Assembly: GCF_000230715.2 (NCBI RefSeq)
Contig: NC_019792.1
Span: 3,472,001-3,536,000 of the forward strand
Length of the DNA stretch: 64,000 nucleotides
Direction of reading: 5' to 3'
Source of the DNA: Natronobacterium gregoryi SP2
GTDB lineage: Archaea > Halobacteriota > Halobacteria > Halobacteriales > Natrialbaceae
Shown: piece by piece, positions 1 through 64,000 of the stretch
Numbering within the stretch: position 1 is the stretch's first letter
Layout: every line of letters starts with the position of its first letter
Made by a program: the position numbers and the translations under genes
The notes under the pieces: model-generated
What the model was told of the DNA's origin: nothing
Database searches by the model: none
The model's input: the letters and a program-made list of their open reading frames with translations, nothing else

Positions 1-1180
1 GAGCTTTCTCTCCCGCATCTACATTATCGTAGTACTCTTCTGGGCGGTCAGACATCATCTCAACCGCCTCAATTCGCTCTTCTTGGACGTACTCAAGATG
101 GGTTCGAAGGTTATTGTCGAGCGTTGAAACTGTTGTTTCGCTACTTTCAGACGAGTTAGGGTCTTCAGCTACTATCGAAACTGAGTAACTATCATCACTA
201 CCTGTTTCCGCTATACTCGTTGTATCCGGTTCTGAAAGAGCGTCAGCGTCAGCATCTTCGTAGTGGTAGAGTGTTGCGTATACACCGTTCTCATGTTGTT
301 TATCAGGGTCTATTTGAAACACGAGGTCAGTACGCTCAGTGGCGTCAGTATCGCCTGTATTATCCCACGGGTCAGCGAATCCCGGGTCGTCGTCAGTCAT
401 TTCAACATCCTCGATAGCGGTGATGTATTCTAATTCTTCGCCAGCTTCCGTCGTCATCGTGTCTGTGACTAGTTCAGAATCACCAGTCACATCCACTGTA
501 ACATCCATCTGTCCACGGTAAAGGGTAGCAGTCCCTCTGTGGTATGTCGTTTGTGAGATTTGGATATCGTAGATATTATCTGCGTTATCGGCTTCTGAGG
601 TTGCTTGGTCCCAGTTATGATACTCAGACCAGAATTCATTGTGAGCCCCCACATCTTCGTGTTCTAAGTCACCGACGAAATTCCGATACGTGCTGTTGAA
701 ATAGTCCAGTATAGCGTTATTAGCTGCCACTTCTGCCTCAGATAACGGTTCGTCCTCGTAGCGGTGTTCAACAACCTCTTGTTCACCATCGGCAAAGGCG
801 AAATACGCGAGGTCTTCGTGGCGGTCGTCAGCCATGTCTCCACGGAGTTCGGCCCACATCTGGTCCAGCGAGGCGTGGTGATTGTATGCAGCTTGTTCTA
901 ACTCGAAGGCGTCACTAGCTTCATCGGGGTCATCTAAGTACGATGATGCCACACAATAAGCCCCCATCATAGCGCCCCCGCCAACTATCCAAGCGTAGGA
1001 ATTATCACATACTCCATCATCATCGTCCGCTACTGCTGTACCAGAGTGTGCATTAATTGACTCAGAAGAGTCTCCAATACCACTAAAACCGCCCATGAGA
1101 GGCATAGTGAACATGCTCAATGCCATCACGAGGGCAAATGTCACAGCCACTAGCCGTCGTCTTGTTTTTGTATATCTCAT
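1..1180 (-). CDS. Secreted envelope/spike-like protein of the integrated element (partial, 3' end outside window)
   Basis: An uninterrupted reading frame of at least 393 codons opens at an ATG at 1178-1180 and leaves the left edge. The N-terminus is a signal peptide: basic MRYTKTRRR, then a hydrophobic stretch to about residue 33. A glycine/alanine-rich hydrophobic patch (IVGGGAMMGAY) follows at about residues 65-75, and then a long acidic region rich in Asp, Glu and Thr. There is a helical block with AANNAILDYFNSTYRNF. This layout (signal, helical domain, acidic ectodomain) resembles haloarchaeal viral envelope/spike proteins, but the assignment is inferred from architecture. The gene directly behind a small two-helix membrane protein fits a VP3/VP4-like virion module. 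AT-richness matches the rest of the element. It could equally be another surface protein. Confidence 0.6.
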   Translation of the reverse strand, partial: MRYTKTRRRLVAVTFALVMALSMFTMPLMGGFSGIGDSSESINAHSGTAVADDDDGVCDNSYAWIVGGGAMMGAYCVASSYLDDPDEASDAFELEQAAYNHHASLDQMWAELRGDMADDRHEDLAYFAFADGEQEVVEHRYEDEPLSEAEVAANNAILDYFNSTYRNFVGDLEHEDVGAHNEFWSEYHNWDQATSEADNADNIYDIQISQTTYHRGTATLYRGQMDVTVDVTGDSELVTDTMTTEAGEELEYITAIEDVEMTDDDPGFADPWDNTGDTDATERTDLVFQIDPDKQHENGVYATLYHYEDADADALSEPDTTSIAETGSDDSYSVSIVAEDPNSSESSETTVSTLDNNLRTHLEYVQEERIEAVEMMSDRPEEYYDNVDAGEKA

Positions 1181-1200
1181 AAATTGAAAGTCACCCGTGT

Positions 1201-1401
1201 TTAAAGGTCGTCTACGAACCCTTTACCAGCCATCACAGCCGCTACAATACCAATCAGCACAAAGAACAACCCAATCACTTCACCGCCTGTATCAAGCCGT
1301 GACAGGAGTTCTACGCCGATATTCAGTTCTAAACCGTACAGTGCAACTACAATGCTATTGATTATAGCAAACACCTTTGTCGTTATGTCATCTAAACTCA
1401 T
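1201..1401 (-). CDS. Small two-helix membrane protein (66 aa), possible virion membrane protein
   Basis: This is a 66-residue protein with two hydrophobic helices (about residues 8-30 and 42-60, the second VIGLFFVLIGIVAAVMAG) and a short polar loop. It lies 20 bp upstream of the envelope-like gene on the same strand, so the two probably share a transcript. Small membrane proteins encoded just before the spike are typical of pleolipovirus-like modules, which is the basis for the suggestion. No enzyme motif is present. A TATA-like AT-rich stretch (taatacatatg) lies just upstream of the ATG. Confidence 0.55.
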   Translation of the reverse strand: MSLDDITTKVFAIINSIVVALYGLELNIGVELLSRLDTGGEVIGLFFVLIGIVAAVMAGKGFVDDL

Positions 1402-1896
1402 AATGCATTTAATACATATGAGAGCTAAGAATAAATGTCTATGGTCGGATGGATAGTAGTGTGAATTAAACTGGTTAGCTACTACAGTTGAAAAGCGGGG
1501 AGAGAACGGGCGTGAACGGGATATTCACCCGCGAAATCAACAAGGCAGGGCTTTTGAGTTTGACACAGATTCCAGACGTATGACGAACGAGGAGCCCTGA
1601 AACAGACGTACACAGTTCGAATCAGTATTTAACACATCACCTCCAACATAAACTTGGATGGCAAACCCTAAAGGACTTGTCACGATTTGAAATGCATCTC
1701 TCCGACAGGGCCGCACCGCAATTTCGATTCAAGAAGGAAAGTCGGTCTCTGCCTAGAAGGAGTGGAACCCCACCTGTAGGAGACCGGGGGAAGTCCACCT
1801 CGTGGAAGGTCGTGGAGACCTCCAGAAAACTGTAGGTAAGAGAGCTAGGACACAGTGAGGAATCTCCTGTTGGAAACTCGTGGACACCAAAAATAG
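1402..1896. other. Gene-free stretch with strong predicted secondary structure
   Basis: I see no convincing gene here. The only long frame (1637-1918, minus) has no family features and overlaps the end of the next gene. From about 1735 to 1840 the sequence is dense in complementary pieces: GGTCTC against GAGACC, GTGG against CCAC, and TCCAC-ctc-GTGGA. It also contains repeated purine-rich words. A structured RNA or a cis-acting replication/packaging site is possible. Nothing identifies which. Confidence 0.3.
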
Positions 1897-2322
1897 CTAA
1901 TTCCAAGTCTCTTCCCACGAGCTAGGGAAATCTGGGTGGTCTTCGAGAAGACCTCGATGCTGTGCCAGACTCAGATACTCTACCCGGTATCTGTGAACGC
2001 AGATGTTTGACTCCTCGTGACCCACAAAATCACCATACCCACCACACGAGCAAGATTTCGAAACCCTCGTGAACGGACCTCGTTGCTCATATTCAACGGT
2101 CCATGAGTCCTTAGTCCAGTCATTGCTATATCGCTTCTTCACATCATTGTAAACCTGATATCGGTAGACAGTATACTCTTCCACCTCGTGTGAATCTTCA
2201 TTGTTCTGTTCTTGTTCTTGCTCTAATGGTTGTTCTTCTACTTCAGATTCAAGAGCTTCCAATGTCGATGGCTTCTCTGGATGATACCAGACGTTCTTTT
2301 CTGAATTATATTCCCAAGACAT
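1897..2322 (-). CDS. SWIM-type zinc-finger protein (141 aa)
   Basis: This acidic 141-residue protein has a C-terminal CxCx(n)CxH arrangement (SCSCGG, then NICVHRY about 14 residues later), which is the signature of a SWIM zinc finger. Such domains bind DNA or protein and are frequent in haloarchaeal plasmids and viruses. The N-terminal half is low-complexity Glu/Gln (EEQPLEQEQEQNNED). It is read away from the 2691 regulator, and the 370 bp between them could hold promoters for both. Role unknown; a regulator or replication accessory protein is plausible. Confidence 0.6.
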   Translation of the reverse strand: MSWEYNSEKNVWYHPEKPSTLEALESEVEEQPLEQEQEQNNEDSHEVEEYTVYRYQVYNDVKKRYSNDWTKDSWTVEYEQRGPFTRVSKSCSCGGYGDFVGHEESNICVHRYRVEYLSLAQHRGLLEDHPDFPSSWEETWN

Positions 2323-2690
2323 ACTGTACTATAGGATATGAATCCCTATTGGCTTGTTCCCGGATGAATCCAAACCTGCGGTGCGCTGCATTTCTATGTG
2401 GATAGACGGTCCTCTTGTAGCAGACCTGAACCCCCACACTTGCGCTAGAGCTGTAAGTCAATCTGTTTCTCCCAGAGTTGAACCCCTAATACTGTTCCTG
2501 CATGAACTGAACCCCATATTCTTCTTTAGACACACCGGGGGTTCCACTAGCGGTGTCGTACTCGGAAATTCAGTCTCATCAAGTCCAAAATCCACACTCA
2601 AGAATCAAGACTCCAGATGACTCTTTAACGGTCTAAATTAAGGGAGTTTCAGCCCAACACCAATATTCCTCAAATATCATAAATACATAC
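2323..2690. other. Intergenic region between divergent genes
   Basis: This 368-bp AT-rich spacer separates two divergent genes of the element. Short plus-strand frames at 2354-2620 and 2190-2405 have no recognisable features and overlap the SWIM gene. An AT-rich segment (aaatatcataaatacatac) just before the 2691 start looks like a TATA region. Nothing else stands out. Confidence 0.4.
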
Positions 2691-3212
2691 ATGGCACGAA
2701 CAACGAAATTAGATAAATATCACGATAAACGGAGCTATCTCCAAGTACTCAATGCGATTCATGAGTGCGACGGCTCGGCTTCAAAGTCTTTTCTCAGGGA
2801 TAATACAGCAGACGATATTAATGGTCAGCAAATCCGGAACCGATTGAAAAACCTCCAACAAGACGGTCTCGTTGAATTAAAACAAGAGGAATCCAACACC
2901 GGGGAAGGAAACCCATACGTAGCGAACCTGACCGACGAATCTGTACGCCTAATTTCTGAAGGGTTACTGTTCGAGACCAAATCCGAACTGGAACAAGAAA
3001 CCACTGTAGAAGACCTACAAGAAGAGCTTCAAGAGGAACGGCAGCGGCGTAGAAGTACTGAAGAACGTGTGGACGAACTCGAAGAGACCCTAATCAGATA
3101 CTCTGCTGCTTTAGTAGCACTCCAGAAAATCATAGCAGACGAAAATGATATTAGTCGAGAAGAAATCAACCAACGTCGGGAAGTAGAAATCCAAAAGCGA
3201 ATAGAAAACTAA
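2691..3212 (+). CDS. Winged-helix DNA-binding protein with C-terminal coiled coil (173 aa)
   Basis: The first ~90 residues look like a winged helix: a helical start, then IRNRLKNLQQDGLVELK as the recognition helix and wing, then a YVANLTDESVRLI strand. Residues ~95-165 form a charged coiled coil (EDLQEELQEERQRRRSTEERVDELEE) with heptads, suggesting a dimer. This architecture is common in haloarchaeal element-encoded regulators. It faces the operon of tiny genes tail to tail, with 5 bp between the stop codons, and may control the element's own promoters. Confidence 0.6.
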   Translation: MARTTKLDKYHDKRSYLQVLNAIHECDGSASKSFLRDNTADDINGQQIRNRLKNLQQDGLVELKQEESNTGEGNPYVANLTDESVRLISEGLLFETKSELEQETTVEDLQEELQEERQRRRSTEERVDELEETLIRYSAALVALQKIIADENDISREEINQRREVEIQKRIEN

Positions 3213-3217
3213 CCGTC

Positions 3218-3340
3218 TCACTCTTCCACCAATCGAAGCTCTTCTTCTGTTAGAACTTCTTCAGCTTCATCTTCCCATAGCTCGAAGACTTCTTCCGGGT
3301 TCTTGATTCCAGCATCTCCGGGGGACCGACTCGCACTCAT
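3218..3340 (-). CDS. 40-aa acidic protein, last gene of the tiny-gene operon
   Basis: The 40-codon frame begins at an ATG (3338-3340) that overlaps the stop codon of the preceding gene in an ATGA arrangement, so translation is probably coupled. The product is acidic (EEVFELWEDEAEEVLTEEEL), predicted helical, and has no recognised domain. Confidence rests on the start/stop overlap and its place at the end of a tightly packed operon rather than on homology. Confidence 0.5.
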   Translation of the reverse strand: MSASRSPGDAGIKNPEEVFELWEDEAEEVLTEEELRLVEE

Positions 3341-3837
3341 GCATTATCACCCCGATTCAGTTCCCTGAATTCGTCTAGATTGTGTTTTTTAGCCTTTTTC
3401 CGGACAAGTTGTTCTACATCAGATTCATCTACAGGACCCTTGACAGCTTCTCTAATACATGTACGAAGGTCTCCCGAAGAATCGAGCAAGTCTGTCCACT
3501 CTGTTGCGTTTACTTGACCAACAATGTACTCAGCACGGTGTGAACCCATCCATTTGACATTTTGTAATCCACGGACGATATCCGCCTGAATCACAGCCTC
3601 ATTGTTTTCTCGTGGGTAAATCCGAGTGTTGAAGGAAGCTATTCTGAATCCTTCTTCCCAGTCGTATTCTCCACTTTGAGACAAATCATTACCCTCGCAC
3701 AGAGGGCAATGAGCGTAATCATAGTATTCTATCGGCACTAACACAACATCCTCTGAGCAGGATGGATTGTCACACTCATACTCGTACAATGCTTCTCGGT
3801 CTCGAAAGTCGCTATTAGGTCGTTCATCTCGTATCAT
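3337..3837 (-). CDS. Zinc-ribbon protein of unknown function (166 aa)
   Basis: The N-terminal third holds two Cys pairs (CDNPSC and CPLC, residues ~22-48) that would form a zinc ribbon. The remainder mixes helices and strands and matches no family I recognise. It is the longest member of an operon of overlapping small genes, with its start overlapping the stop of the 31-codon gene and its stop overlapping the next start. It may bind nucleic acid, but that is inferred only from the ribbon. Confidence 0.6.
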   Translation of the reverse strand: MIRDERPNSDFRDREALYEYECDNPSCSEDVVLVPIEYYDYAHCPLCEGNDLSQSGEYDWEEGFRIASFNTRIYPRENNEAVIQADIVRGLQNVKWMGSHRAEYIVGQVNATEWTDLLDSSGDLRTCIREAVKGPVDESDVEQLVRKKAKKHNLDEFRELNRGDNA

Positions 3838-3929
3838 TTTGAATCACCTGAGTTAACTTCAGACGGCCAGACAGACTCCGTATCAACTATATCACGGCGA
3901 AGCCGTGCGTGGAATTGATACTCACTCAT
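3834..3929 (-). CDS. 31-aa basic/acidic micro-protein
   Basis: A 31-codon frame starts at an ATG (3927-3929) inside the last codons of the upstream gene and ends in a TGA that overlaps the ATG of the zinc-ribbon gene. Overlaps at both ends argue that it is translated as part of the polycistron. The sequence begins MSEYQFHARLRRDI and has no known domain. It could act mainly as a coupling leader for the next gene. Confidence 0.4.
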   Translation of the reverse strand: MSEYQFHARLRRDIVDTESVWPSEVNSGDSK

Positions 3930-4173
3930 CGAACATCACCGAAAGTTCGACATAATAGTTTTCAGCGTCGTCAGAAGTGTTATCTATAATTCCGCCATGT
4001 CCACCCATTTGTAGATGTTCACCGGAATCCAACACTACTACTTTCGTCGTTCCTTGATTCTTCTCAAATGTATCATAGACCACGTGTGGCCATGCTGTTT
4101 GTTCATCAAGACCAGCGACCACAATATCTCCTTCAGTAGCCTCTTCTATGGCTTCGTAACCGACTTGAGTCAT
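3922..4173 (-). CDS. Hypothetical small beta-rich protein (83 aa)
   Basis: This 83-residue protein is predicted mostly strand (TEGDIVVAGLDE, TTKVVVLDSGEHLQ) with a Gly/His-rich turn (MGGHGGIID). It starts at an ATG overlapping the stop of the 40-aa gene upstream and ends within the start of the 31-aa gene. I do not recognise the family. Composition and position place it with the accessory genes of the element. Confidence 0.5.
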   Translation of the reverse strand: MTQVGYEAIEEATEGDIVVAGLDEQTAWPHVVYDTFEKNQGTTKVVVLDSGEHLQMGGHGGIIDNTSDDAENYYVELSVMFDE

Positions 4174-4292
4174 ACTACCACCTCAGCGTCGTCTTCTGGA
4201 ACTATCATCCAGCCCGAATCTCGTTCAATCGCCTGTTCAACACTGTCCTCAAACGCCGTACATCGGTCGTCTGGAGCATATTTTTCAAACAT
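4170..4292 (-). CDS. 40-aa protein, first gene of the tiny-gene operon
   Basis: The frame starts at an ATG at 4290-4292, and its TGA overlaps the ATG of the next gene (ATGA), the same coupling as in the rest of the run. The product (MFEKYAPDDRCTAFEDSVEQ...) is acidic and without a recognised domain. It opens the operon that runs down to 3218. About 100 bp of AT-rich sequence lies upstream, before the divergent 4390 regulator. Confidence 0.45.
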   Translation of the reverse strand: MFEKYAPDDRCTAFEDSVEQAIERDSGWMIVPEDDAEVVV

Positions 4293-4389
4293 CGCATTTA
4301 GAAAATAACTTACAAAGAATAAAGGTGTTACCCGAGCCATATAGGTGGGTTAGGACAACACTTTAGTTCATAGAAAACAAGTAAATAAT

Positions 4390-4602
4390 ATGGTGAAAAG
4401 AGACGAAGCATGGCACACAGCACTGTACTTATTGAATACAGAAGGAAGCATCACAAGTACCGAAATCGCCAGAAACACCAGTGTTAGCGTTCACACGGCT
4501 AACGATGTCCTTCGGTACATGGAACGGCAAGGATACGTTCAGCGGGAAACACAACTCCATGAAACGTTCCATGTGAATGAAGAACACTACATCTTTGAAT
4601 AG
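4390..4602 (+). CDS. Winged helix-turn-helix regulator (70 aa)
   Basis: This short protein is almost entirely a winged helix: a first helix (AWHTALYLLNTE), a helix-turn-helix (ITSTEIARNTSVSVHTANDVLRYM) and a wing (GYVQRETQLHETFHV). It is divergent from the tiny-gene operon, with about 100 bp between starts, so autoregulation and control of that operon are likely. The AT-rich run (acaagtaaataat) just before the ATG fits a promoter with a leaderless transcript. Confidence 0.65.
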   Translation: MVKRDEAWHTALYLLNTEGSITSTEIARNTSVSVHTANDVLRYMERQGYVQRETQLHETFHVNEEHYIFE

Positions 4603-4677
4603 CTCTTTTTCGCCCGTGATTGTTCCTCAGGACAAGAATAGACTCGTAGACCTATCTCTTCAGTTCATACTCGGGTT

Positions 4678-4693
4678 TTCACCCTTGGGTGAA
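4678..4693. terminator. Hairpin between convergent genes
   Basis: A perfect 7-bp inverted repeat (TTCACCC-tt-GGGTGAA) lies between the end of the 4390 regulator and the convergent end of the MCM gene. Archaeal termination mostly depends on T-runs, and only short T-runs flank this site, so the role as a bidirectional terminator is a modest inference from placement. Confidence 0.35.
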
Positions 4694-4748
4694 GGGTTTC
4701 CATCAAAACAATCTACAAAACTCCCTCAGAAACGAATTTCAAAGGAAT

Positions 4749-6944
4749 TCAATCTATGACGCCGAACCCTTTATCATTCTTCCACAATTTGTCTCCGACG
4801 AGTTTTTGGAGGGAAGCGTCCACCCGGTAATCTGGTATGTCATATTGTTCGTCAGCCTGTTTGTAGATGTTCTCAGGAGGAACAACATTTTTCGTCTGAT
4901 TCAGGGCCTCAACTATTTCGTATACTTGTTCTTTTTCTTGTTTCTGTGAAGCGGATTCGCCAGAATTCAGTAGACCTTTGTCGAGATTACCATATTGGTC
5001 CTCAGCCACCATTTCTAAACTAGCCATTATCATGTTCATTGCTCGCTCAACATCTCGCACACCGATTTCCTCGGATAACCTTATTCGTGCGGATGCTTGT
5101 GATAGACGACGGAGGCTTTCTCCATCTCTTGCATCAACACTAATCCTGCCTTCATCTCGCTCTGATTTCTTCCGTAATTCCTTATAATATTCATCGAATA
5201 AAGCGTAGGATTCACCAGTGAATTCTGGTTGGTATTGTCGTGCGACTGCGACGTATTTCTGGATGAAATCATAATCGAAATAGTCGTTTTCATCAGGGTC
5301 GTGGTCGTTCCCGGGAGCATATTTGGACATGACTGCCGTGTCTTTATCCTCATCTACTTTATCTACAAACGGCACTATCAAGTCAAAGCGAGATAGCATC
5401 GAGGGAACTATATCTATCTGCTCCGGAAACGGCTCGTATAGATTGAAATGGGTGTCTATAGGATTTGCAGTGGCTACAGTAGCTGTTTCTGCTTTTAGTT
5501 CAGCAGAGATATTTGCAGCTTGCTTCGTAACCGTTCCATTTTCCATGGGGCCATGTAGAACATCTACGATACCGTCATCAGCCTTATCAAGCTCATCGAG
5601 GAAGACTACCCCCTCATCAGCAGCAACATAAGCTCCACCAGATACCACCCACTCGTCACTCCCGAATCTTTCTTCTCGGTCTACTGTCGCTGTAAGGCCA
5701 ACTTCTGTCGTAGACCGAGAATTGACTTCAATACCTACTGGAGAGATATCGACTGCTGCTCTGGCGATTTGAGTTTTTCCAGTTGCAGGACCGCCCACGA
5801 AAAAGATATTGATGTAGTTTCGTTCATCGACATCATTAATGTCGTTTCCGCCGACCAACTGCATCAGAACTGCTTTCTTCGCTAGCTCCTCCTGCGAATA
5901 ATCCTCTCCATCAATAGGCTCAGTAGATATGGTCGGTGCGATACTGTCCGCCAATCTTTGGAAAATTTCTGGGTCTTCAGATAACTCTTCAATTTCTTCT
6001 CGCTCTTCATCAGTCACTTCTACCTTTTCGTAATCATCTCCGTTGCGGTCAAGACCTACAATATGCAGATGGTAGTTCCCTCGTGGCCCTTGGACACTAT
6101 CATCTATTTCACAAATAGCCGCTATGGAAACTTCATCCCCAGTCTGAACATTTTCGACTAACGGTTTATCCAGACTAGCTGTAATGTCTTCAGGTGTATT
6201 CTTCGAACTATATTTGTGCATATCTTGAACAACAGCTTCCTGTGAAGTGATGTAATCCATGTGTTCGTCATCGACCACTATATTACCACTACAATTCTCT
6301 ACATCACAAGATTCGGGTTCATCTACATGCCCAGCAAACCTATCTTGCCACACTGTTTGTTCTTCTGTGCAAGCTGGACACCTTCCCCGAACTCGGTAGA
6401 GCAAGGGATAGGATGCTGAAAGCGACGAAATCTTAACGTCGAGTGAAATCAACTTGTAGTCGTGTTTTGGCGACCGAATGTTTTCGATACTTGTAGTCGG
6501 CTCTTCTGGGAGGTCTCCAATGACGGCATCTACATACGGGTCCTCACGGACTAATCGAAGGGCGTAAGTCGCACACTGCATCGCTGCGACAGGATTATTA
6601 GCGAACATCCAACGTATCCACCAAACAGACTCGATATCTTCCCACTCGATGTAATCATCATCCTTATCCTGCCAATACGTCATCCACATCGCAACACTCA
6701 TATCATTTACGAGTGGTTCACCGTATTGTTCTGGCATATATTTAGCTTTATTTGACTTCCTATACTGTTCTTTAAGTTCATCCACCTCTTCATCCCACTC
6801 ATTTTCATCAAAATACCAGTCAAAATATTCAACTGCGATAGTAACTGAATACGGCGAAACATCATCTATTTCGTATTTATCATCGCTTGTGTAACTATCC
6901 TTCACTGCGTCAGGGTAGTCTTCGAATGTTGGTCTTGTAATCAT
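4749..6944 (-). CDS. MCM-family replicative helicase encoded by the element (731 aa)
   Basis: The AAA+ core shows Walker A GGPATGKT (~residue 384), Walker B GVVFLDELDKAD (~445), the sensor-1 region ATVATANP (~492) and an MCM-type arginine-finger segment SRFDLIVPF (~516). After these comes the MCM sensor-2 block SLRRLSQASARIRLSEEI, and a C-terminal winged helix. The N-terminal part has a zinc ribbon (CPAC ... CDVENC, ~190-218) followed by the OB-fold region. The order is that of archaeal MCM, but the sequence is divergent and the N-terminal ~150 residues are unusually acidic. MCM hexamers unwind DNA at replication forks, so this copy probably replicates the element. The adjacent 780-bp non-coding region upstream of its start looks like the origin. 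Confidence 0.85.
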   Translation of the reverse strand: MITRPTFEDYPDAVKDSYTSDDKYEIDDVSPYSVTIAVEYFDWYFDENEWDEEVDELKEQYRKSNKAKYMPEQYGEPLVNDMSVAMWMTYWQDKDDDYIEWEDIESVWWIRWMFANNPVAAMQCATYALRLVREDPYVDAVIGDLPEEPTTSIENIRSPKHDYKLISLDVKISSLSASYPLLYRVRGRCPACTEEQTVWQDRFAGHVDEPESCDVENCSGNIVVDDEHMDYITSQEAVVQDMHKYSSKNTPEDITASLDKPLVENVQTGDEVSIAAICEIDDSVQGPRGNYHLHIVGLDRNGDDYEKVEVTDEEREEIEELSEDPEIFQRLADSIAPTISTEPIDGEDYSQEELAKKAVLMQLVGGNDINDVDERNYINIFFVGGPATGKTQIARAAVDISPVGIEVNSRSTTEVGLTATVDREERFGSDEWVVSGGAYVAADEGVVFLDELDKADDGIVDVLHGPMENGTVTKQAANISAELKAETATVATANPIDTHFNLYEPFPEQIDIVPSMLSRFDLIVPFVDKVDEDKDTAVMSKYAPGNDHDPDENDYFDYDFIQKYVAVARQYQPEFTGESYALFDEYYKELRKKSERDEGRISVDARDGESLRRLSQASARIRLSEEIGVRDVERAMNMIMASLEMVAEDQYGNLDKGLLNSGESASQKQEKEQVYEIVEALNQTKNVVPPENIYKQADEQYDIPDYRVDASLQKLVGDKLWKNDKGFGVID

Positions 6945-7721
6945 GGTTTGGATTGTTTGTTTTCATAGTAGACGACCCAAACCAGAAGGATAGAACCGCA
7001 TGAACGAAAGCCCTATATACGTGGGTTTCGTAGTGTTACATGGGTAACGTCCTTGGTTTGGGCGTCCGACTTCTTCACTTCACCACTCGGGTTCCAGCCG
7101 AGTGGGACTTTGTTCAAATCGACCAGAGATGTCTGAAATTTTCCCGTATCTGGCTAGAAACATTATAGGTATATTAGTTTTTTGTTGAGAAGGATGGGCT
7201 GATATAACCATAATACAGTAAAACTAAACTATTGTATTTGAGTTCTACTCAGGGTGGGGGGTAGGGGGGCACCCAATAGGGCAAACACTGTCGTTCACAT
7301 ATGTCTAAGCGTATTCAGACCAGAAAATTCGATTTGAGCTTGGGGGTCCCCCCTCCCCCTCAACAGAATGTGTGTATCTAAGCTAATATTTTCCTTTTTC
7401 TATATACAAACATAATATATTTTATATAAAATAATATATAATTCGGAGGAACTAGGTAATATATAACCCAGCATAATAATGTGTGAGTTGAGATAATGGA
7501 ACTTGCTATAGACACATTTTTCTCTGGGGGGTAGGGGGGGCACCACATTGCAATAGAATATTGTTGTTTCAGAGCTTCTTCTCATTCAAATAGCCGTTTA
7601 AGCCCCTATCTATAGCCCCCCACCCCACCCCCCATTGAGCTATGTTTAGGTGGAGGTCTGGAAGCTCGGTTCAATGATGGTTCTCCCCTAAACCATTATT
7701 CTTATAAAATAACTATTATAT
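6945..7721. other. Candidate replication origin: AT-rich core with paired G-tract motifs
   Basis: There is no gene in this 777-bp stretch directly upstream of the MCM gene. It contains four runs of G or C: 7251-7274 (G on plus), 7341-7361 (C), 7525-7544 (G) and 7615-7634 (C). Two of them share GGGGGGTAGGGGGG followed by CACC. Between the second and third lies about 130 bp of nearly pure A/T (around 7380-7510), a natural unwinding element. Haloarchaeal origins carry G-strings next to initiator genes and an AT-rich unwinding element, so origin function is the best explanation. G-quadruplex formation is possible. The minus-strand frame 7400-7585 is a by-product of base composition. Confidence 0.6.
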
Positions 7722-7904
7722 ATGGATGGTAATAAAGTGAAAGAAGGGAGAAAAGAGTTGTTCGAATTGTTTGATGGAGTCCAACCCGGTGACACTGGAA
7801 AGTGCAGATGCAAAGTGTGTGGCCACATGACTCAAGCGAACAAATCAGGTCGCTACTCGAACATGTGGGAGCATGTGCTTTCAGAACATCCAGAGAAAGT
7901 GTAA
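7722..7904 (+). CDS. Single zinc-finger protein (60 aa)
   Basis: A 60-residue protein with one C2H2/BED-like finger: CKVCGHMT, then NMWEHVLSEH about 15 residues later. The N-terminal half is charged and helical. The start follows an AT-rich TATA-like run (ataaaataactattatat). It sits at the end of the origin candidate and may be an origin- or promoter-binding factor. Short haloarchaeal zinc-finger proteins of this kind are frequent on plasmids and viruses. Confidence 0.6.
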   Translation: MDGNKVKEGRKELFELFDGVQPGDTGKCRCKVCGHMTQANKSGRYSNMWEHVLSEHPEKV

Positions 7905-7912
7905 CGTCTGTT

Positions 7913-9826
7913 TTACTGACGAGACGCAAAGACGATTAGTCCGATAACTCCTGCGAGAACTGTGATAACTGCGATGACGATTCCAACGAGGACAAGTGGT
8001 ATCCCGTCGTCACCTGCGCCACCACCTCCGCCAGCTTCGCTTGTGAATTCAAGGGTTGCACTGGTGTCATCGTCTACGACGATGTTTTCAGTGATTTCGT
8101 CCTCTCCGTGTTCCACACTCACTGTGTAAGCGGATTCTTGAACGGAAGTTACTGCAAGACCGTCTTCATCAGTTTCGCTTTCAGTAACGATTTCCTCGCC
8201 TTGGATGATTTCTACTTCAGCGTCTTCAACAGGGTCTCCGTTGTTGATGACTGTTAGTTCCACATCGTGTATGTCGTCGGAAAGGAGAGCGTAGGCATCC
8301 CCGGTATACCATGTGTCCTCGAAGTCAAGCTCCATGTGTTCTTCAGCATTGTCACCAGTCATTTCACCTTCAGATAGTCCAGTGACTTCATTTTCTTCGA
8401 GTTCTCCTTCTGAACTCCCTACTTCGCTTAGTTCTTCATCAGCCGTTTCAGCATTATAGTAACTATTCTCTATCGCAGTCGTTTCAGAACCTTTCTCAAC
8501 ACCACCAGCAAACGTCCCTCCACTATCGTTGTCTCCTATAGTCACTTCCCCCGCTGTGTAACTGTCCGTGACTCCGTTGTCGGATTGGGCAACGCCGATG
8601 AATCCTCCTATCCCGTCGATACCAGTTTCGACACCATCTGCACCAGTCAATCCGCCTCCTTCTGTGTATACATCAGACGTGGTGTAACTGTCTGATATGG
8701 TTCCGTGTAGTACCCCTCCGGCGAATCCGCCTCCAACACTCATCTCGACTGTTACATCTCCAGATGAGTTAGATTCAGATATTGACCCGTCATCGATGTT
8801 ACCGACGAACCCTCCGACGGATGTGGCTCCGTTGACTGTCCCGGATGCCATAGAGCTATCGACGGAACCATCGTTATCTATCGACCCGACGAATCCACCT
8901 GCATTTAGATTTGTACTGTGGACATTATTCTCGCTGTGGCTATCACTGATATCTCCGTCAGTGTGGCCAGCTAATCCACCTACACCTGTATCACCGATAA
9001 CGTCGAGTGCCAGTCCCCCGGATGTGGATGACTGGGTGATGGATTCGTTGTTTTGACCGACGAGACCCCCGACGTGGATATTACCCATGACGTGTGATTC
9101 GCTGTGTACGTTGGTGAGGTCTCCATCGTTGATACCGACGGCTCCGCCGACATAATCTCCTCCAGCTACTTGACTATTGACAGTAAGATTGCTGATTTCA
9201 CCAGTGTTGGTTGAAATCAAGCCTACTCCATCTTCATCGGCTCGTTCGATGTACAAGTTATCGACGCTATTATTTTGACCATCTAAAGTGCCGTTGAACG
9301 TTTCGATAGGGTCGAACCCGTGTGGTACTTCTTCCGCTGTGGTGTAGTCTACTGCGATATTTCCGCTCGGCTGGAGTGTTAAGTCACCATATTCTGCTAT
9401 GTCCATGTTTGTCGGCATTTCCTCAAAGATTATTTCCCCATCTTCGTGGTTAACTTGATACTCGTCTTCTGAGACTTCTTCAGTGCCGTTCTCTTCGAGA
9501 TAGACTGTTAGAGTCCCTTCTTCAATAGGATAGTTTGTGCTGAGTTTTTGCCTATCAGCAGGACCTATTGTTTCGTCAGTCACGTCTATGGTATCTGTAT
9601 TCCAATTTTCCGTCTCGGAAGCATCGATGTCATCAGTTAAGATGTAGTCTTCCCCGGGTTCGTCTTCGATGCTTTGGAGGTCATCTACGTCTTCGATTTC
9701 GATTGCGTCTTCGGGTGCTTCCTCAGCGGATGCCGAGGCTGACAGTGTTAGAAAGGTCAGCACCGAAAATCCGATGAGAAAAGCGATGACTATGCTCGTT
9801 ATTTTCACTCTTTGACTAGTATACAT
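7913..9826 (-). CDS. GLUG-repeat surface protein with C-terminal membrane anchor (637 aa)
   Basis: The N-terminus is a signal peptide (residues ~8-33, ending in SASASAEE). Residues ~190-470 are a tandem series of GLUG-type repeats with VGGLVGQN, GGLAGHTDG, GGFVGSIDN and GGFVGNIDD, which fold as a beta-helix-like stalk and occur in bacterial and archaeal adhesins. A carboxypeptidase-regulatory-like beta-sandwich (~540-600) follows, then a poly-Gly linker and one membrane helix ending in ASRQ. The protein should be anchored at the cell surface or a virion envelope. It converges with the zinc-finger gene (8 bp between stops). It could mediate attachment or exclusion; the exact role is unknown. 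Confidence 0.8.
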   Translation of the reverse strand: MYTSQRVKITSIVIAFLIGFSVLTFLTLSASASAEEAPEDAIEIEDVDDLQSIEDEPGEDYILTDDIDASETENWNTDTIDVTDETIGPADRQKLSTNYPIEEGTLTVYLEENGTEEVSEDEYQVNHEDGEIIFEEMPTNMDIAEYGDLTLQPSGNIAVDYTTAEEVPHGFDPIETFNGTLDGQNNSVDNLYIERADEDGVGLISTNTGEISNLTVNSQVAGGDYVGGAVGINDGDLTNVHSESHVMGNIHVGGLVGQNNESITQSSTSGGLALDVIGDTGVGGLAGHTDGDISDSHSENNVHSTNLNAGGFVGSIDNDGSVDSSMASGTVNGATSVGGFVGNIDDGSISESNSSGDVTVEMSVGGGFAGGVLHGTISDSYTTSDVYTEGGGLTGADGVETGIDGIGGFIGVAQSDNGVTDSYTAGEVTIGDNDSGGTFAGGVEKGSETTAIENSYYNAETADEELSEVGSSEGELEENEVTGLSEGEMTGDNAEEHMELDFEDTWYTGDAYALLSDDIHDVELTVINNGDPVEDAEVEIIQGEEIVTESETDEDGLAVTSVQESAYTVSVEHGEDEITENIVVDDDTSATLEFTSEAGGGGGAGDDGIPLVLVGIVIAVITVLAGVIGLIVFASRQ

Positions 9827-9850
9827 GTATGATATACTAGGAAGTCAAAG

Positions 9851-9905
9851 AACTAAGGTTTAAGTCCAAAACGGCAGTAAACTAATGGGATTTGATACCT
9901 TAGTT
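9851..9905. promoter_or_regulatory. Inverted repeat in the divergent promoter region
   Basis: A perfect 9-bp inverted repeat, AACTAAGGT at 9851-9859 and ACCTTAGTT at 9897-9905, lies between the divergent starts of the GLUG gene and the 136-aa membrane protein. The right arm sits about 8 bp before the 9913 start. It may be an operator shared by both promoters. Confidence 0.4.
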
Positions 9906-9912
9906 ACAATAT

Positions 9913-10323
9913 ATGTTATCAAACATAGAAGCAAAGCGTATCGTGTATGCATTGACCGGGGCAGTTATCGTGATGATTTTGCTGGATAGGATTTCTAAGT
10001 ACATGGCCATCTCCGCGCACGGCTCATTTGCTAACGAAGGGAACCCAGTGATGTATGAAGTGCTGACTCTTGGAGGATGGCCACTGTTTTTCGGATTTGC
10101 AATCGCAGTGGTAGGGGTGTTGGTAATGGCGTCCCGGGTTGTAGTTGACTATATCGAGAAAGGCGATAGACAGGTGTTTTACGCTTGTCTCGTCGGGTTT
10201 TCGTTCGTTATCGGGTTTTACACGATGGTCCTCGTGAATAATCTCGCTGGTTATTATGAAGGGGTCTTGGTGACGGGGTATGACCCGTATTCGATTGGGT
10301 GGGTTCTCGGTTGGTTGTTCTAA
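9913..10323 (+). CDS. Membrane protein with three predicted helices (136 aa)
   Basis: Hydrophobic segments lie at about residues 12-28, 53-76 and 88-112. The N-terminal helix contains MILLDRISKYM. No family is recognised. Base composition is still AT-rich, making this the last gene that clearly belongs to the element before the GC-rich debris at 10.4 kb. It is divergent from the GLUG surface protein and could act with it. Confidence 0.6.
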   Translation: MLSNIEAKRIVYALTGAVIVMILLDRISKYMAISAHGSFANEGNPVMYEVLTLGGWPLFFGFAIAVVGVLVMASRVVVDYIEKGDRQVFYACLVGFSFVIGFYTMVLVNNLAGYYEGVLVTGYDPYSIGWVLGWLF

Positions 10324-10382
10324 ATACTCTGTTTGGTAGCCATTACCATTACATCAGTCTTACATCGTTTCTGATAGACATC

Positions 10383-10477
10383 TCGGTCCAGTCGCTCATT
10401 GAAACGTGATTGGTGAGAGTCGCGTTTAGGGATTGCGGAGCGTCACGCTTCGTCGACTGATTTCAAGTCAAGACGAG
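10383..10477. repeat. Left copy of an imperfect ~95-bp direct repeat
   Basis: This copy matches 12261-12351 in the same orientation with few differences (start TCGGTCCAGTCGCTCATTGA, end AGACGAG). On the minus strand it includes the last codons of a PIN-domain gene and ~70 bp beyond it. The two copies bracket the pair of insertion sequences. They could be remnants of element attachment sites or a duplication of a vapC 3' end. Confidence 0.6.
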
Positions 10478-10589
10478 GTGTGACATCTTCGTACGTGTCG
10501 TCGCTGGAAACGACAGTGTCCCCGTTTGATTCGACGAGGTGAAGCGCGTCGACGGTGTGAACCCGTGGTCTTCCACGTACGTCGCCGCT
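10443..10589 (-). pseudogene. Truncated PIN-domain (VapC) toxin, C-terminal part only
   Basis: The minus strand reads the C-terminal half of a PIN ribonuclease: VDALHLVESNGDTVVSSD, then RLDLKSVDEA and a stop. The acidic motif (DALH) and the VVSSD strand are characteristic. The frame is cut at 10589 exactly where an IS5-type terminal repeat begins, so the gene was broken by that insertion. The N-terminal half and any antitoxin are missing. It is unlikely to be active. Confidence 0.7.
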
Positions 10590-11059
10590 GGCTCTGTTGA
10601 AATCCTTAGTGGGTTACAGGTTCAGTCGGTAGTTTGAGTGGATGCAGACTCTCCCAAAGTCTCGGTTGCTCCGATTTGTCGAGGAAGCATTTCAGTTAGC
10701 GAAATGTGCCGTAGCTCGATACTCCTCGAAGTTCTCGAAACAACGCTATACGCTCCATTAACACATCGTTCTCCTCTGTCTCACGGTTCGGAAGAACACA
10801 ACCTATCGTACACTCCTCGACGAACTCATCGAGATGACACGTATCCGGAACGCGATCAATCTCACTGAACTGCCAGCCCCATCAACACTGTGCAAAGCGT
10901 TCGATAGACTCGATCTGGCTGTCTGGCGAGTGCTGCTCAATCTCTCTATTTCACTGCTCTCGACCAACGGCGTTGCGGGAATCGATGCTTCGGGATTCGA
11001 CCGCAGTCACGCCTCAAACCACTACACGAAACGCGCCGAACTCACGATTCAGCAACTCA
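10590..11059 (+). mobile_element. 5' fragment of an IS5-family insertion sequence
   Basis: The left end begins with GGCTCTGTTGAAATCC, the terminal motif of many haloarchaeal IS5-group elements. A transposase frame starts at 10642 (MQTLPKSRLLRFVEE) but carries an in-frame TAA at 10759-10761. It continues with TYRTLLDELIEMTRIRN and the DDE-region motif GIDASGFDRSHAS. It is then cut at 11059 by the next IS. The right end is missing, so the copy is dead. It resembles the fragment at 22261 only distantly. Confidence 0.75.
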
Positions 11060-12124
11060 AGAGCGTGTCATAGAAAGCGTCACGTACGAAGCAGCAGGGT
11101 GCGCGAAGTGTGTCCAACACAAGCGCACCCCTGCAAGACGTAACTTCGGTAGACGACTTCTTGAATGTCGCGGCTACCGAAACAGTACCGCTGTTCGAGC
11201 ACCTTGAGTTCGAGTTTCTGCTGGACTACGACGTGTTCGCCCCCTCGAAGCGGGGGCGAACACGAGTTCACCAGCCACCAGACCTCTTTCGCGGCTTGCT
11301 ACACTGCTATTACAAGGACATCTACGGAACACGTCCGGTTGCACGAGAACTCCAGCACGGCCTCGTCTGGTACTACTGCGGACTCGACAAACCACCATCC
11401 AGAGACACGATTGACCGGTTTCTCACCGACCTTGAACACGTCATTGACGATGCCTTCGATAGGCTCGTCGAGCAGGCCGCCGCCCGCGGCCTGCCCGACT
11501 CCACCTACTCCATCGACCCGACCCACATCGAAGCGATCCAGTACAACGACGCTGCGTCGTGAAACTACGATCCAACAGCCCAAGAACACTACTATGGCTT
11601 CGGCTGTACAATCGTCTCAACCGGCGCAAAGATCCCGATAGCAGCGGAGTTTACACCGGCCAAACAAGCAGACCAAGAGACGGCGATGCGCGTCACCCGT
11701 GACGCGCTCGCCGTCGATACACCGATCTGGATGCTTGGAGACAGCGCCTACGACATTCTCGATTGGCACGACCACCTGCTGGCTGCAGGGGTCGTGCCAA
11801 TCGCTCCGTACAACCCGCGAAACACTGACGACCCGAAAGACATCGAGTACAGGGTCGAAGACCGCATCGAGGAACACAGCGAGGACGTTCAGCTGAAGCA
11901 GTCCATCTTGGATGAGACGTACAACAACCGGACAGGAGTCGAACGAACCAACGACGCAGTCAAGGACTGCGGCCTCGGGCACGTTCGCGCCCGAGGTCGC
12001 GTCCACGCACGAACAGAGGTGTTCCTTGCTCTATGTCTCCGGCTCGTTGTTACAATCACCAACTACGAGCGAGGAAACGAACCGGGCTGTGAGAAGCTTT
12101 GAGATTGATTCTATGACACGCTCT
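11060..12124 (+). mobile_element. 1,065-bp insertion sequence with 16-bp terminal inverted repeats
   Basis: The ends are 16-bp perfect inverted repeats, AGAGCGTGTCATAGAA (11060-11075) and its complement (12109-12124). The element interrupts the IS5-type fragment on its left. No matching target duplication is visible, and the sequence to the right does not continue the interrupted gene, so a later rearrangement is likely. The internal transposase gene contains at least four strong hairpins: 11232-11264, 11472-11494, 11761-11802 and 11969-12000. Confidence 0.8.
11110..12102 (+). pseudogene. DDE transposase with one nonsense mutation
   Basis: Starting at a GTG at 11110, the frame reads as one transposase across a single in-frame TGA at 11560-11562, between YNDAAS and NYDPTAQEHYYGFG. 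A Trp codon there would restore it. The catalytic landmarks are SIDPTHIEA (first Asp), MLGDSAYDI (second Asp) and YNNRTGVERTNDAVKDCGLG (Glu region). The N-terminal half has the RELQHGLVWYYCGLDKPPSRDTIDRF block typical of IS4/IS5-like enzymes. The gene is inactive unless the TGA is read through. Confidence 0.75.
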
Positions 12125-12260
12125 GGGCGAAAGTGAAAATTTTCCCCGATTTCATCGGCATTCCCATCAACGAGTGCTGCTACCGGATTCGTTCACCTAT
12201 TTGCGAACCACCGATCACCACACCCAGTACATCGACTCTGCGCCATATTCTCCCGACTGT

Positions 12261-12351
12261 TCGGTCCAGTCGCTCATTGAAACGTGAGTAGTGAGAGTCG
12301 CGTTTAGGATTGTGGAGCGTTACTCGTCGACTGTTTTCAGATCGAGACGAG
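12261..12351. repeat. Right copy of the imperfect direct repeat
   Basis: Matches 10383-10477 with a handful of substitutions and two small gaps. On the minus strand it holds the codons RLDLKTVDE and a stop, again the tail of a PIN-domain gene, which here joins directly to the M48-like fragment. The repeat thus marks a breakpoint on this side too. Confidence 0.6.
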
Positions 12352-12500
12352 AGCGGATTCCTTCGAACAGATCGCAGACGCGGCGGGCGTCGATCTCGAG
12401 GCGCGTCGAAGCGAATCTGTCTCGGAGCGACCCGACACTCGCCGGACGAATCGAGCGATTACGGGAGAACGCCGGCCGGCACACTGTTCGAGACAAGTAG
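12352..12500 (+). pseudogene. C-terminal remnant of an M48-like membrane protein (paralogue of the next gene)
   Basis: The reading frame gives DSFEQIADAAGVDLEA and then, after a frameshift near 12400, SRSDPTLAGRIERLREN and a TAG at 12498-12500. The intact downstream protein ends DAFERAAEAADIDLED ... PPLATRIERLREN, so this is the tail of a tandem paralogue. Everything upstream was lost at the 12351 junction. It marks where foreign sequence replaced the ancestral chromosome. Confidence 0.7.
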
Positions 12501-12541
12501 AAACGATAACATATTAGTCAATTCGGTTCGATCGACGGCGT

Positions 12542-13630
12542 ATGTCCCTGCTGGTCACCGCAGTCTCCTGGCTCTTGCTCGCGGTTTTCGTCGCGATCGG
12601 TGCGGTCTGCTCGCTCGGTGTCGGCTACCTGTACGGTCGGTTCTCCCGAAACCGCTCGGACGAAGCTGCTGCCCGCTGGACGAACATTCTCACGGGAGCG
12701 ACGGCCCTTCTTTCGGGTTTCGCAGCCTGGATCGTCGGGAATGCCGGTCTTCTGGTCCCGGGCGAGGGAGTCGCGGATACCGTCGTCACGATTCTCGTCA
12801 GCACTGGCGCTGCGACCGTCGTCGGCGGCGCGACGATCGCGGCGATTCTCCAGGCCAATCCGGACCTGCCGGGCGTCGACGACGTGTCGACGGTCCGCCG
12901 TCACTACCTGCGGTATCTGACCGTCCTCTTCGGCCTCGTCTTCCTCTTTGTCACTGGCATCCTGGCGACACGCGACAGCGGGCCAGTCGAACTCGTTCTC
13001 CTGATTCTCGCCTTCTGGTTCGTTCTTTGGGCTGGCTCACCGTTGCTGTCCGGACTCTCCTCGAAGACGCGCCGTCCGACCGACGAGGAACGAGCACGGA
13101 TCGAGGCGCTTCTCGAGCGCGTCGACCTGTCTGTCCGTGGCGTCCGGGTCGTCGAAGCCGACGACAACTACCTCACGGTCGAAGTCGCCGGCGCACCCGG
13201 CAGTCGGTTCCTGTTCGTTTCAAGCAGCGCGCTCGAGACGTTCGACGACGGTACCCTGCGGGCGCTGCTGGCTACCCGCAGGGAACAGGCGACCTACTGT
13301 GAGGACGTTCTCTCGGTGGCACCGTACGTCGTCGCCTTGGTCGTGGTGTTGGTGGCGGTCAGTTTCGAACCACTACCGCTTCTCCTGGGAGTGGTGGTGG
13401 CAGCCGTCGTCGCCGTGCTGGGTCTCGTCGGAACCCGGCGACTCCGGTACTACACCGATGCCCGCGCTGGAGACGTCGTCGGACGGGAGACGCTCGCGGA
13501 CGCGTTCGAACGTGCCGCGGAGGCGGCCGATATCGACCTCGAGGACGGCGCGGGTCGGAGTCTGATCTCACGGACGCCGCCGCTTGCCACGCGCATCGAA
13601 CGGCTCCGCGAGAACCAGGAGTCGGGTTAG
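12542..13630 (+). CDS. M48-like (HtpX-type) membrane protein lacking the protease motif (362 aa)
   Basis: There are about six membrane helices: four in residues 1-180 and two at about 262-300. The cytosolic part reads like an M48 domain (GVRVVEADDNYLTVEVAG, FVSSSALETFDDGTLRALLATRREQATYCEDVL). In active HtpX proteins the segment after the DxxLxAxLA helix is the zinc motif HExxH, whereas here it is TRREQA, so the zinc ligands and catalytic Glu are absent. The tail LATRIERLREN is the usual M48 C-terminal motif. The protein may have a regulatory or structural role. A second broken copy lies just upstream. Confidence 0.7.
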   Translation: MSLLVTAVSWLLLAVFVAIGAVCSLGVGYLYGRFSRNRSDEAAARWTNILTGATALLSGFAAWIVGNAGLLVPGEGVADTVVTILVSTGAATVVGGATIAAILQANPDLPGVDDVSTVRRHYLRYLTVLFGLVFLFVTGILATRDSGPVELVLLILAFWFVLWAGSPLLSGLSSKTRRPTDEERARIEALLERVDLSVRGVRVVEADDNYLTVEVAGAPGSRFLFVSSSALETFDDGTLRALLATRREQATYCEDVLSVAPYVVALVVVLVAVSFEPLPLLLGVVVAAVVAVLGLVGTRRLRYYTDARAGDVVGRETLADAFERAAEAADIDLEDGAGRSLISRTPPLATRIERLRENQESG

Positions 13631-13899
13631 CGGTACAACGACAGGTAAAGCATCCCGAACCCGACGATGAACGGAACGGTTTCGGCGATGTAGAACACGA
13701 GCGGCGGCTCGGGCAGTTGTGCGACGATCGTCGTGAGCGCGACGCCCATACTCAGGAAGGCAAAGCCGATAAACGCCGACTCGAGGCGTTTCGAGGGGTT
13801 CGCTCGATACGACTGGAAACTGATGATCGTCAACCCCAGCGCGAGGGCGAAGACAGTCATCTGCATCAGCATCAGGACTGCGTCGGTTACTCCGTCCAT
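13627..13899 (-). CDS. DUF7521-type small membrane protein (90 aa)
   Basis: Three hydrophobic helices span the whole protein (MTVFALALGLTIISFQSYRA at the first, FIGFAFLSMGVALTTIVAQL at the second, and the C-terminal VPFIVGFGMLYLSLYR). It lies 64 bp downstream of, and on the same strand as, a winged-helix regulator. This pairing recurs in haloarchaea and suggests the regulator and membrane partner work together. Its last codons overlap the end of the convergent M48-like gene by 4 bp. Confidence 0.7.
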   Translation of the reverse strand: MDGVTDAVLMLMQMTVFALALGLTIISFQSYRANPSKRLESAFIGFAFLSMGVALTTIVAQLPEPPLVFYIAETVPFIVGFGMLYLSLYR

Positions 13900-13963
13900 G
13901 TGTTCTCGCTGGGGGACAGACGTCGGGTCACGGGCCGAAACGGGAATGGATCGATCACGCTCA

Positions 13964-14320
13964 TCAGTGCTCGTTCACGCCGAGTTCGTCCCATAGCTGC
14001 GTGAACCGGTCCGGCAGGTTCTCCTCGCGGAAGATTCGGACGTCGTACTCGTCGTCCTCGAGTGAGATGACCGTGCTGTTGAAGTTGCAGGTGTACTCCT
14101 TGTAGTGGTTGCCGTCGTCGGCGACGAGCGTTCGGTTCTCGACCAGGTCGTTCTCCTCGAGGAGATCGATCCGCCTGTAGATCGTCGGTTGGGAGAGGTC
14201 CAGGCGCGTTGCGAGTTCTTTGGCGGAACCCGGTTCGCGACTGATCGAAGCCAGAACAGTCCGAGCGTGCTCGTCCCCGATCGTATCGAGAATTTCTTCG
14301 ATGGAGGACTCGTCATCCAT
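13964..14320 (-). CDS. ArsR-like winged-helix transcription regulator (118 aa)
   Basis: The N-terminal 75 residues are a winged helix: ILDTIGDEHARTVLASI, SAKELATRLDLSQPTIYRRI (helix-turn-helix) and a wing around NRTLVADDGNHYKEY. A short acidic C-terminal part follows. It probably regulates itself and the downstream DUF7521 gene. The upstream 200 bp before the divergent zinc-ribbon gene is AT-rich and carries the promoters. Confidence 0.75.
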   Translation of the reverse strand: MDDESSIEEILDTIGDEHARTVLASISREPGSAKELATRLDLSQPTIYRRIDLLEENDLVENRTLVADDGNHYKEYTCNFNSTVISLEDDEYDVRIFREENLPDRFTQLWDELGVNEH

Positions 14321-14531
14321 ATCTCGTTATTAGAGAGATTCGTCGCAAAAACTTTCCGCCTCTGACGACAAATTTAATTTGAATACACATTTTTGAACAG
14401 AAGAGTTCTCTAATCTTACAGTATTGGCGAGCGTCCTCGGGCGAGATCGACGTTGGTGGGGCGTCTTCAATTCCCGAGAAAGCCTATATATACCAGTTCT
14501 CTTCGACCGAAGTCACTGACGATGGTATATT

Positions 14532-14756
14532 ATGCAGTACTGGGATGGAGACGATATGGCAACGACTGATGACGGATCGAACGGAATGACCGAGCCGTGT
14601 GAGGTCTGTGGGGTCGAGACGTTGCACGAAGTGTCCGTCCAGATCGTGACGGAAGGTGGAACGGGGGAAAACGCTCGGTACTCGCGGGAACCGTACCGAG
14701 TTCGGGAGTGCCAGCGGTGTGGCAACCGGGAGAGCCAGCGAATGAACAACGCGTAA
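14532..14756 (+). CDS. Small zinc-ribbon protein (74 aa or shorter)
   Basis: Two CxxC pairs, CEVCG (~residue 23) and CQRCGN (~62), bracket a strand-rich segment and define a zinc beta-ribbon of the type grouped as DUF7835. The ATG at 14556 (MATTDDGSNGMTEPCEVCG) is an equally good start and would give 66 residues. A clear TATA box (ctatatatacc, ~14482-14492) lies 40-60 bp upstream. Function unknown; such ribbons often contact nucleic acid or the ribosome. Confidence 0.65.
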   Translation: MQYWDGDDMATTDDGSNGMTEPCEVCGVETLHEVSVQIVTEGGTGENARYSREPYRVRECQRCGNRESQRMNNA

Positions 14757-14836
14757 CCGGACTGTCCGTGAGAAAGACGGCTACTCTTGCCAACGGTCTC
14801 CGGTAGCTACTTGGGCCGACCGGGTGACCGACCTGT

Positions 14837-15547
14837 ATGGGCGGACGAGGGCCGAAACGCGAACTCGCAGAGAAGATTGCCGGCGAGATTACGCTGAGTG
14901 ACGACCCCGGCGCGACGTTGCGCAAGTGGCGAACCGACTTCGACGTCTCACAGACCGATCTCGCCGCCGAACTAGCTGTCTCCTCGTCGGTCATCTCTGA
15001 CTACGAGAGCGGACGCCGCGAGAGTCCGGGGATCGGCGTCGTCGGCCGACTCGTCGAGGGTCTGCTCGTCATCGACGAGCGCCGCGGCGGCGACCGCATC
15101 CGGCAGTACGGTCGCGTGCTCTCGGCCGGGTTCGACAGCGACGTCGTCTACGACCTGCGCGAGTACGCGACTTCGCTCCCACTCGTACAGTTGTACGACG
15201 ACATCGACGCGACCGAGATCACCTCCGGAAGCACGGACCGTATCAGTGGCCACACCGTCATCGACAGCATCCGAGCGATCACACGCCTCTCGAGCGAGGA
15301 GTTCTTTCGACTCTACGGTCAGAGTACGAACCGCGTGCTCGTCTTTACGGGCGTAACTCGCGGCGAATCGCCACTGGTCGCGTTGCGCGTGGTCAACCCG
15401 ACGCCGAATGCGGTCGTCCTCCACGGCATCGACGAGGACGATCTGTGGCCACACGCGGCGGACCTGGCACGCATCGACGGCTACTCGCTGGCAGTGACGG
15501 ACACACCACTGGACGACTTACTCGAGCACCTCGTCTCCCTCGAGTGA
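14837..15547 (+). CDS. XRE-type transcription regulator with C-terminal sensing domain (236 aa)
   Basis: Residues ~30-80 hold a Cro/CI-type helix-turn-helix (LRKWRTDFDVSQTDLAAELA, then VSSSVISDYESGRRESPGIG). Residues ~120-235 form a mixed alpha/beta domain that is typical of the archaeal COG1709 regulators, where it is thought to bind a small ligand. The gene is likely monocistronic or co-transcribed with the small membrane protein 11 bp downstream. The regulated target is not evident. Confidence 0.75.
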   Translation: MGGRGPKRELAEKIAGEITLSDDPGATLRKWRTDFDVSQTDLAAELAVSSSVISDYESGRRESPGIGVVGRLVEGLLVIDERRGGDRIRQYGRVLSAGFDSDVVYDLREYATSLPLVQLYDDIDATEITSGSTDRISGHTVIDSIRAITRLSSEEFFRLYGQSTNRVLVFTGVTRGESPLVALRVVNPTPNAVVLHGIDEDDLWPHAADLARIDGYSLAVTDTPLDDLLEHLVSLE

Positions 15548-15558
15548 CGCCGATCACG

Positions 15559-15750
15559 ATGACGGGGTTCCAGTTACGCCGAACGGAACGTCATACACTC
15601 GTTTTGACCGCCGTCTACCTGCTGTCGCTCGCCGTCGTCTACGCGCTCGACGAGACGACGGTGTGGCTGTTCTGGGCGGTCGTCGTCGTCCTGGTGACGG
15701 GTGGCCTACTGGTGTCATACAATCGGTCGACGCCCGTCGAGTCGGCGTAG
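15559..15750 (+). CDS. Small two-helix membrane protein (63 aa)
   Basis: The ATG at 15559 gives a 63-residue product beginning MTGFQLRRTERHTL. An in-frame upstream extension would overlap the regulator and lacks a clear start. Two hydrophobic helices follow (VLTAVYLLSLAVVYAL and TVWLFWAVVVVLVTGGLLVS). It lies 11 bp after the XRE regulator and probably shares its transcript. No family is recognised. Confidence 0.6.
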   Translation: MTGFQLRRTERHTLVLTAVYLLSLAVVYALDETTVWLFWAVVVVLVTGGLLVSYNRSTPVESA

Positions 15751-15818
15751 TCTCGCGTTTTCTACAGGCGGAGCAGGCCGAGTGCCTCGGGGTCGTTCGG
15801 AAGATCTCTGCGCTTCCG

Positions 15819-15860
15819 TGATGACGAGAGACGAAGTCTCTCGAACCACGTGACCCCGGG
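15819..15860. repeat. Dispersed repeat, copy 1 (second copy at 21648-21690)
   Basis: The stretch contains GATGACGAGAGACG and ends TCGAACCACGTGACCCCGGG. The complement of 21648-21690 carries the same word order with a few changes. Both copies are intergenic and flank the lactate operon region in opposite orientation. Confidence 0.6.
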
Positions 15861-15923
15861 ACGGTTCGCAGAAGGGCAACGGGAGTGCCCGAGATCGTAC
15901 GGAACTCAGAGGTTTCCGTGATT

Positions 15924-15997
15924 GATACGGTTTACTGTCAGTCAGTTCTGGCGCAACCGCAGGAGAGCTCGCGGTCGCGCCGGTACATCGGAACAAC
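15924..15997. repeat. GATACGG-family intergenic palindrome, copy A
   Basis: It starts GATACGGTTTACTGTCAGTC and centres on an inverted repeat, GCGCAACCGC against GCGGTCGCGC. The right end has decayed. The same layout occurs at 29051, 59526 and, with different cores, at 49265, 50448 and 63175. Confidence 0.65.
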
Positions 15998-16046
15998 TTT
16001 CCGCGCCAGTCCATGTTTATAAAAGTTATTTGATCGATATTGGAAT

Positions 16047-16214
16047 CTAGCGACGCCCGTGCCAGCACCACTCGCTTGCGGTGTTGGCGCAGTGGTTGAA
16101 TTGTTCGACTGCCTCTCGAAGGGATGTGTCGACTCCTTCGGGAGTGTCGAGTTTGATAACGGCGGTTCGACGATATTTCACTGGTCTTTCACATAGACAG
16201 TCGATGTTACTCAT
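16047..16214 (-). pseudogene. tnpB: N-terminal fragment of a TnpB (IS200/IS605) RNA-guided nuclease
   Basis: The 55-residue frame starting at 16214 reads YRRTAVIKLDTPEGVDTSLR and FNHCANTASEWCWHG, the characteristic first strand and helix of haloarchaeal TnpB. It then stops at a TAG where the rest of the gene is missing. The catalytic RuvC parts are absent, so it cannot cut DNA. About 60-90 bp upstream of its start is a hairpin, CCCCGAC-tcttgag-GTCGGGG (16278-16305), typical of this element family. Confidence 0.6.
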
Positions 16215-16373
16215 ACATTAGGGGGGCTGGTCGGCCATTGTGGCGTGGGTTGTCTCGTCGAGTGTCGGCTTCCTCCCCGACCTCAAGAGTCGGGGCAGCC
16301 GCCTCGTACCGTCTGTGAAACATCCGTTCGTTCCAAACGCAGATCGTGGACGAGGAACGTTTCACTTAGTTGT

Positions 16374-16413
16374 ACAATTGACCAATTGTCATAATGATAA
16401 ACCACTATATATT
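16374..16413 (+). promoter_or_regulatory. lctP promoter with upstream 16-bp palindrome
   Basis: A perfect palindrome, ACAATTG-ac-CAATTGT (16374-16389), lies about 17 bp upstream of a strong TATA box (TATATATT, 16406-16413). The placement is that of an activator site or upstream operator for the lactate operon. The start codon is about 150 bp downstream, so the transcript has a long leader or a second promoter exists. Confidence 0.5.
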
Positions 16414-16560
16414 GAAATATTGCGGAGGATACAGAAAGACTCCGATAGATATACGGTAGCATGATGTAGAGGTTGGGACGATGGTTGTATACTCCCGCCA
16501 TATGGCTGGGTTGGGGCGCAACGAAACGAAAGACACCAAACGGGTGAACCGGAGGGGACG

Positions 16561-18330
16561 ATGACGAGCACCGTCGAAATCGGGGCCGCGCTCGCTCCGC
16601 TCGTCGTCGTCGCCGTCTTGCTCGTCGGCTTCCTGTGGCCGGCCGAGCGATCGATGCCGGTCGCGTGGGTCGTCGCAGCGGTCGTCGCCTTCGCGATCTG
16701 GGACATGCCCCTCGAGTGGATTCTGGCAGCGAGTATCGGCGGCGCACTCGCCGCCATCGAGATTCTCTGGATCGTCTTCGGCGCGCTCGTGTTGCTTTAC
16801 ACGCTGATGCGATCGGGAGCGGTCGACCGGATCAACGAGGGATTCGCCTCGATCAGCGAGGACCGGCGCGTCCAGGTCGTCTTGCTTGGCTTTTTCCTCG
16901 CGACGTTTATCGAAGGCGTCGCCGGCTTTGGCACTCCCGCGGCCGTCGTCGCGCCGTTGTTGCTCGCACTCGGCTTCCCGGCGCTCGCCGCCGTCGTCGC
17001 GGCGCTGGTCGGTCACGCCGTCGCGACGGTCTTTGGCGCAGTCGGCACGCCGATCATCGTCGGCTACGAACAACCGCTCGAGAGCGTCGAGCCGACGATC
17101 GCGGCCGAGGGACTGTCCGTCGCTAGCTACTCGGCGACTGCGGCCGGCTGGGCTGCGGTGTTCAACGGCGTCCTCGGCGTGTTGATGCCGCTTTTCGCCG
17201 TCGGCATGGTCGTCTACTTCTTCGGTGATCCCGACGATCGGTCGGTCGCCCCGGTCAAAGATGTCGTCCCGCTCTGTCTATTCTCCGGCGTCGCGTTCGC
17301 CATCCCGTACGCGCTAGTGGCCTGGTTTATCGGACCCGAGCTCCCGTCGCTGTTCGCAGCGATGGTCGGCGGTGCCATCGTCGTGGCCACGCTCCGTGCC
17401 GGCTATCTCGATCCCGACGACACCTGGGAGTTCCCGCCCCGCGAGGAGTGGCCCGACCACTGGGTCGGCAGCATCGAACCCGGTAGCAACGAGACGGACG
17501 CCCCAGTGGACGGCGAGAAGTCGATGTCGCTCCTGCGGGCGTGGTCGCCATACCTGATCCTCGTCGTCCTCCTGATCGGAACCCGCGTGATAGAACCAAT
17601 CGCGGAGTTCCTGCAGGGAGGCCCAATCGCGGCGCTCGAGACCGGCGTCGGTCAGTTCTCGATTGGTCCGATCCTCGAGTGGTCGGCGATCCTCGGCACC
17701 GAACTCGGCGGTGCGATCGACTGGGCCTACGTGCCCGGCACCTGGCTCGTGCTCAGCGCGTTGCTCGCGATTCCGGTGTTCCGGATGAACACTAGCCAGG
17801 TAGCGAGTGCGTGGCGCGAGGCCGGCGACAAGATCGTCTCGCCGCTGATCGCGCTCGTGTTCGTCATCGCGATGGTCGAAGTCATGCTCGAGACCACGGC
17901 CCACGTCGAAGCCGGCGCGACGGCGGCCGCGTCGGTGCCCGACGGGAGCATGATCGTCGTCCTCGCGGAGGCGACCGCAGCGGCGATCGGTCCTGCGTAC
18001 CCGATGATCGCGCCAGCGGTCGGCGCGCTCGGGGCTTTCATCGCGGGCTCGATCACGGTCAGTAACATCACCTTCAGTGCGTTCCAGTTCGAGGTCGCCC
18101 AGACCCTCGACATGCCGACGCAGATCCTGGTCGGTGCCCAGTCGATCGGCGGCGCGATCGGGAACGTCATCGCGATCCACAACGTGATCGCCGCGCTGGC
18201 GACCGTCGGCCTCGTCGGGAAGACCGGACGAGTCATCCGGCTCAACCTCATCCCCGTCGCCTACTACCTGATCGTCGGTGGGCTCTTGACGACGCTGTTC
18301 GTCTACGTGGCCTTCCCGACGGTTTTCTAA
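16561..18330 (+). CDS. lctP: L-lactate/glycolate permease family transporter (589 aa)
   Basis: This is a polytopic membrane protein with about 13-14 helices and LctP-family landmarks: the conserved [19 protein letters not shown] segment (~residues 112-130), [15 protein letters not shown] (~148-162), and the late [17 protein letters not shown] block (~493-509) with [20 protein letters not shown] (~528-547). The family imports lactate or glycolate with protons. It sits 45 bp before a D-lactate dehydrogenase-type gene on the same strand, so the pair forms an uptake-and-oxidation operon. Length is normal for the family. Confidence 0.9.
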
Positions 18331-18375
18331 GCACCGCCTCCTAAACGACTTCGACGACCCGACACCACTATTCCC

Positions 18376-21300
18376 ATGACGACTACACCACCAACCCGGG
18401 GCGATCCGGCCGACGATCCAAACGCCAACTACGACTACCAGAGCGACGACGTCGAACGACCCGACCTCGTCGCCGACCTCGAGCGTCGCGTCACCGGCGA
18501 CGTTCGGTTCGACTCCTACTCACGACAGTTGTACGCCACCGACGCGAGCATCTACGAAGTGACGCCGATCGGCGTCGTCTTCCCGAAGACGACCGCCGAC
18601 GTCGCCCGCGTCGTCGGCTACTGTGCCGACGAGGGGATTCCGGTCCTCCCGCGGGGCGGCGGCACCAGCCTCGCCGGCCAGACCGTCAACGAAGCCGTCG
18701 TCCTCGATTTTACGAAGTACATGGACGGCGTCGTCGAGATCGATCCCCACGAGCGACTCGCGACTGCCCAGTCCGGTATCTACCTCGAGTCGCTCAACGA
18801 GAACCTCGAGCCCCACGACCTGAAGTTCGCGCCCGATCCCGCCTGGGGCGACAAGAGCGCGCTCGGCGGCGCGATCGGCAACAACTCGACCGGGGCTCAC
18901 TCCCTGCAGTACGGCAAGACCGACGCCTACGTCGAGGAGGTCGAGGTCGTCCTCGCGGACGGTACCGTCACCACCTTCGGCGAAGTCGCCGTCGACGACC
19001 TCTCCGATCTGGCCGACGGCGACGATCTCGAGGCGGCGATCTACGGCGAAGTCGCACGCATTCTCGAGGAGAAGGGCGATCTGGTCGAAGAGGTGTATCC
19101 CGATCTCAAACGCAACGTCTCCGGGTACAACCTCGACTGGCTCGTCGAGGGCGCGCGCGGAGACGAACGCGGCATCGGCGAACCCGACGCCGAGGGCGGC
19201 ACGGTCAACCTCGCGAAACTGCTCTGTGGCAGCGAAGGGACGCTGGCGATCGTCACCGAGGCCACCGTCTCGCTCGAGTCCCTCCCGGAAGAGAAGAGTA
19301 TGGCGTTGCTGGCCTACGACACCGTCCTCGATGCGATGGACGACGTCGAGCCGATCGTCGAGCACGACCCCGCCGCAGTCGAGGTACTCGACGACGTGAT
19401 GATCGACCTCGCACGGGAGACCCCCGAGTTCGCCTCCGTCGCGGAGATGCTCCCAGAAGGGACGGCAGCAGTCCTGATCGTCGAGTTCTACGCCGACGAC
19501 ATCGCAGACGGCAAGCGGAAGGTCGCGAACTTGCTTGCCGACCGCTGTCCGGCCGTCGACCCCGAAGGTGAGGCCGACGATGAAGACGACGACGCGCGGA
19601 CGATCACCGACGCCGACGCTCTGGCGTTCGACGCCCTCGAGGCCTACGACGCCGACAGTCGCGCAAAGATCTGGAAGCTTCGCAAGTCCGGGCTCCCGAT
19701 CTTGCTCTCGCGGACGACCGACGAGAAACACGTCGCGTTCATCGAGGACACCGGCATTCCGCCCGAGAACCTCCGGGAGTTCGTCGCCGACTTCCAGGAC
19801 GTCCTCGAGGATCACGAGACCTACGCCAGCTTCTACGCCCACGCCGGCCCCGGCGTCCTTCACATCCGTCCGCTCGTGAACACGAAGACCCAGGGCGGAC
19901 TCGAGGCGATGGAGTCGATCGCGGCCGACGTGACCGACCTCGTCGTCGAATACGACGGCTCCGTCTCGGGCGAGCACGGTGACGGCCGCGCCCGTACCCA
20001 GTGGAACCGGAAACTGTACGGCGACGAGATGTGGGAGACCTTCCAGGAGTTGAAGACGGCGTTCGACCCCGACTGGCTCCTGAACCCGGGACAGGTCGTC
20101 TTCCGCGAGGAGAACCCGACGGACATGACTGAGAACCACCGCTTCGGCCCGGACTACGAGTTCGACGCCGGCTTCGAGTCGAACCTCGAGTGGCGTGAAG
20201 ACAACGGGTTCCAGGGGATGGTCGAACTCTGTCATGGCTGTGGCGGCTGTCGTGGTGAACAGTCCACCACGGGCGGCGTGATGTGTCCGACGTTCCGCGC
20301 CGAAGACGAGGAGATCCTCTCGACCCGAGGCCGTGCGAACGCCCTTCGCCAGGCGATGAACGGCGAACTCGACGCCGACGAGCAGTTCAGCGACGAGTTC
20401 GTCGAGGAGGTGCTCGACCTCTGTATCGGCTGCAAGGGCTGTAAACACGACTGCCCGAGCGGAGTCGACCTGGCGAAGCTGAAAGCCGAACTCACCTACG
20501 AGCATCACAAACGACACGGGACCTCGATCCGGGACCGCATGTTCGCCAACTTCGAGACGCTGGCGAAGCTCGGCTCGGCGACCGCGCCGCTGTCGAACTG
20601 GGCGACAAAAGTGCCCGGCAGCAGCCTCGTCGCCGAAAAAGTGCTCGGCATCTCCCGCGAACGCGATCTCCCCACGTTCCGCCGGAACACCTTCACGAAG
20701 CGGGTCGCCGACCACCGGCCGGCGGTCTCCCCGACCGAGGCCGACCACAAGGTCGTCCTCGTCCCCGACATCTACACCAACCACGAGTACCCCGAGGCCG
20801 GCGAAGCCGCACTCGAGGTGCTCGAGGCCGCTGGCGTCCACGTCGAGATCGCCGATCCGCGCGACGTTGGTCGACCGGCGTACTCGAAGGGGATGCTCGA
20901 CGAGGCAGCCGAGAACGCGAACGACACCGTCCACGCGCTGTTGCCGTACGTCGAGGACGGCTACGAGGTGGTGTTGATCGAGCCGTCCGACGCCGTTATG
21001 GTCCAGTCGGACTACCTCGATCTCTTCGACCACGACGAGGTCCGGACCGTCGCGGAGAACGCCTACGGCATCTGTGAGTACCTCGATCGGTTCAATCTCG
21101 ATCGCGAACTCGCGTTTGCCGCCCCCGACGACCACCTCGCATACCACGGCCACTGTCATCAGAAAGCTCACGCGAAGGATCACCACGCGGTCGGTATCCT
21201 TCGTCGGGCCGGCTACGCGGTCGATCCTCTCGACTCGACGTGCTGTGGGATGGCCGGCTCCTTTGGCTACGAAGCTGAACACTATTCGATGAGCATGGCC

Positions 21301-21462
21301 ATCGCCGACGTGCTCTACGATCAGGTCGACGAGAGCGAGGGCGACCACGTCGTCGCTCCCGGCGCGTCGTGTCGCACCCAACTCGAGGATAGACCCGGTG
21401 CGACCGAAGAGCCGCCGACGCCGATCGAAGTCGTCGCCGAGGCGCTGGCGGACGCTCCGTAG
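18376..21462 (+). CDS. dld: Fused FAD-linked and iron-sulfur D-lactate dehydrogenase (1,028 aa)
   Basis: Residues ~60-280 are the FAD-binding PCMH domain (VLPRGGGTSLAGQTVN at ~92-107), followed by the FAD-oxidase C-terminal domain to ~575 (EYDGSVSGEHGDGRART). A ferredoxin-like region follows with Cys clusters CHGCGGC (~619) and CIGCKGCKHDCP (~683). The last third has CCG-domain motifs HCHQKAH (~926) and CCGMAGSFGYE (~955). The layout is that of GlcD fused to a GlpC-like subunit, which oxidises D-lactate or glycolate and passes electrons to the membrane. Pairing with the permease argues for lactate. D- versus L-specificity cannot be read from the sequence. Confidence 0.85.
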   Translation: MTTTPPTRGDPADDPNANYDYQSDDVERPDLVADLERRVTGDVRFDSYSRQLYATDASIYEVTPIGVVFPKTTADVARVVGYCADEGIPVLPRGGGTSLAGQTVNEAVVLDFTKYMDGVVEIDPHERLATAQSGIYLESLNENLEPHDLKFAPDPAWGDKSALGGAIGNNSTGAHSLQYGKTDAYVEEVEVVLADGTVTTFGEVAVDDLSDLADGDDLEAAIYGEVARILEEKGDLVEEVYPDLKRNVSGYNLDWLVEGARGDERGIGEPDAEGGTVNLAKLLCGSEGTLAIVTEATVSLESLPEEKSMALLAYDTVLDAMDDVEPIVEHDPAAVEVLDDVMIDLARETPEFASVAEMLPEGTAAVLIVEFYADDIADGKRKVANLLADRCPAVDPEGEADDEDDDARTITDADALAFDALEAYDADSRAKIWKLRKSGLPILLSRTTDEKHVAFIEDTGIPPENLREFVADFQDVLEDHETYASFYAHAGPGVLHIRPLVNTKTQGGLEAMESIAADVTDLVVEYDGSVSGEHGDGRARTQWNRKLYGDEMWETFQELKTAFDPDWLLNPGQVVFREENPTDMTENHRFGPDYEFDAGFESNLEWREDNGFQGMVELCHGCGGCRGEQSTTGGVMCPTFRAEDEEILSTRGRANALRQAMNGELDADEQFSDEFVEEVLDLCIGCKGCKHDCPSGVDLAKLKAELTYEHHKRHGTSIRDRMFANFETLAKLGSATAPLSNWATKVPGSSLVAEKVLGISRERDLPTFRRNTFTKRVADHRPAVSPTEADHKVVLVPDIYTNHEYPEAGEAALEVLEAAGVHVEIADPRDVGRPAYSKGMLDEAAENANDTVHALLPYVEDGYEVVLIEPSDAVMVQSDYLDLFDHDEVRTVAENAYGICEYLDRFNLDRELAFAAPDDHLAYHGHCHQKAHAKDHHAVGILRRAGYAVDPLDSTCCGMAGSFGYEAEHYSMSMAIADVLYDQVDESEGDHVVAPGASCRTQLEDRPGATEEPPTPIEVVAEALADAP

Positions 21463-21769
21463 CGGAGGCCGGCTCGGAATTTCGATCCGTCCTTTCGATC
21501 CGCGTTCTTCATGCTACTGCACGACAGTCAGTACACACCCGATCACGTCTCGAGTGCGATCGGTGTGTGCAGTGGTTCGGTCGGCAGTCTCAGCTGTGCG
21601 CTGAACGTCGTCGGTGTAACTGCAAGACTGGTTGCGCCTGTGAATCGCCCGGGGTCACGTGGTTCGAAACGCGAAGCGTCTCGTCATCGAGCGAGACCAG
21701 AGGTCTCGCAGATGTCGCGGAGCTTAATGAGTAACGGAAGTTATGGGTATGGACTGAGATGGGCGAGTA
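21463..21769. other. Intergenic region with dispersed repeat copy 2
   Basis: No gene is supported in this ~300-bp gap after the lactate dehydrogenase. The complement of 21648-21690 matches the repeat at 15819-15860. The remainder up to 21769 probably contains the left end of the IS630-type element (cttaatgagtaacgg at about 21723). Confidence 0.45.
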
Positions 21770-22218
21770 ATGGGAGGCGACCGGCGAGGCGATCTCGTTC
21801 GTCATCTGAGTGAGGAGGAATTGGATCGTCTGCTTCGTCCAGCAGACGATCCAAAGATCATCAAGTGGTTCTCCTTTGTCAAACGCCTCTACAAGGGCGC
21901 AACGTACGAGGAAACAGCCGATGACGTTGGCAAATTTGCGTCGACTGGAAATCGCTGGGCACGTCGGTGGAACGATGGCGGACTTGGGCAGTTGACACCA
22001 AACTTCGGGGGCCTTAGTAATGAAGAGAGGAAATGAAGATGGCGATATCCAGCATCCTTCACCATCACACTCCTACGAGCCGTATCTCTCAAACCTATCT
22101 TCAGAACTTCTCCTAACTACTACCGCCCCCGAAGTTCGGTGACGAGGAACAAGAGCGTCTGTTAGAACTTCTCCAGAAGGGACAGCCCTGGAAAGCACAG
22201 GAGAAAGGTCTTCTCTGA
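21770..22218 (+). pseudogene. IS630-family transposase fragment interrupted by a MITE
   Basis: The N-terminal frame (HLSEEELDRLLRPADDPK, VKRLYKGATYEETADDVGK, NRWARRWNDGGLGQLTPNFG) is the helix-turn-helix region of haloarchaeal IS630 transposases. After NFGG the frame is broken by about 106 bp, then resumes with PKFGDEEQERLLELLQKGQP before a stop at 22216-22218. The DDE domain is absent. A perfect 14-bp hairpin (21821-21834 with 21841-21854) lies inside the coding sequence. Confidence 0.7.
22015..22122. mobile_element. MITE-like insertion (~106 bp) inside the IS630 transposase
   Basis: The inserted segment is flanked by TA on both sides (22015-22016 and 22121-22122) and has imperfect terminal inverted repeats, gtaatgaagagagg against gtagttaggagaag (10 of 14). 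TA duplication fits mobilisation by an IS630/Tc1-type transposase. The host reading frame resumes directly after it. It has no coding capacity. Confidence 0.45.
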
Positions 22219-22260
22219 GTAGCCACTCTTCGGACAGTCGCTTCGAGAGCCGATCTAATT

Positions 22261-22946
22261 TGCTCTGTTGAATAGCGATCTAATCCGCCGATATCACTAG
22301 CTTAGAAGGATGAAGCCGAGGAATTCGACTCTGCCTATGGAAATCGATATCCTCGACTTCGTTGAGCAGTGTCGTGACCTAGCTAAACAAGCGTTGGGGA
22401 AGCACGCGGGCGAGCCCGCCAGCGGCGGGTTCGCCCGCTGGGTCCATGTCGTTCTCCACTGTTTTCGGCTCGAAAAGGGCCATAGCTACCGTGAAACGCC
22501 GAATCGGCTGAAGTATATGAGCGAGGTTCGTGACGTACTTGGTCTCGATCGAGAGAATCTCCCTGACTACAGCACGATCTACAAATCGTTCGACCGGCTG
22601 AAAATGTGGGTGTGGCGGGCGTTGCTGCGCATTTCAGCGCAGCAACACCCGCAGTCTGGCCACGCCGCTCTCGACAGCACGTTCTTTGATCGCCGCCGTT
22701 CTTCATCGTACTTCCGCCAGCGGTCAGGAAACACCGTACAGACGCTGAAAGTGACGACATTAACTGATATAGAGTCGCTCGCTGTTCTTGATGTCCATAT
22801 TACAGCACGGTGGAAGCACGATACGAAGACCGGACCGCAGATCGTCCGCCGGAACGCGGACGACCTGCAGTCCGTGGCTGCCGATAACGGGTTCCAAGAC
22901 TGGCACACTGAGTACGAAATCTCCGCACTTGATGTCGAGTATATTC
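22261..22946 (+). mobile_element. IS5-family insertion sequence, 3' end lost to the ISH8-type element
   Basis: The left end keeps GCTCTGTTGAA, as in the element at 10590. The transposase frame starts at 22310 and runs LDFVEQCRDLAKQALGKHAG, GLDRENLPDYSTIYKSFDRL, GHAALDSTFFDRRRSS (first catalytic Asp) and DIESLAVLDVHITARWKHDT. It is truncated after AADNGFQDWHTEYEISALD by the next IS at 22947. Two strong hairpins lie in the coding sequence (22406-22438 and 22615-22652). The copy is non-autonomous. Confidence 0.75.
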
Positions 22947-24339
22947 GTCTTTAGCTAAGACTCACACCTCGGTTGCGTAGCGGTAGCGAGCGTCTCTTGT
23001 AACACTGGGCGTTGCTGGTGGATCTTCTGTGCGTCGTCGATCAGTCGGTCAAGCAGCGGTGGCGGCGAGTAGCCAAGATATTCGCCAAGTTCGTGGAGGA
23101 TGAGCTGGGCGTGCGACCGGAAGGTCGCCGCCCAGCGTTCCGGCGGAAACACGATCTCACCGTCCGCCTGTTCGGTGACCAGATCGAGCAATTCACGACT
23201 CACGAGCAGTGACAGCAACGCCGCGTACAGCAGAATTTCGACAACATGCTTCTTTGTCGTGTCGAACTCGTCCAGTTCGTACTGCGTCTTCAACTCCCGA
23301 AACAGCAACTCCACCTCCCACCGACACCGATAGATCGTCCCTAGATCCGACGGCAGGAACTCCTCTCTCGGGAGATTCGTGATGTACAGGTGGTAGTCGT
23401 CGGCGTCCTCTTTCCGGACGCCGACGACGCGAAACCGCTTCGTATGGCGTGACTGCGTTCCGCCGTACGGTCTTCGGTCGAACTCGGCTTCGACTTCCAC
23501 GTCGATGTACTCGCGGTGCAGATCATCCACAACATCGTGGATCTGCTCACCCTCCAAGGGAATGGCGCGCCCGCGCCATTCCCGTAATTCCTCCGTTACG
23601 ACCGGATTTGCGCTCTCTTTCAGCCGACTCACGAAGTAGCCGTCGTTCTCATCGATCAACGCGAAGCGGCGGTACTTGAAGTAGGCTCGGTCGAACAGAA
23701 CGAGCCGATCTTCGAGCCACGATCCTGTGTGAAACAACGTGCTGTCGTGCGTTTTCTCGTCAGTCACGTCGAGACGTTCTATCGTCTGCTCAGTGGCATT
23801 GTGGAGCAGGTGGAGCTTCGCTCCAGCCTGCTCCTCCTTGCGAGCTTCGTACTCATCGGCAAGGAACTCGTGCAACCGCAGGACGGTTCCATCAGCGATC
23901 ATCACGTCCTTGAATCGGTCGATATCGGCGTCAACAGTGTCAGGGACAGCGACCTCGTCGAGGCCACGCTCGACGAGGTCGCGGAAGTACTCTGCGGGAG
24001 ACGGCGTCAACCGGTGATAGAAGCCGCCGGGAGAGGTCGTCTCATCAGCTGTCGAGTTGTAGCTGCGTCTGAAGCCAGCGAGTGTTCGGCTTTCGCCTGC
24101 GGCGAAGCCGAACACGAATGCCCAGACGAAGGCAGGGATCTGGAGCTTGCGGTCGCGTCCGATCACGCCGAGTTCCTCGGCGTGCTCTTCGAGGAACTCA
24201 GAGGGAAACAGTGTAGTGAGCCGACGCATAATCCGAGATGAGGAGGCATTGGTGGACACAGCCGTTGCCTCCTCATTCCTCTCGAAAAGATGTCTCGATA
24301 AGCCGCTGCTGTCACGTGGTTCTTCGCTTAGCTAAAGAC
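22947..24339 (-). mobile_element. ISH8-type (IS4 family) insertion sequence, 1,393 bp
   Basis: The ends share the inverted repeat GTCTTTAGCTAAG (22947-22959 and the complement at 24327-24339). One intact transposase gene fills the interior. The 10 bp outside each end differ (gagtatattc and agatagagtc), so no target duplication is present, implying recombination or deletion after insertion. On the left it truncates an IS5 element, on the right a helix-turn-helix gene. Confidence 0.8.
22955..24259 (-). CDS. ISH8-type IS4-family transposase (434 aa)
   Basis: The full-length frame has IS4 landmarks: DVMIADGTVLRLHEFLADEY (first catalytic Asp, ~residue 122), VLFDRAYFKYRRF (second Asp, ~190), and the YREK region YRCRWEVELLFRELKTQYEL (~310-330) with the catalytic Glu. 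No internal stop or frameshift was seen, so it may be active. The stop codon lies inside the terminal inverted repeat. The coding sequence carries at least six strong hairpins: 23396-23428, 23558-23583, 23803-23834, 23949-23982, 24082-24114 and 24164-24184. The second-to-last has 15-bp perfect arms with a 3-nt loop. Confidence 0.85.
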   Translation of the reverse strand: MSTNASSSRIMRRLTTLFPSEFLEEHAEELGVIGRDRKLQIPAFVWAFVFGFAAGESRTLAGFRRSYNSTADETTSPGGFYHRLTPSPAEYFRDLVERGLDEVAVPDTVDADIDRFKDVMIADGTVLRLHEFLADEYEARKEEQAGAKLHLLHNATEQTIERLDVTDEKTHDSTLFHTGSWLEDRLVLFDRAYFKYRRFALIDENDGYFVSRLKESANPVVTEELREWRGRAIPLEGEQIHDVVDDLHREYIDVEVEAEFDRRPYGGTQSRHTKRFRVVGVRKEDADDYHLYITNLPREEFLPSDLGTIYRCRWEVELLFRELKTQYELDEFDTTKKHVVEILLYAALLSLLVSRELLDLVTEQADGEIVFPPERWAATFRSHAQLILHELGEYLGYSPPPLLDRLIDDAQKIHQQRPVLQETLATATQPRCES

Positions 24340-24488
24340 AGATAGAGTCCACGGTAAATCGTCGACTGTGAGGCGTCTACCTCGTCGGCCAGGTAATTTT
24401 GATAAGCCGGGCCATCAACGAGGCGTTTGAATATCGACAATCGTTTGTGGAGGACCATGTAGGCGGCGTGCGCTTTCTCCGCATCCAT
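24340..24488 (-). pseudogene. Helix-turn-helix regulator truncated by the ISH8-type element
   Basis: From an ATG at 24488 the frame reads MDAEKAHAAYMVLHKRLSIF and DGPAYQNYLADEVDASQSTIYRGL, a typical winged-helix start with its recognition helix. It is cut at 24339 by the IS end. The wing and any effector domain are lost. Its natural target is unknown. Confidence 0.55.
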
Positions 24489-24704
24489 GATTCTATGTAC
24501 TGTGAAAATCAATTTATATCTAATGGAGATACCGATAGGTAGTATCTAAAATAATGGTGTTCGATATGGCATAGTCAAGCCAGATAATGTACGATATTCG
24601 CGCTCTGTGCCTATATTCAACAGGATAAAGAGCCGGAAGAAGATCCACGTGTTGTCGAATACCCTGATCAACGGTAACGAGCCATAATTTCGTTCTGATA
24701 GTGC

Positions 24705-25515
24705 ATGATTTTACCCGAACTCAGGAAAGGATGGGTGATGACAAACGGGTACCCGGAACAAAACGCCTCTCTTTCTACTGAATCAATCTCTAATGATACT
24801 GATTCATGGGAGGAACCGAACCGCAATCTTCTCGTCTCGATTGAGATCGAAAACGTCTCTCGAGAGCCTGGGGAAAATCCATATGATTGTTTCTACTCTG
24901 CTGATCCAGCTGATCCAAAACACTCTACCCATCGAGATGCTCTCATCACCGCCCACGAAATTATCGACGATCTCAACGACGATATCGACGTGGCCAATGC
25001 CGTGACGAACGCGAATATCCTACTCGAGAAATTCACCGATCCCTACTGGGATGACCACCCAGAAATCTACGAATTCGAGGTAATGCTCCGGTCGTTCATC
25101 TACGCCGAACTGCGTGGAATACGCTACCATCAAGACCTCGCAGACTTCCTCGAGCGCAACCCCGCGATTGCATTCACACTGAGCTTCGAACCGGACCTCG
25201 GTGACGAAAACGAGTATCTTGCCCTCCAAGTGTACCACACGCCGGAGACACCTCACCAGACGACGATCACCCCGTGTGCGAATCGTCGATTCCTCGATCG
25301 AGCGGAGAAGTTCATTATGGACGTCGTCGACGAGATCGAAGCCTACTGCCGCTGACACACCCACCTCGTCGAGATGCACTATCTGTGGAACAAGAATGGC
25401 AACATGAATCCAGGCGAGTCCGAGGAGAAACTCGACCCGGACGGTCTCATGAAACAGCAGATCCAACGGCTTGTGAATGAGTTGATGCGCCACGTCTGTC
25501 CGAAGATCAACTTCC
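24705..25515 (+). pseudogene. Degraded transposase remnant with an in-frame stop
   Basis: The frame from 24705 reads DHPEIYEFEVMLRSFIYAEL, RYHQDLADFLERNPAIAFTL and ETPHQTTITP, matching the N-terminal region of large haloarchaeal IS4/IS5-like transposases. A TGA at 25353-25355 interrupts it, and in-frame coding continues (HTHLVEMHYLWNKNGNMNP) until a new frame takes over near 25516. The catalytic C-terminal domain is not present. Assignment is from pattern recall, not a database match. Confidence 0.5.
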
Positions 25516-25615
25516 AGCGGCGGTCATCGCGCTGGCGATTGCGGGCTGGCTAGTTCTGCCGCTCGGTGCTTTCGGTGGCTGGTACCACGAGCGGGCGAAG
25601 CTGAACGCGAACTGA
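25516..25615 (+). pseudogene. C-terminal tail of a lost membrane protein
   Basis: In a frame different from the preceding remnant the sequence reads VIALAIAGWLVLPLGAFGGW, then YHERAKLNAN and a TGA at 25613-25615. This is one membrane helix with a basic tail and no start. It looks like the 3' end of a chromosomal gene whose 5' part was removed when the transposon cluster formed. Confidence 0.45.
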
Positions 25616-25830
25616 GCTATCATCGACGTCGGCAGTCGGAGTGTACGCAGGTCGTACTCTGATCGAACGAACGCGCGCCCGGGAGTAGCCGGAGCGTCGA
25701 TCGCTCGTCCCTGGAAACGACCGCATCAGTCGCGAACGATAGGAGCCCTATAACAAACCTTGCCAGCGACGAGCGTCCGCCAAGAGATGCGTATCGACGA
25801 GAAATCGACCGACAGTCGTACGGAGTCACG

Positions 25831-27624
25831 ATGAGACGGTCGGCACTCGAGGGAGTGCTCGCGGTCGGCTTTCTCGCGCTCGCCGCCGGCGTGCTCGTGG
25901 CTCGAGCGAATCCGGCGGTCGGGTACGAGTCGTCCGTCTACGCAGGATCACCTACGGCGACGTGGATCGCGTTCGTCGTCGCGCTGGCGATCGCCGTCGG
26001 AGCCACGATCGCCTGTCGCGGCCGGTACCAGGCGCTTGGCATCGGCCTCGGCGGGACGACCGTCACCGCGATCGTGAGTCTGCCGTTGATTCGCAACTAC
26101 CGGTTCTCGGGGATGGGCGACGCGATGACTCACATGGGCTGGACGCGAGACGTCGCCGACGGCGGACTCGCACCCCACGAACTGTTTTACCCCGCCGTCC
26201 ACTCGATCGGTGCCCTGTTACACCAGGTCGGCGGGTTCTCGATCGAACGGGCGTTGCTCGTGACGATGGTCGTTCTCTTCGTCCCGTTCCTGATCTTCGT
26301 TCCGCTCATCGTCCGGAACGTCAGCGGCAATCCACGGGCAGTCGGCTTCGGTGCGATCGTCTCCTGGATGGTGTTGCCCGTGAACAACGTCGCGACGCAC
26401 ATGGGCGTGCACACGAACTCCGTCGCGCTGTTTTTCGTCCCCGTCGTCGTCTTCGCCGTCGTCGCGTACCTCCGGCGACGGGCGACGATCGAACGCCTTC
26501 CGTTCGGACTGTCGCCGTTTAGCGTCCTGCTGTACCTGAGCGCGATCGGCCTGCTGCTGATTCACCCCCAGCAGATGATCAACGTCGTCGTCCTCGTCGG
26601 GGCCATCGCCGGCGTCCAGTACCTCGCTCGCTCTCGAGTAGACGAGCATCCGATCCTCGAGCATCCAACCGCCTACGCGCACACGGCCGTGCTCGGGGTG
26701 ATCTTTACCGTCTGGGCGGTCTCGAACGAGCGATTCAGGAACGCGGTCGCCGGACTCGTCTACGGGCTCGTGACCGCAGACGTCGGCGCCGGTGCGGAGG
26801 TCGACCAGCGTGGGGCCTCGCTCGCCGAGATCGGTGGCAGTCTCGGCGAACTGTTCGTCAGGATGTTCCTCGACGCGGCGATAATCGGCCTCGTCGTCGG
26901 TCTCTTTGTCCTGGTGATGTGGCTGGGGTGGACGAACACCGACCGGGAGACGGCCGCGTTCGTCACGTACCTCGGTCTCGCACTGATTCCACTCGGTGGG
27001 ATCCTGTTGGTGTATTTCGTCGGGACACCGACGATGGCGTTTCGACAGATCGGGTTCATCTACGTCGTCCTGACGATCATCGCGGGGATCGCCGTCGCAC
27101 ACCTCGCCGGCGGACTCTCCCGTTTCGTCACGAGACCGGGATCGGACGCCATCGTCGCGCTCGTGCTCGGGTCCTGTCTCGTGCTCGGATTGCTGACCGT
27201 CTACGCTTCACCACTCATCTACAGCCCGAGCCAGCACGTCACCGACCAGACGTTCAGCGGCTACGAGTCCGGCTTCGAACACGCCGCCGAGGATCGACCC
27301 CACGCCGGACTCGGCTACGACCCCTTCCGGTACGACCACGCGATCAACGGCCTCGAGCGAGAGGGAGCCCTGAGCGGCGCGACGATCGCGACTGGCGAGG
27401 TCGACCACGAACAGTTCGAGACCGGCAACTACACTGGGGCCTACCACGGCGTCGACTACTATCTGATCGCTACCGAGTACGACCTCACACGCGAGGTCGA
27501 CGTCTACCAGGAACTCTACTACAGCGAACAGTCACTCGAGACGCTCGAGATGTCTCCCGAGGCGAACAAGGTCATCTCGAACGACGAGTTCGAGATGTAC
27601 GCGGTCGACGGCGAAAACGAGTGA
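25831..27624 (+). CDS. Polytopic membrane protein, possible GT-C-like glycosyltransferase (597 aa)
   Basis: About twelve hydrophobic helices cover residues 10-470. The first outer loop contains RNYRFSGMGDAMTHMGWTRD, with an acidic/His pair in the position where GT-C glycosyltransferases carry their catalytic Asp. A soluble C-terminal part of ~120 residues follows, with many Tyr, Asp and Glu residues. These traits suggest a lipid-linked sugar transferase or a cell-envelope assembly protein, but I recognise no definite family. The gene stands alone between the transposon cluster and the beta-helix genes. Confidence 0.6.
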   Translation: MRRSALEGVLAVGFLALAAGVLVARANPAVGYESSVYAGSPTATWIAFVVALAIAVGATIACRGRYQALGIGLGGTTVTAIVSLPLIRNYRFSGMGDAMTHMGWTRDVADGGLAPHELFYPAVHSIGALLHQVGGFSIERALLVTMVVLFVPFLIFVPLIVRNVSGNPRAVGFGAIVSWMVLPVNNVATHMGVHTNSVALFFVPVVVFAVVAYLRRRATIERLPFGLSPFSVLLYLSAIGLLLIHPQQMINVVVLVGAIAGVQYLARSRVDEHPILEHPTAYAHTAVLGVIFTVWAVSNERFRNAVAGLVYGLVTADVGAGAEVDQRGASLAEIGGSLGELFVRMFLDAAIIGLVVGLFVLVMWLGWTNTDRETAAFVTYLGLALIPLGGILLVYFVGTPTMAFRQIGFIYVVLTIIAGIAVAHLAGGLSRFVTRPGSDAIVALVLGSCLVLGLLTVYASPLIYSPSQHVTDQTFSGYESGFEHAAEDRPHAGLGYDPFRYDHAINGLEREGALSGATIATGEVDHEQFETGNYTGAYHGVDYYLIATEYDLTREVDVYQELYYSEQSLETLEMSPEANKVISNDEFEMYAVDGENE

Positions 27625-27878
27625 TTCGGTACTGAACGTCGGCGTTCGACAGTAACGAGAGACTGCGACTCGGCCGTTCGGACGTGCAATCGTTTTCGGG
27701 CCGAGGCCGGATTTCGGACCACCCGGTGAAGCGGTTGACACAGCCTCTCTGGTGCCAGTAACAGTCTTTTTCCGCCGAAAATTCCTCGTTGTCGGGACGG
27801 TTTTCGCAGTAGTCTCGTTCGTACTTTCGAGAACGAATCTGGATAGATTCTGCTCGAAACAGTAACGTTAGGAAGTAA

Positions 27879-27936
27879 GTGCGTAAATTCAATAGACTTC
27901 GTCAAGGAAAAGTTTATGAGTGTAACCCAGTGTTAC
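27879..27936 (+). promoter_or_regulatory. Promoter and operator of the first beta-helix gene
   Basis: A 40-bp block (GTAAATTCAATAGACTT, then AAGTTTATG) is nearly identical to the block before the second beta-helix gene at 29351-29390. The TTTAT box lies ~30 bp before the ATG, fitting a leaderless transcript. Immediately after it is a palindrome, GTAAC-ccagt-GTTAC (27922-27936), placed over the expected transcription start, as for a repressor site. Confidence 0.6.
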
Positions 27937-27944
27937 GCAATCGT

Positions 27945-28889
27945 ATGGCGCACCACCCCCGTACGTCCGAGACGGAGACGACTCCGACTACCGGTCGTAA
28001 CGACGGATTAACCCGCCGCAACTACGTGCGGTCGCTCGCAGCGGTCGCAACCGCAGCAACTTCGCTCGGCGCGGCCGGCACCGTTGTCGCCGACGATGAC
28101 TACGAGGTCATCGAAGCCGAAGGGCAAACGATCACCATCGACTCGGGTGAGACCTGGGAGAACAAACTGATCGACATGACCACCGGGCAAGACATCGTCG
28201 TCACCGCCCACGGCACCGACTGGACGATCCAAAACGTCGGCTTCGACGGGAAAAATACGTCCGGCACCGGCTCCGCCACGTTCGGTCTCTCCGACTCCGA
28301 CCCGAGCGGCTCGAGCACCGTCGAGAACGTCTATCTCGGCGACGGCTCCGACAGCCACAACGGAAGCTCGAGCGGTCACGGACAGACCGCCTTCTGGGTC
28401 GATCCCGACCACGCCGGCCACGTCGACTTCGAGAACGTCAACATCCAGGAGTTTGCGGACAACGCGATCTACGCGTCCGCGCCCGGTAACGCCGGCGGCG
28501 GCACGATCCACGTCGACCGCTGTTTCGCCGCGAACTGTTATGTCTCGCACTTCCGTCTCGCGACCGAGGGGAGCACGGTGACGAACTCGAGTGTCTACGT
28601 CGACGACTCGGGCTACCAGGGCCGCGGTATCTGGGCCTGGGCACCTGGCACGGTCGAAGTCGAGGGGTGCCAGATCGAGATGCACGGGCACAACGTCGCC
28701 ATCGACGCCGGCGCGAACGGCAACCCAACCGAGGTCCTCGTCAGTGACACCGACTACGACGATGTCGCCGGTATCGGCGAGAACGCCGGTTCGACCGTCG
28801 AACTCGAGGACGATGTCGGCACGGACCCTGATGCGTTCGTCCCTGACGGCGTCCCGCAAAGCGCGGAGGAAGCCGCCTCCGGCAACTGA
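27945..28889 (+). CDS. Tat-exported pectate-lyase-like beta-helix protein (314 aa)
   Basis: The ATG at 27945 gives a protein with a twin-arginine signal (TRRNYVRSLAAVATAAT, ~residues 24-40), then GTVVADDDYEV. The rest is a right-handed parallel beta-helix: short repeated strands ending in Asn/Asp turns (DWTIQNVGFDGKN, STVENVYLGDGSDSHN, HVDFENVNIQEFADNAI). Proteins of this fold bind or cleave acidic polysaccharides, but catalytic residues cannot be assigned. The next gene encodes a longer paralogue under the same promoter type. An upstream in-frame start at 27879 would run through the promoter and is rejected. Confidence 0.75.
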   Translation: MAHHPRTSETETTPTTGRNDGLTRRNYVRSLAAVATAATSLGAAGTVVADDDYEVIEAEGQTITIDSGETWENKLIDMTTGQDIVVTAHGTDWTIQNVGFDGKNTSGTGSATFGLSDSDPSGSSTVENVYLGDGSDSHNGSSSGHGQTAFWVDPDHAGHVDFENVNIQEFADNAIYASAPGNAGGGTIHVDRCFAANCYVSHFRLATEGSTVTNSSVYVDDSGYQGRGIWAWAPGTVEVEGCQIEMHGHNVAIDAGANGNPTEVLVSDTDYDDVAGIGENAGSTVELEDDVGTDPDAFVPDGVPQSAEEAASGN

Positions 28890-29350
28890 TCGACTACCCC
28901 GCTGACGCAGCTCTCCGTGGTGGGATTGCTGTGAGTCCGTCTCGGTGGTCTGCGACGTAACGCCGCCCCGGTTCCCGCTGACGTGGTTTTGTGTTCGCGG
29001 TTCGGTTTCTCGTTTCGCGTAGTCGAGGACCGTTCGCTCGGCGCGCTTTCATCCGGTTTGCTGTCAGTCAGTTTCGGCGCGACCGCAGGAGCTCGCGGTC
29101 GCGCCGGGGCATCGGGACAGCAGTCCGTATCACTCACTCTGTCCAGGGATCGACGCGCGAGCGTGTTTTTCGGCCACTCGAGTGCCGGTAATTCTGTATT
29201 ACCCGCCAGTTCGCGGTAACGACCGACGCTCGAAACGGGCCGATACGGGTAATACGGTATTACTCTCGACATCGCGTTCCGATTTCTGTCGCTTTTATCG
29301 ACGACAAACGTAGAAAGTTCTATGAATGAATAGAACGTACGTTGTTGAAG
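28890..29350. other. Intergenic region between the beta-helix genes
   Basis: It holds intergenic palindrome copy B (29051-29132) and two palindromic operator-like sites, GGTAATTCTGTATTACC (29187-29203) and GGTAATACGGTATTAC (29248-29263). No gene is supported. Confidence 0.55.
29051..29132. repeat. GATACGG-family intergenic palindrome, copy B
   Basis: The left end reads CGGTTTGCTGTCAGTCAGTT, the core is GCGCGACCGC facing GCGGTCGCGC, and the right end ACAGCAGTCCGTATC is the complement of the family's left end. It is the most complete copy of this core type. Confidence 0.7.
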
Positions 29351-29407
29351 TCAGTAAATTTTATACTTAGTGTAAGGGAAAGTTTATGCCGGTAGTTTCG
29401 TATTACC
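29351..29407 (+). promoter_or_regulatory. Promoter and operator of the second beta-helix gene
   Basis: The block AGTAAATTTTATACTTAGTG, then AAGTTTATG, mirrors the promoter at 27879. The palindrome GGTAGTTTCGTATTACC (29391-29407) lies between the TTTAT box and the ATG at 29414. A further copy of the same motif (GGTAATTCTGAATTAC, 29486-29501) sits inside the first codons of the gene. Confidence 0.6.
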
Positions 29408-29413
29408 GAGTAC

Positions 29414-31195
29414 ATGGCACGCGAACCTTCGGTACTGGACGACGAAGCGGTCGCCGACGACGACACTACGTCGGGAGCTGGCGGTGGTAATTCTGAATTA
29501 CTCGGCCGTCGCTCCTACGTGAAACTGGCGGGTGCAACGACTGTGGCTGCTGCAACGACAGTTCCCGGCACTGCAAGCGCCGACGAGGAATACGACGAGA
29601 TCACCGCCCAGGGACAGACAATTACGATCGGTCGTGGCGAAACGTTCGAGAACAAGCTAATCGATCTCACGACCGGCGACACCGTCACGTTGCTCGTCGA
29701 AGGCGGCGACTCCGTCATCCGCAACGTCGGGTTCGAGGGTCTCCACCGCGGGAGCGGGTTCATGCTCTCGATCACCGCCCCCAGCGGGGACGTTCTCATC
29801 GAGAACGTCTACCTCGGCGACGGGTCGACCAAAGCAGGCGGGAGCCACACCCACGGTCCGGGTGCCGTCTTCATGCATCGCAACGCAAACTGCGACGTCA
29901 CGTTCCGTCACTGCAACGTCCAGGGCTACCCCAACAACGGCTTCTACTGTTCCAACACCGCCTACGGTGGCTCGGCCCGTTTCGAGAGCTGTTACGGAAA
30001 GAACAACGGCGTCTCCACGTTCCGCGTCGCCGGTGGCAACGACGCTATCGTCGACTGCGTCGCGTACAACGACAACACCGACTACGGCCCCGGCTGGGGC
30101 GGCTACGTCGAAGACGCCGGCCGACCGCTGTGGGTCTGGCCCGGTGGGACACCCACGATCGAAGATTCGGAGTTCGCCGCCGGGTCGTATCCGTACGCTG
30201 CGGTCGTGCGCGGCAGCGGCTCCGCCCAGATGACCGATGGTGCGATTCAGGGACCGGTCCAGGGCAGCGGCCTCCAGCGCTCGGGCATCTCGCGTTCGGC
30301 CGACCTCTCGATTCCCGACGGCGTCCCGACCTCGGCCCAGGAGGCTGCAGCGGGCAAGTCCGTCGACGACTCGAGTCCGGACAGCGGCGACGACGAGGAC
30401 GAACTCCCCCACGTCCTGCTGTTCGAGGGCGACGACGTCGACGTCTCCCGGTACGAGTTCGTCGTCGATGGCACGGTCGAACCGACGACCGACGACGGCG
30501 CGACCATCGACGCCGAAACCGAGATTGAGGACGGATTCGTCCACGGCGTCGTCGCCGACTGGAAAGACGCCTTCCGGTTCGACGGCGACCTCGAGACGCT
30601 GACCGTCGACGGGCCGGCGACGGTGGTTCTCGAGGGCGAAGAGATCGATCCCGACGAGTACGGCGAGGAACTGCCCCACGTTCTCACTGTCGAGGGTCAG
30701 GGTGAGCCGACGAGCTTCGAAGTTACGGTCGACGGGACGGTCGAGTACGACGGCGAGGCAGATCCGGACGACGACGCGACGACCGTCTCTGGTTCGACGG
30801 TCCAGAGCTCCCTCACCGACGAGAGCCAGACGTTCCGGTTCTCGGGCGCGATCACCGACGTGACGATCATCGAGGGCGAGGCCGTCGTCTCCGTCGACGG
30901 CGAGGAGATCGATCCAGACGAGTACGGTGACGACGAGCTGTTGCCTCACGCGATCCTCGTCGACGGCACCGGAACCGACGGGCCGACGTCGTACTCCTTC
31001 GTGGTGTCGGGTCGTGCCGTCGAGGCGACGTTTCAGGAACTCACGATCGACGACGAACAGGTGTACGAGGACGGCGTCGTCCGTGGCGTCGTCGGCGACG
31101 AACGCGACGCTTACTGGTTCGACGGTGGGTTCGAAGACTTCACGTTGCTTGGCGACGCGACGGTCGACGTCCAGTACAACGCACGCGAACAGTAG
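29414..31195 (+). CDS. Tat-exported beta-helix protein with three C-terminal ~90-residue repeats (593 aa)
   Basis: The Tat signal is LLGRRSYVKLAGATTVAAAT (~residues 29-48), followed by SADEEYDEITAQGQTITIG as in the paralogue. Residues ~60-310 form the beta-helix. After a Ser/Asp linker, three repeats follow, each starting LPHVLLFEG/LPHVLTVEG/LPHAILVDG. Each contains FRFDG/FRFSG/YWFDG, and the first two end in EEIDPDEYG. The repeats look like beta-sandwich carbohydrate- or cell-wall-binding modules. The protein probably works outside the cell on polysaccharide with its shorter paralogue. Confidence 0.75.
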   Translation: MAREPSVLDDEAVADDDTTSGAGGGNSELLGRRSYVKLAGATTVAAATTVPGTASADEEYDEITAQGQTITIGRGETFENKLIDLTTGDTVTLLVEGGDSVIRNVGFEGLHRGSGFMLSITAPSGDVLIENVYLGDGSTKAGGSHTHGPGAVFMHRNANCDVTFRHCNVQGYPNNGFYCSNTAYGGSARFESCYGKNNGVSTFRVAGGNDAIVDCVAYNDNTDYGPGWGGYVEDAGRPLWVWPGGTPTIEDSEFAAGSYPYAAVVRGSGSAQMTDGAIQGPVQGSGLQRSGISRSADLSIPDGVPTSAQEAAAGKSVDDSSPDSGDDEDELPHVLLFEGDDVDVSRYEFVVDGTVEPTTDDGATIDAETEIEDGFVHGVVADWKDAFRFDGDLETLTVDGPATVVLEGEEIDPDEYGEELPHVLTVEGQGEPTSFEVTVDGTVEYDGEADPDDDATTVSGSTVQSSLTDESQTFRFSGAITDVTIIEGEAVVSVDGEEIDPDEYGDDELLPHAILVDGTGTDGPTSYSFVVSGRAVEATFQELTIDDEQVYEDGVVRGVVGDERDAYWFDGGFEDFTLLGDATVDVQYNAREQ

Positions 31196-31240
31196 GCAAC
31201 GCTCAAGCGTGACACCCCTCTGTGACATCGAGAGTAAAGT

Positions 31241-31310
31241 GGCTCCCGTGCCTGGAACAGCAAGCTGGCACGCGAACTGTTCCGGTACTGGATGACGGTC
31301 GCCGGGAGCC
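31241..31310. terminator. Nested inverted repeats between convergent genes
   Basis: Two complementary pairs are nested: GGCTCCC (31241) with GGGAGCC (31304), and GGAACAG (31254) with CTGTTCC (31277). The structure lies between the stop of the beta-helix gene and the convergent regulator, so it may end or process both transcripts. T-rich runs are short, so termination is uncertain. Confidence 0.4.
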
Positions 31311-31424
31311 ATCTGAGTGTACGATAGGGATGAATAAAAGTCCTTCCTGAACTGTTTCGGTGGACGACGAACGCGGGTAGACGGGTCGACGAGACGACGG
31401 TCGTCCGAGACGACCGCGTGTGGG

Positions 31425-32024
31425 TCACTCGATCCGGGAAAGTTTGCCGTTGACGGTTTGTTCTTGCTGTCGGTTTCGAACGGTGTGGACGACCGACAGT
31501 GAGAAGAGTGCGACGAGGACGACGGCGGCGAGTGCGAGCGTCGGAATCGCTGCCAGCAACGGGACGTTAAAGAGTGCGCCGCCGACGAGCACGACCCCGA
31601 GTGCACTCAATGTCCCGTACCAGCGATCCCACCGATCCTGCTGGTGGGAGTCCGTATCGAGGTACATCATCAAGAGATCGGCGTTCTCCGACAGCGAGAT
31701 CAGCCCCCGATCCTGATCGTACTCGACGATTCCGGCGTCGTCCATCTTGGGGAGGTGGGTCTGGTAGAGAGCGACGTATACGCGCTTTCGTTGATCGGAA
31801 CTCAGGGCGTTTACGCTCGTATCGTTCTCCCAGGCGGCGATCTGCTCGGCGAGCTCACCGAGCGTGACCGTCTCCTCTGCCTCGAGCAGGTAAGCGAGGA
31901 CTTCTCGACGGCGGCGGTTCTTGAGGAGTTCGAAAATGACGTCCTTCGAGAGGCGTTCGTCGTCCTCGGAGTCACCGACGGACGATGCAATCTCGTCGGG
32001 GAGAGAGGTATCGATCGACGACAT
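31425..32024 (-). CDS. DUF7344-type winged-helix regulator with two membrane helices (199 aa)
   Basis: Residues ~25-115 are a winged helix of the DUF7344 kind (DVIFELLKNRRRREVLAYLL, VYVALYQTHLPKMDDAGIVE, YDQDRGLISLSENADLL). The C-terminal ~70 residues contain two membrane helices (TLSALGVVLVGGALFNVPLL and TLALAAVVLVALFSLSVV) and a basic tail. A membrane-tethered DNA-binding protein would sense envelope signals. Its place beside the beta-helix operators makes it a candidate regulator of them, but this is only proximity. Confidence 0.75.
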   Translation of the reverse strand: MSSIDTSLPDEIASSVGDSEDDERLSKDVIFELLKNRRRREVLAYLLEAEETVTLGELAEQIAAWENDTSVNALSSDQRKRVYVALYQTHLPKMDDAGIVEYDQDRGLISLSENADLLMMYLDTDSHQQDRWDRWYGTLSALGVVLVGGALFNVPLLAAIPTLALAAVVLVALFSLSVVHTVRNRQQEQTVNGKLSRIE

Positions 32025-32750
32025 TATCGTGTTCCTCCGGCGGCAGGTGTCGCAGTTCGAGCCCGGCTCCGCCAGCGTTTGCGGTCGAGAACGCTACTGG
32101 AGTATGACCCCCGCAGCGACCGCTGTACTTCCAAACGGCGATTCGCAGTCACGATTGACACACCAAGTTGTACACCAACAGAGATACTCTTAAGCACGGC
32201 CACGTTTCGCATCGGCTGCAAAGGGCGTACGGGACGACTTCGTCGCGCCGGGTGCGGTCGGGAACGGCGACACCGTCGCTGATAGCCGAGAGCGTCACTC
32301 ACAGGTCGCTGGTATCGACCGATTTGGGGAGTGTATCCGTGGCGTATGCCGCGACAGAGACGAATGCAGTGATACGCCAGTGAACTCCGATGAACGACTC
32401 GGCAACTCGTCACTGGTCCGACGTTCGACTCCACCGATATAAATTCGAGCGACAGTTTGGTACCGAAAGGAGACTTTACGTGATGAACTGACGATTTACA
32501 CCGGTGGACGGACGTAACAATCGTCACGATTCATGTGTTGGTTTCCCATTGTCGGAGACGGGTCGAAGCGATCACTCGCGGTCGCTTCACCCGGAGACGA
32601 CCGATGGGACACGATTTCGGCGCGGGCACGGCGGCCTAGCAACTGGTCGGCCTGCGTCGAACTCTCCGCTCGACCTGCAATCGTAAGTCGGGGTTTCCTA
32701 TGAAACCATGGTACCTCCTTACAATGGCTGCAGGACTGTCTTCGCTACGG
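32025..32750. other. Long intergenic region between the DUF7344 regulator and tfb
   Basis: This ~725-bp region separates divergent genes. A TATA-like motif (gatataaat) lies near 32438 and a minus-strand cttaaga near 32190. The frame at 32168-32383 has no features. No repeat of the two palindrome families is seen. Confidence 0.4.
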
Positions 32751-33722
32751 ATGACACAGCCCATCATCGATCACGCAAGAAGTGAGACAAGCGAACGGGA
32801 ACAGAAACGGGAACGAGGAACGGAGCTGTGTCCTGACTGTGAAACCGACACGATCGTCCACGACCCCGACCGCGGCGAACGAGTCTGTGACGAGTGTGGG
32901 CTCGTTCTAACCGAAGACCCCATCGACTACGGTCCCGAGTGGCGCGCGTTCAACGCACAGGAACACGACGAACTCTCTCGAGTGGGTGCACCCCTGACCC
33001 AGTCGATGCACGACCGCGGGCTGACGACGACGATCGACTGGCGAAACAAGGACGCCAACGGCCGGTCGATGTCCGCCGAGAAGCACGGCCAGATCCATCG
33101 GCTTCGCGTCTGGCAGGAACGAATCCGGACGAAAAACGCCGGCGAGCGGAACCTCAAGTATGCACTCTCGGAGATCGACCGGATGGTCAGCGCACTCGGC
33201 GTCCCCAACCCGGTCAAGGAAACCGCGAGCGTCATCTACCGTCGGGCTCTCCAACAGGACCTCATTCGTGGTCGGTCGATCGAAGGTGTCGCGACCAGTG
33301 CCCTCTACACCGCCTGTCGCAAAGAGGACATCCCGCGCAGCCTCGAGGAAGTGACCGCCGTCTCCCGGGTCGATCAGCGCGAAATCGGGCGAACCTACCG
33401 ATACATCGCCGACGAACTCGGCATCAACTTAGAGCCGACGAACCCGCGACAGTTCGTGCCCAGGTTCTGCTCAGAACTCGACGTCGACAAAGACGTCGAG
33501 ACGAAAGCGATCGACATTATCGACGAGACGACCGAGAAAGGGCTTCATTCGGGTAAATCACCGACGGGGTTCGCGGCGGCAGCCATTTACGCGGCTGGGC
33601 TGCTCTGTGACGAGACGATCCCACAGCGAGCGGTCGCAGAAACCGCCCAGACCACCGTCGTCACCGTCAGAAACAGATACAGGGAACAACTGGACGCGAT
33701 CGACCAGACGCCGGCTACATGA
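32751..33722 (+). CDS. tfb: Transcription initiation factor IIB (TFB, 323 aa)
   Basis: The N-terminal zinc ribbon is CPDC ... CDEC (~residues 27-49). The B-finger follows (DYGPEWRAFNAQEHDELSRV), then two cyclin-like repeats beginning NLKYALSEIDRMVSALGVP and DVETKAIDIIDETTEKG. The DNA-contacting second-repeat helices (QRAVAETAQTTVVTVRNRY) are present. TFB recruits RNA polymerase with TBP to TATA promoters, and haloarchaea have several paralogues. The start at 32751 gives the usual MTxP N-terminus; the in-frame ATG at 32700 adds 17 untypical residues. Confidence 0.9.
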   Translation: MTQPIIDHARSETSEREQKRERGTELCPDCETDTIVHDPDRGERVCDECGLVLTEDPIDYGPEWRAFNAQEHDELSRVGAPLTQSMHDRGLTTTIDWRNKDANGRSMSAEKHGQIHRLRVWQERIRTKNAGERNLKYALSEIDRMVSALGVPNPVKETASVIYRRALQQDLIRGRSIEGVATSALYTACRKEDIPRSLEEVTAVSRVDQREIGRTYRYIADELGINLEPTNPRQFVPRFCSELDVDKDVETKAIDIIDETTEKGLHSGKSPTGFAAAAIYAAGLLCDETIPQRAVAETAQTTVVTVRNRYREQLDAIDQTPAT

Positions 33723-33891
33723 TCGATCGATCGTCTTCGCCGTAGACATCCTCGTCGACCAGTGCGTGCAAGTTATCGTAGGGAACGAACGCAACGAGCG
33801 TGTCGTCATCGTCGTACAGTTCGAGGCCGTTCTCGACTCGCTCGTACCGATCACACAGGATCTGTCCCTCGGGGAGGATAGCTCGGAACAT
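33715..33891 (-). CDS. Small acidic protein (58 aa)
   Basis: The minus strand reads MFRAILPEGQILCDRYERVE, then a strand-rich acidic body, ending EDDRSIM. The stop codon overlaps the last codons of tfb by 8 bp. The length and the FVPYDNLHAL pattern look like the conserved small haloarchaeal proteins of unknown function. An AT-rich motif (atatactattt) is upstream. No domain is recognised. Confidence 0.5.
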   Translation of the reverse strand: MFRAILPEGQILCDRYERVENGLELYDDDDTLVAFVPYDNLHALVDEDVYGEDDRSIM

Positions 33892-33954
33892 ACCGTAGCG
33901 TACGTTAGCCGCACGGATATACTATTTGTCAGCGCTGGAAGACGTCGTCGAGAG

Positions 33955-35685
33955 TCAGGCGTCGGCGGTGAACTCCTCGAGTTGACCGCTCAGTTCGGTA
34001 GCCGTCTGGGACAACGACTGTGCCGCATTCGAAATCTCCGAGACTGTCGCGGTCTGTTCCTCCGCAGCGGCGGCGACGCTGCTCGTCTCCTCGAGCGTGT
34101 GTTCGCTTCGGTCGGTCGCTTCGTCGACCATCGACACGACCTGCTGGCCCGTGCGGGCCTGGTCGTCTGTCGCGGCGTTGATCGACTGGACGCCGTCGTT
34201 TGCCTCCTGGACGCTGCCGGCAATCTCCTCGAGAACCTCGAGACTTTCCTCGATCGTTTCTGTTCCGTCGACGACTTCCTGTTGCATCGTCCCGATCTCG
34301 TCGACCGCTTCCTGGGCCGAGTTCTGCAGGCCACTGACCAACTGTTCGATCTCGCCGGTCGCCTCGCCAGTTTCTTCCGCCAGCGACTTGATCTCGCTGG
34401 CGACGACGGCAAACCGGTTCCCGTCGCCGCTCGCTCGGGCGGCCTCGATCGACGCGTTGAGTGCGAGCAGGTTCGTTTCCTCTGCGATTTCGTCGATGAG
34501 GGTGACGACCTCGGTGACCTCGGCCAGTTCCTCGTCTAACGCTTCGATGCGACCGACGATCGTTTCCATCCGGCGCTCGAGACGGTCGAGTTCTTCGATC
34601 GCCTCGCTTGCCGTTTCGCGTCCATCACGAGCGTTCGTCGCTGCTTCCGCCGAGACGTCCGCGACCCCGTCGGCCGTCGACGCGATCTCTTCGATCGTCG
34701 CCGAGAGATCGCTCATCTCGTCGCGTACCTTCTCGAAGCGGTCGTTCTGCTCGTCGGTTGCGACCGAAATCGCCTCCGCGGAATCGCTGACCCCCGCGCT
34801 CGTCTTCTCTAACTCGGCGACACTCGCCGAAACCTCCGTTCCAACTCGATCGACCTCGTCGGCCAACGTCTGTACCTGACCGAGCATGCCCGACACGTCG
34901 TCGACCGTTGCATTGAGGGCATCCGCAATCTCGACCATCGCCTCGTGATCGCTCTCGACATCGACGCGGTGAGTGAAATCACCCTCGGCACACCGTTCGA
35001 GAACGTCCCGACAGCGCTCCGCGTCGGCCTCGAGGGCGGCGTTTCGTCGTTCGGTCTCCTGTCGTTGCTGTTCGATCTCCTCGCGGTTCTCCTCGAGTTT
35101 CTCGATTCGGTCTTCGAGGCTGATTCGCATCTCTTCCAGAGAGTCGCCGAACTCGCCGGGAACATCCGCCTCGAGAACGCTGGCGTCGAACTCTTCGCCT
35201 GCGAGAGCGTCGGCCTGGTTGGCGACGGTCGTCAGGTAGGCGTACATCTTGACGACCGACTCTTGGAGGTCGCCGATCTCGTCTTTCTGTGTCCGACCCT
35301 GCGGTCTGGTCTCTAACTGCCCCTCGGAGATTTCGCTCGCGATCGAGCGGACCCGTCGCAGCGGTTCGATGAAGTCCCGTCGGGCGACCAACCACGTGTT
35401 GGCGAAGGCGACGACGGCGAGCACGATCAGGACGCCGCTGAGAAGGATTTGAGCGGTCGGAAAGATCGAAAACGCTTCTCGGGGCCCCAGGAAAAGCAGC
35501 GGCAACAGGAATATGCCGATTGTCGCGAGAAACTGGAGACAGACGGCAGCGAGTATCTTCCGTTCGATGGTCTCGGTCGCCCCGAGTTTGTCCATCATCC
35601 ACCACAGGATCGACTCGTACCGTTCGCTGATCGAACTCCGCCCGTCGTCAGGGTTGTCGACCCGGTCCGCAGAAACTGTGAACAT
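33955..35685 (-). CDS. Methyl-accepting chemotaxis transducer (576 aa)
   Basis: The ATG at 35685 follows a TATA box (ttaagtataa, 26-35 bp upstream), fitting a leaderless start. Two membrane helices ([20 protein letters not shown] and the segment [18 protein letters not shown]) are separated by only ~15 outer residues, so sensing is probably cytosolic or through the membrane. A HAMP domain follows ([20 protein letters not shown]), then a long coiled coil and the signalling hairpin tip [17 protein letters not shown]. The protein should talk to CheW/CheA and control flagellar switching. The signal is unknown. An upstream extension to 35766 would run through the promoter. Confidence 0.85.
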
Positions 35686-35808
35686 ACGTGTCAAATCAAA
35701 TGTGTTATACTTAAAGTCGGTGGCTGTTTCCAACTGATAGGGCCAGTCCGGAACAGTACCCGTCACACTGGGCCAGTTGAATCGGCGTTCAATCGATGTC
35801 GGTCGCCG

Positions 35809-35898
35809 GCTAGTGGCGAGCCAAGCCTACACTGATGGGTCGAATCTGGCGGTGTGGCTCGATTCGACCTGTCAGTCGACGGTTGGGACGGTACTAGC
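35809..35898. repeat. ACTAG-bounded palindrome, inverted copy upstream of the helicase
   Basis: Its complement matches unit 2 of the downstream array (37986-38074) almost base for base: ACTAGTACCGTCCCAA at one end, and GGGTCGAAT facing ATTCGACCC in the middle. It lies just upstream of the helicase promoter. Confidence 0.7.
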
Positions 35899-35953
35899 CC
35901 GGCAAAGCCCGACGAACGAAATCGGTTTATCCCCACCACCGTTAGCCCTGCCA

Positions 35954-37816
35954 GTGACGCGCGATCGTTCCGCCGACGACAGCGACGATCTGGAACTGAC
36001 GATCGATCAGTTCCACGACGCCTGCCAGCAGGTAGGCCGACCCATGCTCACGGCAGACGGGATCGCTCGCACTCTCGATCGCTCCCAAGACGCCGTCTCG
36101 GACGAACTCGAGGCGCTGGTCGATCGCGGCGACCTCGAGTCGTTCTCGGTCACGGCCGATCCCATCGTCTGGTATCCGGCGAACCTCGAGGATCTGACCG
36201 AACAGGAACGGATCGTCGTGTTCCCGAAACGGCGCGAAATCGTCGTCGACCAGCCGACGCAGTTCACACGAGCGCAACTATCCCAGTTTGCTCACCTCGC
36301 AGATGCAAACGGCAAACAGGGATACCGCTACGTCGTTCGCCCGGAAGACGTCTGGCAGGCACCACACGAGGCGTTCGACGACCTCGCCCGGACGATGCGA
36401 CAGGCACTGGGACAGCGATCCGAACCGCTCGAAGAGTGGGTCAGGAGTCAGTGGGATCGAGCCCACCAGTTTCAGCTCACCACTCACGAAGACGGCTACA
36501 CCGTCCTCGAGGCCAAGACGCCCGAGGTTATGGGGAACGTCGCCCGACAGAAACTGGACGAAGAACACGTCCACGCACCGATCTCCGACACCGAAGACTG
36601 GGTGCGTGAGGGGGCGGCGGCGGCGATCAAGCGAATCCTCTACGAGGCGGGCTACCCCGTGCAGGATCACCGCGACCTCGATTCCGGAGAGTTGCTCGAT
36701 GTCGACCTCGCGGTCTCGCTGCGTGACTACCAGCAGACGTGGGTCGATCGCTTCGCGGAAGCCGGGGAAGGCGTCTTCGTCGGCCCGCCGGGCAGCGGCA
36801 AAACCGTCGCCGCCATGGGCGCGATGGCCGAGGTCGGCGGCGAGACGCTCGTTCTGGTGCCGAGTCGCGACCTCGCACGGCAGTGGGCCGAGACGATCGA
36901 GGAATACACCAACCTCGGCCCACACCAGATCGGCCAGTATCACGGCGGCCAGAAACACGTCCGGCCGGTGACGATCGCAACCTACCAGATCGCGGGCATG
37001 GATCGTCACCGCTCGCTGTTCGACGACCGCGAGTGGGGACTGGTGATCTTCGACGAGTGTCAGCACGTCCCCAGCGACGTCTACCGCCGCAGCACGCACC
37101 TCCAGTCCCAGCATCGCCTGGGGCTTAGCGCGAGTCCGATCCGGGAAGACGACCGGCAGACAGAAATCTTCACGCTCGTCGGCCCACCGATCGGCACCGA
37201 CTGGCAGGCACTGTTCGACGCGGGCTTCGTCGCCGAACCAGAACTCGAGATCCGGTACGTTCCGTGGGGCGACGACCAGCAGCGAAACGCCTACGCGTCG
37301 GCCGACGGTCGCGAACGGTACCGGATCGCCGCGAAGAATCACGGAAAGATCGACGAGGTACGGTACCTGCTACGAGACCACCACGACGCGAAAGCGCTCG
37401 TCTTCGTCGACTACCTCGAGCAAGGGCGCGAACTCGCCGAGGCCCTCGACGGACCCTTCCTCAGCGGCGAGACGCCCCACCACGAACGCCGGCGACTGCT
37501 CGAGGAGTTCCGCCGCGACGAACGCGACCTGCTGGTCGTCTCGCGGGTCGGCGACGAGGGGATCGACCTCCCCACTGCGGACCTGGCGATCGTCGCCTCC
37601 GGGCTGGGTGGCTCGAGACGCCAGGGAACTCAGCGAGCCGGCCGGACGATGCGGCCCGCGGGCGGCGCGCTGGTTTACGTGCTCGCGACGCGTGGGACTC
37701 GAGAGGAAGAGTTCGCGCGACGGCAGTTGCAGCATCTCGGCCGGAAGGGAATGACCGTCCGCGAACAGACGAGAGGGCAAGTGGGATCGAACGAGACTGC
37801 CGATAGCGACAACTGA
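35954..37816 (+). CDS. XPB/Rad25-like superfamily 2 DNA helicase (620 aa)
   Basis: The likely start is the GTG at 35954, ~30 bp after a TTTAT box. An ORF start at 35777 would include a repeat element. The N-terminal ~200 residues form winged-helix-like DNA-binding modules. Walker A GPPGSGKT is at ~277, motif II DECQH at ~366, motif III SASPIRED at ~392, and motif VI QRAGRTMRP at ~559. This order and the DExH/RED arrangement fit the archaeal XPB family, which unwinds or remodels DNA in repair or transcription. Palindromic repeats flank the gene on both sides. Confidence 0.8.
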   Translation: MTRDRSADDSDDLELTIDQFHDACQQVGRPMLTADGIARTLDRSQDAVSDELEALVDRGDLESFSVTADPIVWYPANLEDLTEQERIVVFPKRREIVVDQPTQFTRAQLSQFAHLADANGKQGYRYVVRPEDVWQAPHEAFDDLARTMRQALGQRSEPLEEWVRSQWDRAHQFQLTTHEDGYTVLEAKTPEVMGNVARQKLDEEHVHAPISDTEDWVREGAAAAIKRILYEAGYPVQDHRDLDSGELLDVDLAVSLRDYQQTWVDRFAEAGEGVFVGPPGSGKTVAAMGAMAEVGGETLVLVPSRDLARQWAETIEEYTNLGPHQIGQYHGGQKHVRPVTIATYQIAGMDRHRSLFDDREWGLVIFDECQHVPSDVYRRSTHLQSQHRLGLSASPIREDDRQTEIFTLVGPPIGTDWQALFDAGFVAEPELEIRYVPWGDDQQRNAYASADGRERYRIAAKNHGKIDEVRYLLRDHHDAKALVFVDYLEQGRELAEALDGPFLSGETPHHERRRLLEEFRRDERDLLVVSRVGDEGIDLPTADLAIVASGLGGSRRQGTQRAGRTMRPAGGALVYVLATRGTREEEFARRQLQHLGRKGMTVREQTRGQVGSNETADSDN

Positions 37817-37901
37817 GGCGGCTGGCTGAGTCGGAGACGGCCTACCCCCAAGACCATCCGGACGTTCCGAGACAGCAGAACAGCAGACCGCACGAAACGG
37901 T

Positions 37902-38180
37902 ACTAGTACTCCGCCAAGCGTCGACTGATGAGTGAAACCAGACGACTGCACTCGGTTTCACTCATCCGTTCAGGCTTGCCAAAGCACTAGTACCGTCCCA
38001 AGCGTCGACTGACGGGTCGAATCGGGCCACACCGCCAGATTCGACCCATCAGTTCAGGCTTGGCCCGCCACTAGTACCATCCCAAGCGTGGACCGACTAG
38101 TTGAGAGTTGGCCCGAACCAATCACGGTTCTCGATCAGGAGTAGAGCGCACTAGTCAGAGTAGACTTGGGACGCTACTAG
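37902..38180. repeat. Tandem array of three ACTAG-bounded palindromic units
   Basis: Unit 1 (37902-37990) has 13-bp perfect arms GATGAGTGAAACC and GGTTTCACTCATC. Unit 2 (37986-38074) has arms GACGGGTCGAATC and GATTCGACCCATC. Unit 3 (38070-38180) has diverged in the middle but keeps complementary ends (CCCAAG with CTTGGG). Adjacent units share ACTAGTAC. Arm sequences differ between units, yet each pairs with its partner. The array lies between the helicase and vapBC. Confidence 0.75.
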
Positions 38181-38402
38181 ACAGTGCCATACGAACCAAC
38201 TGAACAGCAACCGGAAGAGTCCTAATCGCTTATTGGGAGTTACACGAGCTTAGAAGCTCGATTAGTGCTATCTACTATCCCTTTGCTCAACCGTGTTCAG
38301 ATAGACAATATCCAATGTGCGAACAGATGAAACACTGATGCTCGTACCATCAATTCTCCACTGGTGGTAAGATTCTTTGTCTGTGGTGCCGTAGTCGTAT
38401 CT

Positions 38403-38648
38403 ATGTCAGCAGAAACGGACGGGCAGGGGAGGTTGTACATCCCCAAAGATGTACGAGAAAAATACGGGGAGAAGTACCACATCGTCACGTACGAGGACAG
38501 AATTGAACTCGTTCCGGTTGCAGACGACCCGCTCGCTGCAGTCCGCGAAGCGGCAGGCGAGTTACGTGACGCATCCGTCGACGATATTCGCGCGGACATC
38601 GAAGCAGAAGCGAAAGCTGCGGCCCGCGAGAACGGGGACGATAGATGA
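38403..38648 (+). CDS. vapB: AbrB/SpoVT-type antitoxin (81 aa)
   Basis: The start at 38403 (MSAETDGQGRLYIPKDVREKYG) opens the swapped-hairpin DNA-binding domain (GRLYIPKDVREKYGEKYHIV, then EDRIELVPV). The C-terminal ~35 residues are helical and acidic/basic, as expected for the toxin-wrapping arm. The gene overlaps the PIN-domain gene by 4 bp (ATGA). The protein should bind both the operator and the toxin. Confidence 0.85.
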   Translation: MSAETDGQGRLYIPKDVREKYGEKYHIVTYEDRIELVPVADDPLAAVREAAGELRDASVDDIRADIEAEAKAAARENGDDR

Positions 38649-39028
38649 CGGTCTACGTCGAAACCGACTTTTTACTCGCGCTCGTCAAAGACTCAGACTG
38701 GTTGCAGCAATCTGCAGAAGAAGCACTCGACGAGTACGACGTAGAAACGTCGGCCGTCTCCTATCTCGAACTCCTTCTCGCCCGAGAACGGTACGAGTTC
38801 GATTACGTCCCACTCGTGGCAAATCTGCTCGAACTCGTCCCTGTCCGGGACGAGGAAGAACGACAAATCGTTCTGAAGGCCGTCAACTACTACGACGAGG
38901 GAATGACGGCGTTCGATGCGTTCCACGCCGCGACTGCAGAAACTCGGACGCTGGACGTACTCTCATCGGAGAAAGACTACGAAGACATCGAGGTGGAACG
39001 AGTCCCGCTAGAACCTGCTGATGAATGA
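38645..39028 (+). CDS. vapC: VapC-type PIN-domain toxin (127 aa)
   Basis: PIN-domain acidic residues are visible in YVETDFLLAL, SAVSYLELLL and GMTAFDAFHAATAE, and the final strand carries the SSEKDY motif. The family cleaves RNA, often initiator tRNA or 23S rRNA. It is intact, unlike the vapC tail at 10443. It probably forms a functional toxin-antitoxin pair with the overlapping upstream gene. Confidence 0.85.
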   Translation: MTVYVETDFLLALVKDSDWLQQSAEEALDEYDVETSAVSYLELLLARERYEFDYVPLVANLLELVPVRDEEERQIVLKAVNYYDEGMTAFDAFHAATAETRTLDVLSSEKDYEDIEVERVPLEPADE

Positions 39029-39052
39029 CAATATCTCTATCTCTACCCCTTG

Positions 39053-39373
39053 CTACCGGTTCTCACGCTGCTCTACTTTGTTCAGTTCGATCAACAGCCG
39101 GAAGATCGCCTTCACCAGATTCGCGTCGACGTCGAACCGTTCGGCGTTCCCGCCCGCGCGGTCCATCACCTGCTGTTCCTGTTCCTCGTCGGTCGTCGGC
39201 AATCCCTTCTCGTCTTTGACCTGAGCGATCGTGTCCGCAACGTAGGTTCGCTGGGCGATCAGTTCGACGATCTCGCGGTCGATCGTCTCGATCTCCTCGC
39301 GGAGTTCGTCCAGAGACATCTCGTCGGGCGTTCGTCGGTTCGATTCCTCGTCCGGAGTAGATTCTCGAGTCAT
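39053..39373 (-). CDS. Chorismate mutase, AroQ type (106 aa)
   Basis: The start is the ATG at 39371-39373, overlapping the stop of the shikimate kinase (ATGA). The helical protein carries AroQ motifs LDELREEIETIDREIVELIA, then RTYVADTIAQVKDEKGLP (active-site Arg and Lys) and the C-terminal helix AIFRLLIELNKVEQ. It converts chorismate to prephenate for Phe and Tyr synthesis. A longer reading frame to 40306 only continues through the kinase gene in the wrong frame. Confidence 0.85.
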   Translation of the reverse strand: MTRESTPDEESNRRTPDEMSLDELREEIETIDREIVELIAQRTYVADTIAQVKDEKGLPTTDEEQEQQVMDRAGGNAERFDVDANLVKAIFRLLIELNKVEQRENR

Positions 39374-40248
39374 AGTGATTGTGTGTGCGTCCCGTCCGTT
39401 CTCGTCTCCAGTAACCGTGTCGTTCCGGCGCGTTCGTTCCACCGCCGCTGTACGTCCTCGAGCGTCTCGTCGCTGCCGACGGCGACGTAGCTCGGGCCCG
39501 TGCCGGACAGCGAGACGCCGTCGACGTCCGGCATGGCGGTGATCATCGGTTCCGTCGAGAACTCGAGTGCGCCGGCGAACGCGAAGCCGTTGACGGTCAT
39601 CGCCTCGCCGTAGCGGCCCTCGAGTGCGAGTTCCTCGACCAGGGTGGCTATCGGCGCGATCCGCTCGCAAGCCGAGACGTCGGCGTCGGCGCTGAACGAC
39701 TGTTCGGGTGGCGTGTAGACCAGCGCCGACCAGTCGACCTCGTCGCGGGCGAGCAATTCGTCGTCGGTGTTGTCGGTGACGGTGACGCCGCCGAGCATGC
39801 TCGCGCTGGCGTCGTCGAACGCGCCGGTGACGGTGACACCGGCGTCCCGGGCCGCTTGGACGCCGAGTCGGCACGCCTCGATTCGTTCGACCGAGTCGGC
39901 AACGCAGAGTGCCTCGAGCGTCGCAAGTACCGTCGCGTTGGCCGCGGCGCTCGAGCTTTTGAGTCCGGACGCCATCGGCACCTCGCTTTCGGTCCGGACG
40001 CGAGCGCCCACATTCGTGGGCTCGAGTCCCGCCTCGGCTGCGTATTCGTCGATCGCCATCGCTGCACAGCGCTCGACGAGCGTCGTGTCGGCGTCGGGTT
40101 GGCCGGCAACCTCGCCGACGATGTCGCCGTCGTCGGTGAGTTCGACCGTGGCTGTCGTCTCGAGGTCGATCGCGAACGCGGAGCCGACTCCGGTCGCGAG
40201 CGCGTTGAGTACCGTTCCGGCTGCTGGCGCAACGGCGCGGCCGTCCAT
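39370..40248 (-). CDS. Archaeal GHMP-type shikimate kinase (292 aa)
   Basis: GHMP-kinase motifs are clear: PMASGLKSSSAAANATVLAT is the ATP-binding loop (~residues 92-111), and SLSGTGPSYVAVG is the C-terminal GHMP motif (~245-257). Archaea use this unrelated kinase instead of bacterial AroK. Its coupling to chorismate mutase confirms the shikimate-pathway role. The start MDGRAVAPAAGTVLNALATG is typical of the family. Confidence 0.9.
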   Translation of the reverse strand: MDGRAVAPAAGTVLNALATGVGSAFAIDLETTATVELTDDGDIVGEVAGQPDADTTLVERCAAMAIDEYAAEAGLEPTNVGARVRTESEVPMASGLKSSSAAANATVLATLEALCVADSVERIEACRLGVQAARDAGVTVTGAFDDASASMLGGVTVTDNTDDELLARDEVDWSALVYTPPEQSFSADADVSACERIAPIATLVEELALEGRYGEAMTVNGFAFAGALEFSTEPMITAMPDVDGVSLSGTGPSYVAVGSDETLEDVQRRWNERAGTTRLLETRTDGTHTQSL

Positions 40249-40338
40249 GTTCGTACACTGGTGAACGGATACTTACGGCTGACGATCGGTGCAACCGAGA
40301 GCGCACCGTTTTTCCCCAGTCCGATCGAAGGTCGGCAT

Positions 40339-40773
40339 ATGACTGTTCGGAGCAACGTCGCCCCCAGTACGATCGGGGTCGATCTCGTCGACGGCGGCGT
40401 CGTCGTCCAGTATCTCGACGGGCGCGAGGTGTTCTATCACGGCCCGCCTGACCCCATCGAGGGATCGATCACCACGCCGCCCGGCAAGGACGTTCACGTA
40501 CTCGTCACCGAACCCGACGGTGTTGAGGGCGTGATGACGTACGTCAACGATCGAGACACGCACGACGAGATCCTCGAGACGACCGGTGTCGGCCGGGTCA
40601 TGCTCGAGGAAAACGACGCGGAGGTCCTGTTTCCGGGCGTGACGGTTTCGACGGACGCCTACTCGATTCGCGTCGAGGCGGACCTCGAGGCCGTCGACGG
40701 CCGGGTGTTCGTCTTCGCGGAGGACGAGATGAGCGAACACGCATACGAACTGGTCGAGCCGGGCGGGAGGTGA
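40339..40773 (+). CDS. DUF5796 family protein (144 aa)
   Basis: The start at 40339 (MTVRSNVAPSTIGVDLVDGG) gives a strand-rich acidic protein with FYHGPPDPIEGSITTPPGKD and DAYSIRVEADLEAVDGRVFV. It matches the conserved haloarchaeal DUF5796 type in order and length. It overlaps the next small gene by 4 bp, so the two are translationally coupled. Function unknown. Confidence 0.7.
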   Translation: MTVRSNVAPSTIGVDLVDGGVVVQYLDGREVFYHGPPDPIEGSITTPPGKDVHVLVTEPDGVEGVMTYVNDRDTHDEILETTGVGRVMLEENDAEVLFPGVTVSTDAYSIRVEADLEAVDGRVFVFAEDEMSEHAYELVEPGGR

Positions 40774-41018
40774 CGATGCCGCTGCAGAAACCCTGGCGGG
40801 ACCTCGACCGCGAGGCCGTCGCGAGTGCGCCCGACCGGCCGGGCGTCTACGAACTCGGCGACGCGGACGGGGCCGTTCGCTCGATCGGTCACGGCGTGTT
40901 ACGGGACGAGTTGAAGACGGCACTTGCCTACGGCGACGGCGATCGGGTACGCTGGGTCGAGGCTCACACGCTGGCTCGAGCCGCGGAACTGGCGGATGAA
41001 CACCGGGAACGGCGCTGA
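40770..41018 (+). CDS. DUF7508-like small protein (82 aa)
   Basis: The product contains RPGVYELGDADGAVRSIGHG, a motif that recalls the first strand of GIY-YIG folds but lacks the nuclease residues. The start overlaps the DUF5796 stop. The second ATG at 40776 is possible. Function unknown; the coupling suggests a joint role with its neighbour. Confidence 0.6.
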   Translation: MTMPLQKPWRDLDREAVASAPDRPGVYELGDADGAVRSIGHGVLRDELKTALAYGDGDRVRWVEAHTLARAAELADEHRERR

Positions 41019-41153
41019 TCACTGGATGTAGGAGGGGTTGGTGTCGTCACATCGTGTCTCGTGTTCGGCCGCGTCGGATTGCTCGTCGAAGAACAACCCA
41101 CAGTTTTCACATTCGTACCACGTGACGTCGTCCCGTTAGGTCTGGACGACCAT
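41019..41153 (-). pseudogene. Zinc-finger gene (DUF7128-like) with stop at codon 6
   Basis: Reading the minus strand from the ATG at 41153 gives MVVQT, then TAA (41136-41138), then RDDVTWYECENCGLFFDEQ and a body ending TRCDDTNPSYIQ. Haloarchaeal homologues read MVxQTERDxMTWYECE, so the TAA replaces a Glu codon. No alternative start lies before the CxxC pair. Either the gene is inactivated or the base is a sequencing error. Confidence 0.6.
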
Positions 41154-41245
41154 ATCCCGAATGGAACACAAGGCCGCGAATGCGTTTCTCCGGGTGGCTC
41201 GAGTCGAGCCCGAACCGTTGAAATGGCTGCCCGCGAACGTCCGGT

Positions 41246-42268
41246 ATGGAACTCACGGGAACGATCCTTCGGGGGCGGGAGTTCGAGCCTATCGAAGGGC
41301 GGGTGGTGATCGACGACGAGGGACGGATCGCGGCCATCGAGGAGGCGGCCGTCGGGCGTTCGGCCATCGTTCTCCCGGCGTTCGTCAACGCTCACACTCA
41401 CGTTGGCGACTCGATCGCCAAGGAAGCGGGACGCGGACTCTCACTCGAGGAGCTGGTCGCACCCCCTGACGGGCTGAAACATCGGTTGCTCCGGGAGGCG
41501 TCGCGGGAGGAGAAGGTCGCTGCAATGGTGCGGTCGCTCCAGTTCATGCACCGAAGCGGCACGGCTGCTTGTCTCGACTTCCGTGAAGGTGGCGTCGAAG
41601 GCGTCCGGGCGCTCGAGGCGGCAGCGGCCGACGTCGAGGTGGACGCGATCGCGTTTGGCCGTGAATCGATCGACGCGATAGAAGCCGGCGACGGCTTCGG
41701 TGCGAGCGGCGCGAACGACGCCGACTTCGAGCGCGAACGGACGGCGACTCGAGAGGCAGGGAAACCGTTCGGCATCCACGCCGGTGAGGTTGACGAGACC
41801 GACATCGATCCGGCGATGGACCTCGATCCGGACTTTCTCGTTCACATGGTCCACCCTGAACCAGTCCATTTGGATCGTGTCGCGGACTGCGACGTCCCGA
41901 CCGTCGTCTGTCCGCGCTCGAATTTGGTGACCGGTGTCGGCCTGCCGCCGGTCGAGAAACTCCACGAGCGAACGACGCTGGCACTCGGGACGGACAACGT
42001 CATGCTGAACTCGCCGTCGATGTTCCGCGAGATGGAGTTTCTCGCCAAGTTCTCCGATCTCCCAGCGGACGACATCCTCCGGATGGCGACGGTAAACGGT
42101 GCCGAGCTCGCGGGCCTCGAGTACGGCGTCGTCGAACCGGGGCGGAAGGCACGGTTGCTCGTGCTCGACGGTGAGACGGACAACCTCGTCGATGCGCGTG
42201 ATCCTGTCCGGGCCGTCGTGCGACGCGCCGGTGTCGACGACGTTTGCGACGTGATCGTCGAGGGCTGA
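41246..42268 (+). CDS. Amidohydrolase family protein (340 aa)
   Basis: The metal-binding HxH is in LPAFVNAHTHVGDSIAKE (~residues 50-67). Later ligands are in KPFGIHAGEVDETD (~175) and LALGTDNVMLNSPSMFREME (~246). The C-terminus returns to the composite sheet (LAGLEYGVVEPGRKARLLVL). This matches the cytosine-deaminase/chlorohydrolase-like group that acts on ring amines. The substrate is not evident. Confidence 0.8.
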   Translation: MELTGTILRGREFEPIEGRVVIDDEGRIAAIEEAAVGRSAIVLPAFVNAHTHVGDSIAKEAGRGLSLEELVAPPDGLKHRLLREASREEKVAAMVRSLQFMHRSGTAACLDFREGGVEGVRALEAAAADVEVDAIAFGRESIDAIEAGDGFGASGANDADFERERTATREAGKPFGIHAGEVDETDIDPAMDLDPDFLVHMVHPEPVHLDRVADCDVPTVVCPRSNLVTGVGLPPVEKLHERTTLALGTDNVMLNSPSMFREMEFLAKFSDLPADDILRMATVNGAELAGLEYGVVEPGRKARLLVLDGETDNLVDARDPVRAVVRRAGVDDVCDVIVEG

Positions 42269-42353
42269 CGGCTACGTATCTCCTCGAGTGACGTTCTGAC
42301 GATCCCGTGGCAACGTTATTGTATTTGGGCGACATACGGTATCATACAACACG

Positions 42354-42869
42354 ATGTACGACCGCATTCTCGTCCCGACGGACGGCTCGCCGGAGGTCGA
42401 ACGTGCACTCGAGTACGGGTTCGATCTCGCATGCGCTCACGAGGCGACGGTCCGCATCCTCTACGTCGTCAACGCGGCGAGCTACGGTGGGCTCCCGATG
42501 GAGACCGCCTGGGAGGGGATTAGCGACGCTCTCTACGACGAGGGGCAGAACGCAGTCGAGCGGGCGCGAGACCTCGCACCCGACGATGTTTCCGTCGAGA
42601 CCGGCGTTCTCGAGGGGTCACCGAATCGCGTCATCGTCGAGGAGGCGAGCCGCGAGGACTGCGACCTGATCGTGATGGGGACCCACGGTCGCGGCGGCAT
42701 CGACCGCCTCCTGCTGGGCAGTGTCACGGAACGGGTCGTCCGCAACGCTCCAGTGCCCGTTTTGACGGTGCGCGTCGATCCCGCCGAAGCGACCGACAAG
42801 CCGGACGCAGTCGGGACTGATTCGGCGGATCGGCGGATCACTGGCGTCGATTCGACGGATCGTGCCTAA
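42354..42869 (+). CDS. Universal stress protein A family (171 aa)
   Basis: The UspA fold is marked by MYDRILVPTDGSPEVERALE at the start. The ATP-binding motif GTHGRGGIDRLLLGSVTERV, followed by PVPVLTVRV, is at ~residues 118-143. A ~25-residue acidic tail follows. A second UspA gene is at 58974. ATP binding is expected. The physiological trigger is unknown. Confidence 0.85.
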   Translation: MYDRILVPTDGSPEVERALEYGFDLACAHEATVRILYVVNAASYGGLPMETAWEGISDALYDEGQNAVERARDLAPDDVSVETGVLEGSPNRVIVEEASREDCDLIVMGTHGRGGIDRLLLGSVTERVVRNAPVPVLTVRVDPAEATDKPDAVGTDSADRRITGVDSTDRA

Positions 42870-42881
42870 CCGGATCGATCG

Positions 42882-43511
42882 TTAACTGCCACCCTCGAGA
42901 TAGTCGATCGCTTCTTCGTCAGTGACCTGTCCAAAGTTTCGATAAAACTGCCCCACGGCACGGAAGCTCTGGGGCGTCTCGAGTGCGATCACCTCGTCGG
43001 CCTCGCACTCGAGGTCCGAGAGCGTCCGCGGTGAACCGACGGGAACGGCCAGCGTAACGTGTTCGGCGTCGGCGTCGACGACCTGGCGGAGACAGGCAGT
43101 CGCCGTCGCACCCGTCGCGACTCCGTCGTCGACGACGACGACGCGCTGGCCGTCGAAGTTCGGCAACTCGTCGCCCTCACGGTAGCGGTCGGCCTTCGTC
43201 CGTGCGTTCTCCGCCTCCTCGTCGCGGATCTCCTCGAGGTACGCCTCGGAGACCCCCATCCGGTCGATGAGGTCGTCGTTGTGCCAGACGCTGCCGTCGC
43301 TCGCGACGGCCCCCAGTGCCAGTTCCGGGTTGTTCGGCGCGCCCATCTTTCGGGCGACGACGACGTCGAGTTCGGCCCCGAGTGCGTCCGCGACCGGTCG
43401 TGCGACGGGCAACGCCCCGCGTGGAATGCCGAGAACGACGTCGGCTTTGAGCCCGCGATCCTCGAGTTCGGCCGCAAGCTGTTCGCCGGCATCGGTTCTG
43501 TCGTCGAACAT
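42882..43511 (-). CDS. Phosphoribosyltransferase family protein (209 aa)
   Basis: The start MFDDRTDAGEQLAAELEDRG at 43511 is preferred to an ATG nine codons earlier. The PRPP-binding motif VVVVDDGVATGATATA is at ~residues 122-137, and the early loop VVLGIPRGALPVARPVADAL is characteristic. The family transfers phosphoribosyl groups or serves as a regulator. The base substrate cannot be told. Confidence 0.8.
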   Translation of the reverse strand: MFDDRTDAGEQLAAELEDRGLKADVVLGIPRGALPVARPVADALGAELDVVVARKMGAPNNPELALGAVASDGSVWHNDDLIDRMGVSEAYLEEIRDEEAENARTKADRYREGDELPNFDGQRVVVVDDGVATGATATACLRQVVDADAEHVTLAVPVGSPRTLSDLECEADEVIALETPQSFRAVGQFYRNFGQVTDEEAIDYLEGGS

Positions 43512-43609
43512 GGGTCTACCGCTGGCTACTACGGCCACCTTCTATGTCTTGTGGGGCAGACTGGAACACGCCTGCCAAGCGGCTACCCGTCGCGGCTCGA
43601 ACTCTCGGT

Positions 43610-44386
43610 ATGGGTCGTCTCCAGCGTACGCTGTCGAACGTCAGCGAGGAGTCCGGCACCGACAACGGGCGGGTCGCCGTCGTCGGCGGAAGTATCGACT
43701 ATCCGACCCAGCCCGCGATCGTCGGCCAGGCGGCGCTGCGCACCGGCTCGGATCACGTCCGTGCACTCGTCGCCGAGCCGATATACGAGATCGTCGCGAG
43801 TCACTCGGTGAATTTGCTCGCCAGCTACTACGCTGGCGAACGGTTCGACGAGGACGCTCGCGAGCAAACGATCACCGTCAGCGAGTGGGCCGACGCACTC
43901 GTGATCGGGCCGGGACTGGTCGACGCGGAACCGGACGCCGTCTGTGACACTATCGACGACGTCTCCGTCCCGGTCGTCGTCGACGCGCTCGCGATCGAAC
44001 CCGCACTCGAGGCCGACCTTTCGAACGCCGTCCTCACACCCAGCGGTTCCGAAGACGATCCGATCTACGAGAGCTACGGCTCGCTCGAGGCCATCACCGA
44101 GGAGACGAACGCAGTCATCATTCTGACCGGGACCGTCGACGAGATCATTGCAGACGGGACCCGCCAGCACAACGAGACGGGAACCTCCGCGCTGACTGTC
44201 GCCGGGACCGGCGACACGCTCGCGGGCATCATCGCCTCGCTACTGGGCCAGGGAATGGATCGCGAGGACGCTGCGGAACTGGGTGCCTGGGTCCTCGGCA
44301 AGAGCGGTGAACTTGCAACTGCCGAGTACGGACCGGGAGTCCTCGCGACCGACGTCGTCGATCGCATCCCCGATACGATCCGGTGA
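43610..44386 (+). CDS. NAD(P)HX dehydratase-like carbohydrate kinase family protein (258 aa)
   Basis: The start at 43610 (MGRLQRTLSNVSEESGTDNG) precedes the ribokinase-like fold. RVAVVGGSIDYPTQPAIVGQ and ADALVIGPGLVDAEPDAV mark the first strands, and the nucleotide-binding TVAGTGDTLAGIIASLLGQG the second half. This combination fits the ADP-dependent NAD(P)H-hydrate dehydratase that repairs damaged nicotinamide cofactors. The N-terminal epimerase domain of bifunctional forms is absent. Confidence 0.75.
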   Translation: MGRLQRTLSNVSEESGTDNGRVAVVGGSIDYPTQPAIVGQAALRTGSDHVRALVAEPIYEIVASHSVNLLASYYAGERFDEDAREQTITVSEWADALVIGPGLVDAEPDAVCDTIDDVSVPVVVDALAIEPALEADLSNAVLTPSGSEDDPIYESYGSLEAITEETNAVIILTGTVDEIIADGTRQHNETGTSALTVAGTGDTLAGIIASLLGQGMDREDAAELGAWVLGKSGELATAEYGPGVLATDVVDRIPDTIR

Positions 44387-44428
44387 GACGGGGAAAACGA
44401 TTCCACGCAGTCACTCGTCGGCAATCGT

Positions 44429-45100
44429 ATGACAAACGAGTCCGTGGCGACCGGACACGACCACGACGCCGAGATCGACCATCCCGTCTTCGCCGCCGTC
44501 TACGACCTGCTTCCCCAGTCGCTTTTTCCCCGTGTCCACCGCGAGTATCTCGCTCGGGACCTCGCCGGACGTGTCCTCGAGATCGGCACCGGGAACGGCG
44601 CGATGTTTCCGTACGTCGTCGAAGCGGCGAGCGACGGCCTCGAGTACCACGCTATCGAACCAGACCCCAACATGCGTCCGCGGGCGAAACGACAGGCCAG
44701 AGCGAGTGGACTCGCCGTCGACCTGCGGGACGCCCGGGCTGAATCGCTGCCCTATCCCGACGACGCGTTCGACGTCGTCCTCTCGGGGATGGTCTTCTGT
44801 ACCGTCCAGGACCCGGATGCCGCACTGGCGGAGGTCGCCCGCGTCCTGAAACCGGACGGGGAGTTTCGCTTCCTCGAGCACGTCGGCGCGGACGGCTGGC
44901 GACGGGCGGGCCAGGAACTGCTGAATCCGTTGTGGGAACGGGCTGGCGGCGGCTGTCAGCTGAACCGGGACACCGTCGACCGGTTCGCGAGCCACGACTC
45001 GTTCGCACTCGAGGAAATCGAACGTCTCGAGTTCGGGATCTTTCCCGTGACGCCGTTCGTCCGTGGAACGCTGCGCCGGCGACGGGAGCGGCCGGTCTAG
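44429..45100 (+). CDS. Class I SAM-dependent methyltransferase (223 aa)
   Basis: The SAM-binding motif I is GRVLEIGTGNGAMFPYV (~residues 47-63), with the acidic residue in EYHAIEPDPNMRPRAK. Motif III/IV is SLPYPDDAFDVVLSGMVFC, and LAEVARVLKPDGEFRFLEHV follows. The C-terminal RDTVDRF/IFPVTPFVRGT region resembles phospholipid- or thiol-methyltransferases. The substrate is uncertain. Confidence 0.8.
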   Translation: MTNESVATGHDHDAEIDHPVFAAVYDLLPQSLFPRVHREYLARDLAGRVLEIGTGNGAMFPYVVEAASDGLEYHAIEPDPNMRPRAKRQARASGLAVDLRDARAESLPYPDDAFDVVLSGMVFCTVQDPDAALAEVARVLKPDGEFRFLEHVGADGWRRAGQELLNPLWERAGGGCQLNRDTVDRFASHDSFALEEIERLEFGIFPVTPFVRGTLRRRRERPV

Positions 45101-45134
45101 GGGTTTTATCCCGTCGGATACCTCGAACTCTCCT

Positions 45135-46247
45135 ATGAGCGATCTCCCCGACAGGTTCCGGATGACGCCCGGACCGACCGAGGTACCCGACGCCGTCGGC
45201 GAACGGATGGCCGAACCGCTGCCGAACCCGGACGTCGAACCGGCGTTCTTCGAGTTCTACCGCGATCTGACCGGGAAACTCGAGCGGGTCTACTACGCGG
45301 ACCGCGATGGGGCAGGTGAATCCGACGTCGTCGTCCTCGGCGGTGAAGGAATTCTCGGCCTCGAGGCCGCGATTGCCTCACTCGTCGCGGAGGGCGACCG
45401 CGTCCTCTGTCTCTCGAATGGACGCTACGGCGACGGGTTCGCCGACTTCGTCGACTCCTACGGCGGCGAACCTGTCGTCTGCGAGGTGCCGTGGCGGGAG
45501 ACCCTCGATGTCGACGCGGTGGCGGAGACGCTCGAGCGGGCAGCCACGGAGGGCGAACCGTTCGACGTCGCGACGATGGTTCACTGCGAGACGCCGACAG
45601 GGACGCTGAACGACCTCGAGCCGATTCTCGACGTACTGGACGAGCACGGCGTCGTGAGCGTCGTCGACGCGGTCTCGTCGCTCGGCGGAGCTCCCGTTCC
45701 GACCGAGAAGATCGACGTCTGTCTCGGCGCGAGCCAGAAGTGTTTCAGCGCGCCGCCGGGGCTGACGACCTGTGCGATCAGCGACCGAGCGTGGGACCGC
45801 ATCGAGTCGGTCGAGACGCCGGAGTTCTACCTCGACTTAGAGCCCTGGAAGACCGCTGCCGACGAAGAGTGGTTCCCCTACTCGCACCTGACGGCGAACC
45901 TCTACGGTCTCGACGCTGCGGTCGACTTGCTGTTAGCGGAAGGCCTAGAATCGGTCTTCGAGCGCCACGAAGCGGCTGCACGACGCTGTCGCGAGCGGGC
46001 CGCGACACTCGGCCTCGAGACGTACTCTAACAGCGAGGACGACTGTTCGCCGACGGTCACCGCGATCGAGGTCGACGGCCGTGCAGGCGAGGTACAGGCG
46101 GCGATGCTCGAGGACCACGGAATCGTCCTCGCGACGGGGCTCGGCGGCCTCGAGGACGATATTCTTCGGGTCGGTCACATGGGCCACAACGCCCGCCTCG
46201 ACCGCGTCGAACGGACGATGGATGCACTCGCGGCCGTGCTGGACTGA
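45135..46247 (+). CDS. Class V PLP aminotransferase (alanine/serine-glyoxylate type, 370 aa)
   Basis: The start is the ATG at 45135 (MSDLPDRFRMTPGPTEVPDA), which opens the substrate-binding TPGPT motif. Other marks are VVVLGGEGILGLEAAIASLV, VVDAVSSLGG (~Asp binding the pyridine N) and DVCLGASQKCFSAPPGLT with the PLP Lys (~residue 200). The family swaps amino groups between alanine or serine and glyoxylate. An upstream frame to 45063 overlaps the methyltransferase and is not used. Confidence 0.85.
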   Translation: MSDLPDRFRMTPGPTEVPDAVGERMAEPLPNPDVEPAFFEFYRDLTGKLERVYYADRDGAGESDVVVLGGEGILGLEAAIASLVAEGDRVLCLSNGRYGDGFADFVDSYGGEPVVCEVPWRETLDVDAVAETLERAATEGEPFDVATMVHCETPTGTLNDLEPILDVLDEHGVVSVVDAVSSLGGAPVPTEKIDVCLGASQKCFSAPPGLTTCAISDRAWDRIESVETPEFYLDLEPWKTAADEEWFPYSHLTANLYGLDAAVDLLLAEGLESVFERHEAAARRCRERAATLGLETYSNSEDDCSPTVTAIEVDGRAGEVQAAMLEDHGIVLATGLGGLEDDILRVGHMGHNARLDRVERTMDALAAVLD

Positions 46248-46303
46248 TCGGGCCGGAGCCTGCAGGTAGAACCGTTTCCCGCCCGACGGCGATACGTGCC
46301 GGT

Positions 46304-46597
46304 ATGTCCAGTCCCGACGAGGAGCCAACCAAGACACCCACGACCGACAAACACGAGGCCGAACAGGAGGGGAAGTGGATGGGGCGTAACTGGCTCGGGA
46401 TCGCTGCCGTCTCGATTCTCGGCCTGTTCTTGCTCGCCCTCGGAATGTTACAGGCGAGCGGGCTGGTCGACGTGTTCGCCCCGATCGCCGAAACCCAGAC
46501 CCAGCAGTGGGCCGCCTTCGGCGTACTCGTGCTGATCTGGATCGGCCTCGCCGGCTGGAGTTGGAGCGGTATCACGAATTCGAACTGGGATGGGTGA
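46304..46597 (+). CDS. Small membrane protein (97 aa)
   Basis: A hydrophilic Thr/Glu-rich N-terminus of ~25 residues is followed by two membrane helices (LGIAAVSILGLFLLALGMLQ and WAAFGVLVLIWIGLAGWSW). No family is recognised. It lies ~55 bp after the aminotransferase, with its own likely promoter, and converges with the transsulfuration gene. Confidence 0.6.
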   Translation: MSSPDEEPTKTPTTDKHEAEQEGKWMGRNWLGIAAVSILGLFLLALGMLQASGLVDVFAPIAETQTQQWAAFGVLVLIWIGLAGWSWSGITNSNWDG

Positions 46598-46621
46598 CAG
46601 TTCAGACCGGCGTTTCTCCGT

Positions 46622-47857
46622 TCAGTCTCCGTCTGCAACCGCCGATCTGCGTCGAACCGCGTCGAACCCCCGGTCGAGGTCTGCGATCAGGTCCTTGGTG
46701 CCCTCGACCCCGACGGAGACACGGATCAGCGTCTCGGTGATCCCCAGTTCCTCGCGTTCTTCTTCGGAGAGAGGTTCGTGAGTCATTCCCGCCGGCAGTT
46801 CGATTAGACTCTCGACGCCGCCGACCGACACCGCGAGGGTGAACACCTCGAGTGACTCCAGGAACGCGGCCGCGTCGTCGATGTCGCCCTCGAGTTCGAA
46901 CGAGAGGATGCCGCCGAAGCCGTCCATCTGTTCGCAGGCGAGGTCGTGTTGTGGGTGGCTCTCGAGGCCCGGATAGTGGACGGCCGAGACCCGGTCGTGG
47001 TCGTCGAGAAACTCCGCGATCGCCATCGCGTTGCGCTCGTGTTGGCGCATCCGCAGGTGCAGCGTCTTCAGCCCGCGGAGGACGAGATAGCTGTCGAACG
47101 GCGAAAGTGCGTCGCCGACGCCGACCTGCTGGAGGAACTCGAGTCGCTCTGCGAGCGCGTCGTCGTCGGTGACGACGGCCCCGCCGACCGAGTCCGAGTG
47201 GCCGTTGAGGTACTTCGTCGTGCTGTGGGCGACGACGTCCGCGCCGAGTTCGAGCGGCCGCTGGAAGTACGAACTCGCGAAGGTGTTGTCCACGCCGAAC
47301 GTCGCGTCCGCACCGTCTGCGATCTCGGCGATAGCGGCAATATCACAGAGTTCGATCCCGGGGTTCGTCGGCGTCTCCATCCAGACGAACGCCGTCTCGT
47401 CGGTGATGGCAGCCGCGACGTTCTCGGTCTCCGTCGCGTCGACGAACGAGACATCGACATCCAACCGGGTCGCGAACACCTCCTCGAGCAATCGACGCGT
47501 TCCGGCGTAAAGGTCGTCGAACGCGACGAGGTGATCTCCCGGTTCGACGACCGCGAGGGCCGTCGTGAAGATCGCGGCCGTCCCCGAAGAGAAAGCCATC
47601 GCGTGTTCGCCGCCCTCGAGGGCGGCGAGGCGTTTCTCGAGTGCGTGGCGCGTCGGGTTCGACAGCCGGGAGTAGACGAACTCCCCGGCGTCGGGATCGA
47701 CGTCGTCGAGACTCATCTCGCTGTCCAGGCCCGGTAGCGCGAACGTGGAGGAGAGATGCAGCGGCGAGGTGACGTCTCCCGCTTCGCTTCCCGTGCGGAA
47801 CGGTTCCTCGCCGGCAGCGACCGCAAGCGTCTCGAGAGTCCGGTCGGTCGGGCGCAT
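46622..47857 (-). CDS. Cys/Met metabolism PLP enzyme (cystathionine gamma-synthase/lyase type, 411 aa)
   Basis: Landmarks are YSRLSNPTRHALEKRLAALE (~residues 60-80), HAMAFSSGTAAIFTTALAVV, FGVDNTFASSYFQRPLELGA and the PLP Lys in DVVAHSTTKYLNGHSDSVGG (~205-225). The C-terminal AVSVGGVESLIELPAGMTHE is a family signature. The enzyme either makes or cleaves cystathionine or sulfhydrylates an activated homoserine; sequence alone does not decide. Confidence 0.85.
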   Translation of the reverse strand: MRPTDRTLETLAVAAGEEPFRTGSEAGDVTSPLHLSSTFALPGLDSEMSLDDVDPDAGEFVYSRLSNPTRHALEKRLAALEGGEHAMAFSSGTAAIFTTALAVVEPGDHLVAFDDLYAGTRRLLEEVFATRLDVDVSFVDATETENVAAAITDETAFVWMETPTNPGIELCDIAAIAEIADGADATFGVDNTFASSYFQRPLELGADVVAHSTTKYLNGHSDSVGGAVVTDDDALAERLEFLQQVGVGDALSPFDSYLVLRGLKTLHLRMRQHERNAMAIAEFLDDHDRVSAVHYPGLESHPQHDLACEQMDGFGGILSFELEGDIDDAAAFLESLEVFTLAVSVGGVESLIELPAGMTHEPLSEEEREELGITETLIRVSVGVEGTKDLIADLDRGFDAVRRRSAVADGD

Positions 47858-48066
47858 AGAGAAGCGAACGAAAGACCGTCGTTAATACTTTCTCATGCAC
47901 CAGTCCCAGTATCCGTAGCCGACGATGGTCGGCAACGATTGTCGCGCGACCGTTCGTCTCTGTTGGGGGTGGAGACGGTTCCTCCGGCGGTTGAACGTCA
48001 TGCGTTCTCGTAGCAAGACGCGATCGGAAAGAAACCCGTTTAATCGGCCCGCTCGAGGGACGGATA

Positions 48067-49266
48067 ATGAGTACGAGTTACCGGATCGGACTGGTCGGCA
48101 AACCATCCGTCGGCAAGTCATCTTTCTTCAATGCGGCGACGATGAACGACGTCCCCGAAGGGGCCTACCCGTTTACGACCATCGACCCCAGCGTGGGCGA
48201 GGCCTACGTTCGAGTCGACTGTGCGGCCCCGGAGTTCGACGAAGAGTGCACCCCGAACGTCGGCTACTGTGACCGCGGGACGCGATTCGTCCCGACGAAA
48301 CTCGTCGACGTCGCGGGACTGATTCCCGGCGCACACGAAGGTGCGGGGTTAGGCAACCAGTTCCTGACCGACCTCAACGAGACGGATGTGCTCGTCCACG
48401 TCGTCGACTTCTCCGGAGGGACGGACCTCGAGGGCGAACCCACCGAGGATCACGACCCCCGGAAGGACGTCGATTTCTTGGAGGAGGAACTCGACCAGTG
48501 GTATCTGGACGTCTTGGAGAAAGGGATCGTACGCTACGAGTCTGGCTACACGACGGAAGACGACGCAATCGAGGAAGAACTCGCCGAACAGATGAGCGCG
48601 TTCAAGACGAACGAAGACGAGATCAAGCGTCTGATCCGACGCGTCGGCGTCGGCTTCGATCCCGGAGAGTGGAACGCCGAGGACAAACTCGAACTCGCCC
48701 GCGAGATTCGTACGGAGACCAAACCGATGGTAATCGCCGCCAACAAGATGGACCTCCCAGCGGCCCAGGAGAACTACGCGGAGATCACGTCCGACCCCGA
48801 CTACGACCACCTCACGTTCGTCCCCTGTAGTGCCCACGCCGAGAAGGCACTGAAATCCGCGGACAAAGCCGGCGTCGTCGACTACCGTCCCGGCGACGAC
48901 GACTTCGAAATTACGGGCGATGTCTCTGGCGACCAGGAAGACGGTCTAGAGCAGATCCGTGACTTCCTCGACGACTACGGCGCGACGGGCGTCCAGGCCG
49001 CCCTCGAGACGGCGCTGTTCGACGTGCTTGGCGTCGTTCCCGTCTTTCCCGGCGGCGCGAACGGACTCGGCAACGAACGCGGCGAGGTCCTGCCGGACTG
49101 CTATCTGATCCCGCCGAACTCGACCGCAGAGGACTTCGCCTACAGCCTGCATTCGGACATCGGCGAGGGCTTCCTCCACGCCATCGACTGCCGGACGAAC
49201 CGCCAACTCGGCAAGGAGTACGAAGTCGAGCCCCGTGACGTGGTCGAGGTAGTAACGACGAACTGA
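48067..49266 (+). CDS. ychF: YchF/Obg-like P-loop ATPase (399 aa)
   Basis: The P-loop is VGKPSVGKSSFFNAATM (~residues 8-24). G3 is VDVAGLIPGAHEGAGLGNQF, G4 is VIAANKMD, and a C-terminal TGS domain follows (FPGGANGLGNERGEVLPDC, DIGEGFLHAIDCRTNRQLGK). YchF-type proteins bind ribosomes and prefer ATP over GTP. The archaeal form has an inserted helical segment around residues 150-200, which is present here. Confidence 0.9.
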   Translation: MSTSYRIGLVGKPSVGKSSFFNAATMNDVPEGAYPFTTIDPSVGEAYVRVDCAAPEFDEECTPNVGYCDRGTRFVPTKLVDVAGLIPGAHEGAGLGNQFLTDLNETDVLVHVVDFSGGTDLEGEPTEDHDPRKDVDFLEEELDQWYLDVLEKGIVRYESGYTTEDDAIEEELAEQMSAFKTNEDEIKRLIRRVGVGFDPGEWNAEDKLELAREIRTETKPMVIAANKMDLPAAQENYAEITSDPDYDHLTFVPCSAHAEKALKSADKAGVVDYRPGDDDFEITGDVSGDQEDGLEQIRDFLDDYGATGVQAALETALFDVLGVVPVFPGGANGLGNERGEVLPDCYLIPPNSTAEDFAYSLHSDIGEGFLHAIDCRTNRQLGKEYEVEPRDVVEVVTTN

Positions 49267-49312
49267 GACGGATTGCTGTACCGATATTCCGGCACAACTC
49301 CGGCGGTCCGTC
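49265..49312. repeat. GATACGG-family palindrome, partial copy C
   Basis: It starts GAGACGGATTGCTGTACCGA right at the ychF stop and contains CCGGCAC facing CCGG further on. The right arm (tccgtcc) is truncated. It lies at the 3' end of ychF and may aid termination or RNA stability. Confidence 0.5.
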
Positions 49313-49315
49313 CGC

Positions 49316-49540
49316 CTATCGCTCCCACGTGAACCGGGCGACGGCATCGTCCACCCGACTCGAGAGGCCGACGAGCCAGCCGCCGGGCGACAGCGTGCGA
49401 AGCTGGTTTTCCTCGAGTTCGATCCGGTCACCAGCGTACGGGTCGGAATCGACACGCTCGTCGTCGGCCCATTCGCCGTGTGCGGCGTCGACCGCGACCG
49501 TCATCGAACAGCGACCACACGCTTCGCGGTCTCTTACCAT
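49316..49540 (-). CDS. Small Cys-containing protein (74 aa)
   Basis: A 74-residue acidic protein begins MVRDREACGRCSMTVAVDAA and has a single CxxC. The remainder (LRTLSPGGWLVGLSSRVDDA) looks globular with no recognised domain. It converges with ychF and is divergent from the next gene. It may be a conserved haloarchaeal hypothetical. Confidence 0.5.
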   Translation of the reverse strand: MVRDREACGRCSMTVAVDAAHGEWADDERVDSDPYAGDRIELEENQLRTLSPGGWLVGLSSRVDDAVARFTWER

Positions 49541-49712
49541 AGGTTCTTTAGTTTACTGTCACGGGAAGTTAAAAGCTCGCGTCGTCGTTCCGATCCGTGA
49601 CGACGGATTTTTGGCCGCACCGTGGTATCTATCGGCATGGACGATTCGGCGGGACGGAAACGAACGTCGACGGGCCGTCCGACAACCGCCAGTGACCCAC
49701 GGAGGGAGACGA

Positions 49713-50369
49713 ATGAGTGACAGCGAACGACCGACCGAGGAACCGCCCGAGGCCGAGTCCGACCAGACTGGCGACGCTCCGTTGGAACCAGTCGACGAGG
49801 CACTCACGGCGGTGCCGGACTGGGACGACGGGTACCTCGATCGAGTCGGCGACCGACTGTTTCACAACTACGACCTCGAGAAGGGGTACGTGGTCGACGG
49901 CGACCAGTTCGCGCTGTACGGAGAGCTGGAGCTGCGCAGCCAGAAACACTTCCTCCATCCGGCGATTTCGTTCGCGGAACACGAGTCGGCCGAACACCTG
50001 TTTGCGACGCGGGTCGACCGCGTCGACGACCGGACGCTGGACCGGTACGTCGAACTGGGCCACCAACTCGCCGACGAGTGGATCGAGCCCGACGAACAGC
50101 ACTTCTGTACGGAGTTTACGTTCGTCGCGATCGCGCCGTCGATCCCCGTCGACGTTCGTGATCGGGTAGACAGATTCGACGGCCGAAACCTGTTGAAATA
50201 CGGCTTCCACGGCCACTACGAGATCAATCTCGTCGTCGCCGCTCCAGGCGACGAGGAACTTGTCGCCTGTGACAACGCTGACGTTGCAACGGCGTTCCGC
50301 GTCTGGGACCCGATCGAGACCGAAGAGCCCGGCCTGCTGGACCTGATCGCCCGTCGGCTCCAGCTGTAG
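49713..50369 (+). CDS. Conserved hypothetical protein (218 aa)
   Basis: The ATG at 49713 gives an acidic N-terminal tail, then a globular domain with LFHNYDLEKGYVVDGDQFAL, FGHHYEI-like GFHGHYEINLVVAAPGD and a C-terminal ETEEPGLLDLIARRLQL. I do not recognise the fold, and no catalytic motif stands out. The reading frame continues upstream to 49329 but without a plausible start. Intergenic palindrome copy D follows 78 bp after the stop. Confidence 0.6.
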   Translation: MSDSERPTEEPPEAESDQTGDAPLEPVDEALTAVPDWDDGYLDRVGDRLFHNYDLEKGYVVDGDQFALYGELELRSQKHFLHPAISFAEHESAEHLFATRVDRVDDRTLDRYVELGHQLADEWIEPDEQHFCTEFTFVAIAPSIPVDVRDRVDRFDGRNLLKYGFHGHYEINLVVAAPGDEELVACDNADVATAFRVWDPIETEEPGLLDLIARRLQL

Positions 50370-50447
50370 TGCCACCGAAAGTCACCGGACATCGGCCGGA
50401 CGACTGGAGCGCGGTTCGGTGCGAGCGAATCGAACGAGACGGTGTCT

Positions 50448-50531
50448 GATACGGATTGGTGTACCGATTTACCGACACGATCACTGGACGAGTCGCGGTT
50501 GTGCCGGAGATGACAGACAGCAGTCCGTCTG
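50448..50531. repeat. GATACGG-family intergenic palindrome, copy D
   Basis: The left end is GATACGGATTGGTGTACCGA and the right end ACAGCAGTCCGTCTGA, its complement with a few changes. The core pairs CCGACAC with GTGCCGG. It lies between the convergent hypothetical gene and cstA. Confidence 0.65.
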
Positions 50532-50604
50532 AACCGGTTGTAGCCCGAAGCAGTCACTCCTCGATCGCGTTACGTCGAAAAAGAAAACCGAATCCGTGCC
50601 GTCG

Positions 50605-52488
50605 TCAGTCGTCGTCCGACGTGCCAGCCGCGACGTCGGGTTCGGCCTCGTCGGCCGCTTTCATGTTATCGTAGCCGATCTTGAACAGCGACAGTGCGAG
50701 TCCGAGCAGCACCGCGATGATGACGATTTGGACGACCCCCGACACCTGAACGAGGAGCGATTCCGCCGGCTCCATCCCGCCGGTGATACCGAGCAATCGG
50801 CCACCGAGGATCTGGTAGAGCGCGAGCCACGTCAGACCGAAGACGGTGATAAACGCCATCAGAATCATCGGGCCACCAGTCGAGATCAGTTGCTTGGACT
50901 TCTGCCAGTTGGCGAGCCAGATGGTGCCAGTCAGCAGGGCAAGCGACGCCAGCAGTTGGTTCGCACCGCCGAACAGGACCCAGAGGTCCTCCCACTGGCC
51001 GCTGCCCAGCAGGAAGAACGCAATGATGGTGATGATCGTCGTATTGACGTACGGGTTAGCACCGTACGACTCGATCTGGGTTTCGGGCGTGTCGATGATT
51101 TCCTCGAGCATGTATCGCCCGAGACGGACGGCGGTGTCCATGCTGGTCAGCAGGAAACTCGCGAGGACCAGCGCCATAAACGGTGCCGCGTACTCGAACG
51201 GGATACCGAACGCGGTCAGGATCGCACCGCCGCCGGTCGCGAAGTTCGGCAGTGCCAGGCCGATCCCGCCATCGGCTGCCGGGATCGCGACAATCGTCAC
51301 GGCACACAGTGCGACGGCGGCGAGCAGTCCTTCACCGAGCATCCCGCCGTACCCGATCAGGCGGGCGTCGGTCTCCTTGTTGAGCTGTTTCGCCGTCGTT
51401 CCCGAGGAGACCAGCGAGTGGAAGCCGCTGATGGTCCCACACGCAATGGTCAGAAACAGCAGTGGGAAAAGCGGCATCAGCGGGATGAGTCCTTCGACTG
51501 CGAGTGGTCCTTCCTGCCCGAGGAAACCGTACCAGGCTCCCGTCGTGATGTCGAAACTGAGCTGTTGGCCGTTGTGGACTGCGTCGTCTCCCATTCCGGT
51601 GACGAACGTGCCGACGATGACCGCTAGCAGTCCACCGCCGACCCCCGTGTACAGGAGGAACGAGGAGAGGTAGTCACGCGGTTGCAGTAGCATCCATACC
51701 GGGAGGATACTCGCGGCAGCCCCGTAGACGAGGACGACGAGAACCCACGCGGTGATGTTCGCACTACCGAGGAACTCCGGTAACAGTGTCGGTGCTGCAT
51801 CGAGGACGACGAACGTCCCCTCCGGATACGCGCCGGCCTCGGCCGGCGGCGTGATCGCGACCGGGAACTGGATACCGACCCAGACCGACGCGAACACGCC
51901 GGCGACGAAGACGACCGTTCCGACCGAGAACGGGAGCCCCAGTTGGTACAGCCAGAACCCGAAGAGAAACGCCAATCCGATGTAAACGATACTCGCGGTC
52001 GCAGCTTCCGGGAACGCGTCGAAGACGACTCCGATGACCAGCGCGAACACTGCCACTACGAGAATCGTCAACAGGAACGCGAACCACAACAACATGTTCT
52101 TCCCCCGTTCACCGACGTACTCGCCGATGATGTAGCCGATCGACTTCCCTTCGTGTCGGAGGCTCCCCGACAGCGAGACGAAGTCGTGAACGGCACCGAT
52201 CAGTGGATTCCCGATGGCAACCCACAGCAGAGCGGGCAGCCATCCCCAGATCAGTGCCGCCGTGATCGGCCCCACGACGGGTGCACCGCCAGCGATACTC
52301 GAGTAGTGATGCCCCAGGAGTACCGATTTCTTCGCCGGTACGTATTCCTGCCCGTCTTGGTACTTGTGTGCCGGCGTCTCGCGGCTGTCGTCTAGGTCGA
52401 CGAACTGAGAGAGGTACCGGCCGTAGACGACGTACGCTGCAGTAAACATCACTAGCACCAGTGCAACGATCCAGATCACTCCTACCAT
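50605..52488 (-). CDS. cstA: Carbon starvation protein A family transporter (627 aa)
   Basis: About 16 membrane helices are visible. CstA signatures include YGRYLSQFVDLDDSRETPAH, LLGHHYSSIAGGAPVVGPIT (~residues 57-76) and GTISGFHSLVSSGTTAKQLN (~360-379). Members import pyruvate or peptides during carbon limitation. It lies downstream of the ArsA-type gene on the same strand with its own promoter, and complements the lactate operon functionally. Confidence 0.9.
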   Translation of the reverse strand: MVGVIWIVALVLVMFTAAYVVYGRYLSQFVDLDDSRETPAHKYQDGQEYVPAKKSVLLGHHYSSIAGGAPVVGPITAALIWGWLPALLWVAIGNPLIGAVHDFVSLSGSLRHEGKSIGYIIGEYVGERGKNMLLWFAFLLTILVVAVFALVIGVVFDAFPEAATASIVYIGLAFLFGFWLYQLGLPFSVGTVVFVAGVFASVWVGIQFPVAITPPAEAGAYPEGTFVVLDAAPTLLPEFLGSANITAWVLVVLVYGAAASILPVWMLLQPRDYLSSFLLYTGVGGGLLAVIVGTFVTGMGDDAVHNGQQLSFDITTGAWYGFLGQEGPLAVEGLIPLMPLFPLLFLTIACGTISGFHSLVSSGTTAKQLNKETDARLIGYGGMLGEGLLAAVALCAVTIVAIPAADGGIGLALPNFATGGGAILTAFGIPFEYAAPFMALVLASFLLTSMDTAVRLGRYMLEEIIDTPETQIESYGANPYVNTTIITIIAFFLLGSGQWEDLWVLFGGANQLLASLALLTGTIWLANWQKSKQLISTGGPMILMAFITVFGLTWLALYQILGGRLLGITGGMEPAESLLVQVSGVVQIVIIAVLLGLALSLFKIGYDNMKAADEAEPDVAAGTSDDD

Positions 52489-52520
52489 GGTAATGTGTCT
52501 CGTGATTACGATAACACGGG

Positions 52521-52538
52521 ACCATTATAAATATAATT
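52521..52538 (-). promoter_or_regulatory. cstA promoter TATA region
   Basis: On the minus strand the sequence reads gaattatatttataatgg, an extended TATA box about 35-50 bp upstream of the cstA ATG at 52488. A short leader of roughly 10-25 nt is expected. Confidence 0.5.
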
Positions 52539-52642
52539 CATTTGGATAAGATCAGCGAGAGCGTCCCGGTCCGTGAGTCCGAGGTGAATCGAGGACGCGA
52601 CAGCAAACTCGCCACGGCTGTACAACGCGGAAGCCAACGGCT

Positions 52643-53626
52643 TCAACCGCTGGTAGCCGACGGAGAGCCGGCGGGTTCGAGTGCGATCTCGAGTTCGTTG
52701 GCGACGTCCTCGAGGAGTCGCCCGCGGACTTCCTCGGTGCGGGTTTCGATCGTCGCGACGACCGGTACGTCGAACTCCCGCTCGATGTGCTCGAGGCGGT
52801 CGCGTTCGGTCTCGACCCGGGTACGGAGATATCGTGCGCCACGTCCCTCCTCGTCGGGGTCGGGCTCGGGCGTCAGCCGGTTGACGACGAGTCCACGGAC
52901 GGGGAGATCGGCTTCGGACAGGGTTTCGATCGAGCGTTCGGTCTCGCGGATCGAGAGTTGGTCTGGGTTCAACACGAGATAGAAAGACGCGTCGTCGCGC
53001 AACACCTCGCCGGCGAACTCGAACCGCTCTTTCCGTTCCCGAAGTCTCGCAAGAACGGGATCGCCGTCCATCACGCGTCGTGGTTCCCGGTTGCCGATCG
53101 CGGCCTTCTCGTAGAGGTCGATGCTCCGCCGGCGTTTGGCCATCAGCCGGTCGATCCACTGCTCGAGTAGATCCGGTAGCGCGAGCAGTCGGAGCGTCGC
53201 TCCCGTCGGCGAGGTGTCGAACACCACCCGGTCGTAGGGGTTGGCGTTTCGCATCACGTCGACGAACCGGTCGAACAGCGCGGCCTCGTAGGCACCCGGC
53301 GTCTGGTGGGCCATCTCGAGTTGGATGTCGACCTCGTTGACCATCGTCGCGCTCAGTTGCGAGTTGAGCTGCCGTTTGAGGTTCAGCAGGTGGTCCTGAA
53401 CCTCCTGGTCGGGGTCGATCTCCATCGCGGAGAGTCCCTCGTAGCCCTCGACCGGCTTCGGCTCGTCGCCGAACTCTTGGTCGAAGACGTCTGCCGTACT
53501 GTGGGCCGGATCGGTCGAGACGACGAGCGCCTCGAGGCCACCCTCGACACATTGCAGGGCGTGTGCGCTCGAGACGGTCGTCTTGCCGACGCCACCCTTG
53601 CCGCCGAAGAAGACGAACTCGGTCAT
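52643..53626 (-). CDS. ArsA/Get3-family ATPase (327 aa)
   Basis: The start at 53626 (MTEFVFFGGKGGVGKTTVSS) carries the deviant P-loop GGKGGVGKTT. Switch I is LVVSTDPAHSTADVFDQ and switch II VVFDTSPTGATLRLLALP. Residues VLNPDQLSIRETERSIETL and GLVVNRLTPEPD match the later nucleotide loops. Archaeal members are thought to target tail-anchored proteins or bind metalloids. No arsenic genes are nearby, favouring a Get3-like role. The longer frame to 53932 overlaps the partner gene out of frame. Confidence 0.85.
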   Translation of the reverse strand: MTEFVFFGGKGGVGKTTVSSAHALQCVEGGLEALVVSTDPAHSTADVFDQEFGDEPKPVEGYEGLSAMEIDPDQEVQDHLLNLKRQLNSQLSATMVNEVDIQLEMAHQTPGAYEAALFDRFVDVMRNANPYDRVVFDTSPTGATLRLLALPDLLEQWIDRLMAKRRRSIDLYEKAAIGNREPRRVMDGDPVLARLRERKERFEFAGEVLRDDASFYLVLNPDQLSIRETERSIETLSEADLPVRGLVVNRLTPEPDPDEEGRGARYLRTRVETERDRLEHIEREFDVPVVATIETRTEEVRGRLLEDVANELEIALEPAGSPSATSG

Positions 53627-53922
53627 CAGAAGTGGTACTGGTGGCCCTTGCGTTCGATCACCGACTGCCGATCCCACATTCGTCGTTCCCAGGCCTCGTA
53701 CTCGTCTTCCAGGTACGGCAGGAGTTCGGCAGTGTAGTACGACACCGGACTCGGGATGCCGAAGGCGTCGGGGAAACACGCCAGCATGAACGCGTCCTCG
53801 AGGTCTTCGGCCTCCTGTTCGATCTTCTCGTAGGCCGGATGGGAGAACAGTCCGTGATAGAGACCACGCACCCACTCCTCGAGTACCGTTCGGTAGGCAG
53901 CGATCCGGTCGGCAACTGTCAT
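53626..53922 (-). CDS. ArsA-linked small helical protein (98 aa)
   Basis: The product is helical and aromatic-rich (EEWVRGLYHGLFSHPAYEKI, EDAFMLACFPDAFGIPSPVS, YTAELLPYLEDEYEAWERRM). Its TGA overlaps the ATG of the ArsA-type gene by one base, so they are co-translated. It may be a co-chaperone or receptor for the ATPase. No domain is recognised, and this is inferred from the coupling. Confidence 0.65.
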   Translation of the reverse strand: MTVADRIAAYRTVLEEWVRGLYHGLFSHPAYEKIEQEAEDLEDAFMLACFPDAFGIPSPVSYYTAELLPYLEDEYEAWERRMWDRQSVIERKGHQYHF

Positions 53923-54055
53923 CAGTAGTCATGCTCGGCTATGGGGACAAAAGTATGTCGTCCGCATCCGTCGACGATGCGAACGGTCCAGCCCTGGTTC
54001 ACGAGTTTGAGTGCCGAAACGACGACACTTTGTGCTCGAGTGTCAAGGTTGTGGT

Positions 54056-55291
54056 ATGCAAGCGACGATTCCCGTCACCGTCCTCTCGGGAAGCCTCGGC
54101 GCGGGGAAGACGACGCTGCTCAACTACCTGCTTCAGACTGCCGGCGATCGGGACCTCGCGGTGCTGGTCAACGACATGGGCACGGTCAACGTCGACGCGG
54201 AACTCGTCGCGGACGGGTCGGATCTCGACGTCGAGGGCGGCGTCGCCGAACTCTCGAACGGCTGTCTCTGCTGTGAACTCCGGGACGACCTCGAGACGGC
54301 GGTCGTCCGACTGGCCCGCAACCGCGAGTTCGACCATCTGATCGTCGAGTCTTCGGGAATCTCCGAGCCGGAACCCGTCGCACGGCTGTTTACCACTTCC
54401 TCTCGGGTCGCGGCGACCTACGAGATCGACGCGCTCGTGACGGTACTGGACACGCGACTGTTCGTCGACGCCTTCGCCGGAGAGGACATCCCCGAACGAC
54501 GCGGTGTGGACGACGAGAGCGATCGTCCGCTCTCGGATCTCCTGATCGAACAACTCGAGGTCGCCGACATCGTCTTGCTGAACAAGACCGACCTCTGTGA
54601 CGAGGCCGAACTCGAGGAGGCCGAGGCGCTGGTCTCGGCGCTGCGGCCGGTCGCCGAGACTGTCCGGACCGAGTTCTCTGCAGTCGCCGCCGATCGACTG
54701 CTCGGGATCGACGCGTTCGAGCCGAGTGAGATGAGCGAGTCGGCAGGGTGGCAACGTGCACTCGAGGAGGCGGACGAAGAGGGCGGCGAGCCCACGGGAC
54801 ACGATCACGGAGGTGCTCACGGCGACGGCCACGACCATCGCCACCCCGACGACGTCTACGGCGTCGACTCGTTCGTCTTCCGGGCTCGCCGTCCCTTCCA
54901 CCCCGAACGGTTCGCGGCGTTCCTCCGGAAACTCCCCGACGGGGTCGTTCGTTCGAAAGGCGTCGCCTGGGTCGCCGACCGCGACGTGAAAATCGACGTC
55001 GCTCAGGCTGGTCCATCCGTCCGTGCGACCGTCAGGGGTCCGTGGGTCGCCACGCTCCCCGAGGTCGAACGCGACCTCTACCGGTCGAACCGCCCCGATC
55101 TCGAGTGGCACGACGAGTACGGCGATCGCAGGACGGAACTGGTGTTCATCGGCACCGAGTACGACGAAGCGTCGGTCCGTGACAGACTGGACGACGCGCT
55201 GGTGACCGACGAAGAGTGGAATCGTGCGGCCGACCTCGAGAATCGGTTTCCCGCTGCAAACGACGAGACGCTGGTCGTTCGCGAACCCTAA
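54056..55291 (+). CDS. CobW/COG0523 family metallochaperone GTPase (411 aa)
   Basis: Walker A is LSGSLGAGKTTLLNYLL (~residues 8-24). The zinc-binding CxCC motif is in LSNGCLCCELRDDLETAV (~70-73), and the guanine motif NKTD is at ~176. A His-rich loop (HDHGGAHGDGHDHRHPDD, ~248-267) and a C-terminal CobW domain (FVFRARRPFHPERFAAFLRK) follow. Such proteins deliver zinc or cobalt to target enzymes. The client is not evident in the neighbourhood. The start at 54056 gives the standard N-terminus. Confidence 0.85.
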   Translation: MQATIPVTVLSGSLGAGKTTLLNYLLQTAGDRDLAVLVNDMGTVNVDAELVADGSDLDVEGGVAELSNGCLCCELRDDLETAVVRLARNREFDHLIVESSGISEPEPVARLFTTSSRVAATYEIDALVTVLDTRLFVDAFAGEDIPERRGVDDESDRPLSDLLIEQLEVADIVLLNKTDLCDEAELEEAEALVSALRPVAETVRTEFSAVAADRLLGIDAFEPSEMSESAGWQRALEEADEEGGEPTGHDHGGAHGDGHDHRHPDDVYGVDSFVFRARRPFHPERFAAFLRKLPDGVVRSKGVAWVADRDVKIDVAQAGPSVRATVRGPWVATLPEVERDLYRSNRPDLEWHDEYGDRRTELVFIGTEYDEASVRDRLDDALVTDEEWNRAADLENRFPAANDETLVVREP

Positions 55292-55297
55292 TTCTCG

Positions 55298-55705
55298 CTA
55301 GGCGAACGTCGACTCGATCGCCTCGAGAGCGCGTTTCAGTTCTCCGTTTCGTTTCCAGGCGGCGATCCGGTCGCCGAACGGCAACGGCGCTGACAGCGAC
55401 ACCGACGACCGGAGCGTCACTCGCGTGCCGCCGTCGGCTGGCTCGCACTCGAGCCACGTCTCCATGTGCGAGAACGGTCCCTGTTTTCCGTCCTGGGTGT
55501 AGTAGATCGTGTCCTCGCGGTACTCGAACCGTAACGGCAACTGGATTCCGGGACCGCTGGCGACGACGATCGTCGCTTCTCCCTCGTCTTCGATGCTCTC
55601 GACCGTGAAGCTCCCTTCGGCCTCGACGATCGCTGGCGGATCGAACCGCGCCCAGACCTCGCCGGGGTCGGCGTCGACCACCCGAGACGCAGTAACTTCC
55701 CGCAT
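55298..55705 (-). CDS. SRPBCC (START-like) family protein (135 aa)
   Basis: From 55705 the protein begins MREVTASRVVDADPGEVWAR, the first strand and helix of the helix-grip fold. It continues with alternating strands (EGSFTVESIEDEGEATIVVA, RFEYREDTIYYTQD, WLECEPADGGTRVTLRSSVS) and a C-terminal helix. Such proteins bind hydrophobic ligands. No catalytic residues can be named. It converges with the metallochaperone gene, with 6 bp between stops. Confidence 0.75.
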   Translation of the reverse strand: MREVTASRVVDADPGEVWARFDPPAIVEAEGSFTVESIEDEGEATIVVASGPGIQLPLRFEYREDTIYYTQDGKQGPFSHMETWLECEPADGGTRVTLRSSVSLSAPLPFGDRIAAWKRNGELKRALEAIESTFA

Positions 55706-55809
55706 ACCGACACGTTCGCGGGAGCTCTCATAAATTCCGGTGGCCAACGCATGCGCGAGTATCGCCGGAGACGAAAACGGCTAAGTGGCGAACGAGCCCT
55801 TGTGGGGGT

Positions 55810-56025
55810 ATGAGTGCCGATCGAGACGGACTCGGAGAGGGACTCGAGTCCTCGACGGGAGACCCACGGCTCCTGGTCGTACTGAACGCCGTGCTGTCGG
55901 TCTTTTTCGGGTGGTGGATCGTCTGGGGGCTGGCGCTCATCGGTGCAATGCAGTACAGTCGGACAACCGTCTTCGTGGTCGCGATCGTCCTCTTCGGACT
56001 GACACACGTCGTCACACAGCCGTAG
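55810..56025 (+). CDS. Small membrane protein (71 aa)
   Basis: A ~20-residue polar N-terminus precedes two hydrophobic helices (LLVVLNAVLSVFFGWWIVWG and TVFVVAIVLFGLTHVV). No family is recognised. It lies upstream of the opsin homologue in the same orientation, with a 280-bp gap that contains no supported gene. Confidence 0.55.
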   Translation: MSADRDGLGEGLESSTGDPRLLVVLNAVLSVFFGWWIVWGLALIGAMQYSRTTVFVVAIVLFGLTHVVTQP

Positions 56026-56305
56026 TAATGTCTTATGTTTTACAATACGTGTTGGGTGGGGTGGAGAGTGATTCGGGGATTTAACCGATAGTACGACACA
56101 GTTTTCGCCATGCCGGCGAGTCACTTCCAGAAAACAGGACAATACGCTGGCAATAATGGTTTTGTAAACCCATCCGAGAGTGTTGCGTGAAGTTGAATGA
56201 TACGGACTGTCGGAGTATGACCGTACGAAACCACAGACTCGATGTCGAGGAGAAACGATCGCAAGACGAATTCGATACGAGGCGGCGCTCGGGCCGCGTC
56301 CGGGG

Positions 56306-57073
56306 ATGCCGACGATGATTCCGAACGCGACGATATTCGTGACTACGAGCGTTTTACTCGGGCTAGTAGCGGTCGCCTTCCTGGTGGGGACGTTGCGTCT
56401 CCCGCCACAGGCTCGCCGCTACGGGTACGCGACGGTTCTCGCCTGTGGTGCGATAAGTGTGAAGTACGCGTTGATGTCCGCCGAGGTGTGGACCATCAGT
56501 ACGACCGGGACGGACGAGTCGATCGTCCGGTTCGTCGGTTATACGGTCGCCTGGGGAGCGATCAGTTACGTACTGGGTTCGGTCGCCGATGCAGGACGAC
56601 TGAAGACGGCGGGCGTGTTCGTCTGCAGCCTGACCACTCTGTGGGGAACGTTCGCGAGTTGGGTTCTTTCTGGGACCGCAGAAACGGCCGTCTCCCTGAT
56701 CGTTCTCCTGGCGCTCATCGGACTCGTTTATTTGCTCTTCGGTGCACTCTCGCGGACAGTCGTGACGACGAGCGACCATCGAGAACTACTGTACACCAAG
56801 CTGAAATTCCTGGTGTTACTCGCCTGGGCCGGATTACTCGTGCTCGGAGTCGTCTCGGCACAGAACCTCGGACTCCTCGGGGGTTTCGTCGGCCTGGTTA
56901 CAGGGAGTTACGTCGACCTTATCCTATTCGTCGGCTTCGGCGGACTCGTACTTCGGAACGCGACCGCACTCGAGGAGACCGCGGCCTCGACCGTCCTGGT
57001 TTCGTTCCTGGACGACCCAGAAGCGGACGGGACCGCGACGGGAGTCGAGCAGGACGTCGACGCGTCGACCTGA
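56306..57073 (+). CDS. Microbial rhodopsin homologue lacking the retinal-binding lysine (255 aa)
   Basis: Seven hydrophobic helices and microbial opsin-like sequence are present: the helix B start QARRYGYATVLACGAI resembles the DAKKFYAITTLVPAIA of bacteriorhodopsin, and the helix G end VGFGGLVLRN matches VGFGLILLRS. Aligning on GFG places Phe208 where bacteriorhodopsin has Lys216 and Asp204 where it has Asp212. In helix C, Arg75 aligns with Arg82, but Gly78 replaces Asp85 and Val89 replaces Asp96. A helix F Trp in the position of Trp182 is kept, Tyr185 is Leu. A covalent Schiff base is therefore impossible by the usual route. It may be a retinal-free sensor or scaffold. It precedes the spermidine-synthase-like gene by 104 bp. 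Confidence 0.75.
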   Translation: MPTMIPNATIFVTTSVLLGLVAVAFLVGTLRLPPQARRYGYATVLACGAISVKYALMSAEVWTISTTGTDESIVRFVGYTVAWGAISYVLGSVADAGRLKTAGVFVCSLTTLWGTFASWVLSGTAETAVSLIVLLALIGLVYLLFGALSRTVVTTSDHRELLYTKLKFLVLLAWAGLLVLGVVSAQNLGLLGGFVGLVTGSYVDLILFVGFGGLVLRNATALEETAASTVLVSFLDDPEADGTATGVEQDVDAST

Positions 57074-57177
57074 CGGGCTCGCGTCGAACCGATTACCGAC
57101 CGCTATGAACGACCCCGATACCTGATCGTCGGCGTGCTCTCGAGCACCGAGCCGAGGCGACAGGTACTCACCGAAGG

Positions 57178-58794
57178 ATGCCGTCCGATCTGGTGATGGC
57201 GGTCGAGCAGGTCGCGTCGTACCGGCCAAGCAAACCCGAACTGGCGGTGTTCGTTTCGGGGGTTACCAGCATGGGGCTGGAGATTCTTGCGGTCAGGATC
57301 GTCGCCCCGCAGTTCGGGAGCCACATCTACACGGTCGGTGGTATCTTGACAGTCTTTCTTATCGCCTTGAGCCTGGGGTACTGGCAGGGTGGAAAGTTGG
57401 CGTCGACAGCGACGACGAGACAGATGTCCTGGATCATGCTCGGGACCGCAGTCTACGTCGCCGTCGTCGTCTACGCGAGCGATCTGTTGCTGGCTTACAC
57501 CTCGACGCTCGCGTTGCCACCACGATACGCGTCTGTCCCTGCAGTGGTGCTTCTCTTCGGGCCACCCACCTACCTGCTCGGTTTTATCAGCCCGTACGCC
57601 GCCGAACTCTCCGCGAAGGTCGGCACCGGTGAGGCGTCCGGCCACGTTTACGCGCTCGGGACGATCGGCAGCATCGTCGGTTCCGCCGCGACGACGTTCG
57701 TCCTCATCCCCACACTGACCGTCGACCAGATCGGGCTGCTGTTCGGTCTCGCACTCGTCGGGACCGCGCTCGTCCTCGGACTACCCAGCCCGTCCCGTCG
57801 GTCGATCGTCGCGAGCGGCCTCGCCACGGTCGTGCTCGTCGCTGCCGTCGGCGGCGGACCAGTCGCGCTCGACTACCGCGGCGACGTCGTCTACGAGACC
57901 GGGACACCACATCAACAACTCGAGATTGTCGACGACGGCGACGTTCGCACGATGTACCTCGACGGGGCTCGCCACAGCGCGACAGACCTGAGCGAGTCCG
58001 AGCGCCACGTCTTCACCTACACGCGGTACTTCCACCTGCCGATGTTGCTGGTCGACGACCCCGACGAGGTCGACGACGTGCTGTTCGTCGGTGGCGGAGG
58101 CTACACCGGGCCACAGGACTTCGCACAACAGTACGACGCGACCGTCGACGTCGTCGAGATCGATCCCGAGGTGACCGACGCCGCCGAGACCTACTTCGGA
58201 CTCGATCGCGGAGCCGTCACCGTCCACACCGAGGACGGCAGACAGTTCCTTCAGGGAACCGACGAGCGCTACGACGTGGTCGTTCTCGACGCCTACAAGA
58301 AAGACCAGGTTCCGTTTCACCTGACCACCGTCGAGTTCATGGAACTGCTCTCCGATCGACTGACCGAGGACGGCGTCGTCCACGCGAACGTGATCGCCGC
58401 ACCCAGCGGCTCTGCTGCGGAGTTCTATCACGCCCAGTACGAGACGATGGACGCCGTCTTCCCGGCCGTCTACAGTTTCCGGACGAGCGACCAGAACGCC
58501 GTTCAGAACGTCCAGATCGTCGCAACGGCCGACGAGACCGACTTCTCACAGACAGACCTCGCCGAGCGAGAAGCGGCCCGCGACATCGGGGTCGACCTCG
58601 AGGACGCAGTCGAGAACCGACTCGAGGAACCCGAGGCAGACGACGCAGCCCTGCTGACGGACGATCGTGGCGAAGTCGACAGTCTGCTCGATCCGATGTT
58701 CGGACAGCGTTACGTCATCGAGGAGTCGAACGGATCGACGACGGCGAATCCGGCCCCAGAAACCGAATCGCAACGGGCACTCTCCGATTCGTGA
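57178..58794 (+). CDS. Membrane-fused spermidine synthase-like protein (538 aa)
   Basis: The N-terminal ~220 residues have six or more membrane helices (ELAVFVSGVTSMGLEILAVR, VGGILTVFLIALSLGYWQGG). The C-terminal half is an aminopropyltransferase-like Rossmann domain: DDVLFVGGGGYTGPQDFAQQ, VDVVEIDPEVTDAAETYFGL and DGRQFLQGTDERYDVVVLDA. The acidic residues in VEIDP and VVLDAYK match those that bind decarboxylated SAM and polyamine. Whether it makes polyamine is not known for this fused family. The ATG at 57196 is an alternative start. Confidence 0.8.
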   Translation: MPSDLVMAVEQVASYRPSKPELAVFVSGVTSMGLEILAVRIVAPQFGSHIYTVGGILTVFLIALSLGYWQGGKLASTATTRQMSWIMLGTAVYVAVVVYASDLLLAYTSTLALPPRYASVPAVVLLFGPPTYLLGFISPYAAELSAKVGTGEASGHVYALGTIGSIVGSAATTFVLIPTLTVDQIGLLFGLALVGTALVLGLPSPSRRSIVASGLATVVLVAAVGGGPVALDYRGDVVYETGTPHQQLEIVDDGDVRTMYLDGARHSATDLSESERHVFTYTRYFHLPMLLVDDPDEVDDVLFVGGGGYTGPQDFAQQYDATVDVVEIDPEVTDAAETYFGLDRGAVTVHTEDGRQFLQGTDERYDVVVLDAYKKDQVPFHLTTVEFMELLSDRLTEDGVVHANVIAAPSGSAAEFYHAQYETMDAVFPAVYSFRTSDQNAVQNVQIVATADETDFSQTDLAEREAARDIGVDLEDAVENRLEEPEADDAALLTDDRGEVDSLLDPMFGQRYVIEESNGSTTANPAPETESQRALSDS

Positions 58795-58973
58795 CGACAG
58801 GGCCATCGGCACGGCGGTCTCGGCGTTACCGCACGGACCGGTCTCTCATCACTAGCGTCGCTTCCGTCACATCGAGTCGCCCTGCAGCGACACTCGAGTT
58901 CGGTTCGGGCGGCGTCGGGGGTTCGTCGGTCGGTGACGTGAGTTTCCACCCGGGCGATCGCCGACGGGTGCGG

Positions 58974-59420
58974 TCAACTCTTTCGGATCGTGAGAACTGG
59001 CACGTCGCTCTTGCGAACGACTTTCTCCGTGACGCTGCCGACGACGAGTCGACCCGCGCCCGACCGGCCGTGTGTCCCCATCACGATCGCGTCGATCCCG
59101 TGTTCGTCGGCGTATCCGAGGATCTGTTCGTTCGGTTGCCCGTGTTCGATGGCTTCGACCACGTCGACATCGTGGTCGTCTGCGAGGGCAGCGACCGACG
59201 CAGTTGCGTCCTCGCCCTCCGTTCGCTGTTCGTCGACGACGTCGTCCCACTCGGCCGACGCTGGTTCGGCACCGGCAGCGAACTTCCCCAGCGGAATTGG
59301 TTCGATAACGTACAGCACGTGTAGCTCCGCGTCGTTCAATTCGGCCAGTTCGACTGCCTCCTCGGTCGCAATCGCCGCCGCTTCGCTCCCGTCTGTCGGC
59401 ACGAGTATCCGGTCGTACAT
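58974..59420 (-). CDS. Universal stress protein A family (148 aa)
   Basis: The start at 59420 reads MYDRILVPTDGSEAAAIATE. The ATP motif GTHGRSGAGRLVVGSVTEKV with PVLTIRKS ends the protein. It resembles the UspA at 42354 but is shorter. It is transcribed away from the repeat at 59526. Confidence 0.85.
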   Translation of the reverse strand: MYDRILVPTDGSEAAAIATEEAVELAELNDAELHVLYVIEPIPLGKFAAGAEPASAEWDDVVDEQRTEGEDATASVAALADDHDVDVVEAIEHGQPNEQILGYADEHGIDAIVMGTHGRSGAGRLVVGSVTEKVVRKSDVPVLTIRKS

Positions 59421-59525
59421 CTGTATCGAACGACACATCGGCACGGTCGAAAAAATAGATTCCGCCGTTTCCAGTCACCCGGGATAAAAAGTTCCATCGG
59501 CCGTTCGAGTGGAGTTCACCACTGG

Positions 59526-59602
59526 CACGGATGCTGTCCCGATGTCCCGGCGCGACTGCGAGTCTTCCTGCGGTCGCGCCGGAACTGACTGACAGCAACC
59601 CG
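59526..59602. repeat. GATACGG-family palindrome, copy E (reverse orientation)
   Basis: The sequence reads ACGGATGCTGTCCCGATGTC, then a GCGCGACTGC/GCGGTCGCGC core, then AACTGACTGACAGCAACCCG, which is the complement of copies A and B. It is intergenic. Confidence 0.65.
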
Positions 59603-59754
59603 CCTCAGTCGAGACAGGAGAATAGCCTCCGCACGTTCACCATCCCGCTATTTGAGCGCACCCTCGAGGGTGCGCCTCGGTCACCTCCAGTTTGGCTCCG
59701 ACGGAGATACCACGAGTCGATGTTCGTTGCGACGTTGGACGACTGCATCGGCAG

Positions 59755-59922
59755 TTACCGCACGTTCTCGAGTGCGACCACCGTATCGGACATGAGCCAC
59801 GCGTCCTCGCTTTCGGCGTCCTCGATGCTGAGCGCGTAGAACGATTCCCGTCCTTCGTCGACGGTGATGCGATAGCTGCGACTCTGTAGCGACCGGGGCG
59901 AGTTCGATTCGGCAGGGACCAC
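59755..59922 (-). CDS. DUF7331-type small protein (55 aa)
   Basis: A GTG at 59920-59922 opens a frame ending EDAWLMSDTVVALENVR, the pattern of the small haloarchaeal DUF7331 proteins. A TATA-like agttatagac lies about 27 bp upstream, consistent with a leaderless GTG start. The longer frame to 60075 crosses that promoter. Function unknown. Confidence 0.55.
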   Translation of the reverse strand: MVPAESNSPRSLQSRSYRITVDEGRESFYALSIEDAESEDAWLMSDTVVALENVR

Positions 59923-60007
59923 ACGTGCTTTCGGGGAGCCGCGTCTATAACTGACTCGGTCCGGAACGTCCACGAGAGCGTGACTATCGTAGCTTTCGAC
60001 GGGCAAG

Positions 60008-60697
60008 TCAGCCGTCGAGTTCGTCGAGTTCGTCGAGCAGTCGGTCGGCCGCTGCCGTCGAGGACTCGGGACCACGAGCGGTGAGCAGGTCGCCGTCGAC
60101 GGTGACGCTCGTCTCGGACTCGAGTTCGGCGTCCCAGTTGCCGCCGGCGACTTTCACCTCGTCTTCGACCCAGTAGGGGAGTTTTCGGCCGCTGGGCATG
60201 CAGTCGTTCTCGTCGACGATGTCTGTCTCCCACGCGTTGGGGAAGCCGGTGACGTCACGGCCGTTGACGACGAACGCGCCGTGGCTGTCGCGGGCGAACG
60301 CGAGAAGGCCAACGGCGTGACAGACGACCAGTGCCGTCCCGTCGTCACCCGCGACCGCGTCTCGCAACAGTCGTCGGGCGTCGCTGTCCTGATTGACGTC
60401 CCACTCGGTGCCGTGGCCACCAGGGAAGACGACCGCGTCGTAGTCGTCGGCGTCGGCCTGTGCGGTCGGGATCGGGTCGGTGAGTCGCTCGTCGTTCTCG
60501 TGGACCGTCTGGATGTGCTCGGCCGTCTCCTCGCCGACCTCGCCGGGATCGATCGACTGCTCGTCGATCTCCGGTGGACCGCCAGAGGGCGTCGCAACCG
60601 TTACCTCGACGCCGGCGTCCGACAACGTCTCGAGCGGTTCGATGCACTCTGCTCCCCAGTAGCCTTCCTCGCTGACGACGAACAGTGCTTTCGTCAT
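60008..60697 (-). CDS. DJ-1/PfpI superfamily protein (class I glutamine amidotransferase-like, 229 aa)
   Basis: The start MTKALFVVSEEGYWGAECIE at 60697 gives the flavodoxin-like fold, with DAVVFPGGHGTEWD (~residue 85) and the nucleophile elbow TALVVCHAVGLLAF (Cys ~126). A nearby His and the Glu of the early strand could complete the triad, as in Hsp31-type chaperones/glyoxalases. It probably detoxifies carbonyls or protects proteins in stress. Confidence 0.8.
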   Translation of the reverse strand: MTKALFVVSEEGYWGAECIEPLETLSDAGVEVTVATPSGGPPEIDEQSIDPGEVGEETAEHIQTVHENDERLTDPIPTAQADADDYDAVVFPGGHGTEWDVNQDSDARRLLRDAVAGDDGTALVVCHAVGLLAFARDSHGAFVVNGRDVTGFPNAWETDIVDENDCMPSGRKLPYWVEDEVKVAGGNWDAELESETSVTVDGDLLTARGPESSTAAADRLLDELDELDG

Positions 60698-60756
60698 ATC
60701 GAACACTACGCCGAAAAGCGTGAAAACGTCGCGCTTGCGAGTTCATCCCCCGGCGG

Positions 60757-61770
60757 TCACTGTTGCCGGTTTTCGCGCTCCAAGTTCAGGGCGTCGAAGA
60801 ACCGTCGTGTGAGGCGGCTGTCGACGAGCGAGAGGAGTTGCTCTGTGTCGTCGGCTTCGTCACCGAACAGGCCGAGTTCGATCCGGCCGCCGGCCATGTC
60901 GGGATGGCCGCCGGCCGTACCGATTCCGTCGAACCCTTCGGTGAGCACCTCACCGACGTGGACACGTGGGTCGATCGACCGGCCACTGAGTCGGACCCTG
61001 CCGTCGACGATCCCGTAGACGAGTACGGTGTCGACTCCTTCGAGGTTGAGCAGGTAGTCGGCGGCTTGCGGAATCGCGGCGGACTCTGCGGTCTTGCCCA
61101 CGCTCGCCACCATCGACGAGCCGCGTCGCTTGCGAGAGGCGATCGCACGACCGATCGCGTCGAGCGTTCCCGGCGAGAACGCACTGTCGTACAACTGTCC
61201 GAGGATCTCGAGGTCGGCGTCCGGAAACAGCGCCAGCGCCGCCTCGTACTCTCGCCGGGTCGGACTGCGGACGAAGTCGAGTCGTTCGCGATGGAGCGCA
61301 AAGAGCAGTGCCGAGGCCAGCCGGGTCGTCAACTCGACGTCCAGCTCCGCGAGATACTCGACGAAGATCGTTGCGGTCGCGCCGTACTCTGTCCGAATGT
61401 CGGCGACAGGGACGGCAGCCGGCTCCACGGGGTGGTGGTCGACGACGATATCTGGAACGACGTTTGCGGGGACTTCGGTGTTCACTCCGGAACGGCTGTG
61501 ATCGACGAACGCGAGACAATCGTAGTCGTCGACGGCGACCTCCGAGACGCGCCCGAGAGAGAGCGAGAACACGTTGACGAACGCTCGATTCTGTTGGTGA
61601 GTGAGATCGCCGCCGTAGACGATGGCGACGTCCTCCAGTGAGTGATCGAGCGCGATCGCCTCGAGTGCCAGCGCACTTGCGAGACAGTCCGGATCGGGGT
61701 TGTCGTGACAGACGATGACGAGGGAATCGGCCGTCTCGAGAACCTCAACGAGCTCGGCCGCACGGGACAT
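60757..61770 (-). CDS. DHH family phosphoesterase (337 aa)
   Basis: The start at 61770 (MSRAAELVEVLETADSLVIV) leads to CHDNPDPDCLASALALE (DHH motif I), YDCLAFVDHS (motif II) and VPDIVVDHHPVEPAA (DHH, motif III). The C-terminal DHHA1-like domain includes GIGTAGGHPDMAGGRIEL. Members hydrolyse nanoRNA or cyclic dinucleotide products. The substrate is open. The frame continues to 62280 without support, so those N-terminal residues are excluded. Confidence 0.85.
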   Translation of the reverse strand: MSRAAELVEVLETADSLVIVCHDNPDPDCLASALALEAIALDHSLEDVAIVYGGDLTHQQNRAFVNVFSLSLGRVSEVAVDDYDCLAFVDHSRSGVNTEVPANVVPDIVVDHHPVEPAAVPVADIRTEYGATATIFVEYLAELDVELTTRLASALLFALHRERLDFVRSPTRREYEAALALFPDADLEILGQLYDSAFSPGTLDAIGRAIASRKRRGSSMVASVGKTAESAAIPQAADYLLNLEGVDTVLVYGIVDGRVRLSGRSIDPRVHVGEVLTEGFDGIGTAGGHPDMAGGRIELGLFGDEADDTEQLLSLVDSRLTRRFFDALNLERENRQQ

Positions 61771-61964
61771 GCACGTCACGTACGGACGGGAGACGTTTGA
61801 ACCCACTGTCGGTTCTCTCTGTCGCAAAACGGAACCGACGGCCGAACGAAGCGACGACAGCGGTTCGGTGGGCGACGTCGTTCGGAACGTGGTTCGGGTA
61901 TCACTGCAGCCGAAACCGGACGAGAAGTCGCTCGAAATCGGAAGTGACTGGATAGCGGGTGCGG

Positions 61965-62180
61965 TTAGTCCGCGTTCATCGGTGGCCGTGCAGATTGGGC
62001 CTCGTCGGAAGCGTCCGCTGGCGTATTCACGAACATCGCGTGACCGATGATTCCCATCGCGGCGAACGCGCCGATCGGCACTGCGGCCGTCAGCGACAGG
62101 CCGACAAGCAGGAGGGCTGCAGTGATACCGATCAATGCGACTGGGATGAGGCCAAGGACGATGTCGTAATATCCAGCCAT
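61965..62180 (-). CDS. Small membrane protein (71 aa)
   Basis: Two hydrophobic helices (IVLGLIPVALIGITAALLLV and TAAVPIGAFAAMGIIGHAMF) are followed by a polar tail. A TATA-like ttatatacca lies upstream of the ATG at 62180, giving a short or absent leader. No family is recognised. Confidence 0.6.
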   Translation of the reverse strand: MAGYYDIVLGLIPVALIGITAALLLVGLSLTAAVPIGAFAAMGIIGHAMFVNTPADASDEAQSARPPMNAD

Positions 62181-62569
62181 AATCTATCCGATAGTATGGG
62201 ATATTGGTATATAAGTGTTCCCCATAACTGGCCAATACAGGATGAGTGTATAATTGGTATCCATTGAATTGAATTTGCATAAGTTATGAGTTTTTTATTA
62301 GGCTGCTGTAGTGGGCGAAAATTTCGATGGCAGCGTCCGTTACGAGATGGTTTTCTGATACCAACTACTACCTACTTCCTGCTAACAACGGGACACAAAG
62401 GGGTTGGATCGCGTTTCGAACGCAGCTAGTGGCTCACAACCATAACTATTGGCTACAAACGGTGGACTAACCCGAAAGTCAGTATACTCTTTTTCTTATC
62501 ATTCTGGAACATGTGACAGAACCGACGACACCGCTGGCAGTCTTGCAGTTCGAGTGGGCAGCGATCAGG
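62181..62569. other. Intergenic region without a supported gene
   Basis: This ~390-bp stretch is relatively AT-rich (ttgcataagttatgag, tatactctttttcttatc). The small frames here overlap neighbours or lack starts. Promoter signals for the membrane protein are at its left end. Nothing else was recognised. Confidence 0.4.
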
Positions 62570-62995
62570 TTACGAGCGAGCGAGGAAGGCTGCGTACCCG
62601 ACCCGCCAGCCAACCAACACGACGAGGCCGAACCCAGTCATAACGGCGGTGAACGTCCACGGCACGCCCCCCTCGAGCAGTGGCGAACCGCGGAGGAGAA
62701 AACCGACGTTTGCTGCCCCGAGCCAGGTGACTGTCGCGAGACGGGCGACACGCGTCGGTGAGGACGCGACGCCGCGCGTGTACAACCCCGCGAGCAGTGA
62801 GACGACGAGCCAGCCGACCACGAACGGAACGACAGTCCCCGCCGAAGCGAGCGGCGCAGTGATCGGATCAATACCATGTGACAGTTGCCCGAAGACGATC
62901 AGCCCGACCAGGACAACGAGGTCGATCACACCGATCCGGAGCGACTCCCGATCGAGAACGGCTTGACTGACGCCCTCTCGAGTTGCCGTGTCCAT
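62570..62995 (-). CDS. DUF3054 family membrane protein (141 aa)
   Basis: The start at 62995 (MDTATREGVSQAVLDRESLR) precedes four hydrophobic helices (IDLVVLVGLIVFGQLSHGI, TVVPFVVGWLVVSLLAGLYT, VARLATVTWLGAANVGFLLR, FTAVMTGFGLVVLVGWRVGY). This is the DUF3054 layout found in haloarchaea and actinobacteria. The function is unknown. A longer frame to 63196 has no supported start. Confidence 0.75.
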   Translation of the reverse strand: MDTATREGVSQAVLDRESLRIGVIDLVVLVGLIVFGQLSHGIDPITAPLASAGTVVPFVVGWLVVSLLAGLYTRGVASSPTRVARLATVTWLGAANVGFLLRGSPLLEGGVPWTFTAVMTGFGLVVLVGWRVGYAAFLARS

Positions 62996-63174
62996 ACCTT
63001 GCATCGGGACTCGGAGCCTATGTGTCTTGACATCTCGAGTGAGAGCGGGTAGTTGGAACCCGACGGAAGATCCGTCGGGTGGTGTCTTCCAATGGACGAT
63101 GCGTGTGACGCGAGGGGACCTCGCGGACGGGTGTTCGCACGACGCGGGCTTTGCTCTTGGACTGCCGGAGGGAG

Positions 63175-63258
63175 TGATACGGTTTGCTGTATTCAATTAC
63201 CGCCGATCGCCAGAACGGGGTCGGCGATCGGCGGTAACTAGTTACAGCAATCCGTATG
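63175..63258. repeat. GATACGG-family palindrome, copy F (best-preserved ends)
   Basis: It runs from TGATACGGTTTGCTGTA to TTACAGCAATCCGTATGA, whose ends are near-perfect complements. The core is TTACCGCCGATCGCC facing GGCGATCGGCGGTAA, a 15-bp perfect inverted repeat that differs from the cores of copies A, B and E. It is intergenic. Confidence 0.75.
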
Positions 63259-63302
63259 AATCGGAAGCGACGGGTACACGCCATACCGAATCAGGGGAAC
63301 TA

Positions 63303-64000
63303 ATGACGGACCCCCACCAACGCCACGTTGTGGTTCGAGTGACGTGTGACGGCTGCGATCGCACGGTCCCGCGCGCGAAACTGACGACGGTGACGATGCC
63401 CGACGGGAGCCAAGTCGCCTGTTGTGCTCAGTGCGAGGAGTACGCTAGGGCCGCTGCCGAACGACTCGACGACGGATACGGTTCGATGGCCGACCAGCGG
63501 ACCGTGTGTGACGGCTGTAGGCAACCCGTCCCCGACCAAGACTTCGAAGAGATCGTCGTCGCCGACGGCACCGTTCTCTCTTGTTGTCCATCCTGCGTGA
63601 CAGAAGCCACGCGGCGAGACGACGTGAAACGCCGGTCACGAGCGCAACTCGAGTCCGACACGGAATCGACGGACGCCAGTAGCGAGCCAAACGGCGACGG
63701 CTTGGACGAGGCCGATCGACCGGCGACAGACCACGACGGTCACTGCACTCAGTGTCGGGACCAGGTCTCTGTCGAGCGGTTCCGCGTCACGACCGTCGAC
63801 GGGAGAACCGAGTGGCTTTGTCCCGCCTGCAGAGACGAGGCCGAACGAAACGGAATCGTCGAGTCGGTCGCCATGCGCGAGACGAAAGCTCGCGAGGTAC
63901 TCGGAGTCTCGGCGAATGCCTCACTCGAGGAGCTCCACCGTGCGTACCGAAAACAAGTCAAACGCGCCCACCCGGACCGGAAGAGTGGAAGCCGATCTGC
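63303..64000 (+). CDS. J-domain protein with zinc ribbons (partial, right edge)
   Basis: The frame opens at an ATG (63303) and is open to the window end (232 codons). Three CxxC/CCxxC ribbons appear (CDGCDRTVPRAKL ... CCAQCEE; CDGCRQPVPDQDF ... CCPSC; CTQCRDQVSVERF ... CPACRDEAE). The last ~35 visible residues read AREVLGVSANASLEELHRAY, then HPDRKSGS, the start of a J domain with its HPD motif. J domains stimulate DnaK. Ribbons upstream would bind substrate or zinc. The C-terminus is outside the window. Confidence 0.75.
   Translation, partial: MTDPHQRHVVVRVTCDGCDRTVPRAKLTTVTMPDGSQVACCAQCEEYARAAAERLDDGYGSMADQRTVCDGCRQPVPDQDFEEIVVADGTVLSCCPSCVTEATRRDDVKRRSRAQLESDTESTDASSEPNGDGLDEADRPATDHDGHCTQCRDQVSVERFRVTTVDGRTEWLCPACRDEAERNGIVESVAMRETKAREVLGVSANASLEELHRAYRKQVKRAHPDRKSGSRS

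Follow-up and report, generated by a model that had tools for sequence, protein, structure and literature searches.

The palindromes that surround two neighbouring genes for exported proteins in the genome of Natronobacterium gregoryi SP2 may well be the operators of a multi-site switch that represses the gene for a secreted beta-helix protein, served by a dimeric winged-helix regulator that is most likely the DUF7344 protein encoded nearby. We give this reading a probability of about 0.52; binding, looping, repression, the identity of the regulator and the function of the target are all points that we infer. That a specific regulator grips the conserved sites is, judging from their sequences, almost certain, because they have been preserved across the family even at the cost of rare codons.

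An earlier sequence-only reading had reported five palindromes around two beta-helix genes, and inspection of the window (the whole stretch of 64,000 nucleotides analyzed here) recovered all five where they had been placed. Near gene 2, four sites fit GGTAAT-N5-ATTACC perfectly or with a single mismatch: that at 29187 is the sole perfect copy of the genome, and those at 29248, 29391 and 29486 have one mismatch each, which at 29391 gives a GGTAGT left half. The shared GGTAAT/ATTACC half-sites that had been ascribed to all five are thus present in these four, but the site at the gene 1 promoter has only the GTAA...TTAC core in common with them (GTAAC-N5-GTTAC variant). A sixth site, not reported previously, is a variant inside gene 1 that precedes the RR codons of this gene. 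The gene 1 promoter follows the same plan as that of gene 2 with weaker sites, and in most of 18 other genomes its promoter site is kept as GTAAS-N5-GTTAC and its intragenic site as GTAAY-N5-RTTAA before RR.

Features of the gene 1 and gene 2 region, in window coordinates; operators are putative.
Feature	Sequence	Position	Strand	Remark
DUF6541 membrane protein		25831..27624	+	conserved neighbour upstream of gene 1
BRE/TATA of gene 1	GGAAAAGTTTATG	27906-27918		counterpart of the gene 2 element
Variant operator, gene 1 promoter	GTAACCCAGTGTTAC	27922..27936	+	between TATA and ATG
Gene 1, Tat-signal protein		27945..28889	+	314 aa; gene 2 paralogue, 39% identity
Variant intragenic site, gene 1	GTAACGACGGATTAA	27997..28011	+	directly ahead of RR codons
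Distal operator	GGTAATTCTGTATTACC	29187..29203	+	61 bp from the -166 site; zone occupied in 48/87 copies
Upstream operator	GGTAATACGGTATTACT	29248..29264	+	-166 here, about -168 in family; 61/87 copies
Conserved upstream element	CAGTAAATTTTA; family consensus TCTGTAAATTTTA	29352..29363	+	from conservation profile
BRE/TATA of gene 2	GGGAAAGTTTATG	29376..29388	+	from conservation profile, 80 copies
Proximal operator	GGTAGTTTCGTATTACC	29391..29407	+	interval between TATA box and start codon; -23 here, -24 ±1 in family
Gene 2, Tat-signal beta-helix protein		29414..31195	+	593 aa; three C-terminal beta repeats in model
First 26 nt of gene 2	ATGGCACGCGAACCTTCGGTACTGGA	29414..29439	+	constrained at DNA level
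Intragenic operator	GGTAATTCTGAATTACT	29486..29502	+	gene 2 codons 25-30; 71/87 copies
DUF7344 protein		31425..32024	-	199 aa; winged-helix domain and two predicted C-terminal membrane helices; candidate regulator
TFB (archaeal TFIIB)		32700..33722	+	conserved neighbour

The motif is rare. At up to two mismatches the window contains four matches against 0.55 expected, a number reached in none of 100 shuffles. The whole genome, a single haloarchaeal contig of 3,788,356 bases, has 1 exact match, 9 at up to one mismatch and 55 at up to two (20 for the reversed pattern at this last threshold), and four of the 9 fall inside 316 bp at gene 2. Across 125 genomes of the family, 68 exact palindromes (the sum over the table of matches) compare with 1 for the reversed control. 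A chance origin of the cluster is ruled out by the window, genome and family counts, and with only 9 sites at up to one mismatch in 3.79 Mb the motif is not generally common, an objection that the sequence-only reading had itself foreseen.

Relatives of gene 2, at any distance, are present in 119 of the 125 family genomes surveyed, and we counted the array in Natrialbaceae over the 87 gene 2 family copies that have a clear ATG start. A proximal site at -23 to -25 is found in 80 of these copies, from 16 genera, so that conservation at orthologous promoters, on which the earlier proposal depended, is borne out. A second site lies at -164 to -169 in 61 copies, a further upstream site is present in 48 and the intragenic site in 71, and this fixed four-position array recurs in orthologues of up to 16 genera. 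Several copies of one palindrome are accordingly found at one promoter, as in multi-operator systems of the lac/gal type; the -24 site, standing between the TATA box and the ATG in 80/87 copies, overlaps the core promoter if the transcription start is where we place it. The combined TATA-plus-operator pattern TTTATNNNGGTARTNNNNNATTACY has 53 exact matches in the 125 genomes (reversed control, 0), of which comparison of coordinates assigns 52 to a gene 2 start and 1 to another place.

The palindrome on its own is more widely distributed. Assigned by coordinates, 30 of the 68 exact copies lie at beta-helix genes and 38 elsewhere, including two in a genome (G012) that is without the DUF7344 orthologue and others that, in several genomes belonging to a single genus, precede a gene identified by eye as of the creatininase family (L205, L206, L210, L214, L216, L293, L294). 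The predicted regulon of the palindrome is therefore wider than gene 2, and the suggestion of a dedicated regulator holds for the TATA-plus-operator architecture, nearly exclusive to gene 2 (52/53), but not for the palindrome, with 38/68 exact copies elsewhere, creatininase-family promoters included. When the exact sites away from gene 2 were scanned for a transcription factor under its own control, no recurrent one came to light. In a single case (L284:1541-2028, genome G025) an exact palindrome stands 146 bp upstream of a gene that, by eye, encodes a DUF7344-like regulator. In the N. gregoryi genome itself, a complete TATA-plus-operator promoter (L004, G000:C1:1967804-1967828) precedes a gene for a 246-aa protein, TraB-like by eye; this protein had no Pfam match, and an exact-pattern search of the family gave no counterpart of its promoter.

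The conserved neighbourhood points to the DUF7344 protein as the regulator. In the gene order DUF6541 protein, gene 1, gene 2, DUF7344, TFB, DUF7344 adjoins or lies near gene 2 in all 18 genomes first examined and TFB is kept in 17, with insertions in three; more divergent genomes show the same proximity of DUF7344. The N. gregoryi protein scores 119.8 bits against PF24035 (cut-off 27.8), which places it in this family, and its DNA-binding domain is highly conserved. Orthologues with at least 66% identity occur in about 110 of the 125 genomes, and the genomes without one mostly also lack gene 2. An exception, G094, has gene copies without a DUF7344 orthologue; these copies have lost the upstream sites and keep the intragenic one in degraded form. 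In four genomes of another family, TFB, DUF7344 (57-59%), beta-helix-type genes and a DUF6541-like membrane protein lie together on short contigs, and in one of them (G201) two sites at -168 and +73, separated by 240 bp, bracket the start of an RR-bearing gene that has the same N-terminus, beginning MARE; we regard this module as a diverged copy of that in Natrialbaceae. The structure model of DUF7344 is of low confidence (pLDDT 56), though a winged-helix outline is consistent with it. Foldseek with this model returned only non-significant winged-helix matches (E ≥ 0.09), a PDB sequence search with the DUF7344 profile gave no match at E ≤ 1, and a search for literature under the name DUF7344 found none, with no function recorded. 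Upstream of the DUF6541 gene, the window also holds a transposase gene and fragments (22310-25352).

The array and the repression could be as we propose and yet be served by an unlinked regulator, winged-helix or another dimeric protein, with DUF7344 tied to TFB and an XPB-like helicase in some other way; we consider this a real possibility, if on the unlikely side. It would account for the DUF7344 promoter, where we found no GGTAAT operator and instead a conserved motif of its own, for genus g24, where the sites are absent and DUF7344-TFB persists without a beta-helix gene in the vicinity, and for the exact sites at unrelated promoters. It would also fit the genomes in which DUF7344 is damaged and the operators are intact, namely G014 (L116) and G100 (L302), with a stop codon inside the gene, and G013 (L301), where 27 residues spanning the first membrane helix are deleted. 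The conserved synteny, the co-absence and the recurrence of the module in another family speak against an unlinked regulator, and the lesions could be recent, possibly reflecting loss during cultivation. The sequence-only reading had named DUF7344 as a candidate; in view of the circumstantial support (synteny in 18/18 genomes, module in another family), the counter-evidence (no operator at its own promoter, intact sites beside damaged genes) and the perhaps recent date of the lesions, we rate it the best candidate, still unproven. In G096 (L303) the DUF7344 match, near a contig end, is without its N-terminus. About 140 nt upstream of DUF7344 (32145-32175, minus strand), a strongly conserved sequence, TTGGTGTACAACTTGGTGTGTCAATCGTGA, follows just past a TATA-like CTTAAG and includes a possible mini-ORF (GTG TGT CAA TCG TGA). 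DUF7344 might have a leader element here, or a site for autoregulation.

Upstream of the promoter, the spacing of the sites is informative. The two upstream sites are 32, 41, 51-52, 61-62 or 73-74 bp apart, that is, in steps of one helical turn, and their phase at 10.5 bp is R = 0.89 (14 genus-by-spacing values, 20,000 random draws; p about 5e-5, which is optimistic because the genomes are related). Other site pairs show a weaker helical phase. The helical-turn spacing of the upstream pair favours co-operative binding to a single face of the DNA, and the earlier suggestion of a sequence-specific regulator with several co-operating sites is supported by the rarity and conservation of the sites, their placement between TATA box and start, and this phasing. 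An activator or dual regulator, whose upstream sites recruit it to assist TFB/TBP and whose -24 and +73 sites serve feedback, would also make sense of several features: the intact sites are mostly upstream, the left half of the -24 site in gene 2 copies is nearly always the imperfect GGTAGT, and the conserved element TCTGTAAATTTTA, a possible activator site, sits upstream of the BRE in both genes. We nonetheless think activation quite improbable, since the -24 site overlaps the region that the polymerase must occupy and the +73 site lies downstream of the start.

The site at 29486 had been placed within the first codons of gene 2; it is indeed intragenic, but at nt +73 to +89, in codons 25-30, right before the twin-arginine codons. 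Its distance to the RR codons is 21 nt in 70/70 copies in which RR was located, the Leu-Leu encoded there is nearly invariant, and by inspection the palindrome could fold into a hairpin of 6 bp, all of which would suit a constraint from the Tat-signal protein or an mRNA hairpin rather than an operator. However, the Leu codon of the site is TTA in 70/70 copies, whereas TTA makes up only 0.5% of 872 Leu codons in 35 gene bodies, and the Asn codon is AAT in 57/64 against 5.4% in gene bodies, while the neighbouring Leu codon is free (CTC, CTG, CTA and CTT are all used). The site is preserved at the DNA level despite rare codons, and protein constraint, which cannot explain this excess next to a freely varying codon, is rejected as its cause; the same palindrome also occurs upstream of the promoter, from which it is not transcribed, and a reading without an operator is therefore highly improbable. 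The start of gene 2 is also conserved at the DNA level across the family: codon 2 is GCA in 79/80 copies, codon 5 encodes Pro, Ser, Arg, Leu or His with T as third base almost throughout, and the conserved stretch has a motif near TTCGGTA. Recombination sites for gene inversion or cassette exchange, which the inverted gene 2 (relative to gene 1) of several g16 genomes and the 5' cassette common to the paralogues might suggest, are hardly credible, given the fixed distances to the start codon, sites that travel with the gene, and a conserved neighbourhood with no linked recombinase.

The target can be described in outline. The AlphaFold2 model of gene 2 (mean pLDDT 77) shows a beta-helix followed by three beta repeats, and Foldseek matched it to phage tail fibres, depolymerases and pectate lyase, with just one match at E ≤ 0.001 (a phage tail fibre, E 6.8e-4; pectate lyase Pel9A, probability 1.00). 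With the RR Tat motif in its sequence and the fold from AlphaFold2 and Foldseek, the protein falls into the class of Tat-exported parallel beta-helix proteins; Pfam and NCBIfam models matched neither gene 1 nor gene 2. The genome has a third paralogue, also with the intragenic site, whose neighbours are a glycosyltransferase, a polysaccharide deacetylase and a protein that weakly matches DUF6541. We infer a role of the gene 2 protein in surface polysaccharide.

In bacteria, control through several operators, an intragenic one among them, is well established, as in the repression loops of lac and gal in Escherichia coli. The present array resembles these in having several copies of one palindrome at the core promoter, upstream and inside the gene, with one pair helically phased; it differs in its archaeal TATA/TFB promoter and in an intragenic operator set in Tat-signal codons, and its regulator, binding and looping are putative. 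One literature search on DNA looping turned up no example from archaea, which is thin evidence. The operators of NrpR in methanogens, GGTA-N6-TACC, have the same GGTA/TACC ends, but the spacing here is GGTA-N9-TACC.

In the mechanism that we favour, a dimeric winged-helix regulator, most likely the neighbouring DUF7344 protein, would bind the palindrome and, at -24, between TATA box and start site, would keep RNA polymerase from loading. Binding at about -168 and at -200 to -250 would be co-operative, on one helix face, and the +73 site, an auxiliary operator in signal-peptide codons, would close a repression loop or block elongation, the non-proximal sites raising occupancy through co-operative binding or looping. 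The controlled protein would be secreted, have a beta-helix fold and probably act on surface polysaccharide. We propose the block at -24 by analogy with sptA, since palindromes downstream of the TATA box are documented as lowering expression in haloarchaea (PMC6085418). In sptA (SPS3) and in xacR, over the WW motif, semi-palindromic elements likewise lie between TATA box and transcription start and are read as repressor sites, but the present sites have another sequence, form a multi-site array with an intragenic member and are conserved family-wide (PMC6085418).

Because the regulator is probably DUF7344, with its predicted membrane helices, the switch may respond to the condition of the membrane. 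In a more speculative form, which we think unlikely to hold in full, membrane-anchored DUF7344 would hold the promoter in a phased-operator repression loop, would make secretion of a surface-polysaccharide protein depend on the condition of the envelope, and would belong to a module that moves between families. The natural variation in about 90 gene copies already yields a footprint, in rare codons kept for the sake of the DNA sequence and in spacings that change only by helical turns. The array is thus a system that lends itself well to testing, and it offers the DUF7344 family, so far undescribed, a first candidate target.
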